A program made the position numbers and the translations under genes. Below are positions 1-39,567 of a DNA stretch of 39,567 bases, in pieces. How positions within the stretch are numbered: the first letter of the stretch is position 1; each line of letters opens with the position of its first letter. Below the pieces are notes generated by a model that saw nothing but the letters and a program-made list of their open reading frames with translations, was not told the DNA's origin and did not search any database. This stretch comes from Clostridia bacterium (GTDB lineage Bacteria > Bacillota > Clostridia > Oscillospirales > CAG-272), in the NCBI GenBank assembly GCA_017508195.1, contig JAFVZL010000012.1, forward strand, positions 1 through 39,567, read 5' to 3'.

Positions 1-171
1 GGTATTAGCAACTGTTTCCGGTTGTTATTCCGTACCCGAGGGTAGATTGCTCACGCGTTACTCACCCGTCCGCCACTAAGAAAGCTACCGAAGCAGCCTT
101 CTCCGTTCGACTTGAATGTGTTATGCACGCCGCCAGCGTTAATCCTGAGCCAGGATCTAACTCTCTAAAAA
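1..171 (-). rRNA. 16S ribosomal RNA, 5' end (partial)
   Basis: Read on the minus strand, this contains the start of bacterial 16S rRNA: AGAGTTAGATCCTGGCTCAG (164 down to 145) followed by the conserved AACGCTGGCGGCGTGC block, and further in the complement of the ACGGGTGAGTAACGCGTGAG region. The molecule runs off the left edge, so only about the first 170 nt are present. The mature 5' end is placed about 7 nt upstream of AGAGTT by analogy with E. coli. One very conserved base differs: the usual AGAGTTTGATC reads AGAGTTAGATC, corresponding to E. coli U14 being A. Confidence 0.97.
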
Positions 172-363
172 ATTATATCATCAATCCCGGGACTCTTGCC
201 CCAAGACTAATAACCTTTTCCTAGAGTTTTATTCTAGCATTCTCTTTTACTTTTGAGTTTTTTCAAAGTGTAATTTAACGAGATCTCTGCACTTTTCAGT
301 GCTCGAAATTCAATGTTGTTCAATTTTCAATGATCAAGTGCAAACCGCACTCACGCGGTGTGC
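172..363 (-). other. 16S rRNA leader (5' external transcribed spacer)
   Basis: This stretch lies between the predicted rRNA start point (near 363) and the mature 16S end. On the minus strand it contains TTGAAAATTGAACAACA (about 314-330), a motif resembling leaders of Firmicutes rRNA operons, and a CACTTTGAAAAAACT segment near 256-270 that resembles a boxA antitermination site. Small hairpins are visible at 221-237 (CTAGA/TCTAG) and about 344-356 (ACCGC/GCGGT). No protein gene is seen here. Confidence 0.6.
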
Positions 364-369
364 TTTGCT

Positions 370-398
370 ATTATACAATATATTTCGTCAGTTGTCAA
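370..398 (-). promoter_or_regulatory. rRNA operon promoter
   Basis: On the minus strand a perfect TTGACA (398-393) and a perfect TATAAT (375-370) are separated by exactly 17 bp. A/T tracts at 400-450 lie just upstream, where an UP element would be. This is the expected strong sigma-A promoter for the 16S gene, and it also sits upstream of the divergent DUF421 gene. Confidence 0.9.
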
Positions 399-478
399 GC
401 ACTTTTTTAAAAAAAACTTCAAAATTTGTATTTTTTAATAATATTACTCAAATAACTAATTTTAACGGGGGTGATTTT

Positions 479-1111
479 GTGCTTTCTGTCTTTATTAAAA
501 CAATTATTATATATATCGTATTGACCGTAACAATGAAGATCATGGGTAAGCGTAGAATAGGAGAGCTTGAGGCCGATGAGCTTGTATCGACACTGCTTAT
601 ATCCGAGCTCGGTGCAATGCCTATATCTGATAGCAGTATTCCCCTTATCAACGCAATTATTCCGATAATATTCATTGTTGCCGTGGAAGTGGCTTTATCG
701 GCTATCAAGACGAAGTGGCGAGCAGCCAAGCATCTGCTCGAGGGTGAGCCGTCTTATATTATATATAAAGGAAAGCTTTTGCAGAATGAGCTTGAGAGAA
801 ACAGGGTTTCATTAAACGAGGTCCTTGCAGAGATGCGTTCACAGGGGATAGGTAATATAACCGACGTATATTACGGTGTTCTCGAGGCAAACGGTAAGCT
901 CTCACTAATCAAGCGCTCCGAGGGCGATGACCTCGGACATGCGGTGATAATAGACGGAGAGCTGCACGAGGCAGAGCTCAGGGCGGCAGGAAAGGATATG
1001 AAATGGCTCGAAAAGCAACTTAAGGAGCATAGCATCACGCGGGACAACGTGCTGCTGCTATCGGTACTCGATAACGGAGATACGGAATTGATTAAGAAGG
1101 AGAAAAAATGA
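479..1111 (+). CDS. DUF421 (YetF-type) membrane protein
   Basis: This is a 210-residue protein of the DUF421 family, seen in Bacillus as YetF and relatives, several of which are linked to the spore inner membrane. About three N-terminal membrane segments (residues 2-20, about 36-50 and 57-75) surround the family signature MGKRRIGEL. A soluble C-terminal domain follows, with a beta-rich core around EPSYIIYKGKLL and DVYYGVLEANGKLSL. The GTG at 479 was chosen because GGGGGTG lies 5 nt upstream. The open frame extends upstream to 299, but that part overlaps the rRNA promoter and does not look coding. It overlaps the DUF4363 gene by 4 bp (ATGA). The biochemical role is not established. Confidence 0.85.
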   Translation: MLSVFIKTIIIYIVLTVTMKIMGKRRIGELEADELVSTLLISELGAMPISDSSIPLINAIIPIIFIVAVEVALSAIKTKWRAAKHLLEGEPSYIIYKGKLLQNELERNRVSLNEVLAEMRSQGIGNITDVYYGVLEANGKLSLIKRSEGDDLGHAVIIDGELHEAELRAAGKDMKWLEKQLKEHSITRDNVLLLSVLDNGDTELIKKEKK

Positions 1112-1485
1112 AAAATCTTATATTCTCACTGCTCACCGTATTCGGTGTTCTTGTAACGGTTGTTATAATATCATTATTACTTTCGGGAACGCTTAAGGAT
1201 ATCGAAAACAGGATCGACTCATACTCCATAGGAAAGGATGTCGATTACATGCGGATCGCTGATGATTTTTCAGCCTTGTACGAGGAGTTTGACTACAAAA
1301 TGCCCCTGCTCTCTCTCCTCGTTTCCGATACGGATATTCTTGCGATAGAGCAGTCCTTCACCGACGTCATCAGCTATGCGAAGGCGGAGAGCCTCGACGG
1401 TGTACTCTCATCTATAAGCCGTCTAGGTGTCAACCTTGAGCATATAAGAGAGCTTTCGGGTTTAAATCTGAAGTCTGTTTTTTAA
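1108..1485 (+). CDS. DUF4363 family protein
   Basis: This is a 125-residue protein with one N-terminal membrane anchor (about residues 3-28). A short helical extracytoplasmic domain follows. It contains the FSALYEEFDYKMPLLSLLVSD segment and a C-terminal helix pair around SRLGVNLEHIRELSGLNL, which match the DUF4363 family. Members commonly sit immediately after a DUF421 gene in Clostridia, as here. The ATG overlaps the upstream TGA, so translation is probably coupled, and the pair likely forms one membrane complex (inferred). The function is unknown. Confidence 0.75.
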   Translation: MKNLIFSLLTVFGVLVTVVIISLLLSGTLKDIENRIDSYSIGKDVDYMRIADDFSALYEEFDYKMPLLSLLVSDTDILAIEQSFTDVISYAKAESLDGVLSSISRLGVNLEHIRELSGLNLKSVF

Positions 1486-1505
1486 TCACAACTTAAAACG
1501 AAAAA

Positions 1506-1535
1506 CGGAAGAGGAGCATCTGAACGCCTCTTCCG
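1506..1535. terminator. Bidirectional intrinsic terminator
   Basis: A perfect 9-bp stem, CGGAAGAGG (1506-1514) with CCTCTTCCG (1527-1535), is followed by a T-rich stretch on the plus strand and flanked by A-rich sequence on the other side. It lies between two convergent genes, so it can end both the DUF421/DUF4363 transcript and the minus-strand radical SAM operon. Confidence 0.8.
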
Positions 1536-1550
1536 CTTTACTTATTCAGT

Positions 1551-2264
1551 TTACCTGAATTCCGTCATATCCTCTCTGAATGCCTCGAGTCGCATAATTG
1601 ACCATGATTCGGCAGTGAGATCAGGGCTCGAGAGCACACCGACGTATTTCCTCAGTGCCTTAACGACATACTCGGGATTTAAGAAAGTTGAGGCATCGGC
1701 AGAAAGCACGGCATCGATAAGAATAGCAGCGCACTCGTCGGAATAGCTTACACTTGCCGATCTGATAAGCGGCTTGATATCAAAGCTCTTAGGCTCCTCA
1801 CCCTTCTTTGCCTTTTTCTCAACGAGGATGCTCTCGGAGTCAAGAAGCGCACCGCACTCCTTGGCAAGAGCCGCCGATGCACCGAGAGTGTTAAGTGTTA
1901 CCCTATAGGATAACCAACGAAGCTCCGTCGGCTTGGTCTCTGTATAATATGCATCGAGAGCCTGCATCTCATCGGTCATATTTTCGTTCAGACGAGCCAT
2001 TGCGACCGCCGGGTCGATATCGTCGATAAGACGGATATCCACGTACTCGCACATACTCTCCGTACCTATTGAAAGAGGTGCTGCAAATATCATCTTCGGC
2101 TTCGGATTGAAGCCCTCGGTGTACCATAACGGAAGCTTCGCTCTCGTTACGATCTTGTGCATCGTTCTCACGAGATCGAGGTGAGAAATATACTGAAGAC
2201 TGCCAACCTTTTTGAACTTCACTCGGAGAGTAATATAGGGATGATTCTGTGTCAGTTGCACCAT
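1551..2264 (-). CDS. Radical-SAM-associated DUF2344 protein (TIGR03936 type)
   Basis: This 237-residue protein matches the DUF2344 domain: the N-terminal LRVKFKKVGSLQYISHLDLVRTMHKIVTRAKLPLWYTEGFNPKPKM block is characteristic, followed by the PLSIGTES segment. In many Firmicutes this domain is fused to, or encoded next to, a TIGR03960 radical SAM protein, exactly as here. The ATG at 2264 has GGAGGT about 8 nt upstream, and the gene overlaps the end of the radical SAM gene by 13 bp, which suggests translational coupling and a joint complex. The reaction is not known. Because relatives lie beside ribosome genes, a role in rRNA or ribosomal-protein modification is often guessed, but nothing in the sequence proves it. 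Confidence 0.85.
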   Translation of the reverse strand: MVQLTQNHPYITLRVKFKKVGSLQYISHLDLVRTMHKIVTRAKLPLWYTEGFNPKPKMIFAAPLSIGTESMCEYVDIRLIDDIDPAVAMARLNENMTDEMQALDAYYTETKPTELRWLSYRVTLNTLGASAALAKECGALLDSESILVEKKAKKGEEPKSFDIKPLIRSASVSYSDECAAILIDAVLSADASTFLNPEYVVKALRKYVGVLSSPDLTAESWSIMRLEAFREDMTEFR

Positions 2265-4111
2265 TTGTTCTTACCTCCGAGCTTATTCGCTCCGCATCCG
2301 TTGCAGTGCTCCTTACAAGACGGTGTAGTCACGCCCAGATAGGCGCGGCTTCGCTCGCGCTTCAGATACTCCTTTGTAACACCGCAGTCGATGATATCCC
2401 AAGGAAGCACCTCGTCAATACCAAAGCCGCGGCTGGTGTAGTAGGTGTAGTCGATGCCGCATCTTTCAAAGACGCTCATCCAGCGCTCAAAATCGAAGTA
2501 TTCATCCCACGCATCGAGCATCGCCCCCTCCTCTACCGCAAGCGCGATAGCGGGAGCTATTCTTCTGTCACCTCTGGCAAGCACCGCCTCAATAACCGAG
2601 CTCTCGGCATCGTGATAATTATACCTGATGCGCCTGTCGGTAATAGAGGATTTGAGAAGCGCCTGCTTTTCTACAAGCTCCTCAAACGTAGCCTGCTTCT
2701 CCCACTGGAAGGGAGTAAAGGGCTTAGGTATAAAGCACGCAACGCTGATAGTCACGCTGACACCGCGGGGGCGCTCGGATTTAGGCATCTTGTAATACTG
2801 ACCGACGACCTTTCCGGCAAGATCGGCAATACCGACGATATCCTCGTCGCGCTCGGTGGGAAGTCCGTTCATAAAATAGAGCTTTACACTGCTCTTTCCG
2901 CCTCTGAACGCAATGTTTACGGCATTCATCAGGTCATCCTCGGTAACGTTCTTATTGATAACGTCACGAAGTCTCTGTGTACCTGCCTCGGGAGCAAAAG
3001 TAAGTCCGCCCGTTCTAACTGACGAGATCTTCTCCATAAGCTCCTCAGAAAAGCTATCGATTCTGAGCGAAGGGAGCGAAAGGCTGACGTGTGCCTGATC
3101 GGTCCAGGAAAGGAGCTTATCCGTAAGCTCTCTTATTTCAGAATAATCACTGATAGAAAGCGAGATAAGCGATATTTCATCATAGCCCGTGTTCTCGTAG
3201 AGGCACTTTGCCGCGTTGCAAAGCGTGTCGGGGCTCTTCTCTCTTATCGGTCTATATACCATTCCCGCCTGGCAGAAGCGGCATCCGCGGATACATCCGC
3301 GATAGACCTCGAGAGTAATTCTGTCGTGAACGGTCTCAACGTACGGCATAATAAGCTTTGTAGGATAGGGTGCGTTGTCCATATCCTTAATTATACGCTT
3401 GCGTATAACCGAAGGAACGTCATCGTAAATTGGACGGTAGGGCTTAAGCGTGCCGTCCTCGTTATATGACACCTCGTAAAGCGAGGGGATATATACGCCC
3501 TCGATATGAGATGCGGCACGGAGAAATGCCTCTCGGGAATAGCTGCCGTTATCCTTCATTTCGTTATAAAGGTGGCATATTTCGAGTAGCACCTCTTCTC
3601 CCTCTCCGATATTAATGATATCGAAGAATTCTGCAATCGGCTCTGCGTTATAAACACAGGGTCCGCCCGCGATAAGGATGGGGCAGTCCTCGCCCCTGTC
3701 CTTCGCCCACAGTGGGAAGCCCGCGAGCTTTATCATAGCAAGAGCCGTAGTATAGCATAGCTCGTACTGCAGCGAAAATGCGACGAAATCGAACTTGTCA
3801 AGGGCATCGCCGCTCTCGACCGCCGTGAGGGGTATACCGTACTCCTCCATCTTCGCCTTCATATCCATCCAAGGGGCATACGCCCTCTCGCACCAGATAT
3901 CCTTATCGCTGTTAAGTACATCGTAGAGTATACGAACGCCGAGATTGGACATACCTATTTCGTAGGTATCGGGGAAACAGAATGCAAATCTGCACTTCAC
4001 CTCATCGACATTCTTCATCACCCGATTGTATTCGCCGCCTATGTATCTGCCGGGCTTTTCGACGGACTTAAGCACGGAAGAATACTTCTCGAGCAGGGTT
4101 TCGTTTGACAT
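2252..4111 (-). CDS. TIGR03960-type B12-binding-like radical SAM protein
   Basis: This 619-residue iron-sulfur enzyme has an N-terminal cobalamin-binding-like domain (about 30-250, with FCFPDTYEIGMSNLG and LIAGGPCVYNAEPIAEFFD). A radical SAM core follows, whose cluster motif is CIRGCRFC (C273, C277, C280). This is the CX3CX2C spacing that coordinates the SAM-binding 4Fe-4S cluster. A Cys-rich tail (SCKEHCNGCG ... KWCN) may hold another metal site. The length and domain order fit the family. It starts directly after the stop of the upstream membrane protein gene, with AAAGGA as a modest ribosome binding site, and overlaps the DUF2344 gene. The substrate is unknown. Confidence 0.87.
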   Translation of the reverse strand: MSNETLLEKYSSVLKSVEKPGRYIGGEYNRVMKNVDEVKCRFAFCFPDTYEIGMSNLGVRILYDVLNSDKDIWCERAYAPWMDMKAKMEEYGIPLTAVESGDALDKFDFVAFSLQYELCYTTALAMIKLAGFPLWAKDRGEDCPILIAGGPCVYNAEPIAEFFDIINIGEGEEVLLEICHLYNEMKDNGSYSREAFLRAASHIEGVYIPSLYEVSYNEDGTLKPYRPIYDDVPSVIRKRIIKDMDNAPYPTKLIMPYVETVHDRITLEVYRGCIRGCRFCQAGMVYRPIREKSPDTLCNAAKCLYENTGYDEISLISLSISDYSEIRELTDKLLSWTDQAHVSLSLPSLRIDSFSEELMEKISSVRTGGLTFAPEAGTQRLRDVINKNVTEDDLMNAVNIAFRGGKSSVKLYFMNGLPTERDEDIVGIADLAGKVVGQYYKMPKSERPRGVSVTISVACFIPKPFTPFQWEKQATFEELVEKQALLKSSITDRRIRYNYHDAESSVIEAVLARGDRRIAPAIALAVEEGAMLDAWDEYFDFERWMSVFERCGIDYTYYTSRGFGIDEVLPWDIIDCGVTKEYLKRERSRAYLGVTTPSCKEHCNGCGANKLGGKNKWCN

Positions 4112-6649
4112 TTAGCGTTTTCCTTTGCCTTTTTTATGTTTGAATGAGTGCCTCGTGCGCAGGTACAAATATATGCACCATGCGACCTGAAGCGTAGCGA
4201 GCGCGACAGACGGGATCGAAAGAGATCCTGTAAGAGCGAACAGCACTGCGACCGCAGCGCCCGCAAGCATAGCTATCATCTCGCAGATAGCGAGCTCAGA
4301 CTGGAACGCGGTATACTTCTTCGCAAGTATTACCATATTGATCGCGTTAAGCTTATCACCGAGGGTAACTATACCCGCACTGACACGGCGATAAACTCTG
4401 TCCTCGGATAGCGGAACACTGTGCTTTTTCATTATTCTGATCATATCCTCACCGAGAGTCAACATTCTGAAGAACTCAAGCGTGAGGTTGGGATCACGGG
4501 TATAAATAAGAGGTACTATTCCCTTGGCGCGAAGTCCCGGAAGAAGCATCGTAAACTCCTCGGAGAAGGAATATCTGATAAAGAATTTGACGTAGACCTC
4601 TCCGTCCTCGGCACCGTACATAACTTTTTTGGAGTCACCTGCCGGGGGATTGGTCTTGTGATCATCCTCGGGAATGGTCATACCGTGACGCTTCATATAC
4701 TCGATAGTACCTGCCGCTATGGCGTGTCCGTCGAGGGTAGCCGAAATACCGTCATCCTCAATAACGATATCAGAAGCATAGATCGATATGTCACCGACCG
4801 CAGCATGGAACATCTCCTTAAGAGGTCCGCCGACCGTCGAGAATATCGCATACATCTGCTCCATCGCCTTACTTGCGTTGTACGCCTTTCCGTAAAGATG
4901 AACCTTCTTTATGCTCACGTCCTCAACACCGAATATCTCGGTGTCGTTGTATGCGAGAACGTCAATATCCGAGCAGGCGTAGAGCGATGCCTCGCCTACG
5001 AATGCACTGCTCTCATCCTTCACCTCGAGCGAGGATACATGATGCGGAAGCTTATGTACAAGCATCGATACCGCGGGATAAGAGAGCAGGAACACGAACG
5101 CAAACGCTCCTGTAAAATCTGCGATAGATCCCGTACCGACCACCCATGCGATAATCGCGGTGGTCACGGATACTCCGAGAGAAAGCAAAAGCATCAGTAT
5201 GTTGTTAAAGGTGTTTTCAACAGGAACTGAGGTATGTGCATAAAAGTCCGAGATAAATGCTGCTCGGAACATACGGGCTATCTTCGATTTATATTCATCG
5301 ACGGCACCGTCAAGCGCAATATTCTCTCTAGGAAGGGTACGCGTGAGTCGTTTATCGAGTATTCCCTTCACCGTGTTCTTTGATATGATACCGAACGCGG
5401 TATAATCTGCGCTCACTCTGTGGTAGGATGCTATGATCGCCAGTACGGTCTGGATACCGAAGAGCACACCGAACGTGGAATAGCTTATAGCGGATGATGC
5501 GGTGACGGCAATAGAGTTCACCGCAACCGCGCAAAGCGAAACCACAAGGGCAAGCTCGGGTGAGAACACCTTTGAGAACAGATTTCCGACAGCTCTTATG
5601 ACCTCGGGCAGCGCAAGAAGGAACAGGCATATCGAGAACTGAAGATCGATAATGGCAGCGGCGTAAGGAAGATGGCCGATGCCGATCATACCGAATACGT
5701 CAACCGAAAAGAGCTTAGCAATATCTACCGCGAGCATAACCGCGAGCAGAACGAGCGAGCCGACGAGACGTATCTTTACCGACATCAGAGAATCAAGGAA
5801 TCTATCCTTTACGCTATCCTGCATGGATGGGTCTGTGAACTCGCCCCTTCTCTGCTTCTTTTTGCCGTCACTCGGCGCTTCCTCGCGAGAGAGAGATTCG
5901 GATTCGTCATCCTCGGAATTATAGTCAACAAGAGTTATATCAACGAAGGGGTCGGGGATGGTAAGCTCTGGCTTCTCCTCCTCGGGCTCGGGCTCGGGCT
6001 CATCAACAGGTGCTTCGGATGCCTCGGGCTCTTCCCCTGCAACCTCGTCCACAGCCTTGGGTCTGACCGCATCCTTTACAACGTCGGTCAAGGCTCGCAC
6101 CTCTTCCTCGATAGGATCGGTTTCATCAACCGGCTTTTCGTTCTCCTCAAACTTCAGTATTCTTATACTGTCGTCACGCACAGTCGCATCCTCCTCGGGT
6201 GCCTGTGTAATAACAACATGCGGAGCCTCCTTGCCCTCGTCGATCTCAGCGATGGGATCCTCCGCGGGCTCTGTCGGCTTTTCTTCAGCCGTGGGTCTCA
6301 GCCTATCACCGTTCTGCTTCATCGTAGCGGTCATTCTGTAACGCTCACTAGCATCGGTAAATCTGGGCATATAGGTGGGTGAGAGCTGTAATGGGTCGCT
6401 GATAAAGGTAGAGGTGTTATATTTCTCGTCCACCTCGAAGGTTTCGGGAATAGAAAACTCCGGGACAGCCTCTTCCTTTTCGGGAAGTCCACTCAGATCT
6501 ATCTCGACTATCTCCTCGGGCTTCACCTTCGGCATCGGCTCGATATTATCAAAAACGAGCTGCTCGCCCATAGGATCTCCGAACTCAAACTCTAGCGCGG
6601 TCGGGCTTTCGGAGCCTCCCTGCCTCATGGGGTTTAAATTATCGTCCAA
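4112..6649 (-). CDS. Degenerate (pseudo) P-type ATPase-like membrane protein with long acidic N-terminus
   Basis: This is an 845-residue protein. Residues 1-285 are acidic, Pro/Glu-rich and probably disordered. About eight membrane segments follow (near 294-314, 328-350, 363-388, 391-408, 481-504, 509-532, 784-808 and 810-830). The layout mimics a heavy-metal P-type ATPase. YNDTEIFG (567-574) sits where FDKTGTLT should be, so the phosphorylated Asp is replaced by Asn568. DGHAIAAGTIEYMKRHG (640-656) resembles the N-domain signature. YTRDP (716-720) replaces the TGDN motif. The actuator loop (about 409-480) is short and lacks TGE, and no GDGxND hinge is present. Catalysis is therefore unlikely. 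The start is TTG at 6649, preceded by AGGAGGTG with 6-nt spacing. It lies 3 bp after rlmB. The function is unknown; a sensor or scaffold role is only a guess. Confidence 0.72.
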   Translation of the reverse strand: MDDNLNPMRQGGSESPTALEFEFGDPMGEQLVFDNIEPMPKVKPEEIVEIDLSGLPEKEEAVPEFSIPETFEVDEKYNTSTFISDPLQLSPTYMPRFTDASERYRMTATMKQNGDRLRPTAEEKPTEPAEDPIAEIDEGKEAPHVVITQAPEEDATVRDDSIRILKFEENEKPVDETDPIEEEVRALTDVVKDAVRPKAVDEVAGEEPEASEAPVDEPEPEPEEEKPELTIPDPFVDITLVDYNSEDDESESLSREEAPSDGKKKQRRGEFTDPSMQDSVKDRFLDSLMSVKIRLVGSLVLLAVMLAVDIAKLFSVDVFGMIGIGHLPYAAAIIDLQFSICLFLLALPEVIRAVGNLFSKVFSPELALVVSLCAVAVNSIAVTASSAISYSTFGVLFGIQTVLAIIASYHRVSADYTAFGIISKNTVKGILDKRLTRTLPRENIALDGAVDEYKSKIARMFRAAFISDFYAHTSVPVENTFNNILMLLLSLGVSVTTAIIAWVVGTGSIADFTGAFAFVFLLSYPAVSMLVHKLPHHVSSLEVKDESSAFVGEASLYACSDIDVLAYNDTEIFGVEDVSIKKVHLYGKAYNASKAMEQMYAIFSTVGGPLKEMFHAAVGDISIYASDIVIEDDGISATLDGHAIAAGTIEYMKRHGMTIPEDDHKTNPPAGDSKKVMYGAEDGEVYVKFFIRYSFSEEFTMLLPGLRAKGIVPLIYTRDPNLTLEFFRMLTLGEDMIRIMKKHSVPLSEDRVYRRVSAGIVTLGDKLNAINMVILAKKYTAFQSELAICEMIAMLAGAAVAVLFALTGSLSIPSVALATLQVAWCIYLYLRTRHSFKHKKGKGKR

Positions 6650-6652
6650 TGG

Positions 6653-7495
6653 CTACACCTCCTTTTTGTTTCTCTGCCTTGCAGTCTCGGTAAGTATAAC
6701 TGCAGCGGCACACGATACATTAAGCGAATTGACCTTGCCGTAAAGCGGAACGGATACTATAAAATCACATTTCTCCTTGACCAGCCTGGAGATACCGAAG
6801 CCCTCACTGCCGAGGACTATCGCACAAGCACCCGAAAGGTCTGTTTCGTAGTAGGCGGTACCGTCCATGTCGGCACCGTATACCCAAAGTCCCTTTTCCT
6901 TGAGCTCGTCAATAGCAGAAGGAAGATTAGTTACCTTCGCTACAAGCATATGCGAAAGAGCACCCGCCGAAGCCTTTGCCACGGTCGATGTAAGACCTAC
7001 CGCACGACGCTTCGGTATGATGACACCGTGTGCACCGGCACACTCTGCACTTCTGATTATCGCACCGAGGTTGTGAGGATCCTCAATGCCATCACAAACA
7101 ACGATAAAGGGCTGCTCTCCGCGCTCTTCGGCAAGAGAGAGCATGTCATCTATCGATGCGTAGTTATGCCCTGCGGCAATCGCTATGATTCCCTGATGCT
7201 TACCGCCGAGAGCCATGTTGTCGAGGCGTGATTTCTCACACTCGAATATCGGAATACCTCTCTCCTTGGCAATACCGATAAGCTGGTTTATCGAGCCCTC
7301 GCGCTCACCTGAGGTAATATATAATTTATCTATGTCTCTGCCACCTGAAAGAAGCTCCCTTACCGCATTTCTGCCGATTACGGTATTTTCGTCGAGCTCA
7401 CGGGCTTCGCTCTCATGCGATCCGTCCTCTCTTCTGTAATCTCTCCTACCGCTATCTCTGTTGCCTCTATTCTGACGGCCATTGTTATATGCCAT
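6653..7495 (-). CDS. rlmB: 23S rRNA (guanosine-2'-O-)-methyltransferase RlmB (TrmH/SpoU family)
   Basis: This 280-residue SAM-dependent 2'-O-ribose methyltransferase acts, by family, on the G2251-equivalent of 23S rRNA. A charged Arg/Asn/Gly-rich N-terminal extension (1-35) is followed by the substrate-binding domain starting at NTVIGRNAVRELL. The SPOUT domain has the three family motifs: DPHNLGAIIRSAECAGA (139-155, catalytic Arg about 148), IVLGSEGFGIS (226-236), and VPLYGKVNSLNVSCAAA (249-265), which forms the trefoil knot and SAM site. The ATG at 7495 was chosen because GGAG lies 9 nt upstream; the frame extends 30 nt further without a better site. It heads the operon ending near 1551. Confidence 0.92.
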   Translation of the reverse strand: MAYNNGRQNRGNRDSGRRDYRREDGSHESEARELDENTVIGRNAVRELLSGGRDIDKLYITSGEREGSINQLIGIAKERGIPIFECEKSRLDNMALGGKHQGIIAIAAGHNYASIDDMLSLAEERGEQPFIVVCDGIEDPHNLGAIIRSAECAGAHGVIIPKRRAVGLTSTVAKASAGALSHMLVAKVTNLPSAIDELKEKGLWVYGADMDGTAYYETDLSGACAIVLGSEGFGISRLVKEKCDFIVSVPLYGKVNSLNVSCAAAVILTETARQRNKKEV

Positions 7496-7529
7496 ATCAA
7501 ACTCCAAATAATTATAATTATACACGATA

Positions 7530-7558
7530 ATTATAACACATTAATTCAGCTTTGTACA
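7530..7558 (-). promoter_or_regulatory. Predicted sigma-A promoter of the rlmB operon
   Basis: On the minus strand TGTACA (7558-7553) and a perfect TATAAT (7535-7530) are 17 bp apart, about 35 bp upstream of the rlmB start. A second TATAAT lies at 7516-7511. The -35 matches the consensus only partly. Confidence 0.6.
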
Positions 7559-7578
7559 GTGCTAAATAATAAAAAAAT

Positions 7579-7609
7579 AAAAAACCTGTCGGTTTTCGAC
7601 AGGTTTTTT
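7579..7609 (-). terminator. Intrinsic terminator after the zinc-ribbon gene
   Basis: A perfect 13-bp stem, AAAAAACCTGTCG with CGACAGGTTTTTT, has a 5-nt loop. On the minus strand a T-rich run follows the stem just after the zinc-ribbon stop codon. It separates that transcript from rlmB. Confidence 0.9.
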
Positions 7610-7620
7610 ATCAGGGAACC

Positions 7621-7902
7621 TTAAGCGTTTGCTTCCTTCTTTGCAGCAAAGCACTCGCTGCAATATACAGGCTTACCCTCGGTGGGTTTGAAGGGCACTT
7701 GGCACTCGTTACCGCACTCTGCACAAACAGCAGCGAACATCTCGCGCTCGCCTCTGGTTGCGTTCTTCTTTGCAGCACGGCACTCCTTGCATCTCGAGGG
7801 CTTGTTCTCAAATCCCTTGGATGCATAGAACTCCTGCTCACCTGCGGTGAACACGAACTCGTTGCCACAATCTCTACACTTCAATGTCTCGTCCTGGTAC
7901 AT
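7621..7902 (-). CDS. Small double zinc-ribbon protein
   Basis: This 93-residue protein consists of two Cys4 zinc ribbons. The first uses C9, C12, C38 and C41 (CRDC ... CKEC) and the second C60, C63, C81 and C84 (CAEC ... CSEC). An additional C67 is present. The FTAGEQEFYASKGF segment between the first pairs is typical of the small clostridial zinc-ribbon family (probable zf-trcl type). Such proteins are abundant in Firmicutes, and their nucleic-acid or protein partners are unknown. The ATG at 7902 has GAGG about 10 nt upstream. It is separated from the sigma factor gene by only a tRNA-like sequence and is probably co-transcribed with it. Confidence 0.85.
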   Translation of the reverse strand: MYQDETLKCRDCGNEFVFTAGEQEFYASKGFENKPSRCKECRAAKKNATRGEREMFAAVCAECGNECQVPFKPTEGKPVYCSECFAAKKEANA

Positions 7903-7930
7903 TCTCTTTTTACCTCATGGATGTATTTTT

Positions 7931-7996
7931 TGCCCTCAGACGGATTCCAACCGACGCCTTTAGTAAAACCAACGCTCTCCCTTAAGCTACAGGGGC
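7931..7996 (-). pseudogene. Degenerate tRNA-like sequence (probable tRNA remnant)
   Basis: On the minus strand this 66-nt segment follows the tRNA plan. The acceptor arm is GCCCCTG/TGAGGGC, with one C-A mismatch and G-T pairs. TA stands at positions 8-9. The D arm is GCTT-AAGGGA-GAGC, with a 6-nt loop. The T arm is GTCGG-TTGGAAT-CCGTC, with one T-T mismatch and G instead of C in TTCGAAT. A discriminator-like A follows. The anticodon arm is broken: TTGGT TTTACTA is followed directly by AAGGC, as if about 4 nt of the 3' stem strand had been lost. No CCA is encoded. The missing stem makes a working tRNA unlikely, and the anticodon cannot be assigned safely. Confidence 0.6.
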
Positions 7997-8017
7997 ATAT
8001 AACAAATTGATCGAAGC

Positions 8018-8554
8018 TTAGTACGGACGAAGACCGTCACGCAGCTTCTTAAGTATCCGCGCCTTCGCGTTATCGACTGATTTCGCGCTCACACCGAGTG
8101 CAGAAGCGATATCTGCAGTTTTATCATCGCTGAGCCATCTGATAAGAACCGAATACTCATATTCCGAGAGTATTTCCCTTGCATCCCTGCGGAAGCTCTC
8201 GTTCTCCTCCTCGCGGATAAGCGCTGAGGCTATATCACCGTCTGCGGCTATATCCTCTACGTCCCGATCCTCATCCAAGCATCGCTCGTTCCGAGTCCGC
8301 CGCGACATATCGAGCATCGCGCGCTCGACACAAATGCGAGAATAAAGCCCGAAGGTTACCTCGCTCTGCCCTATATCATACGAAGATGCGGCACGGTAAA
8401 GCGCCATGCACAAATCACCGAAGACCTCGTCGTAGTCGAATGAAAACTTATGGCAGACATTCTCGAGCATCGGCGAATAAAGAGAAACGATATCAGCGAA
8501 GGCATCGTCGTCACCCTCGCGTGCTTTAATAATCAGATCAATGATATCAGACAT
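8018..8554 (-). CDS. Sigma-70 family RNA polymerase sigma factor
   Basis: This 178-residue protein has a sigma region 2 at about 1-85 (KAREGDDDAFADIVSLYSPM ... LCMALYRAASSYD ... FGLYSRICVERAMLDMSRR). Its region 4 helix-turn-helix is at about 120-175 (LSEYEYSVLIRWLSDDKTADIASALGVSAKSVDNAKARILKKLRD). It has no region 1 or 3, so it is a small alternative sigma of SigH- or ECF-like type. Upstream GTG (8575) and ATG (8569) codons are in frame, but the promoter predicts transcription starting near 8579. The ATG at 8554, preceded by GGCGGT, is therefore preferred. The regulon is unknown. A tRNA-like remnant and a zinc-ribbon gene follow on the same strand. Confidence 0.82.
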   Translation of the reverse strand: MSDIIDLIIKAREGDDDAFADIVSLYSPMLENVCHKFSFDYDEVFGDLCMALYRAASSYDIGQSEVTFGLYSRICVERAMLDMSRRTRNERCLDEDRDVEDIAADGDIASALIREEENESFRRDAREILSEYEYSVLIRWLSDDKTADIASALGVSAKSVDNAKARILKKLRDGLRPY

Positions 8555-8585
8555 TTTTTTTACCGCCATGCACACTTATGTCAAC

Positions 8586-8614
8586 ATTATATTACCAAAA
8601 TAATAGTTTGTCAA
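8586..8614 (-). promoter_or_regulatory. Promoter of the sigma factor gene
   Basis: On the minus strand a perfect TTGACA (8614-8609) and a perfect TATAAT (8591-8586) are spaced 17 bp apart. The predicted start point near 8579 leaves a leader of about 25 nt before ATG 8554. It is a sigma-A promoter of rRNA quality. Confidence 0.85.
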
Positions 8615-8726
8615 GAGTTTTGTCAAAAAAAAGATACAATTTTTCGATATTTTTTACAATATTCGATGATTTTGCTGTGAAAAAATTGTCAAATCATACA
8701 AAAGAAGCTATTTACATAAAAAACAA

Positions 8727-8749
8727 ACCGCCCGCTACGCGCGGGCGGT
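8727..8749 (-). terminator. Intrinsic terminator after the DUF4364 gene
   Basis: A 9-bp GC-rich stem, ACCGCCCGC with GCGGGCGGT, has loop TACGC. On the minus strand it is followed by TTTGTTTTTT, just after the DUF4364 stop. Confidence 0.9.
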
Positions 8750-8754
8750 AAAAA

Positions 8755-9309
8755 TTATCCGATATAGTCAAGTCTGCCGGTCACGGAGAAAAGAACTCCT
8801 CTGTATACTCCCTCAGGCTTAGACTCGTAATTACGCTTTATAGTTTCCGCCTCCTCACGGGAGTTGACGGTGACCGATACCTTCATCACCTCACCAAAGC
8901 GATCGTTCGCCTCAAGGGTGACTATAAACCTTTTACTCTCGGTCTCGGTGATGGATGCCCCGATGCTTCTGCCGCTGTCGGTAAGAGAAATATACTGAAT
9001 GGCAGAGCGAAGGCTACGCTCACGGAAGCCCTTATCGATGGTATCGTAGAGCTCGGATGCGACCATCCTTCCCTTCTTCGTTATGGAAAAATAGCTGTCT
9101 CCGTCAAGATCGTCTATCTCGAGATGCCCCGTTTCAACAAGACTCGCAAGGCACTGCGTGTAATCAAAGGAGATATCATCCGTGTTCTCCTCAACTATGG
9201 CAAGAATCATCTCGTATTCAAGCGGATATCCTATATTATCTAATAGGAAAAGAAGGAACACCTTGATATCGGTCTCCGTCTTCAGGATAAGATCCTTTCT
9301 TCTTTTCAT
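8755..9309 (-). CDS. DUF4364 family protein
   Basis: This 184-residue protein matches DUF4364. It has a winged-helix-like N-terminal half (about 8-90: DIKVFLLFLLDNIGYPLEYEMI, then LASLVETGHLEIDDLDGDSYFSITKKG) and a C-terminal beta-rich half ending with YRGVLFSVTGRLDYIG. The N-terminus suggests DNA binding of a regulator type, but the family is uncharacterised. The ATG at 9309 was preferred over the frame start 30 nt upstream because GGAGAG precedes it. It follows the peptide-binding lipoprotein gene by 56 bp, with only a weak hairpin between, so read-through is plausible. Confidence 0.8.
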   Translation of the reverse strand: MKRRKDLILKTETDIKVFLLFLLDNIGYPLEYEMILAIVEENTDDISFDYTQCLASLVETGHLEIDDLDGDSYFSITKKGRMVASELYDTIDKGFRERSLRSAIQYISLTDSGRSIGASITETESKRFIVTLEANDRFGEVMKVSVTVNSREEAETIKRNYESKPEGVYRGVLFSVTGRLDYIG

Positions 9310-9326
9310 ATTCTCTCCATTTAACA

Positions 9327-9353
9327 ACCGCGGAGGCACGAGGACTCCGCGGT
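9327..9353 (-). terminator. Intergenic hairpin without a good T-tract
   Basis: A 9-bp stem, ACCGCGGAG with CTCCGCGGT, lies between the binding-protein gene and DUF4364. On the minus strand it is followed by TTGTTAAAT, a poor T run, so it is more likely a partial terminator or an mRNA-stabilising hairpin than a full stop. Confidence 0.5.
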
Positions 9354-9365
9354 AGATCTATCGTA

Positions 9366-11108
9366 TTATTCTTCTTCTACAAGGTAGTCCTTATAATTCT
9401 TCTGCTCTACCTTGGTGAAGATAACATTGCCGAAGCTGTCGTATTTCACGCCCGAAAGCTCGGAGCTTATGAATGCGAAGCTCTGGTTAAACATTATGGG
9501 CATAACGGGCATCTTTTCGCAAAGGTATGCCTCAGCCTGCTCGAGGCACGCTGCTCTCTCGCTGCCCTCGGATGCGTATGCGGTGGTGATGAGATAATCG
9601 TACTCGGAATCGCTCCATGCAGAGATAGAGGGGCGCGCACTTCCATAAGGAAGGACCTTACCGCATCCGTTCATCTCGGAGGTAAGAGATGCAAGTGCAA
9701 CGAACGCATCGCTCGTGTAAGTCTGCCAATCAACGGCAATAACGTCAAAGTTTCTGACACCGAAGGAAGCATCCTTGACCGCAGCCTGAATAGCGGAGTC
9801 GAGGAACCTGATCTCGTCACCCTCCTCGTCACCCTCAGAGGTAATAACGGTCTCTATAACGTCAACTGCCTTAACAGTTACCTTAAAGCCTGCATCAAGA
9901 GACTCCCAAGATGCCTTCACAAGCTCGGCTATCTTAACGCTCTGCTCGTTATTTGCAATGGTGAGCTCGATGTTTTTGTCAAGTCCGTCAAGGCTGATGC
10001 GCCGAAGAAGCGCGTTAGCGGCAGCGGTGTCAGCCTTTGTAGAGATAAGAGACGCCCCAGATCCGCCCGAGATGTCGGGAACGAATCCGTCAGCTGCCTT
10101 GCCGAATACTACTGCATTCACGATAGCCTCACGGTCAATTGCCATAGAAAGCGCTACTCTGACCTCGGGAATCGCGAAGAGAGGATTCTCGGTGTTGAAT
10201 ACATAGGTGTAAACCGAGGTGTCGTCAACAACGGTTGCCTTGTCCTTATACTTTGCTCTGTCTGCAAGAGAGGCATCCTGGAGATAGAATCTCGTCTTGT
10301 TCTCGATGTCCTCGTAGGAGAGCTCGATCTTATCACCGAGAGCGGTAGTAAGACCTACGAGCTGACCGGGAGTGACCTGTCCAACGTAGTTGACGGTCTC
10401 AAAGTCCTGATGATATCCCTTGTTTCTTGAAAGAATAAGCTCGTTGTTTACGGTGCTGTATCTCGTTACCTTGAAAGGACCGTTTGTAACAACGTTTGTG
10501 ATAAGCTTGGACCAGTATGTAATTACAGTCTCAACGTCAGACTGACGTATGGGAGCAGTCGCAACAGATGCAAGATTTACGAGAAGCTGATCGGGATCAG
10601 CACCCTCACGATAGGTGATCGTGAGCTCGTCAACACCGGTCGCCTCAGCCTTAAGCTCCGCAGGGCTCATCATACCGCCCTTTATTGCCGCTGCATTCTC
10701 AATATCAAAAAGAAGGATCGCCGCGGGGTTCGCATTATTCGGGTTGAGAAGACGCTCGGACCAAGCATAAACGAAGTCCGATGCCTTTACTCTCGTATTA
10801 TTTGACCAATAGGTCTCACGCAGAGTAATAACGATCTCGCGCTTCTCCTTATCAATCTTATAATCCTTCGCACAAGCAAATCCGAGCTTGCCGTTCTGAT
10901 AGCTGAACAGCGGCTCAAAAAGCAGACTCATTACCTGCTCGGCGTTACTGTCAACGTAATAATCCGTGGGGTCAAAATCGTATATCTCATTACCGAGATA
11001 TATGTCGATCTCTGCACCGTCATCCTCGGGTGCGCCGCATCCCACAAGCGTAAAAGCAAGTGCGGAAAGCATAACGGCAACGAGGAGTAAGCTAACAACC
11101 TTTTTCAT
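9366..11108 (-). CDS. ABC transporter oligopeptide-binding lipoprotein (SBP family 5)
   Basis: This 580-residue OppA/DppA-like solute-binding protein has a lipoprotein signal: Lys-rich start, hydrophobic core, lipobox LVGC with the lipidated Cys24. The body has SBP-5 features such as LFEPLFSYQNGKLGFACAKDYKIDKEKREIVITLRE near the N-terminus, then VAYAWSERLLNP-type (here FVYAWSERLLNP) and NGPFKVTRY segments, and PEVRVALSMAIDREAIVNAVVFGKA. It would sit outside the membrane and deliver peptides or similar solutes to a permease. No permease or ATPase genes are nearby, so it is an orphan binding protein here. The start at 11108 was chosen for the perfect AGGAGG; the frame extends 75 nt further upstream. 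Confidence 0.9.
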   Translation of the reverse strand: MKKVVSLLLVAVMLSALAFTLVGCGAPEDDGAEIDIYLGNEIYDFDPTDYYVDSNAEQVMSLLFEPLFSYQNGKLGFACAKDYKIDKEKREIVITLRETYWSNNTRVKASDFVYAWSERLLNPNNANPAAILLFDIENAAAIKGGMMSPAELKAEATGVDELTITYREGADPDQLLVNLASVATAPIRQSDVETVITYWSKLITNVVTNGPFKVTRYSTVNNELILSRNKGYHQDFETVNYVGQVTPGQLVGLTTALGDKIELSYEDIENKTRFYLQDASLADRAKYKDKATVVDDTSVYTYVFNTENPLFAIPEVRVALSMAIDREAIVNAVVFGKAADGFVPDISGGSGASLISTKADTAAANALLRRISLDGLDKNIELTIANNEQSVKIAELVKASWESLDAGFKVTVKAVDVIETVITSEGDEEGDEIRFLDSAIQAAVKDASFGVRNFDVIAVDWQTYTSDAFVALASLTSEMNGCGKVLPYGSARPSISAWSDSEYDYLITTAYASEGSERAACLEQAEAYLCEKMPVMPIMFNQSFAFISSELSGVKYDSFGNVIFTKVEQKNYKDYLVEEE

Positions 11109-11164
11109 ATTTCCTCCTATGGAACAAAAGCGTTGGTTAAAAACGAACATATTAATTCTTATAT

Positions 11165-11193
11165 ATTTTAGCATAAAGCGCATTTTTTTTCAA
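11165..11193 (-). promoter_or_regulatory. Promoter of the peptide-binding lipoprotein gene
   Basis: On the minus strand TTGAAA (11193-11188) and TAAAAT (11170-11165) are 17 bp apart, about 57 bp before the start codon. It is a good sigma-A candidate. Confidence 0.7.
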
Positions 11194-11224
11194 TCATATT
11201 TTAATACTTGATTCTTTTTCGGTC

Positions 11225-11260
11225 AAATGCACAAATTTACGCGCTCGCGCTTGTGCATTT
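11225..11260. repeat. Inverted repeat between divergent promoters
   Basis: Perfect 10-bp arms, AAATGCACAA (11225-11234) and TTGTGCATTT (11251-11260), enclose a 16-bp centre ending in GCGCTCGCGC. It lies upstream of both the peptide-binding gene promoter and gpr. It could be an operator or a transcript hairpin. No T-tract follows on the minus strand, and a moderately T-rich stretch follows on the plus strand. Confidence 0.6.
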
Positions 11261-11281
11261 TTACTTATTAAAACATTTTAG

Positions 11282-11311
11282 GTGTAATTTTTCGGGTTTA
11301 TGGTTAAAATA
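11282..11311 (+). promoter_or_regulatory. Possible forespore (sigma-F/G type) promoter of gpr
   Basis: GTGTA (11282-11286) and GGTTAAAATA (11302-11311) are 15 bp apart. The -10 fits the sigma-F pattern GGNNANANTW fully, and the -35 fits GYATA at four of five bases. B. subtilis gpr is read by sigma-F and sigma-G, which agrees. The predicted start lies very close to the ribosome binding site at 11322. Confidence 0.45.
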
Positions 11312-11334
11312 ACCTCTGCAAGGGAGGATGAATT

Positions 11335-12186
11335 ATGACGAAAAAAAGCTTCGGACGCATCGGCAGATTCAATTCGGATCTGGCGACAGAGCGCAGACGG
11401 GCGGATACCGCCTGTGACGGAATTTACTTTCTTAAGGAAAGAGCAACGATCGGCGAATGGGAAAGAATAACGGTGAAAAACGAGGAGGCAGAGGCAGAGA
11501 TAGGCAGACCCATCGGCAGATACGATACATTAAACCTACCACCTCTCGGAGAGTTGGATTGTCTTGATATCGAGGATGCGATAGACGAGGTAGCAAGAGA
11601 GCTGTGCATGCTGACCGAGATCAATCGGGCAACACCGTACAGAATACTGGTAGTGGGACTTGGAAACGGTGACCTGACCCCTGATTCGATAGGCACGAAA
11701 TGTGCATCATTAATATCTCCAACGCTGCACATCTCCAAGGAAGACCCGGAGGCATTTGATGCACTCAGATGCTCTGAGATCGCAGTGATCGCACCCGGAG
11801 TAAAGGCGGAGAACGGCATCTCAAGCGCAGATATAATAGGCGGTGTAGCCGAGCGTATAGTGCCAAGCCTTGTAATAGCGATCGACTCTCTTGCAGCAAG
11901 ATCGCCCAAACGATTGGGAACGACGCTGCAATTTTGCGACACGGGTATACACCCTGGCTCGGGTGTGGGCTCTCACGAGAAGGCTATCGACGAGGATCTT
12001 GTCGGAACGACGGTAATAGCAATAGGTGTCCCGACCGTGATAGATTCAAGGCTTATCGTTGAGGGTGAAAACGATACGGGAACTACCGGAATGATGGTAA
12101 CGCCAAAGGATATCGACGAAATAAGCAACGTTGCCGCAAAGATCATCGCAGGTGGAATTAATCAGGCTTTTGGTCTGATGCGATAA
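11335..12186 (+). CDS. gpr: Germination protease GPR (spore protease)
   Basis: This 283-residue homologue of GPR is the aspartate-like protease that begins degradation of small acid-soluble spore proteins at germination. Recognisable family segments are the N-terminal FNSDLATE region (the propeptide in Bacillus), VVGLGNGDLTPDSIGTKC (106-123), VIAPGVKAENGISSADII (151-168), SLVIAIDSLAARS (178-190) and TGIHPGSGVGSHE (203-215). The catalytic aspartates of the Bacillus enzyme probably correspond to D117 and D184. It is shorter than the roughly 370-residue Bacillus protein, as many clostridial ones are. The ATG has GGGAGG 7 nt upstream. Expression would be in the forespore. It is strong evidence for a spore-forming lineage. 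Confidence 0.93.
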   Translation: MTKKSFGRIGRFNSDLATERRRADTACDGIYFLKERATIGEWERITVKNEEAEAEIGRPIGRYDTLNLPPLGELDCLDIEDAIDEVARELCMLTEINRATPYRILVVGLGNGDLTPDSIGTKCASLISPTLHISKEDPEAFDALRCSEIAVIAPGVKAENGISSADIIGGVAERIVPSLVIAIDSLAARSPKRLGTTLQFCDTGIHPGSGVGSHEKAIDEDLVGTTVIAIGVPTVIDSRLIVEGENDTGTTGMMVTPKDIDEISNVAAKIIAGGINQAFGLMR

Positions 12187-12188
12187 GA

Positions 12189-12234
12189 AAAAACGCGCAG
12201 AATGTATATAATCGTTTACATTCTGCGCGTTTTT
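12189..12234. terminator. Bidirectional intrinsic terminator
   Basis: A perfect 18-bp stem, AAAAACGCGCAGAATGTA with TACATTCTGCGCGTTTTT, has a 10-nt loop and lies between the convergent gpr and nitroreductase genes. T runs are present on both strands. Confidence 0.95.
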
Positions 12235-12239
12235 ATGCT

Positions 12240-12812
12240 TTATTTGAGAACGAGTGTGCTCATGGGTATCTTGGGAACAAGATGATAACCGTAGCTGTTT
12301 CTGTAGTAATTGAGATTACCGTCGGGACGAACGTCCTTGGCATCCTGAAGAACTACCACCTCATCGGGAGTGCCGATCGAGATAACGAGTGCAGGCATAT
12401 AGGGCTCTTTCCCTAAGAGCTTACCGAGCTTCTCACGATCGAAGCTGCGGAACATACATCCGCCGAGCCCCTCCTCGGTAGCGGTCATGAGCATTGCCTG
12501 TGCGGCAAGACCCATATCAATAGCGAGATTAGTGTCGGGCTCACTGTCAGTCATAACTACTATGTAAGCCGGGGGGCGCTGTCCCTCCTCAGGACCGTTC
12601 CAATCGAGTGCGGATGCAAATTTTATCTCCTTAAAGATGGTATCGCATCTCTCATCGTTGACAAGCAGAAGACGAAGTCTCTGTCTGTTGCCTGCGGAGC
12701 CGACAACGCGTGCCGCCTCGGCAATATACTCAAGCATCTTCATCGAGACCTTTTCGCTCTCCTTATATCTGCGGATGGAGCGGGTCTTTGCAATCAAATT
12801 AAGAACCTTCAT
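12240..12812 (-). CDS. Nitroreductase family protein (FMN-dependent)
   Basis: This 190-residue flavin oxidoreductase has the family start AKTRSIRRYKESEKVSMKMLEYI, in which the RS-RR residues bind the FMN phosphate. GSAGNRQRLRLLLV is the active-site loop. The C-terminal half carries IDMGLAAQAMLMTATEEGLGGCMFRSFD and a final PALVISIGTP segment typical of this fold. It would act in the cytoplasm with NAD(P)H; the substrate cannot be predicted. The ATG at 12812 was preferred over the frame start 42 nt upstream because AGGAG precedes it and the extra codons overlap the obgE stop. It is the last gene of the cysS-der-obgE cluster. Confidence 0.9.
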   Translation of the reverse strand: MKVLNLIAKTRSIRRYKESEKVSMKMLEYIAEAARVVGSAGNRQRLRLLLVNDERCDTIFKEIKFASALDWNGPEEGQRPPAYIVVMTDSEPDTNLAIDMGLAAQAMLMTATEEGLGGCMFRSFDREKLGKLLGKEPYMPALVISIGTPDEVVVLQDAKDVRPDGNLNYYRNSYGYHLVPKIPMSTLVLK

Positions 12813-12831
12813 CGGATTATTCTCCTTTATA

Positions 12832-14115
12832 TTAATAAACAAATTCAAACTCAAAATCGTACATATTCACGGTGTCGCCCTCTTCGATGCCTGCATCTCT
12901 GAGCATATCGAAGACACCGTTTTTAGCCAGAACTCTCTGGAAGAAGTTTAACGACTCATAATCGGAGAAGTTTATCTGACCCATAAAGTTGTAGAGCCAT
13001 TCTCCCTCCACGATATACTTTTCGTTCTCGCGGCGCACCGTCGTTTCCTTTGCACCCGCGGATGAGAGTATAGCCTCCTCCTCCGGAACGTATTCGCTTT
13101 CATAAACCGTAAGAGGCGGAAGATCACGAAGCGCCTTTGCTGCCATAGCAACAAGCTCCTCAAGGTTCTCGCCCGTATATGCCGAGATCGTTATATACTC
13201 ACGGCCGAGCTCACGGCATTTTACCTTAAATCTTTCGAGCGCATCAGACTCGGGGTCTAAGGAATCAATCTTGTTGGCTACCATTATCTGAGGCCTTGTA
13301 GCAAGCTCGGGTGAGTATCGCATAAGCTCGTTGTCTATCTTATCGATATCATCGATAGGATCTCTGCCGTCGGTTCCGGCGATATCAACAACGTGAAGCA
13401 GAAGCCTGCATCTGTCAACGTGGCGCAGGAATGCATGACCGAGGCCGAGACCGTCGGCAGCGCCCTCAATAAGACCGGGGATATCCGCGGCAAGAAAGCC
13501 CTTGCCCTCACCGATACTGACGACACCGAGATTCGGCGAAAGCGTTGTGAAGTGATAGTTTGCAACCTTCGGCTTCGCTGAGGATATCTCGGCGAGAATA
13601 GAGGATTTACCTACGTTCGGGAATCCTATCAGACCAACCTCTGCAAGCATCTTAAGCTCGAGAAGCACTTCCCTTTCCTCACCCTTGGTACCGGATTTTG
13701 CAAATCTCGGGATCTGTCTTGTAGGGGTTGCGAAGTGTCTGTTACCCCAGCCGCCTCTGCCGCCCTTACAAAGAACGTACTCATCGGCGCCGGCCATATC
13801 AAAGATGATCCTGCCGCTATCGGGGTCCTTTATAAGCGTTCCGGGGGGTACCGAGATAATCACGTCCGCACCGTTTTTTCCATGCTTCTTTCCGCCCTTG
13901 CCGTTTTCACCGTTCTCGGCTACGAACTTTCTCTTGTAACGGAAAGCCAGAAGTGTATTCGCGCCCTCGTCCACACGGAAGATTATATTTCCTCCGCGTC
14001 CACCGTCACCACCGTCGGGACCGCCCGCGCTGACGTACTTTTCACGGTGAAAAGCCACCGCACCGTCACCGCCGTTACCGGCTTTGACGAATATTTTGAT
14101 TTTATCTATAAACAA
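12832..14115 (-). CDS. obgE: GTPase Obg (CgtA)
   Basis: This 427-residue ribosome-associated GTPase is needed for 50S assembly and stress control and, in spore-formers, for sporulation onset. It has the Gly-rich Obg fold (1-157, KAGNGGDGAVAFHREKY). The G domain carries GFPNVGKSS (164-172), switch II DIPGLIEGA (211-219) and NKID (281-284). The C-terminal OCT domain covers about 345-427 (YIVEGEWLYNFMGQINFSDYESLNFFQRVLAKNGV). The start is TTG at 14115 with GGGAG 9 nt upstream. Obg genes usually follow rplU and rpmA; here it follows der by 23 bp and those ribosomal genes are absent from the window. Confidence 0.96.
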   Translation of the reverse strand: MFIDKIKIFVKAGNGGDGAVAFHREKYVSAGGPDGGDGGRGGNIIFRVDEGANTLLAFRYKRKFVAENGENGKGGKKHGKNGADVIISVPPGTLIKDPDSGRIIFDMAGADEYVLCKGGRGGWGNRHFATPTRQIPRFAKSGTKGEEREVLLELKMLAEVGLIGFPNVGKSSILAEISSAKPKVANYHFTTLSPNLGVVSIGEGKGFLAADIPGLIEGAADGLGLGHAFLRHVDRCRLLLHVVDIAGTDGRDPIDDIDKIDNELMRYSPELATRPQIMVANKIDSLDPESDALERFKVKCRELGREYITISAYTGENLEELVAMAAKALRDLPPLTVYESEYVPEEEAILSSAGAKETTVRRENEKYIVEGEWLYNFMGQINFSDYESLNFFQRVLAKNGVFDMLRDAGIEEGDTVNMYDFEFEFVY

Positions 14116-14138
14116 AACGAATTTCTCCCTTCAGGGTT

Positions 14139-15476
14139 TCACGAATGGGTATAATCGTCACCCTTCTGTCTGATCACGAGCCTGATAGGCGTACCCTCGA
14201 AGCCGAAGGTATCACGCAAGCAGTTCTCGAGATATCTCTGGTACGAAAAGTGGAACAGCTCCTCTGAGTTGCAGAAGATGACGAAGGTGGGAGGCGCGAC
14301 CGAGGTCTCGGTCATATAGTATATTTTCAGCCTTTTGCCCTTGTCAGAGGGGGGCTGAACTCTGGTCATCGCATCATTAAGTAGATCGTTTAACATTCCC
14401 GTAGTGATACGTTTATGCGCCTCATTGTAAACATTATTTATCATTTCGTAGATGTTTGCACATCTTTGACCCGTCAGAGCCGATACGTAAATGATAGGCG
14501 CATAGGTCATATAAGCAAGCGAGGTACGAATACGTTTGTTGAAGGATGAGACCGTGGTATTGTCCTTTTCAACGGCATCCCACTTATTGATAACGATAAT
14601 AACCGCCTTGCCCGCCTCGTGTGCAATGCCTGCGATCTTTTCATCCTGCTCGGTTACACCGTCATTCGCATCAATCATAAGAAGGCAGACGTCTGCGCGG
14701 TCGACAGCCATCTTGGCACGGACAACGCTGAACTTCTCTATTCTATCCTCAACCTTCGAGTGTCGGCGTATACCTGCGGTATCGATAAAGTTATAAATTC
14801 CGTGAAAATTCTCAACACGGGTATCCACTGCATCTCTCGTCGTACCCGCAATATCGGATACGATAACCCTCTCCTCGCCGCACATGCGGTTGATTATAGA
14901 GGACTTACCCGCATTCGGCTTTCCGATAACGGCAACGTTGATAACGCCCTCGTCGGCCTCGTCCTCATCCGAGAAGTCGCACTCCTCGATAATGGCATCG
15001 AGCAAGTCACCCGTGCCCGAGCCGTGCAGAGAGGAAAGAGCTATCGGCTCGCGGTCAAATCCGAGCTCGTAGAACTCATAAAACTCAAACGGAACGTCTC
15101 CGACTCTGTCTATCTTGTTTACTGCAAGCACGATAGGCTTACCCGATTTTTTAAGCATTATTGCAATATCGCGGTCATCGGCAACAAGGCCTGCGCGTAT
15201 GTCGCACATAAATACTATAACACTTGCGGAGGCTATCGCCATTTCCGCCTGATTTCTCATCTGCTTAAGGATGGTATCGTCGGATTTCGGCTCGATACCG
15301 CCTGTGTCGATAAGTATGAATCTGTGATCACGCCACTCAGCCTCGGCATATATTCTGTCACGCGTTACGCCGGGTATATCCTCGACTATTGATCTGCGCT
15401 CACCGATGAGCTTATTGAAAAGCGTGCTTTTGCCAACGTTGGGTCTACCGACTATGGCAACTATGGGCTTTGACAT
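14139..15476 (-). CDS. der: Ribosome biogenesis GTPase Der (EngA)
   Basis: This 445-residue protein has two tandem GTPase domains, the hallmark of Der, an essential factor for late 50S assembly. The first P-loop is GRPNVGKST (10-18) with IDTGG (56-60) and NKID. The second is GKPNAGKSS (185-193) with IDTAG and NKWD. A C-terminal KH-like domain starts near 355 and includes KIYYMTETSVAPPTFVIFCN. All G motifs appear intact. The ATG at 15476 has ACAGGT about 7 nt upstream. It sits 23 bp after the DUF512 gene and 23 bp before obgE, so the two ribosome GTPases are likely co-transcribed. Confidence 0.97.
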   Translation of the reverse strand: MSKPIVAIVGRPNVGKSTLFNKLIGERRSIVEDIPGVTRDRIYAEAEWRDHRFILIDTGGIEPKSDDTILKQMRNQAEMAIASASVIVFMCDIRAGLVADDRDIAIMLKKSGKPIVLAVNKIDRVGDVPFEFYEFYELGFDREPIALSSLHGSGTGDLLDAIIEECDFSDEDEADEGVINVAVIGKPNAGKSSIINRMCGEERVIVSDIAGTTRDAVDTRVENFHGIYNFIDTAGIRRHSKVEDRIEKFSVVRAKMAVDRADVCLLMIDANDGVTEQDEKIAGIAHEAGKAVIIVINKWDAVEKDNTTVSSFNKRIRTSLAYMTYAPIIYVSALTGQRCANIYEMINNVYNEAHKRITTGMLNDLLNDAMTRVQPPSDKGKRLKIYYMTETSVAPPTFVIFCNSEELFHFSYQRYLENCLRDTFGFEGTPIRLVIRQKGDDYTHS

Positions 15477-15499
15477 CCTATTACCTGTCCTTTCTGATT

Positions 15500-16810
15500 T
15501 TATACGCCGAACACAGCCTGTGCAAAGGCATAACCGTCGGAATCGACCGCACGCACGGGAACTCCGAGCTTCTCCCCGAGCTCACTCACCGTCATTCCGC
15601 AAAGGAACACGTCCTCTCCGTGCCGAAGCGCAGACTTCGGGATAAGAAGCTCGTCACCGAGCACCTCGTCCGCAAGCTGCTCAGCAATATCCTTACCCGT
15701 GAGAAGCCCTGATACGGTAATGCTCTCACCGAAGAAATTATTAGTGATCCTTCTTACCTTGATACGGAGCTTATTCGATCTTCTCATAAGATGACCTGCA
15801 AACTCGTAGAGCATATCGTAAGCCGCTGCTCCTGTCGCAACGGTCACTCTGCGATAATCCGTAAGTCCCGGATCTATCGCATCGAGATCCTCAATTGCAC
15901 TCTCAAACTCATCCGAGTATGAGCGAAGCATTCCGACACCGTTCTCTATCTGTGGGTAATCCTCGTAGTAATCGGAATCGGGAACGATAAGTCCTGCCTT
16001 TAAGAAGAACTCATCTGCACAGTAGAATATCCTCGTGCCGTATTTTTCAAGACAAGCAGTGCCGAACTCCTCGACAAGATCAATTACCGCCTTTGCTTCC
16101 TCGGCGGTATAATCCGAGAGCGGATAAAGTCCGTCTCTGTGCTTCGTAAGACCTGCGGGAACTACCGATACGCTCGTGAGCGATGGATAGTATTCCATAA
16201 GATCCGTGAGCGTCCGTCTCAGCTCGTCCCCGTCGTTGACTCCCTTACAAAGCACTATCTGTCCGCACATTTTAAGACCGTGTGCCTTGAAATCGTCGAG
16301 ATACTTAAGCACCTCGCCCGAGCGCTTGTTCTTCATCATCTTGACCCTGAGCTCGGGATTGGTAGTGTGTATCGAGATGTTTATAGGAGAAATATGCATC
16401 TTTATGATACGGGCTACATCGTTGTCATCCATATTCGTGAGAGTGATGTAGTTGCCGTGAAGGAAGGACAGGCGCGAGTCATCATCCTTAAAGTAAAGTG
16501 AGTCGCGGAGCCCCTCGGGGTTCTGGTCTATAAAGCAGAATATGCAAGCGTTTCTGCATGACTGCTTCTTATCCATAAGAGGAGTCTCAAAATCAAGACC
16601 GATATCGTCATATTCACCCTTATTTATCGTAACGCAGTAGCGCGCTTGATCCCTCTCGAGCAAAAGCTCTACCGTGCGCTCCGCAAGGTAGAAGCGGTAG
16701 TCCAGCACATCCTTTATTTCGTTACCGTTAATGCTGACGAGATAGTCGCCAACCTTTATGCCTGCGCGCTCAGCGCGCGAATGAGCCTCAAGCTCGGTTA
16801 TCTTTACCAT
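15500..16810 (-). CDS. DUF512 protein with PDZ and radical-SAM-like Fe-S domains
   Basis: This 436-residue protein begins with a PDZ-like domain (about 5-65, AERAGIKVGDYLVSINGNEIKDVLDYRFYLAE). A CRNACIFC motif (C85, C89, C92) follows with radical SAM spacing, then FCFIDQNPEGLRDSLYFKDDDSRLSFLHGNYITLTNM. The C-terminal half is DUF512 (about 290-430). This architecture matches the conserved Firmicutes and cyanobacterial family annotated as DUF512 or putative Fe-S oxidoreductase. It is commonly found immediately upstream of der, as here. The reaction is unknown. The ATG at 16810 has GGAGAC upstream. Confidence 0.9.
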   Translation of the reverse strand: MVKITELEAHSRAERAGIKVGDYLVSINGNEIKDVLDYRFYLAERTVELLLERDQARYCVTINKGEYDDIGLDFETPLMDKKQSCRNACIFCFIDQNPEGLRDSLYFKDDDSRLSFLHGNYITLTNMDDNDVARIIKMHISPINISIHTTNPELRVKMMKNKRSGEVLKYLDDFKAHGLKMCGQIVLCKGVNDGDELRRTLTDLMEYYPSLTSVSVVPAGLTKHRDGLYPLSDYTAEEAKAVIDLVEEFGTACLEKYGTRIFYCADEFFLKAGLIVPDSDYYEDYPQIENGVGMLRSYSDEFESAIEDLDAIDPGLTDYRRVTVATGAAAYDMLYEFAGHLMRRSNKLRIKVRRITNNFFGESITVSGLLTGKDIAEQLADEVLGDELLIPKSALRHGEDVFLCGMTVSELGEKLGVPVRAVDSDGYAFAQAVFGV

Positions 16811-16854
16811 CGTTGTCTCCGTATCCGCAAGTCGGATATTCGCGAATTATTTAA

Positions 16855-17637
16855 TCATGCCTTTCCGGCAAGTCTCTCAGTCCTGCGTATGCGAGTGATC
16901 GCATGCTCTTCCTCGAGCTCAGGCAGCCTGTAAGGTGCGTTCTCCTGTATGTATAAAAGCGCATCGGGTGAGCCGTCGCTCGCGGCAACGAGCATAAGAT
17001 CCTCTGCCCTCTTTCTGTCGAAGTCGGTGCCAAGACCGTCGGAAAAGCATCTTGCATAGAGATATTTTCCCTGAGTGCTGAGCGCCTCAACGTAGGTGGG
17101 ATCTGCGGCAGCGGCTGCCCTGAACCACTCGAACGCGGACCTGGGGTCGAATCTCACTGCGCGCACACGCGCTTCCTCGTCTGCTTCGAGGTCAGGAACG
17201 TCACCGTCGAGCATCAGCGCCTCATCTCTTTGTATCGGTGTATGATACGGGATACGGCTTATCGCAATGATATCCGGCTCAAACAGCGTGCCCATCGTAT
17301 GAGCTACACCAAGATATAGCTGTGCCTCGATAACACCTGCCTCAGCTGCATCGCGCATGTACTCGTAAGTTAACCTGTAATCGCGCGGTGCGCCCTCCGC
17401 GTGCAGGTGCATTACTGCAAGATTGTAGCACGCCTCGGGTACTCTCTCCTTAGCAAACGTGTAGAAGGAGCGAGCGACGGCAGGGTTCTTCTCCGTACCG
17501 AAGCCGAACTGATTCGCAAATGCGTAGTCAAACGCGGCATCGGCATCGCCCTCCGAGGCGGCGTTATAAAATTCCCGAAGTGCCTCCTCAAATTTTCCGT
17601 CAAGGAAAAGCACTTTTCCTCTTCTGTCCTCTGCCAA
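16855..17637 (-). CDS. Sel1/TPR-like repeat protein
   Basis: This 260-residue soluble helical-repeat protein has Sel1-type units such as EALREFYNAASEGDADAAFDYAFANQFGFGTEKN, VPEACYNLAVMHLHAEGAPRDYRLTYEYMRDAAEAG and VIEAQLYLGVAHTMG. A last unit lies near GKYLYARCFSDGLGTDFDRKRAEDLML. Such repeats mediate protein binding. No signal peptide is visible, and the partner and role are unknown. The start is TTG at 17637, supported by GGAG about 7 nt upstream. It lies 119 bp downstream of cysS, and no clear terminator separates them. Confidence 0.8.
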   Translation of the reverse strand: MAEDRRGKVLFLDGKFEEALREFYNAASEGDADAAFDYAFANQFGFGTEKNPAVARSFYTFAKERVPEACYNLAVMHLHAEGAPRDYRLTYEYMRDAAEAGVIEAQLYLGVAHTMGTLFEPDIIAISRIPYHTPIQRDEALMLDGDVPDLEADEEARVRAVRFDPRSAFEWFRAAAAADPTYVEALSTQGKYLYARCFSDGLGTDFDRKRAEDLMLVAASDGSPDALLYIQENAPYRLPELEEEHAITRIRRTERLAGKA

Positions 17638-17756
17638 CTTTACTCCTATCCTTTTCGAGCCTTATATGACCCTCGTTGCTTATGTTTATCAGCACTTTGT
17701 CATCCGAAGTCCGATTTTTTTAAGCCTTTTGCCAACAGACAAAAGGGTGTTCTTTA

Positions 17757-19190
17757 TCAGCCGATGCTGAACTTAGTTCCCTCTCTGGTATCGAGCAGGG
17801 TTATTCCCTTCGCCAGAAGCTCGTCTCTGATACGGTCAGCCTCGGCAAAGTTTTTCTCGCGCTTCGCCTCACGGCGCGCCTCGATCATTTCATTGATGTA
17901 CTTAAGAAGCACGGGATCGATATCCTCGGTTCCGCTCTCCTTGTTTTCGTTTTTCTCAAGCTTGCTTGCCTTCTCGATAAGATCAAGCGAAAGCACCTTG
18001 TCAAAGTCAGCAATGAGAGCAAGCTTCGTTGCATCGTTGCACTTCAGCTTGAAAACGTCGTAAAGCGCAGTTACGGCAAGAGAGGTATTGAGATCGTTAT
18101 CAAGAGCGGTAAGGAATCTCTTCTTTCCCTCGTCGAACGCTTCGGAATCGATCGCCTCACCCTTGGCATCAAGCTGTGCGACTCTCGAGATGAGCTTATC
18201 AAAAGCAATTCTCGCATTATCCAGGTTCTCCCACGAGAATACGAGATTCTTCCTGTAATGCGACTGAAGGCAGAAGAATCTGTAAACTATGGGATCATAG
18301 CCCTTATCCTCGAGCAGAGATACGGTAAGGAACTCGCCCTTCGACTTTGACATCTTTCCCGAGCTCGTGTTAAGGTGATGAACGTGGAACCAGTACTTGC
18401 ACCATTCGTGTCCGAAGGTGGACTCGCTCTGTGCTATCTCGTTGGTGTGATGGGGGAAGGCGTTATCTATACCACCGCAGTGGATATCGAGGTATTCGCC
18501 GAGGTGCTTACGCGCTATGCACGAGCACTCGATGTGCCAGCCGGGATATCCGATGCCCCAAGGAGAGGGCCATTTAAGCTCCTGATCGTCAAACTTCGAC
18601 TTTGTGAACCAGAGCACGAAGTCAGCCTTGTTCTTCTTGTTACCGTCCTCCTCAACGCTCTCACGGACTCCCACTGCGAGGTCCTCCTCCTCAAAATCGT
18701 TGAAGACGTAATATTTCTCGAGCTTCGAGGTATCGAAGTATATATTTCCGCCCGCCTCGTAGGCATAGCCCTTTTTAAGGAGAGTTTCTACCATGTCGAT
18801 AAACTCGGGGATGCAGTTGGTAGCAGGCTCAACGGTATCGGGGATTCTGATGTTAAGCTTTTTGCAGTCTGCAAAGAAGGCATCCGTATAGAACTGCGCT
18901 ATCTCCATGACCGTTTTGTGCTCACGCTTCGCACCCTTCAGCATCTTATCCTCGCCCGTATCGCCGTCACTGGAGAGGTGTCCGACGTCGGTGATATTCA
19001 TAACACGGTCAACGTCGTAGCCAAGGTATCTGAGATATTTCTCGAGAACATCCTCCATAGCGTAGGTCCTGAGATTACCTATATGAGCAAAGTGATAAAC
19101 GGTAGGTCCGCAGGTGTAAATGGTGACCCTTCCATCCTCTCTCGGTGTGAAAACTTCCTTCCTTCTCGATGCGGAATTATAGATATACAT
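17757..19190 (-). CDS. cysS: Cysteinyl-tRNA synthetase
   Basis: This 477-residue class I synthetase charges tRNA-Cys. It shows the family start YTCGPTVYHFAHIGNLRTY (Cys for zinc and the HIGH-type motif as HIGN), the zinc/active-site segments WHIECSCIA and DIHCGGIDNAFPHHTNEIAQSE, and KMSKSKGEFLTV for the KMSKS loop. The C-terminal part includes the DALR-type helical domain and ends with LLDTREGTKFSIG. The ATG at 19190 was preferred over the frame start 45 nt upstream because AAGGACAG precedes it. A structured leader precedes the gene, but no T-box signature was found. It heads the operon that runs toward obgE. Confidence 0.97.
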   Translation of the reverse strand: MYIYNSASRRKEVFTPREDGRVTIYTCGPTVYHFAHIGNLRTYAMEDVLEKYLRYLGYDVDRVMNITDVGHLSSDGDTGEDKMLKGAKREHKTVMEIAQFYTDAFFADCKKLNIRIPDTVEPATNCIPEFIDMVETLLKKGYAYEAGGNIYFDTSKLEKYYVFNDFEEEDLAVGVRESVEEDGNKKNKADFVLWFTKSKFDDQELKWPSPWGIGYPGWHIECSCIARKHLGEYLDIHCGGIDNAFPHHTNEIAQSESTFGHEWCKYWFHVHHLNTSSGKMSKSKGEFLTVSLLEDKGYDPIVYRFFCLQSHYRKNLVFSWENLDNARIAFDKLISRVAQLDAKGEAIDSEAFDEGKKRFLTALDNDLNTSLAVTALYDVFKLKCNDATKLALIADFDKVLSLDLIEKASKLEKNENKESGTEDIDPVLLKYINEMIEARREAKREKNFAEADRIRDELLAKGITLLDTREGTKFSIG

Positions 19191-19202
19191 TTCTGTCCTT
19201 TC

Positions 19203-19243
19203 CCGTAGCTTCGGGGCTTTCCCGAAAAAACGCAATACTACGG
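19203..19243 (-). promoter_or_regulatory. Structured leader of cysS
   Basis: In the 5' leader CCGTAG and CTACGG arms (19243-19238 with 19208-19203) enclose an inner TCGGG/CCCGA stem (19225-19211). The hairpin ends just before the ribosome binding site. A T-box would need about 200 nt and a TGGNACCGCG element, neither of which is present. The role is unknown. Confidence 0.45.
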
Positions 19244-19264
19244 CATTTTAATTATACTTATAAT

Positions 19265-19293
19265 ATTTTAGCAAACCGCTACCCCTTTGTCAA
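19265..19293 (-). promoter_or_regulatory. Promoter of cysS
   Basis: On the minus strand TTGACA (19293-19288) and TAAAAT (19270-19265) are 17 bp apart, giving a leader of about 68 nt. Confidence 0.85.
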
Positions 19294-19352
19294 GGTTTTA
19301 TTATTAAATTATATTTTTTTCGCGATATAATAAAATATTTTTGCATTCACTC

Positions 19353-19381
19353 TTGTATTCGCTGCCGAAATTTGGTACAAT
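19353..19381 (+). promoter_or_regulatory. Promoter of ftsK/spoIIIE
   Basis: TTGTAT (19353-19358) and TACAAT (19376-19381) are spaced 17 bp apart. The start codon lies 45 bp downstream. Confidence 0.65.
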
Positions 19382-19425
19382 AATATTTGATTACAGACAA
19401 CGACTCTAAAGAGAGGTTACTATAA

Positions 19426-22400
19426 ATGCCAAAAAATGACGAAACGCCAAAGGCTGTAAATAACGACGGCTTGCACCGTGCGATGCCGATCATTCTTCTT
19501 GCCCTTGCCGTTTTTATAGGTATATGCTTTATAACTAAAGACAACACGGGCATGCTCGGATATGCTATATCCGGAGTTCTATGCGGACTTTTCTCGGTGG
19601 GTGCGTACGCTATACCCGCGCTTCTTGCACTCCACGCACTGTTCTACCAGTCCGACGTAAAAAACAACAGAATTGCCACCAGGATCATTTTCTCCTCGCT
19701 CGCGATAATTGCCATATCCTCTCTCGCACACGCTATTAATTACATCGGCGTTGACATGGCGGAGCTCCCCTTTGACCCCGTGCGCTTCTACTACGACGGT
19801 GCGGCATCGCTCGGCGGCGGCTTCCTTGGCGGCATGATAGCTTTCGCTCTTATGAAGATGTTGGGGCAGGTCGGTGTTATCATCCTGTCCATCGCGATTT
19901 TCCTTATCTATATCGCCTACTTCTTCTCCAAGGGCTCCGCTCTGCGCGAGGTATTCCGTATGATCATTTACGGAGTTCTTACCTTCTTTGCTATCATAGA
20001 ACGCGGTGTCAAGAAGGTGCTCAGCTTCTTCAAAAAGTCGGGTGACAAGAAAAAGAAGAAAAAAGACATGGAGAGTAACGAAGTGCTGGCCGAGGACGAT
20101 TTCTTCGACGTTGATAACGGTATGGAGCGTCTTGAGGTATCCGGACTCGGAATTATCGAGAGCCGCTCTCAGGAGGCTATCGAATCCAACCCCACACTTC
20201 ATGATAAGGTCCGCCACACACATGATTCGAGAGTTCTTTACGACGATTACGGCATTGATGAAGAAGCGACCGCTAATGACGGTGCAAATGCCGAAGAGAT
20301 CGACGGGGACGCCTTTGAGATCGTTGACGGCGATATAATCATCGACGATGAGGCAGGAGAACACGCCGCGGCATCTGCTCCTAAAGAAGAGAGCGCATCT
20401 CCGTTCTCTGAGAGCGCTGCTACCTCTATCGATTCTATTCTCTCCGACAGTGCCGACAGTATCTTTACATCGGATTTTGATCCGTACAGCCTGTCCGCTG
20501 CAGAAAAGCTTGCGGGAAAGCCTTCATCGAGGACCGTGACAGAGGCTGCCGTACAGCGCGACTCGAGACCGAGCGTAACCGAGAGCATCGACGATATCAC
20601 ACCCGAGCAGGTGGAGCGCATCCGCCGCGAGGAGGAGTTCGAGCGCCGCAAGAGAGCTATGCTCGAGGAGCAGAGAGCCCGCGAGGCACAGATGCGTGCC
20701 GCGGCAGAAAACGCGCGCAAAAATGTAGAGTTCCACGTACAGGACAGCGATGAGATAGTCTCCGTAGCGAGGGTCGAGGAGGAGAGCGTCAGCGTAAAGA
20801 TCGAAAAGTTCGATCAGGTCGAGACTCGCCCCGAGATAACTCCGGAAGCATACGAGGCTAGCATCTATGCGACCGTCTACCCGACAGCTCCGGAGCGTCA
20901 AGCACCACGCACGGCTGAGCCCGTAAAGCCCGAGTTCAAGCCCTACTCTGTACCCCGGGATGAGGAAAAGACACCGGGTCTGGTATTTGAATTTGATCAG
21001 GGTGATGAGCCGGAAACTCTCACCGTTGAGCGCACTATGCTTACTGCCGACAATACAGCAAGCGGCTTTGAGGCGGTTGAAGAGGTTAGTGTAGATCAAG
21101 TCCCCTCTGATATTGATATTACCCATGTTCAAGAGACCTCGGAGATCGCACCGGTTACAGATAATGCACCTGTAAGCTCCGAGAACGCAGAAGTCCGTTC
21201 CGACGCGATCCGTGAGCAGGCATCCGTCACACAAGCCCCTGTTGGTCAAGAGGTATCTCAGTCATTTCTAAACGATAACGCGCCCTCAGAGCAGATATCC
21301 GCCGAGGGTAACAGATACAGTGAGCTTTCATCGGCAGGTGCCGACAGATCCTTTGAAATAGCCGAGGACGAGCCCTCCGAGCAGATTTTCGAGATCAATC
21401 CCGAGGACGATGAGGAAGAGGACGAGATCAGCCCCGTTCTCGAGCAGCCCGAGGAGGATATTTACGTCGAGAGAGAGGAGATTCCGCCCGAGGAGCAAAA
21501 TCCCTTTATCTCCGAAGCGAGATCGATGTTCAATATGTTCCGTCACGAAGACGCCATCCCCGAGCCCAAGAACGACGAAGCCCGAGAGGACGTCGAGACG
21601 GATGACTCGGTTGACGAGTACTCTGATGAAAACACCGAGGATTCTGACAGCTTTATCCAAGATTCGGAAGATGATATCGATGAGGAAGAGGATGACGAGC
21701 CCCCGTTTGATTTCATAGGCTCCGACGGCGAGATGCGTAAGATCGAGAATGTGCGCGAGGAGCCAAAGAACGAGCCTCCGAAGAAAAAGGCACCCGATTA
21801 TTCCAACTACAAGCTTCCGCCTATTGATATTCTCGGTCTCGACCCCGCTCGCGGTGAGGATGAGATCGGAAACGAGATCAGGGAAAATACGAGAATTCTC
21901 ATTGAGACGCTCGAATCCTTTAACGTTACCGCCTCTATCAAGGGCGTTGACCGCGGACCTCGTGTAACGAGATATGAGGTAGTTCCCGCAAGAGGCGTAA
22001 AGGTAAACCAGGTCACCAACCTCTTTGACGATATCAGGCTCGCTCTGGCGGCTGAGGGTGTCAGAATGGAGGCACCTATACCCGGTAAGTCGGCTATCGG
22101 CTTCGAGATACCTAACAAGCATCCGAAAAACGTAAGGCTTCGTGAGCTTATTGAGTGCGATGAATTCATGTCCTCGGGCTCGAAGACCTTCGTCTGCCTG
22201 GGTAAGGACGTTGCGGGCAACCCGATATTCGGAGATATTGCCAAGTTCCCACACGCGCTGGTAGCAGGTGCTACGGGAATGGGTAAATCAGTCTGCATCA
22301 ACTCCATCCTGATGAGTATTCTCTACAAGGCAAGACCCGACGAGGTCAAGTTTATCCTTATCGACCCGAAAAAGGTTGAGTTCAAGATCTACGGCGGTAT

Positions 22401-23304
22401 TCCCCACCTTCTCGTCCCGGTTGTCACCGAGGCAAAGCAAGCGGCAGGTGCTCTTATGTGGGCTGTCGAGGAGATGGAACGCAGATACGATCTTATCGAA
22501 AAATATAACGTCAGAAATATTCAGGCGTACAACGAGCGCGTTGCGCTCGATCCCTCCATGGGAGCTCCGATGTCGAAGATAATTATCGTCATCGACGAGC
22601 TTAACGACCTGATGATGCAGGTAAGAGATCCTGTTGAGGATCTTATCATGAGAATAGCTCAGAAGGCAAGAGCCGCAGGTATTCATCTTATTATCGGTAC
22701 TCAGCGACCCGACGTAAAGGTTATCACGGGTACGATCAAAGCAAATATCAACACTCGTATCTCATGCAAGGTAACCTCCGTCGTAGACTCCAGAACGATT
22801 CTCGAGATGGCGGGCGCGGAAAAGCTCCTTAACAAGGGTGATATGCTATTCAAGCCCACTGACAGAACGGAGCCCGTCCGCGTTCAGGGATGCTTCGTTT
22901 CTGACGACGAGGTAGAGGCGGTTATAGACTTCGTTAAGCAGTTCTCGAGCAGCGATCAGTATGACGAGGAGGTTCTTGCCGAGATAAACAAGGCAGCCCA
23001 GAAGTGCGGTAAGGACAAGAAGGGCGGCGGTGCATCCGCTGACATCGATGATGGCGGCGACGATGCTATCGGCTACTACAACGACCAGCAGTTCCTCGAT
23101 GCAGTCGAGCTGGCTATACGCTCGGGTAAGGTTTCGACCTCGCTCCTTCAGCGCAAGCTCCAGATCGGCTACGGTAAGGCGGCAAGGCTTATCGACGCCA
23201 TGGAGGAGATCGGAGTTGTTTCCGAGCCGAACGGACAGAAGCCGAGAGACGTTCTTGTCACCATGGATGAGTGGCGCGAAAAGCTCTCGCGAGTCGAAAT
23301 TTAA
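19426..23304 (+). CDS. ftsK: FtsK/SpoIIIE DNA translocase with unusually long acidic linker
   Basis: This 1292-residue membrane-anchored, ATP-driven DNA pump moves chromosomes through closing division or sporulation septa. About four to five N-terminal membrane segments (18-36, 46-72, 84-106, 130-167) are followed by a Lys-rich stop (203-213). An acidic, low-complexity linker of about 570 residues comes next. The motor starts near 797 (PPIDILGLD), with Walker A GATGMGKS (about 948-955) and Walker B IIIVIDELND (about 1050). A C-terminal winged-helix gamma domain (about 1219-1290) reads DNA polarity sequences. SpoIIIE is about 790 residues, so nearly all extra length is linker. ATG 19426 has GAGAGG upstream. 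Whether it serves division, sporulation or both is not decided by sequence. Confidence 0.95.
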   Translation: MPKNDETPKAVNNDGLHRAMPIILLALAVFIGICFITKDNTGMLGYAISGVLCGLFSVGAYAIPALLALHALFYQSDVKNNRIATRIIFSSLAIIAISSLAHAINYIGVDMAELPFDPVRFYYDGAASLGGGFLGGMIAFALMKMLGQVGVIILSIAIFLIYIAYFFSKGSALREVFRMIIYGVLTFFAIIERGVKKVLSFFKKSGDKKKKKKDMESNEVLAEDDFFDVDNGMERLEVSGLGIIESRSQEAIESNPTLHDKVRHTHDSRVLYDDYGIDEEATANDGANAEEIDGDAFEIVDGDIIIDDEAGEHAAASAPKEESASPFSESAATSIDSILSDSADSIFTSDFDPYSLSAAEKLAGKPSSRTVTEAAVQRDSRPSVTESIDDITPEQVERIRREEEFERRKRAMLEEQRAREAQMRAAAENARKNVEFHVQDSDEIVSVARVEEESVSVKIEKFDQVETRPEITPEAYEASIYATVYPTAPERQAPRTAEPVKPEFKPYSVPRDEEKTPGLVFEFDQGDEPETLTVERTMLTADNTASGFEAVEEVSVDQVPSDIDITHVQETSEIAPVTDNAPVSSENAEVRSDAIREQASVTQAPVGQEVSQSFLNDNAPSEQISAEGNRYSELSSAGADRSFEIAEDEPSEQIFEINPEDDEEEDEISPVLEQPEEDIYVEREEIPPEEQNPFISEARSMFNMFRHEDAIPEPKNDEAREDVETDDSVDEYSDENTEDSDSFIQDSEDDIDEEEDDEPPFDFIGSDGEMRKIENVREEPKNEPPKKKAPDYSNYKLPPIDILGLDPARGEDEIGNEIRENTRILIETLESFNVTASIKGVDRGPRVTRYEVVPARGVKVNQVTNLFDDIRLALAAEGVRMEAPIPGKSAIGFEIPNKHPKNVRLRELIECDEFMSSGSKTFVCLGKDVAGNPIFGDIAKFPHALVAGATGMGKSVCINSILMSILYKARPDEVKFILIDPKKVEFKIYGGIPHLLVPVVTEAKQAAGALMWAVEEMERRYDLIEKYNVRNIQAYNERVALDPSMGAPMSKIIIVIDELNDLMMQVRDPVEDLIMRIAQKARAAGIHLIIGTQRPDVKVITGTIKANINTRISCKVTSVVDSRTILEMAGAEKLLNKGDMLFKPTDRTEPVRVQGCFVSDDEVEAVIDFVKQFSSSDQYDEEVLAEINKAAQKCGKDKKGGGASADIDDGGDDAIGYYNDQQFLDAVELAIRSGKVSTSLLQRKLQIGYGKAARLIDAMEEIGVVSEPNGQKPRDVLVTMDEWREKLSRVEI

Positions 23305-23314
23305 TCAAAATGTA

Positions 23315-23345
23315 AAGGGTTGTTGCGGTTTTCGCAACAACCCTT
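23315..23345 (+). terminator. Strong hairpin after ftsK, weak T-tract
   Basis: A perfect 13-bp stem, AAGGGTTGTTGCG with CGCAACAACCCTT, has a GTTTT loop. It is followed by ATGTAAAAAATC rather than a T run, so it may only attenuate or process the transcript between ftsK and the DJ-1 family gene. Confidence 0.55.
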
Positions 23346-23392
23346 ATGTAAAAAATCTATCGTCGGGCGAACGACGGAAAGGATCTGAAATC

Positions 23393-23932
23393 ATGATTAT
23401 TGTGCTGCTTGCAAACGGATTTGAGGAAATCGAAGCTCTCACTCCGGTTGATATGCTGAAGCGTGCAGGGCTCACTGTGAAGACTGTTTCTATTGCTGAA
23501 AAGACCGTAACAGGATCTCACGGTATTGCTGTTGTTGCAGATATGACCTATGACGAATTCGACTTTACCACCGATGTCGAGCTCGTGATTTTCCCGGGCG
23601 GTATGCCGGGTTCTCTCAACCTTGACGGATCGGAGTTCGTCAACAAAATCATCGCCAAGGCAAACAAGGATGGCGCGCGTCTTGCTGCTATCTGTGCCGC
23701 TCCTCTTATACTCGGAAGACGCGGTCTGCTCAACGGAAAGAGAGCTACCTGTTATCCCGGCTTTGAAAACGAGCTTCGCGGTGCTCTAACCACGGGTGAT
23801 GCCGTTGTCACCGACGGGCTTATCACTACCGCACGCGGTATGGGCGTTGCTCTCGAGTTTTCCAAGGAGCTCATCTCTCTTATGCTGAGCGCGGATAAGG
23901 CAAGCGAGCTTTCAGCTCAGATTATGGAATAA
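23393..23932 (+). CDS. DJ-1/PfpI family protein
   Basis: This 179-residue protein has the DJ-1/ThiJ/PfpI fold: IIVLLANGFEEIEALTPVDMLKRAG at the start, VIFPGGMPGS (65-74), and the nucleophile elbow AAICAAPLIL with the reactive Cys101. The final TTARGMGVALEFSKELI segment is typical of the DJ-1 branch. An acidic residue in GFEEIEA is positioned like DJ-1 Glu18. Family members act as deglycase-like or redox-stress proteins, and the activity is disputed. The ATG at 23393 with AAAGGA upstream was chosen; the long open frame upstream overlaps ftsK and is not coding. It lies 88 bp after ftsK and 19 bp before the next gene. Confidence 0.92.
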   Translation: MIIVLLANGFEEIEALTPVDMLKRAGLTVKTVSIAEKTVTGSHGIAVVADMTYDEFDFTTDVELVIFPGGMPGSLNLDGSEFVNKIIAKANKDGARLAAICAAPLILGRRGLLNGKRATCYPGFENELRGALTTGDAVVTDGLITTARGMGVALEFSKELISLMLSADKASELSAQIME

Positions 23933-23951
23933 TTTGACACGGGGGAGTCTT

Positions 23952-24593
23952 ATGCAAAGCATTTTACGTCAACAGATCGCCTTCCGATGCCCTTCGTGCG
24001 CTACTGCTACTATCGGCTTTATCGGCAGGCTCCACAGCGTCTCGGATATGCTCCGCCTAAAATGCGAGTGCGGAGAATATGCTCTCGAGATCAAGGGAGA
24101 GAAGGATGGTCGCGTATCTCTGAACCTTCCCTGCGTATTCTGTAAGGATACACACACCTTTACTATATCGGGCGAGCTCTTCTCACGCGATATTCCTACA
24201 ATGCTTCCCTGCCCTCACTCGCATCACGACATTCTCTTTATCGCTAATGAAAACGATATGCCCGCGCTTCTCGAGCGCTCGGCAGGGGAGCTTTCTCTCG
24301 TGCTTTCAAGCTTCGAGGCTGACGAGCTCTCGGATATTCAGCCCATGGAGGTTGATGACGCCGAAGCTATGCCCGATCCCGCAATATATGATGTTTTAAA
24401 CTTCGTCATGCGCGATCTTGAAGCCGACGGAAAAGTCGTCTGTCCTTGTAAAAAGGGGCCTTACGAGCTTCGCTTCACCGACTTCGGTGCTGAGGCAGTA
24501 TGCTCATCCTGCGGTGCTTCATATAAATTTTACGCTATGTCGGGTGCCTCTGCCGAGAGCTATCTCGAAGCAGATAAGATCGAGCTTACATAG
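23952..24593 (+). CDS. Hypothetical Cys-rich (zinc-ribbon-like) protein
   Basis: This 213-residue protein was not recognised as a named family. Several Cys pairs suggest zinc ribbons: C13/C16 (CPSC), C38/C40 (CEC), C61/C64 (CVFC), C87, C164/C166 (CPC) and C184/C187 (CSSC). The N-terminal and C-terminal pairs flank beta-rich segments (LRLKCECGEYALEIKGEKDGR and YELRFTDFGAEAVCSSCGASYKFY), and an acidic middle (about 110-145) separates them. There is no signal peptide or membrane segment. The ATG at 23952 has GGGGGAG immediately upstream. It probably shares a transcript with the DJ-1 family gene. A terminator-like hairpin follows. Confidence 0.75.
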   Translation: MQSILRQQIAFRCPSCATATIGFIGRLHSVSDMLRLKCECGEYALEIKGEKDGRVSLNLPCVFCKDTHTFTISGELFSRDIPTMLPCPHSHHDILFIANENDMPALLERSAGELSLVLSSFEADELSDIQPMEVDDAEAMPDPAIYDVLNFVMRDLEADGKVVCPCKKGPYELRFTDFGAEAVCSSCGASYKFYAMSGASAESYLEADKIELT

Positions 24594-24620
24594 CTTTTAA
24601 TAGTATTGTGTACTCGGTCA

Positions 24621-24670
24621 CGGTGCTGGGATGCTTTGTTTTCTCTAAGCTTCAGCGCACCGCAGTTTTT
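24621..24670 (+). terminator. Probable terminator after the Cys-rich gene
   Basis: CGGTGCTG (24621-24628) can pair with CAGCGCACCG (24653-24662), with a 2-nt bulge. The stem is followed closely by CAGTTTTT on the plus strand. It lies between convergent genes. Confidence 0.5.
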
Positions 24671-25238
24671 AATCGAGATCGTAATACTCTAGTATGCCGT
24701 TGTATATTCCGCGCGCAAACAGCGAGGGTGACTCGGACATCAGCTCTGCATCGTATGGGTTTGATATGAAGCCCATCTCAATTATCATTGCAGGCATTAC
24801 AGTCTCCTTCAGCACGTATAACCCGGGTCTTTCAACTATTCCGCGGTTTCTTAGCCCCGTTGCCTCCGTCATCTTTTCGAGGATATCGGTTGCAAGCTCA
24901 CGCGCGACGGTGCTTCGGTTGCTATATATCAATGCCTCGGAGCCCGTGGCATTCGGATTTGTCGATGCGTTTGTGTGCAGTGAGAGGAATATATCCGCTC
25001 CCCAGGCGTTTGCCTCACGGACACGCGAGGAAAGACTTGATGCATTGCTCGTTCCTCTTACGGTATCGTCATCGGGACGGGAGAGTCTTGTTTCAAAATT
25101 CGGGTTGGAGCTGAGAAGCCTGTTCAAAAGTATACCTACCGTATAGGTTATATCCTGCTCGAAAAGTCCGTTTCCCTCTGCTCCCGTATTGAAGTCACGA
25201 GGGTTATGACCCTGGTCTATATATATTTTAGTTGCCAT
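24669..25238 (-). CDS. N-acetylmuramoyl-L-alanine amidase (Amidase_3), no signal peptide
   Basis: This 189-residue zinc amidase cleaves the bond between N-acetylmuramic acid and the stem peptide. The family residues are visible: DQGHN with H11, FEQDIT with E27, LSLHTNAS with H88 as zinc ligands, and the catalytic Glu154 in MIIEMGFISN. It is essentially one catalytic domain, with no secretion signal and no cell-wall-binding repeats. This resembles CwlC-type enzymes, which accumulate in the mother cell and act at lysis. The ATG has AGGAGGTG 6 nt upstream. A sigma-K-like promoter lies just before it, which agrees with a mother-cell role (inferred). Confidence 0.9.
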   Translation of the reverse strand: MATKIYIDQGHNPRDFNTGAEGNGLFEQDITYTVGILLNRLLSSNPNFETRLSRPDDDTVRGTSNASSLSSRVREANAWGADIFLSLHTNASTNPNATGSEALIYSNRSTVARELATDILEKMTEATGLRNRGIVERPGLYVLKETVMPAMIIEMGFISNPYDAELMSESPSLFARGIYNGILEYYDLD

Positions 25239-25260
25239 GAGGCACCTCCTTTACTGCTTT

Positions 25261-25288
25261 TATTTTATGCCAAACCCTACCACGGAGT
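25261..25288 (-). promoter_or_regulatory. Possible sigma-K promoter of the amidase gene
   Basis: On the minus strand CATAAAATA (25269-25261) fits the sigma-K -10 pattern CATANNNTA. An AC dinucleotide (25288-25287) lies 17 bp upstream, where the short -35 AC element is expected (usual spacing about 16). No sigma-A pair fits better in the 54-bp gap. Confidence 0.45.
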
Positions 25289-25292
25289 TCCT

Positions 25293-26048
25293 ATGAATGA
25301 AATGAAAAGAATGCTCTCCTTTATAAGGCGGGCGGTTGATGACTACAATATGATAGAGGATGGTGACAGAATCGCCATCGGCATCTCGGGCGGAAAGGAT
25401 TCCTTGACTCTTCTCGAGGTCATGTCGGAGCTCAGGAGATTTTATCCAAAGCGCTTCGAGATAGTCGCCATCACCGTTGATATGGGCTTCGATGGCTCGG
25501 ATTTTTCCGAGGTTGCAGAATTCTGCCGAAGGCTGAAGGTCGAGTACAGAGTCGTTAAGACGGATATCGCAAAAATAATCTTCGATGTACGGAAAGAGAA
25601 GAACCCTTGCTCACTATGTGCAAAGATGCGTCGCGGCTCACTTCACGCCGAGGCGGTAGATGCCGGATGCAATAAGGTCGCGCTTGGTCATCACTATGAC
25701 GATGCGGTAGAGACCTTTATGATGAATCTGTTTTTCGAGGGAAGGCTCGGATGCTTCTCCCCCGTTTCATATCTGTCAAACAGAAAAATAACGCTGATCC
25801 GTCCGATGCTCTATGCGACCGAAAAGGACGTTGAATATTTTGTAAGAAAGCGCGCCCTTCCCATCGTTGTATCGCTCTGCCCCGAGGATCACGCAACCGA
25901 GCGCGAGAATATGAAAAAGCTTCTCGCCGAGCTCGAAAAGACGAACAAAGGGGTGAAGCACCGCATTTTTCACGCGATGTGCTCATCAGAAATAGACGGC
26001 TTTGCCGAAAAGGGTCGTTATCCCGATGCAGGCAAGGTCGAAGAATAA
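25293..26048 (+). CDS. ttcA: TtcA-like tRNA 2-thiocytidine synthetase (PP-loop ATPase)
   Basis: This 251-residue protein is of the TtcA/TtuA class. TtcA installs 2-thiocytidine at tRNA position 32 using an Fe-S cluster and ATP. The ATP-pyrophosphatase loop is SGGKDS (32-37). The CSLC pair (C106, C109) and C196 (SLCPEDH) match the three cluster cysteines of TtcA. LGHHYDDAVETFMMNLFFEG (131-150) is the other family signature. The ATG at 25293 was chosen for GGAG 6 nt upstream; the frame extends 87 nt further but overlaps the divergent amidase start. A related sulfur-transfer specificity cannot be excluded. Confidence 0.82.
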   Translation: MNEMKRMLSFIRRAVDDYNMIEDGDRIAIGISGGKDSLTLLEVMSELRRFYPKRFEIVAITVDMGFDGSDFSEVAEFCRRLKVEYRVVKTDIAKIIFDVRKEKNPCSLCAKMRRGSLHAEAVDAGCNKVALGHHYDDAVETFMMNLFFEGRLGCFSPVSYLSNRKITLIRPMLYATEKDVEYFVRKRALPIVVSLCPEDHATERENMKKLLAELEKTNKGVKHRIFHAMCSSEIDGFAEKGRYPDAGKVEE

Positions 26049-26053
26049 AAACA

Positions 26054-26110
26054 AAAAAGAGGCCGTCTATGATGCGTTTTTTGCATCCGGGACAGTCTCT
26101 TTTAGTTTTT
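26054..26110 (+). terminator. Terminator after the ttcA-like gene
   Basis: AAAAGAG (26054-26060) pairs with CTCTTTT (26096-26102), around an inner GATGC/GCATC stem. TAG and eight T residues follow. It lies between convergent genes. Confidence 0.8.
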
Positions 26111-26133
26111 TTTGATAAAAAATGAATTCCGTT

Positions 26134-27057
26134 TTACAGTCTGACAGTTTCCGAGGGTGCCAGCATCACACGCTCACCGTCGACCTTTAAATATACGGTT
26201 CTACCTGACGGATTACATACCGAATCGTTCTCCCATATAAGAGAATTCACTACATTATTATAATTAAATATATCACCAACGGTAGCATACCAGAATTCAT
26301 TATCACGATTTCCGTATCGTCTTGCAAATTCCTCAAGCTCCGCCCATCTTCCCGAGCTTTCAAAATCCGCAGAATGTACTCCGAATGAAAACAGCTTCAG
26401 CCTACCGTCATCGGGATAGTTCTCAAAGCTTTCCATAACCTCGAGAAGGCAGGAATGCGTTGCATTACAGCACCATCGCATAGGATCCTCGGGAAGATTA
26501 AATCCCGTAGTATCCTTAATCACTCCGGTTTTTCTGACGCCGTAATAACTCGTTGATGCAAGATATTGCTTCACCTTTTCCGAATTCTGCTCGAAGAATG
26601 GCCAGACAAAGCTTTTTACACTTCCCTCGCCGAATATTTCCTCCAGCTCCTCATGACATTCCTTAATAAAAGCGATATAGGTATCAGCATCGGTCAGGAG
26701 CCTCCATCTCTCGGGAGATCGCTGAGTATAATATACCCCTTTGAGTGTTGGATGAGGATATATGTATGCGGGATCTCTGTTTTCGGGATCATAGACCGTA
26801 GCTGCAATATTGTAAGTAACATCATCGTCAAAAGCGAGTGGATGGTGCTTACAGTGATTGGCTATCTCATATCCGCGGTAAATCTCGGGGGCTGTATCCT
26901 TATCCACTCTGTTGCTACATAAGTTAAAGGTCCCGAGAATACCTGCGGGTCTGACTATAGAAAGAAAATGAGTATCGTGAACAGCATGACCGTCATCAAT
27001 GCTGAAGGTGATAGCCTTTTTTGTAAAGTTAGGGTAACAAATCTCTGCTTTTTTCAT
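26134..27057 (-). CDS. Polysaccharide deacetylase family protein (NodB-like)
   Basis: This 307-residue protein has a NodB-homology core: TFSIDDG (17-23) supplies the catalytic and metal Asp pair (D21/D22), and ANHCKHH (66-72) supplies the metal histidines H68 and H72. VWPFFEQNSEKV stands near motif 3. It lacks a signal peptide and so appears cytoplasmic, unlike most cell-wall deacetylases. It resembles the family members that act on smaller acylated sugars. Substrate unknown. The ATG at 27057 overlaps the cysE stop by 4 bp, so the two genes are translationally coupled. Confidence 0.82.
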   Translation of the reverse strand: MKKAEICYPNFTKKAITFSIDDGHAVHDTHFLSIVRPAGILGTFNLCSNRVDKDTAPEIYRGYEIANHCKHHPLAFDDDVTYNIAATVYDPENRDPAYIYPHPTLKGVYYTQRSPERWRLLTDADTYIAFIKECHEELEEIFGEGSVKSFVWPFFEQNSEKVKQYLASTSYYGVRKTGVIKDTTGFNLPEDPMRWCCNATHSCLLEVMESFENYPDDGRLKLFSFGVHSADFESSGRWAELEEFARRYGNRDNEFWYATVGDIFNYNNVVNSLIWENDSVCNPSGRTVYLKVDGERVMLAPSETVRL

Positions 27058-27920
27058 TTCTTTTCAGTCATATTCTTTCCGTAATAGACGACGGTGCCGG
27101 GCTCTACCGAGCTTGTAAGCCATACGCTCGCGCCTATTACCGAGCCGTCACCGATCTTGGTGTTGCCACCCAGAATGGTAGCATTCGCGTAAATAACACA
27201 GTTGTTACCGATATCAGGATGTCTTTTGATTCCCTTGATCGGATTACCGTCCTCACCGAGCTCGAAGCTCTTGGCACCGAGAGTAACGCCCTGATAGATC
27301 TTAACGTTATCTCCGATGGTAGTCGTCTCGCCGATTACGATACCCGTGCCGTGGTCGATGAAGAAGCGCTCACCCACGGTAGCTCCTGCGTGAATATCTA
27401 TACCCGTCTTTTCGTGCGCGAACTCGGTCATTATTCTCGACATATATGGGATGCCCAGCTTGTAAAACTCATGTGCGATGCGAAAGATTGATATCGCGTA
27501 GAAGCCGGGGTAACAAAGAATTACCTCCTCCGGGCTCTTTGCGGCGGGATCTCCCTCGTAAATTGCCTGTATATCCTTTATAAGTGCAGCCTTCACCTCC
27601 GGCAAAATATCAAGTACCTTATATGCATAGCTCTCGGTATCCACGACCGATTCCGTGCCGAGAAAGGCAAAGGATGCCGTTATCTGTCGCTTTAATTCAA
27701 TGAAGAGCCTTTCAAGTCGCTCATCACACCCCAAAGTTTCCTCTCCCTCAATAACGAAGTAGTCGGGAAACATGATAGACTGAAACCGCTTTACGATCCT
27801 TATGACCGCCTTGCGGTCGGGGATCATTCCGTGACGTGTGCTGAAATATCTCTCGTCGCACTCATCGGTATTACCTAAGCGAGTCGCTATGTCCAAGATG
27901 CGCGTTTTATGATCTGTCAT
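27054..27920 (-). CDS. cysE: Serine O-acetyltransferase
   Basis: This 288-residue enzyme would make O-acetylserine from serine and acetyl-CoA, the first step of cysteine synthesis. An N-terminal helical region (1-150) is followed by the hexapeptide-repeat beta helix: IDIHAGATVGERFFIDHGTGIVIGETTTIGDNVKIYQGVTLGA carries the catalytic His/Asp pair typical of the family. NNCVIYANATILGGNTKIGDGSVIGASVWL forms later coils. The extended N-terminus fits the longer CysE/SAT type. The ATG at 27920 has AAAGG about 9 nt upstream. No cysteine synthase gene is nearby; the coupled downstream gene is a deacetylase-like protein. Confidence 0.9.
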   Translation of the reverse strand: MTDHKTRILDIATRLGNTDECDERYFSTRHGMIPDRKAVIRIVKRFQSIMFPDYFVIEGEETLGCDERLERLFIELKRQITASFAFLGTESVVDTESYAYKVLDILPEVKAALIKDIQAIYEGDPAAKSPEEVILCYPGFYAISIFRIAHEFYKLGIPYMSRIMTEFAHEKTGIDIHAGATVGERFFIDHGTGIVIGETTTIGDNVKIYQGVTLGAKSFELGEDGNPIKGIKRHPDIGNNCVIYANATILGGNTKIGDGSVIGASVWLTSSVEPGTVVYYGKNMTEKK

Positions 27921-27960
27921 TAATATATACCTTTCTGTATTTTTGCCCTGAAATAAGCGA

Positions 27961-27992
27961 CGACCGTCACCGGTAAGGAGCAGTGACGGCCG
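27961..27992 (-). terminator. Hairpin between the surface protein gene and cysE
   Basis: CGACCGTCAC (27961-27970) pairs with GTGACGGCCG (27983-27992), with one A-C mismatch. On the minus strand the following CGTCGCTTATTTC is a weak T-tract, so it is a terminator of doubtful strength. Confidence 0.5.
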
Positions 27993-28013
27993 TTTCTTTT
28001 TACGTTACGGTTA

Positions 28014-30374
28014 TCAAAGGAAGAGTGCCTTGATAGCTGCGATAACGTATCTTATGATATCAGAAAGCGAGGTTGCTGAGCCCGAAAGGTCTGCTGCATA
28101 GTTTGCAACACCCTCAAAGGTGTCATTAGACTCGGATATCTGAGAATCGTAAAGACTGGTTGCGATAACAAGCTTCTGCTTAGCATCACTGACACCCGCA
28201 AGAGTATCGTTGGCAAAGCCCTGAGCCTCGGTCGCAAGGTTGATGGCATCAAAGCGCTCCTTAAGAGTCTTTGCATCATCAATATTATTAACGAGAGTTA
28301 TGAACTTGGTTGCATACGAAGCCTCGAGCTCCATAACGCTCTTATAATTATCAAGTGCGATATTTGCCTCGAGAACACCGTCGTAGCCCTGAACGTCACC
28401 CTCGGCCTTAAGCTCTGTTGCAGCTGCTATGGCATCGACAAGCTCCTGACCGCTCTTACCCGCTATTGCATTCACTGCTGCGATGTACTCGGAAGCACTC
28501 ACCTTTTTGTTTTCTATCCATGAACGAAGCTCGTTATACTTCGCCTTAGCTTGAGCAACGCCGGGATAAAGATCATTCGCATCGAGGTCTGCCTCTGCCT
28601 TGTCAAGCCATTCCTCCTTCATAAAGAGGTAGATAGCGGCATCGGCAGTCTCTACGTTGTCCATGAAGCGCTCGGCAACGATCGATATCTCACTGAGACC
28701 GGAAAGACCCGCAAACGTGACGAGAGCCTCTGTCATACCGGGATACGTAGAGTTGTTGAAGCCGATCTCCGCTGCAATTTCGTACGCAGCAAGAGCCTCA
28801 ACGAACTGTTCGGGAGTAAGCGTGTTTAGAGGATCGTTAGCAGGAACTGCTTTTGCCACGTTTTCACAGAAAGTCTTGCTCTTAGCAAGATCCGAATAGT
28901 ATCTGTTGGATGCGGCATTGTAGCTCGCCAAAGACTCGGCAATCGGGAGATAAGTAGGATCGTATGTAGTCTCACCGTCCACAAGGAAGATAGACTCTGT
29001 CTCATCAACTAAAGCCTTAAGAACATTGTAGTCGGTAGAGCTGAATACATAAGACTCATTTGCGATCTTATCCTGAATGTACGCTATGAATTCCTCGGAG
29101 CTTAACTTGAGAGCATCGAGATCGGATACCTCAGCATCGTAAGCCAGAAGCACATCCGCATAATCAGCGGTGGAAACTTCAAGAAGAAGCGCACGCACTC
29201 TGTCAGCACTGTACTTGTTATCCTCAACGTGCTGAAGTCTTGCGCTGTATGTACCCGCAACGTTGATCGCATCGGTTGCAACCTTAAGATCGTCACCGAA
29301 GAATGTAAGCATAGCGGACTTTATCTCGGAAATAATGACGTTGCTCTCATCGTCAAGAACAAGGAGAGTGCCGTATTTACCGGTAAGAGTATCAAACACC
29401 TCAACGACGCCGAGCTTGGTCTCTTTATCGTAAAGATCGCTGACAAGCATATCGCGAAGCAGCGCGAGGCCGCTCTTGGTCACGGAAAGAATGTCAACGC
29501 CTATGTTACGGTCATCAATGCCCGCCTGAACATAAACATCGTCGATCATCACAATCGCATCTCTGTTATCGTCCGCGAAGCCGCATCCGATGTTCACAGC
29601 CTTGAATTTGTAAGCGGAGGATACGAGAGAATCCGCCTCGAAAACGTTATCACCGTTTTTAACGCTAAGCTTATAACCGGCATTTTCGCAGACGATGGAT
29701 ACGTCATACCATGCGCCCTCTGTTGCGGTCATACCGTCAACGTAAACGTAGTCGGAGCCGTTGTAATAAGCGATAGTGCCCGTCGAGAAGTTAAACTTAA
29801 CGAGGGCGGTGCCAAGACCGTCGGTCTCGGTGATATAAACACCAATAGAGGGAGCCTTGCTCTCCTTCAGTACGAGATCCTTCGAGCAAGAGGGGCAAAG
29901 CGAGCGAGAAAGATCGGTGGTGGTGAAGGAGCATGAGGGACAGTAAAGACCCTTCGACTCGTTATGTGCCGCCGAAATGCTTGCTTTGATAACTACCTTA
30001 TCAAGAAGCTCTCCGTCAAAGTCAACTCTGTAAGCCGCGTTAGTGCGTGCATCGGGGTTGAGGATATGACCGAGAAGAATGGAAAGGTATGAATTGTCAT
30101 CCTTGACAAGCACCTCTGCCTTTGTATAATCCTTAGCCGCGTCGAGCACGTAGATGGGCTGTTCATAAGCTCCGTCCTCGAAATCCTCATGATCGTAGAT
30201 CAGCGAGTAAAGAGGATCGTAATACTTAAGAACGTCAGCATAGTCGGGGATAGTTACCGTACTGCCGCTACCCGTGTCGTCAATACCGTCCGTTGCAGAC
30301 GATGTTACCAGAAGACAAGAGAATAGCATTGCAAAGGCGAGTATTCCGACAAGGACTCTTTTCGCAATTTTCAT
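28014..30374 (-). CDS. Secreted surface protein with LamG-like domain and inserted Cys4 ribbon
   Basis: This 786-residue protein has a Sec signal peptide (Lys-Arg start, hydrophobic 7-24, probable cleavage after SSA at 27). Residues about 60-284 form a beta-sandwich, LamG-like region (AYRVDFDGELLDKVVIKASIS, YITETDGLGTALVKFNF, WYDVSIVCENAGYKLSVKNGD, VMIDDVYVQAG). A CPSC-x11-CPSC ribbon (C145, C148, C160, C163) is inserted in it. The rest is Ala-rich helical repeats (FIVAR-like in style), with a hydrophobic last 20 residues that may anchor it. There is no LPXTG. The ATG at 30374 has AAGGAG upstream. No enzyme function can be claimed; carbohydrate or cell-surface binding is a guess. Confidence 0.75.
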   Translation of the reverse strand: MKIAKRVLVGILAFAMLFSCLLVTSSATDGIDDTGSGSTVTIPDYADVLKYYDPLYSLIYDHEDFEDGAYEQPIYVLDAAKDYTKAEVLVKDDNSYLSILLGHILNPDARTNAAYRVDFDGELLDKVVIKASISAAHNESKGLYCPSCSFTTTDLSRSLCPSCSKDLVLKESKAPSIGVYITETDGLGTALVKFNFSTGTIAYYNGSDYVYVDGMTATEGAWYDVSIVCENAGYKLSVKNGDNVFEADSLVSSAYKFKAVNIGCGFADDNRDAIVMIDDVYVQAGIDDRNIGVDILSVTKSGLALLRDMLVSDLYDKETKLGVVEVFDTLTGKYGTLLVLDDESNVIISEIKSAMLTFFGDDLKVATDAINVAGTYSARLQHVEDNKYSADRVRALLLEVSTADYADVLLAYDAEVSDLDALKLSSEEFIAYIQDKIANESYVFSSTDYNVLKALVDETESIFLVDGETTYDPTYLPIAESLASYNAASNRYYSDLAKSKTFCENVAKAVPANDPLNTLTPEQFVEALAAYEIAAEIGFNNSTYPGMTEALVTFAGLSGLSEISIVAERFMDNVETADAAIYLFMKEEWLDKAEADLDANDLYPGVAQAKAKYNELRSWIENKKVSASEYIAAVNAIAGKSGQELVDAIAAATELKAEGDVQGYDGVLEANIALDNYKSVMELEASYATKFITLVNNIDDAKTLKERFDAINLATEAQGFANDTLAGVSDAKQKLVIATSLYDSQISESNDTFEGVANYAADLSGSATSLSDIIRYVIAAIKALFL

Positions 30375-30399
30375 ATGTGTTCTCCTTACGTTATATGTG

Positions 30400-30415
30400 C
30401 GTATATTATTATACG
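30400..30415. repeat. Short palindrome at the surface-protein promoter
   Basis: CGTATA (30400-30405) and TATACG (30410-30415) are 4 bp apart. They cover the predicted start point of the surface protein transcript, just downstream of its -10. The position fits an operator, but the arms are short and A/T-rich. Confidence 0.4.
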
Positions 30416-30420
30416 TAAAT

Positions 30421-30449
30421 ATTATATCACTTGCTCCGGGAAAAATCAA
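30421..30449 (-). promoter_or_regulatory. Promoter of the surface protein gene
   Basis: On the minus strand TTGATT (30449-30444) and a perfect TATAAT (30426-30421) are 17 bp apart, about 50 bp before the start codon. Confidence 0.75.
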
Positions 30450-30587
30450 GCCGTAATTATGGCAAAAATAGCCTTATTATTTTGTTACTTTTACACAAAT
30501 AAACACAAGCGTTTCGGGCAGGTTTCCCGTCTTGTACGCCGCCTAGGTTTATCAAAGATTTTTTTATCGTTTTTTGTGATTTTTCTC

Positions 30588-30616
30588 TTGAATTCCCGCC
30601 TTGATTATGGTACAAT
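30588..30616 (+). promoter_or_regulatory. Promoter of the helicase-nuclease gene
   Basis: TTGAAT (30588-30593) and TACAAT (30611-30616) are 17 bp apart. The gene start lies 110 bp downstream. The 350-bp gap between the surface protein and helicase genes holds only these two divergent promoters, the palindrome and this leader; no small gene was seen. Confidence 0.65.
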
Positions 30617-30725
30617 TGATAATGGAAATTTTTACGACCTCACGCGTGGAGCTATGTCTTTTGTGCGTCCCCCTGCATTCGGGCTCGGACGCCATGCGCG
30701 GAGCACCGAAGGAAGGAGATGTACC

Positions 30726-33700
30726 GTGGCAAAAAGTATATATACTTTTTACAAAGAACGCCTGATTGAGATAGGCGGCAACAACAGATGCTTGTACCTC
30801 AAAAACGTCGTAAGACGCGGTGCGTATGACATCGGTCGTATCTTTGAGGGCCGTGACGATAAGGTCACCGAGCTTGCCGACTTCCTTTGGGGCAGATCGA
30901 GAAAGCAGACCCTCGCACTTCTCTCGGGCGAAGAAAGCCGTGCGATCATAGATAATATCGAGTTTAGCTCCGTAGCTCAAAGGTCTACTCAGGGTACCGA
31001 GCCCGAAGCGGGTGCGGAGAGATCGAGGGAGCGTACTCGTCGCTCCGACGAAACAAAGATTCTTGCAGCCGAGGTAATAAAGGTCAAGGAGCTGTGGCGT
31101 GACATCGAGGAGATCGAGCGCGAGACGGGCAGGCGCGAGCTTTATATCGGTTACCCCTTCGTATTCGGATGTATCCCGCAGGGTCCCTCGAAGACCCTCA
31201 TCAAGGCACCTCTGTTGCTATTTCCCGTTAAAGTAGAGGTTGTCGATGAATTCAACGTTGACCTCGTGCTTAATAAAAGCGAGCAGGTGCACATTAATCA
31301 CGCCCTCATTTACGCCTATGCGCAATCAAAGAAGCTGAACATTGACGGCCTCGAGCTTGAATTTGACGATATCTCGTCCACCTTCAATTCGGTCAAAGAG
31401 GTTATAGATTATCTCGCTCGTGCAGGCATAAAGATCAGCGGCGATCTTACCAAAAACGTACTTAATTACGGCAAGTTCAAGGAACCCGAGACGAAGCCCG
31501 AGCTTTCTATAAGAAACGCGGCGGTGCTTGCAAGATTCCCTCTTGCTAATTCGATATACGCCGATTATACCATTCTCGAGAAGCAGAAGCTATCGAACGA
31601 CGCTCTTGCGGAGCTGCTCCGTGTCGGCAACAAAAAGGAAGGCTTCTTCTCGCGACTGTTCGGCGGAAAAAAGAAAAAGAAGAAAAGAAACGCAAAGAGA
31701 AGCCACTCATATACCGTGAAGATGCTCGACTACGCTCAGTCCGAGGTAGTGCGAAAGGTAGAGGAATGCGGTAACATGGTCATCTACGGCCCTCCCGGTA
31801 CAGGTAAGTCGCAGACGATAGTTAACATCATTGCCGATGCAATGGCTAAGAACAAGCGTGTGCTCGTGGTTTCTCAGAAAAAGGCGGCTCTTGACGTAGT
31901 TTACAACCGACTGGGTCTTCTGACCGAAAAGGCAATGTATATAACGGATGAGTCGAAGGAAAAGAGACTCTTCTTCGAGCGTTGCAGCACTGCACACACC
32001 AAGAACCTTGAGGATTCGGTAATCGATGTCAGTGCTATCGAGGCACAGTTCCACGAGATCGAGTCTAAAATTGCCGAGGAGGTAAAGAGTCTCGAGGCTA
32101 TCAGGGATACACTCTACCGCCCGAGAATGCCGGTCGGTCTTTCACTTGCCGAGATGTACACCTCGTCTTACAACATCTCGAAGAACTCTCCCGAGTACAG
32201 CATTTACTCGGCACTCATCGAGCATCCCGAGATACTGGAGCTCTCTTACGACAGATTCAGCGAGGCTATGTTCGGTATCAACGATATGAAGCTCGAGGAT
32301 ACCTACTACGACTTTATGGAGCAGAAGGAAAAGAATCCTCTTATCGACAACATGCTCCCGAATCTTGATCTCATGACCCTCTCCGAGGTAAAGACTCAGC
32401 TTGAAGCTATCGCTCGCTCGCGTAAGGGTCTGTTCAATACCGCTAAATACCCCTACTACCGTCAGGTGCTTGCCTTCTATCCTCTTATGAAGAACGAGAA
32501 GAATCTCGACTCCATAGTAAGACTCGAGGCGAGCTTCGGAAAGCACGGATTTTTCTCGAGAGGCAAGGTAGAAAGGCAGATCAAAGAAAAGTTCATCGAG
32601 ACGCTTGACGCCATCGAAAGCTTCGCAAAAGAGTACGATTGTTTACATAAAGTGCTCTCCGAGGACGGTTATCTGTCTGTCATCGACAACGTGCTCCGCG
32701 GCAATACGTCTTATGTCAAGCTCGTGCACGATGCACTTGACAACTATATCTCCCAGCGTGATATCGGCAGTCTTCTCGCGAGCATTGACGATGTGAAGCT
32801 CTCCATTCTGAACTTCGCATATTCTGCATGCAGAAATCACTCGAACTATGTGGATATCCTCTCGAAGCTCATGGGCATCAGGATATATCACGAGGTGCAG
32901 AAATACGAAAACGAGTCTCAAACCGAGCTCGCCCGTATTATGGACTTTGAGAATATTGCAGCAAGGATATACAAGCTGAAGGAGAGCGAGCTTGAGATAT
33001 CCTACAAGCTCGCATCGGGTAAGATCTCGAAGGATTACGAGAACATATTCGACAATGCGAAAAACAGGCAGGATTATCTCTATCAGATCACCAAAAACAA
33101 GAAATACTGGCCTATACGCAGAATGCTCGAGGAATACTCAAGCTTCATCCTCGCACTCTTCCCCGTGTGGCTTCTTTCGCCTGAAAACGTATCCTCTCTC
33201 TTGCCTCTCTCGAAAAATATGTTTGACATAGTTATCTTCGACGAGGCATCTCAGGTATTCATTGAAAACACGATCCCGACCATTTATCGCGGTAAGACCG
33301 TGGTAGTTGCGGGAGACGATAAGCAGCTCCGCCCCTCTGCGGCATTCATGAAGCGTTATCTCGGTACAGATCCCGAGACTCAGGATGATTACGCGGTGCA
33401 GGCGGCACTTGAGGTAGACAGCCTTCTCGACCTTGCGGTAGCGAGATACGAGAGCGCAAACCTCACATATCACTACCGTTCAAGGAGCCAGGAGCTCATC
33501 GATTTCTCAAACGCGGCATTCTACTCCTCGGGGCTTCAGATCGCGCCCAACACCTCGCGCGATCTTGTCGATCCGCCCATTGTGAGATACAAGGTTGAGG
33601 GTAAGTGGATCAACAGAAAGAACCGTGTGGAAGCCCGTAAGGTCGTAGAGATCCTTTCGGACATCTTCAAGAACAGAAAGAATAACGAGTCCATAGGAAT

Positions 33701-34739
33701 TATAACCTTTAACTCCGAGCAGCAGTCCGTTATTGCGGATATGATCGACGAGGAGTGCACGAAGAATGACGCTTTCCGCTCTCACATGGTAGCAGAGACG
33801 CACAGGACCGAGAACGGAGAGGACACCGGCATCTTCGTCAAAAACCTCGAAAACGTTCAGGGTGATGAGAGAGATATAATAATCTTCTCTATCGGTTATG
33901 CAGAGAACGAGAACGGCAAGGTATATACCTCGTTCGGCTCACTTTCCGCGGACGGCGGTCAGAACAGACTCAACGTTGCTATCACCAGAGCAAAGCGTAA
34001 GATAATCGTCGTAACAAGCATCGAGCCGGAGGATCTCAAGGTCGAGGCAGCCAAGAACTCGGGTCCCAAGCTCTTGCAGAAGTACCTCATGTACGTCAGA
34101 GCTGTAAGCGAAGGTAAGCGTGACGAGGTAGAAGCGATCCTCTCGGATCTTCATACACCCGAGGCAAAGGATGAGCCGCACCGTCTTCTGCGCATCGATA
34201 TTGCACGCGAGCTTAAGGAAAAGCTTGAAAAGCAGGGATATGAGGCAGATCTCGCACTCGGTGCGGGCACAAGCCGCCTCTCTCTCGCCATCTATGATAA
34301 GGATACAGACAGATATCTCGTTGGAGTTGAGATCGACAGTGATGCTTACTCTGCAACCGATTCACCCATTGAGCGCGACGTGTTCAAGCCTAAATTCCTT
34401 GAAGCCAGAGGTTGGACAGTCGTAAGGATCTGGTGCCGTGATTGGTGGCTATCACCTGCAAAGGTAGTCAGATATCTTATCAACATCGCAGAAAAGAACA
34501 AGAAAAAGCTGCTTCCGGGCGCTGCTCCGGCTAAGCAAAAGCAGGAAAAGGGCGGCAAGACCGGTGCATCTGCCGGGGCAGAATCAACAGAGAGCACTCT
34601 CTCTAAAGATGAGGCAGCAGAACCTACGGCACCATCAAGCATAGAGGGCTCCAAGCAAACACGGGCGATCGACGGAAGCGAAGCCTCGCAAGCCGAGAAT
34701 TCCGATGCCGCAGTTGCTCAAAGCGAAGCCGCAAATTGA
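30726..34739 (+). CDS. Large SF1 helicase with DUF4011-like N-terminus and Vsr-like C-terminal domain
   Basis: This 1337-residue protein starts with SIYTFYKERLIEIGGNNRCLYLKN, like the DUF4011 head. The SF1 (Upf1-like) helicase has Walker A GPPGTGKS (355-362), Walker B FDEASQ (D839, E840), HYRSRSQELIDFSN, NVQGDERDIIIFSIGYAE and NRLNVAITRAKRKI. A Lys-rich loop (GGKKKKKKRNAKR) precedes Walker A. Near 1140-1260 is a Vsr/MTES_1575-like domain: LVGVEIDSDAY keeps E1202 and D1204, and FLEARGWTVVRIWCRDWW is typical. The upstream strand reads SRLSLAIYD, where relatives have an Asp, so the nuclease may be impaired. A low-complexity tail ends the protein. GTG 30726 was chosen for AAGGAGAT. Related fusions occur in predicted defence loci; here it stands alone. 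Confidence 0.82.
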   Translation: MAKSIYTFYKERLIEIGGNNRCLYLKNVVRRGAYDIGRIFEGRDDKVTELADFLWGRSRKQTLALLSGEESRAIIDNIEFSSVAQRSTQGTEPEAGAERSRERTRRSDETKILAAEVIKVKELWRDIEEIERETGRRELYIGYPFVFGCIPQGPSKTLIKAPLLLFPVKVEVVDEFNVDLVLNKSEQVHINHALIYAYAQSKKLNIDGLELEFDDISSTFNSVKEVIDYLARAGIKISGDLTKNVLNYGKFKEPETKPELSIRNAAVLARFPLANSIYADYTILEKQKLSNDALAELLRVGNKKEGFFSRLFGGKKKKKKRNAKRSHSYTVKMLDYAQSEVVRKVEECGNMVIYGPPGTGKSQTIVNIIADAMAKNKRVLVVSQKKAALDVVYNRLGLLTEKAMYITDESKEKRLFFERCSTAHTKNLEDSVIDVSAIEAQFHEIESKIAEEVKSLEAIRDTLYRPRMPVGLSLAEMYTSSYNISKNSPEYSIYSALIEHPEILELSYDRFSEAMFGINDMKLEDTYYDFMEQKEKNPLIDNMLPNLDLMTLSEVKTQLEAIARSRKGLFNTAKYPYYRQVLAFYPLMKNEKNLDSIVRLEASFGKHGFFSRGKVERQIKEKFIETLDAIESFAKEYDCLHKVLSEDGYLSVIDNVLRGNTSYVKLVHDALDNYISQRDIGSLLASIDDVKLSILNFAYSACRNHSNYVDILSKLMGIRIYHEVQKYENESQTELARIMDFENIAARIYKLKESELEISYKLASGKISKDYENIFDNAKNRQDYLYQITKNKKYWPIRRMLEEYSSFILALFPVWLLSPENVSSLLPLSKNMFDIVIFDEASQVFIENTIPTIYRGKTVVVAGDDKQLRPSAAFMKRYLGTDPETQDDYAVQAALEVDSLLDLAVARYESANLTYHYRSRSQELIDFSNAAFYSSGLQIAPNTSRDLVDPPIVRYKVEGKWINRKNRVEARKVVEILSDIFKNRKNNESIGIITFNSEQQSVIADMIDEECTKNDAFRSHMVAETHRTENGEDTGIFVKNLENVQGDERDIIIFSIGYAENENGKVYTSFGSLSADGGQNRLNVAITRAKRKIIVVTSIEPEDLKVEAAKNSGPKLLQKYLMYVRAVSEGKRDEVEAILSDLHTPEAKDEPHRLLRIDIARELKEKLEKQGYEADLALGAGTSRLSLAIYDKDTDRYLVGVEIDSDAYSATDSPIERDVFKPKFLEARGWTVVRIWCRDWWLSPAKVVRYLINIAEKNKKKLLPGAAPAKQKQEKGGKTGASAGAESTESTLSKDEAAEPTAPSSIEGSKQTRAIDGSEASQAENSDAAVAQSEAAN

Positions 34740-34756
34740 TTTTATCCGTATTTCAC

Positions 34757-34792
34757 AAAGAGGAGAATGTGTATGCATTTTCCTCTTTTTTA
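34757..34792 (+). terminator. Terminator after the helicase gene
   Basis: AAAGAGGA (34757-34764) pairs with TCCTCTTT (34781-34788), with an inner AATG/CATT stem and T residues following. Confidence 0.85.
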
Positions 34793-34799
34793 GTATTAA

Positions 34800-34839
34800 A
34801 AAGCGGAATATGACAACGATTGTTGTCATATTCCGCTTT
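34800..34839. terminator. Terminator of the ABC/MarR operon
   Basis: A perfect 18-bp stem, AAAGCGGAATATGACAAC with GTTGTCATATTCCGCTTT, has a 4-nt loop and a T run on the minus strand. It follows the last ABC gene. Confidence 0.88.
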
Positions 34840-34880
34840 ATTCGTTTGTGTCCGTCTCGAATTAATAGAGGAATCCCTTT

Positions 34881-36851
34881 TTATGAAAGCTCACACTTTC
34901 CTGTGTAAAGCTCGTAGTACCTTCCCTTCATAGCGAGCAGGTCCTCGTGAGTTCCGCGCTCTATGATGCGCCCCTTCTCGAGCACCATTATTGCATTTGA
35001 ATTCCTTACGGTCGAGAGTCTGTGAGCGATAACGAAGGTCGTTCTGTTCTTCATAAGTCTGTCCATACCTACCTCGATATGCCGCTCAGTTCTGGTATCT
35101 ACCGACGAGGTCGCCTCGTCAAGAACGAGTATCGGAGCACGGGAGAGTGCAGCTCTTGCTATGTTGAGAAGCTGTCTCTGTCCCTGAGAGAGGTTTGCAC
35201 CGTCGCCCTCGAGCACGGTATCGTAGCCGTTCTCAAGCCTTATGATAAAGCTATGTGCACTCGCAGTTTTTGCTGCCTCAATGACCTCTTCGTCGGTTGC
35301 ATCGAGCCTTCCGTATCGGATATTTTCCATTACGGTACCCGTAAAGAGATGTGTATCCTGAAGCACCATTGCGATATTCTCGCGTAAGAAGTCACGGTCA
35401 TAATCTCGTATCGGTCTTGAGTCTATCGTTATGCTTCCCTCCTCAACGTCGTAGAACCTGTTAAGGAGATTGGTTATAGTTGTTTTTCCTGCACCTGTCG
35501 AGCCTACGAAGGCGATTTTCTGACCCGGATGTGCATATAAGGAAATATTGTCTAGAACGGTCTGCCCCTCAACGTAGCCGAAGCTCACGTCCTCGAGTCT
35601 TACGTCACCTTCAATAGGCTCAGAAACCGTTCCGTCTGCCTCGTTCTTCTCAGGAGTCTCGTCCATCACCGCGAATACTCGCTCTGCACCTGCGAGGGCT
35701 GAAAAGATCGTGGACATCTGCATCGCTATCATATCGATAGGTCTTGCGAACTGCTTAGAGTAGCCCGCAAAGAGTGTGAGAGCACCCGGAGTAAGACCCG
35801 TTGTGAACATCAGTATACCGCCGACACCTACCGTCACACTGAAGCAGACCTGGCTCGTATTTCCGATAACGGGGCCGGTGATGCCGCCGAAGAAGGATGC
35901 GAGGAACTGCTTCGTTCTTAGGTCCTCGTTAAGAAGCGCGAACTCCTCAACGCACTCGCCCTCGTGGTTGAACACCTTCATCACCTTCTGTCCCGATATG
36001 GTCTCCTCGATATAGCCGTTCAGAGCACCGAGTGCCGCCTGCTGTCCCTTATAATATTTGCCCGACAGCTTTGCTATCGTTGATGCACCTATCATAAAGA
36101 TGGGAATAAAGGCAAGAGTCACAAGGCTGAGCCAGATGTTCGTGGAAAGCATGAAGAAGAGCGTTCCGATAAGGCTTACAACTCCCGATATAATTGAGGT
36201 AAGCGAGTTGTTGAGCATCATATCGATATTGTCGATATCGTTGGTAAAACGGCTCATTATCTCACCCGTCGGCCGTGAGTCGAAGTACTTTATAGGAAGC
36301 TTCTGCATTTTGTTAAAGAGATCGAGCCTTATCTTCTCTATCGCACTCTGCGAGATCGCAAGCATCATGCGTGCCTGCAGATAAGATGTAAGGATAGATA
36401 CTGCGTAGATACAGGCAAGGATGATCAGCGCTGTGGCAATGTATACTGCTATCGCAGCGGCATCCGAGCCCATTATTGCCGTCATAAAGGGCAGCGAGGT
36501 AAACGCCTCTATAACACCGTCTGCCCACACCTCGATATAGCTCGGGTTTATCTCGGTCTCGGGTGCTACTATAAGCGTCAGTCTGTTGATTATCGGTGCC
36601 ATAATATAGGTACCGAGGAGTGTAAATACCGTGTTTAAGAGCATGCAAAGGAGCACTACGAGAAACAGCCACTTGTAGTTTCCTACGTATCCGAGGAGTC
36701 TCTTTACGGTAGCACCGAGATTCTTCGGCTTGCCCGTAGCGCGCGGGCCTCTGCCTCTGCCGGGACCGCCGCCGGGGCCCATTCTTTTTCCCTGTTGGGC
36801 GCTTGCGACAGAGTTGTACTGCGCTCTTAACTGTTCAATAGTTCTAGCCAT
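34881..36851 (-). CDS. ABC exporter half-transporter, catalytically complete subunit
   Basis: This 656-residue protein is a type IV ABC exporter subunit. A Gly/Arg-rich cytoplasmic tail (about 21-45) precedes a six-helix membrane domain (about 58-390), and the ATPase domain follows. It has Walker A GSTGAGKTT, Q-loop LQDTHLFTG, signature LSQGQ, Walker B ILVLDEAT with the catalytic Glu, and switch AHRLS with His. The signature deviates from LSGGQ. The partner just upstream lacks the catalytic Glu, so the two probably form a heterodimer like LmrCD, BmrCD or TM287/288. The genes are 1 bp apart. The ATG has GGAGG 9 nt upstream. It likely exports drugs or other amphipathic compounds; the substrate is unknown. 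Confidence 0.93.
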   Translation of the reverse strand: MARTIEQLRAQYNSVASAQQGKRMGPGGGPGRGRGPRATGKPKNLGATVKRLLGYVGNYKWLFLVVLLCMLLNTVFTLLGTYIMAPIINRLTLIVAPETEINPSYIEVWADGVIEAFTSLPFMTAIMGSDAAAIAVYIATALIILACIYAVSILTSYLQARMMLAISQSAIEKIRLDLFNKMQKLPIKYFDSRPTGEIMSRFTNDIDNIDMMLNNSLTSIISGVVSLIGTLFFMLSTNIWLSLVTLAFIPIFMIGASTIAKLSGKYYKGQQAALGALNGYIEETISGQKVMKVFNHEGECVEEFALLNEDLRTKQFLASFFGGITGPVIGNTSQVCFSVTVGVGGILMFTTGLTPGALTLFAGYSKQFARPIDMIAMQMSTIFSALAGAERVFAVMDETPEKNEADGTVSEPIEGDVRLEDVSFGYVEGQTVLDNISLYAHPGQKIAFVGSTGAGKTTITNLLNRFYDVEEGSITIDSRPIRDYDRDFLRENIAMVLQDTHLFTGTVMENIRYGRLDATDEEVIEAAKTASAHSFIIRLENGYDTVLEGDGANLSQGQRQLLNIARAALSRAPILVLDEATSSVDTRTERHIEVGMDRLMKNRTTFVIAHRLSTVRNSNAIMVLEKGRIIERGTHEDLLAMKGRYYELYTGKCELS

Positions 36852-36852
36852 C

Positions 36853-38595
36853 TTAAACCGCCTCCCCTCTCTCGCTCTCGGTTACAGAGGATTGCGATTC
36901 AAATATCTCTCGATAGGTCTCACTTGTTTCAAGGAGCTCATCGTGGGTACCGATGGCGGTTATGGCACCGTCATCCATTACAACTATCATATCCGTGCCC
37001 TTTACCGAGTTTATTCTCTGCGCGATTATTATCTTCGTGCAATCCTCAAGCTCGGTGGAAAGAGCCGACTGTATCTGCCTTTCGGTAGCGGTATCAACCG
37101 CACTTGTAGAGTCATCGAGAATAAGCACCTTAGGTCTTTTTAAAAGTGCGCGTGCGATACAGAGCCTCTGCTTCTGACCGCCCGAGACGTTGGCACCGCC
37201 CTGCTCTATCTCACTGTCATAGCCGTCCTTGAAGGTTGATACGAACTTATCGGCAGCAGCATAGGTAGCGAAGCGCTGAACCTCCTCGTCAGATGCATCT
37301 GCATCGCCGAAGCGGAGATTGTCATATATCGTACCCGAGAAAAGCACGTTCTTCTGAAGCACCATACCAACGCCCTCGCGAAGATTGTAGAGCGAGTAGT
37401 CACGGACGTTGACACCGTCGATAAGCACCTCGCCCTCGTCTACGTCATAAAGGCGCGGAATCATGGAAACGAGCGTCGTTTTACCGCATCCCGTTGAGCC
37501 GATGATACCTACCGTCGAGCGCGCAGGTATCTCAAGGTCTATCTTATCGAGCACGGGCTCATCGTTATCCTTGTAGTAACGGAAGCTTACACCGCGGAAG
37601 CTGATAGCTCCGTCCTTAACGGTTAGGTCGGGATATCTTGCATCCTCGTCGTTGATATCGGGATGCTCATCGAGTACCTCGCCTATTCTCTTGCCCGAAG
37701 CCATAGCTCTCGAGGTAGTCATAAATAACATTGCCACCATCATAAGAGAGGAAAGTATCTGGTTTACATAAGTAACGAAAGCGGAGAGGTCGCCTACGGG
37801 CATATCACCCTCGAGCACGATGCCGCTGCCGAAGAATACAACGGCAATTATAGTCGCGTACATGAAGAAGTTCATCAAGGGCATTATGATTATCATAAGC
37901 TTCGTTGCGTGCATACCTGCCGCCTTTAGCCTTGAGTTTGCATCGGCAAACTTCTCGCTCTCATAGTCCTCTCTGACAAAGGACTTTACAACGCGTATAT
38001 TCGTGATGTTCTCCTGTACCGTTGCGTTGAGCGCATCGACTCTCATCTGCATGGATTGGAAGCGAGGGAATGCGAGCGCGATAAGTATCGCTATGGTGAT
38101 AAGAAGCATAGGAACCGTAACCGCTAAAACAAGTGACAAAGAGGGCTGCATCGATATCGCCATTATCAAGCCGCCTATGAGCATTCCGGGTGAACGGAGC
38201 GCCATACGTAAAAGCATGTTTACAAAATTCTGCATTTGCGTTACGTCGTTAGTAAGACGGGTGACAAGAGAGCCCGTTCTGAACTTGTCGATATTTGCAA
38301 ACGAGAACTCCTGTATTTTGGCAAAAGTGTCGCGCCTTAGGTCGGTTGCGAAATTAACCGCCGCCTTAGCACCGAAGTACGCGCCGCCGATACCGCCCGC
38401 CATCATCATAAGCGCGGTAAGTATCATCAGCACCATCGATGTGACGGAGATACCGATATCGCTGTCAGCACCGTTTATTACCTCAGCGAGAAATTTAGGC
38501 ATAAGCACCTCGCCCACAACCTCGAGGATCATACAAAGGGGTCCCAAAATGAAGTACGGAAGATAGGGCTTCACATACTTTAGCCATCTTTTCAT
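36853..38595 (-). CDS. ABC exporter half-transporter, degenerate-site subunit
   Basis: This 580-residue subunit has a six-helix membrane domain (about 12-300) and an ATPase domain with Walker A GSTGCGKTT (366-374), Q-loop LQKNVLFSG, signature VSGGQ (470-474) and Walker B ILDDSTSAVD. The catalytic Glu is Asp495 and the switch His is Gln526 (IIIAQR). Its own ATP site is thus degenerate. It would pair with the LSQGQ signature of the downstream subunit, while the complete site uses this subunit's VSGGQ. That is the known pattern of asymmetric heterodimeric exporters. The ATG overlaps the marR-like stop by 4 bp and has AGGAGG upstream. Confidence 0.93.
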   Translation of the reverse strand: MKRWLKYVKPYLPYFILGPLCMILEVVGEVLMPKFLAEVINGADSDIGISVTSMVLMILTALMMMAGGIGGAYFGAKAAVNFATDLRRDTFAKIQEFSFANIDKFRTGSLVTRLTNDVTQMQNFVNMLLRMALRSPGMLIGGLIMAISMQPSLSLVLAVTVPMLLITIAILIALAFPRFQSMQMRVDALNATVQENITNIRVVKSFVREDYESEKFADANSRLKAAGMHATKLMIIIMPLMNFFMYATIIAVVFFGSGIVLEGDMPVGDLSAFVTYVNQILSSLMMVAMLFMTTSRAMASGKRIGEVLDEHPDINDEDARYPDLTVKDGAISFRGVSFRYYKDNDEPVLDKIDLEIPARSTVGIIGSTGCGKTTLVSMIPRLYDVDEGEVLIDGVNVRDYSLYNLREGVGMVLQKNVLFSGTIYDNLRFGDADASDEEVQRFATYAAADKFVSTFKDGYDSEIEQGGANVSGGQKQRLCIARALLKRPKVLILDDSTSAVDTATERQIQSALSTELEDCTKIIIAQRINSVKGTDMIVVMDDGAITAIGTHDELLETSETYREIFESQSSVTESERGEAV

Positions 38596-39038
38596 ATATT
38601 CTCCTCCTTTTTGTTTTCAAGATTGTCGCACACCCTCGAAAGAAGCGCGAGATAGCTCTCGAGTTCACTGTCCGAAAAGCCCTCGAACATAGCTCTGTCA
38701 ACCTCGTAGAAGGTCTCGCGCGAGTGCTCGACAACGCGTCTGCCCTCATCGGTTATAGCTATCTCGTTAAAGCGCGTGTCCTGCCCCGCCGTGCGCGTTA
38801 TGTAGCCGTCGCGCTCGAGCTTTTTAAGTATCCCCGTCACGGCAGCAGGGGTTATCGAAAAGCGCTCTGCAAGCTCACGCTGAGACGGGCTCTTATCGTT
38901 TTTCGCAAGGTGCATCAGAGTCATATGTGCGGTGCGGTGGAAGCCGATAGCCCTCACGCGCTCCTCTATCAGATGTCGGTGTGTACGGTTGACCTTAAGC
39001 GTCAGTCGCACCGCCGAATCAAGAAGCTCCTTATTCAT
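38592..39038 (-). CDS. MarR family transcriptional regulator
   Basis: This 148-residue winged-helix regulator has KSPSQRELAERFSITPAAVTGILKKLERDGYITRTAGQDTRFNEIAITDEGRRVV, the MarR recognition helix and wing (about 50-110), between N- and C-terminal dimerisation helices. It is the first gene of an operon with the two ABC exporter genes (4-bp overlap), and a perfect palindrome covers its promoter. It is therefore very probably an autorepressor that responds to a ligand exported by the pump (inferred). The ATG at 39038 has GGGAG upstream; an 81-nt upstream frame extension covers the operator and is rejected. Confidence 0.93.
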   Translation of the reverse strand: MNKELLDSAVRLTLKVNRTHRHLIEERVRAIGFHRTAHMTLMHLAKNDKSPSQRELAERFSITPAAVTGILKKLERDGYITRTAGQDTRFNEIAITDEGRRVVEHSRETFYEVDRAMFEGFSDSELESYLALLSRVCDNLENKKEENI

Positions 39039-39070
39039 TCTTTTCTCCCTTTTTATAAAAGTTAAGTCAT

Positions 39071-39094
39071 TAATAGTTAAGCACTTAACTATTA
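39071..39094. promoter_or_regulatory. MarR-type operator
   Basis: TAATAGTTAAG and CTTAACTATTA are perfect 11-bp arms with a 2-bp centre. They overlap the -10 box and start point of the marR-like promoter. The A/T-rich TTAA-containing palindrome is typical of MarR sites. A further half-site, GTTAAGT, lies at 39061-39067. Confidence 0.85.
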
Positions 39095-39119
39095 TATCAG
39101 TATTACTATTAATTTGCAA
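39091..39119 (-). promoter_or_regulatory. Promoter of the marR-ABC operon
   Basis: On the minus strand TTGCAA (39119-39114) and a perfect TATAAT (39096-39091) are 17 bp apart. The operator overlaps the -10. Confidence 0.8.
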
Positions 39120-39166
39120 TACTCTACTTAGAAAAACATATTAATAAAGTGTTACATTATAGCGTC

Positions 39167-39391
39167 ACTTCGCGATGAAGTCTGCGCTCAGCGCAGATGA
39201 TGTCCGAGCATAGCTCGGGTCAGGGATTGGGTTAAATAGGGGAGCCATTTAATGAAATCTTGCGAGGCAGGATAGGGATGCTCCGCTAAGCGAAGCGCGA
39301 TATGTCACCTTACGGTGACGCGATATTCCGTCTGTGACGGAGCGATATGTTTCGCTGTGCGAAACACGATATGTTCTCGCAGAGCGAGAAC
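39167..39391. repeat. Array of short hairpins with constant spacers
   Basis: Five consecutive hairpins have unrelated stems but near-identical spacers. They are 39280-39296 (GCTCCGC/GCGAAGC, one mismatch), 39304-39319 (GTCACC/GGTGAC), 39327-39341 (TCCGTC/GACGGA), 39349-39365 (GTTTCGC/GCGAAAC) and 39373-39391 (GTTCTCGC/GCGAGAAC). The spacers read GCGATAT three times and ACGATAT once. Three more hairpins precede them at 39167-39181, 39181-39197 (TCTGCGC/GCGCAGA) and 39204-39218 (CCGAGC/GCTCGG), the last two joined by a TGATGT-type spacer. A TTAAAT/ATTTAA pair lies near 39232-39252. Loops are 3-5 nt. No gene is visible here. Confidence 0.8.
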
Positions 39392-39394
39392 GTG

Positions 39395-39432
39395 AAAAAG
39401 GGCGCACACCTTGCGGTGTGTCGCCCTTTTTT
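39395..39432. terminator. Bidirectional terminator
   Basis: AAAAAGGGCG plus CACACC pairs with GGTGTG plus CGCCCTTTTT, with one bulged T and a TTGC loop. T runs occur on both strands. It likely ends the minus-strand gene entering from the right edge. Confidence 0.85.
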
Positions 39433-39491
39433 CGGCGGTAGAAAAGTCATTTTGAGGACTTTTCGGTCTTACGAAATCTTACCGACCGAAA

Positions 39492-39567
39492 TTACCATTC
39501 GTAATCGCCGAGGGGAAGATCTCCCGTCGATACGGTTATTACGTCGGTGGAGTTGAGCTCTGTTAAC
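39492..39567 (-). CDS. C-terminal end of an unidentified protein (partial)
   Basis: A minus-strand frame open from the right edge reads 24 residues, ending STGDLPLGDYEW, before a TAA at 39494-39492. A terminator lies about 60 bp downstream on the same strand, which supports a real gene end. The acidic, Trp-ending tail gives no family. Between the stop and the terminator are two small hairpins (GAAAAGTC/GACTTTTC and TTCGGTC/GACCGAA). Confidence 0.5.
   Translation of the reverse strand, partial: LTELNSTDVITVSTGDLPLGDYEW

Follow-up and report, generated by a model that had tools for sequence, protein, structure and literature searches.

A putative pseudo-P1B-type ATPase encoded behind rlmB in the order Oscillospirales

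Introduction

Why would a bacterium keep a heavy-metal pump that has been stripped of the motifs a pump works with? This question is raised by a gene in the window, i.e. the whole stretch of 39,567 nucleotides analysed here (contig JAFVZL010000012.1 of a Clostridia bacterium, order Oscillospirales). An earlier note, made from the sequence alone, described the product as a protein with the topology and several landmark positions of a heavy-metal P-type ATPase, in which DKTGTLT reads NDTEIFG, TGDN reads TRDP, the actuator loop is too short and lacks TGE, and the GDGxND hinge is missing. It further claimed an acidic N-terminus of about 285 residues, a place in an RNA-modification operon and retention in a non-transport role. 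Here we trace this protein, referred to as pseudo-pump, through its order, compare it with canonical P1B-type ATPases and weigh what it may do.

Results

Gene and locus

The pseudo-pump gene lies between rlmB and two radical SAM-related genes, all on the minus strand:

6653..7525, minus strand: rlmB, 23S rRNA G2251 2'-O-methyltransferase (TIGR00186), the conserved upstream partner
6658..6663, minus strand: AGGAGG, Shine-Dalgarno-like, 8 nt before the TTG start and within the last codons at the rlmB 3' end, read from the sequence
4112..6649, minus strand: pseudo-P1B-type ATPase gene, 845 aa, TTG start, assigned from homologues and an HMM-HMM comparison
5801..6649, minus strand: acidic N-terminal extension, residues 1-283, assigned from composition and length
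6332..6376, minus strand: TYMPRFTDASERYRM, residues 92-106, a short motif in part of the genus, from a loose pattern in relatives
4115..5800, minus strand: conserved core, residues 284-845, comprising TM1-4, a short A-loop, TM5-6, the P/N head and TM7-8
5198..5428, minus strand: truncated actuator loop, residues 408-484, without TGE
4928..4948, minus strand: N568-D-T-E-I-F-G at the DKTGTLT position, family signature x-D-x-[DE]-[ILV]-F-[PG]
4820..4831, minus strand: G607-G-P-L at the position of the nucleotide-binding HP(L) motif
4487..4501, minus strand: T717-R-D-P-N at the TGDN position, D719 being invariant (114/114)
2252..4111, minus strand: TIGR03960 B12-binding radical SAM protein (NCBIfam), downstream of the pseudo-pump
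1551..2264, minus strand: TIGR03936 radical SAM-associated protein (NCBIfam), downstream

The contig starts inside a 16S rRNA gene (window 1-171, minus strand), and in 13 relatives with a minus-strand pseudo-pump it likewise starts 3.7-4.2 kb away from the gene, as expected beside an rRNA operon. At 7931-7996, with rlmB on one side and a sigma-factor-like gene on the other, Rfam reports a tRNA (40 bits, gathering threshold 29) that is absent from the ARAGORN output.

Homology to P1B-type ATPases

Searched as a single sequence, the window protein yielded nothing significant in Pfam, NCBIfam or PDB sequences, and its relation to P1B-type ATPases is thus visible through family profiles only. Its own genome counted, 50 of the 59 nearby genomes contain a relative; 30 relatives make up the family profile A1 and a wider alignment, A3, has 44 rows. 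Against PDB sequences the best match of A1 is the copper ATPase LpCopA (3rfu; E 2.3e-11), and in an HMM-HMM comparison (hhalign), a kind of check named in the earlier note, the family was set against 30 canonical P1B ATPases from its own order and reaches a probability of 99.2 over 552 columns, i.e. from the first to the last helix. TIGR01525 matches 30 of the 44 A3 members, with a best E-value of 3.1e-16 that would put these matches far below the 346-bit cut-off of the model. There is no Pfam family for the pseudo-pump; the E1-E2 model matches 2 of the 44 members (best 0.0056) and the HAD model gives weak matches in four (best E 0.023).

On a simple hydropathy scale, the window protein as well as the family mean have eight hydrophobic segments at P1B spacing; for single sequences the same crude scale gives 8 peaks in 54 of 114, 7 in 40 and other counts in 20. 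When the family is aligned jointly with 46 canonical proteins, residue 568 coincides with the Asp of DKTGT, 719 with the Asp of TGD, 608 with the His of HP and 525 with the Pro of CPC (46/46 canonical proteins each). In a tree, the 114 family sequences split from the 46 canonical ones by a long stem with a support of 0.83; being rooted on the canonical set, the tree shows this split, not its direction. Taken together, these comparisons identify the window protein as a P1B ATPase homologue across its whole core, and the topology and landmark positions claimed for it hold. Its likeness to CopA/ZntA (P1B, TIGR01525, LpCopA) is one of core homology, with helices, A-loop and P/N insertion following each other alike, but the pseudo-pump lacks DKTGT, TGE, TGD and CPC at their columns, GDGxND is deleted and the His of HP is replaced.

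Loss of the pump motifs and the signature in their place

Motifs were counted in 114 distinct family sequences, that of the window included, and in the canonical set of 46 pumps. DKTGT, TGE, TGD and CPC occur at their canonical columns in 0/114 sequences each, and the GDGxND columns hold no residue in any of the 114; loose matches off these columns are found in the core for TGE (9), TGD (9) and GDG (10). Between TM4 and TM5 the family has a short loop, with a median of 75 aa and a range of 57-92, and NDTEIFG and TRDP of the window protein match up gap-free with the DKTGTLT and TGDN motifs of canonical P1B ATPases. All four alterations of the earlier description are therefore borne out, and as none of the orthologues restores DKTGT they do not go back to a local sequence error.

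As to the replacing residues, Asp719 of TRDP is present in 114/114 orthologues, but Asn568 is an Asn in only five, so that a fixed replacement by Asn was rejected in favour of Asp569, an acidic residue 571 and Asp719 as the conserved positions. Site 568 is occupied by Asp (26), Glu (25), Thr (19), Arg (13), Ser (8), Ala (7), Asn (5) and others (11), i.e. there is no conserved phosphoryl acceptor, although in the 26 sequences with Asp such a role would be conceivable. Site 569, a Lys in pumps, is Asp in 99/114, and at site 571 the Gly of pumps is replaced by Asp or Glu in 107. At least one of sites 568 and 569 is Asp in 109 sequences, 103 of which have the acidic 571 as well. Phe at 573 (98/114) and Pro or Gly at 574 (99/114) complete this stretch. 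Around Asp719, Thr or Ser at 717 (95), Pro720 (76) and Asn721 (99) result mostly in [TS]xDPN. The His column of the HP motif, His in 46/46 canonical pumps, contains Gly in 78, Ser in 21 and other residues in 15 sequences. The N-domain glycines G634 (112/114) and G647 (114/114) are kept, as is the M4 proline Pro525 in 95 sequences, even though CPC is found in none. In seven members (L124, L126, L128 and L167-L170) Asp at 568 is followed by Ala, Val or Ser; in the N-domain all seven have GN, and four have GxG. We read this pattern as the replacement of the pump motifs by a new conserved signature rather than as plain decay.

Distribution and genomic position

With the A3 profile at E<=1e-40, a match was obtained in 291 of 297 genomes of the order, each at least 85% complete; among the matches listed, some are partial or in pieces (G043; G229, G228, G283). 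This count replaces one of 296/297 from the first profile, which could not tell weak members from canonical pumps, the latter overlapping with them at 18.5-58.7 bits. In a class-wide draw of 293 genomes, near full-length matches (E<=1.7e-64) were found in 14 of the 15 genomes of this order, and none of the other 278 had a match better than E 7.6e-33, the level of ordinary pumps; among those listed, matches outside the order cover columns ~197-485, as ordinary pumps do. Many of the genomes are broken up into dozens or even hundreds of contigs, and all close relatives with a record title are metagenome-assembled genomes, most of them from ruminant guts.

Both rlmB and the pseudo-pump are missing from five of the 297 genomes (G094, G119, G133, G158, G270), the pseudo-pump alone from one (G061) and rlmB alone from two (G095, G142). 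As assembly gaps remove adjacent genes together, we discounted the joint absences as a sign of a functional link. The contig of G061 ends 419 bases past rlmB, and in G095 a piece of rlmB precedes the pseudo-pump close to the start of a contig. In G133 the contig on the rlmB side ends 151 bases past the flank, and ~3.4 kb on the other side are without a trace of the gene; in G119 the flank is within a contig, the gene order not being conserved in that genus.

The rlmB gene lies directly upstream of the pseudo-pump on the same strand in 20/20 loci from 13 families, directly upstream in 32 of the 33 loci whose upstream side is covered (38 were examined, five of which lack this sequence) and in 105 of 109 genomes for which both places were listed, the three sets overlapping. 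The four exceptions among the 109 have the two genes on separate contigs, and rlmB is 0.6-0.9 kb away from the end of its contig. G036, which belongs to these four, also accounts for the single exception among the 33: the 889 bases preceding its pseudo-pump contain no rlmB. Among the 20 loci, whose neighbours were compared with each other and partly annotated, any further neighbour is shared by 4 at most. The TIGR03960 radical SAM gene adjoins in 25/25 loci of close relatives (L091-L115), but in just 3 of the 20 order-wide loci, all three from the window's own family, and TIGR03960, a B12 radical SAM family, has the NCBIfam status of a hypothetical equivalog. To speak of an RNA-modification operon thus goes too far: the link to rlmB extends through the order, but the radical SAM partner is a local feature of hypothetical assignment. 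The adjacency to rlmB means that the two genes have a place and probably their expression in common; it does not show a common function.

In some other Clostridia the same place is taken by yacP/rae1. Four stand-alone yacP genes were found in 10 genomes of other orders, and of the three that were read two (L209, L211) follow rlmB directly; around the third (L210) there is no rlmB within 1.5 kb. The likeness is one of position only, as YacP/Rae1 belongs to the NYN nuclease family and is unrelated to the pseudo-pump. Within the pseudo-pump's order, 20 of 25 genomes gave no yacP match and five gave frames of 879-1229 residues. Long frames of this kind were noted in L212-L216, of which L214 and L215 come from the window's order. 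In the two scanned with Pfam, L212:1-2004 and L214:1-1983, the YacP/Rae1 NYN nuclease domain is fused C-terminally to an EF-G-like protein with EF-G domains II to V.

Acidic tail and evolutionary constraint

Residues 1-283 of the window protein contain 28% Asp+Glu, 11% Lys+Arg and 30% hydrophobic residues, in agreement with the acidic N-terminus described before, and judged by composition and length this tail is probably disordered. In the family the tail has a median length of 282 aa and a maximum of 621 aa, and several of the shortest tails are truncated where the contig ends. The region of TYMPRFTDASERYRM contains a motif around YxPxFT that, searched as a loose pattern, is present in 18 of 30 relatives (L001-L018) and in 0 of the other 12; located amid a fast-evolving acidic sequence, it may be a docking peptide. 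A search for a tail motif common to the whole order turned up none, with E[YF]T ahead of TM1 in only 35/114 sequences. Members of family f10 are nearly tail-less (L163 with 541 aa; G044, G067, G084 and G150 with frames of 541-553 aa), so that whatever function the core has in them does not require a tail.

For six pairs of relatives, the dN/dS of the core ranges from 0.049 to 0.223, ratios that are rough as synonymous distances exceed 2 in five of the pairs. The dN of the tail exceeds that of the core in 6/6 pairs, the tail ratio having no value for two. These ratios, together with the presence throughout the order, show at the sequence level that the pseudo-pump is under purifying selection, as had been presumed from its retention.

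Where the constraint acts was assessed by column conservation, in which lower bit values mean stronger conservation. In the family, 10 of the 12 columns below 1 bit fall into the P1, N and P2 segments of the head, as compared to 77 of 186 in the 46 canonical pumps; the helices contribute one, the proline of TM5-6, and TM1-4 and TM7-8 none. The N segment, least conserved in canonical pumps (2.00 bits), is second in the family (2.66), whereas TM7-8, the most conserved segment of canonical pumps (0.96), is third (2.78), the family order being P1, N, TM7-8, TM5-6, P2, TM1-4 and A-loop. A clean inversion between helices and head was nevertheless rejected, as the values lie close together and P2 (2.88 bits) ranks behind both TM5-6 (2.84) and TM7-8 (2.78). 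The comparison is, moreover, one between sets of unequal depth, the canonical set being far less diverged (median pairwise tree distance 1.38 versus 3.85 in the family, 400 random pairs each). Polar residues shared by at least half of the sequences in the helices are limited to R294 and Q821, with no Cys and no acid among them. As read from these alignments, the pattern of constraint favours a function of the cytosolic head over transport without proving it, and the non-transport role suggested earlier is favoured to the same extent.

Discussion

Based on these findings we propose, with a probability of roughly 0.6, that the pseudo-pump is a clade-specific, membrane-anchored binding or scaffold protein that is co-expressed with RlmB. 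In an order of events that we infer, the gene of a P1B heavy-metal ATPase would have come to lie behind rlmB in the ancestor of the order. The motifs for phosphorylation, dephosphorylation and the hinge as well as the cysteines of the metal site, the loss of which is evident from the alignments, would then have disappeared, while the eight-helix frame, recognizable by its homology, was kept and the P/N head reshaped. The helices would now serve mainly as membrane anchor and the head, with xDx[DE][ILV]F[PG] ... G634 ... G647 ... [TS]xDPN, might bind a ligand or a partner protein, aided in most members by the variable acidic tail, which may tune or recruit. The ribosome-binding-like site within the rlmB end in the window and the order-wide adjacency suggest that the protein is translated with or just after RlmB. 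Given this coupling, the likeliest setting would be the maturation of ribosomes or translation at the membrane, or else no more than expression at a house-keeping level.

A bolder version of this proposal, which we regard as doubtful, is that the pump frame has been rebuilt, throughout the order, into an enzyme or receptor in the membrane. A ligand connected with ribosome maturation would be bound or processed at its D-x-[DE]/T-x-D-P-N site, and it would hold the slot behind rlmB that belongs to yacP/rae1 in some other Clostridia. A functional exchange between pseudo-pump and yacP would be speculation, the shared position being known from few loci. Whether the head has become an enzyme can also be asked from the side of the HAD superfamily: Asp569 (or Asp568), the acidic 571 and Asp719 could form a re-made HAD-type active site, i.e. 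a new phosphatase or phosphotransferase. D-x-[DE] resembles the DxD of HAD phosphatases, and the frequency of Asp at 568 or 569 together with the acidic 571, the invariance of Asp719 and the Thr or Ser at 717 all fit such a site. Yet, in P-type and HAD enzymes alike the GDGxND region supplies the metal-binding acids, and these columns are empty in every sequence; a Pro or Gly at the position of 574 is unlike HAD motif I, and the Pfam HAD model matches only weakly. The comparison with the DxDx[TV] of motif I thus comes down to D-x-[DE] in most members, set against a deleted GDGxND region and a weak profile match, and we consider such an enzyme unlikely.

Slightly less likely still is a protein that continues to transport, be it passively or with an unusual energy source. 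The kept helix frame and M4 proline would suit a transporter, and TMEM94/ERMA, which lacks TGES and GDGVND as well, is reported in the available part of one study to transport Mg in dependence on Asp427 (PMC13322241). In the pseudo-pump, however, CPC is absent from its columns in all members, the helices have almost no conserved polar residue, and their single column below 1 bit is the proline of TM5-6. A regulatory partnership with a canonical P1B ATPase such as CopA in the same membrane is improbable. Canonical P1B ATPases score above the family cut-off in 39 of 40 relatives searched, but canonical pumps also match in 14/14 control genomes, 13 of them over the cut-off, so that co-occurrence says little; moreover, one genome with a pseudo-pump has no TIGR01525 match (G020, only 75% complete), and rlmB alone recurs widely as a neighbour. 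Least credible by far is a decaying gene that persists only through its place behind rlmB: the family does evolve fast, as its tree distances indicate, but the low dN/dS of the core, the near-universal presence and the invariant residues all speak against decay.

The closest analogue of the pseudo-pump appears to be TMEM94/ERMA, likened here by description: it is a P-type architecture without TGES and GDGVND, according to the part of the report available (PMC13322241). TMEM94/ERMA differs in being eukaryotic (human ER), in having ten helices and in keeping DKQGI with its Asp, and it is not among the PDB matches of the window protein or the A1 profile. Six nearly identical cryo-EM structures show no nucleotide at the proposed site and no ATPase activity was detected, although one assay gave a micromolar affinity for AMPPCP (PMC12134183). 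The Asp427-dependent transport of Mg cited above is reported by a different group. A P-type frame within a signalling protein is also found in the P4-ATPase-like domain of apicomplexan guanylyl cyclase alpha, which belongs to another subfamily and, as far as the available part of the paper goes, differs by the ATPase-domain activity named in its title (PMC7858053). A bacterial pseudo-P-type ATPase was not encountered in titles and abstract openings of the open-licence literature, which is weak evidence of absence, and the portion available of one review contains no mention of an inactive bacterial P-type family (PMC10654040).

If the proposed role is true, bacteria can reuse the frame of a P-type ATPase as something other than a pump. 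A catalytically gutted pump is kept in almost all sampled genomes of an order of gut bacteria and nearly always in the same place, which links a ribosomal RNA methyltransferase with a so far unstudied membrane protein, and the pseudo-pump would offer a simple genetic system for the question that is raised by human TMEM94.
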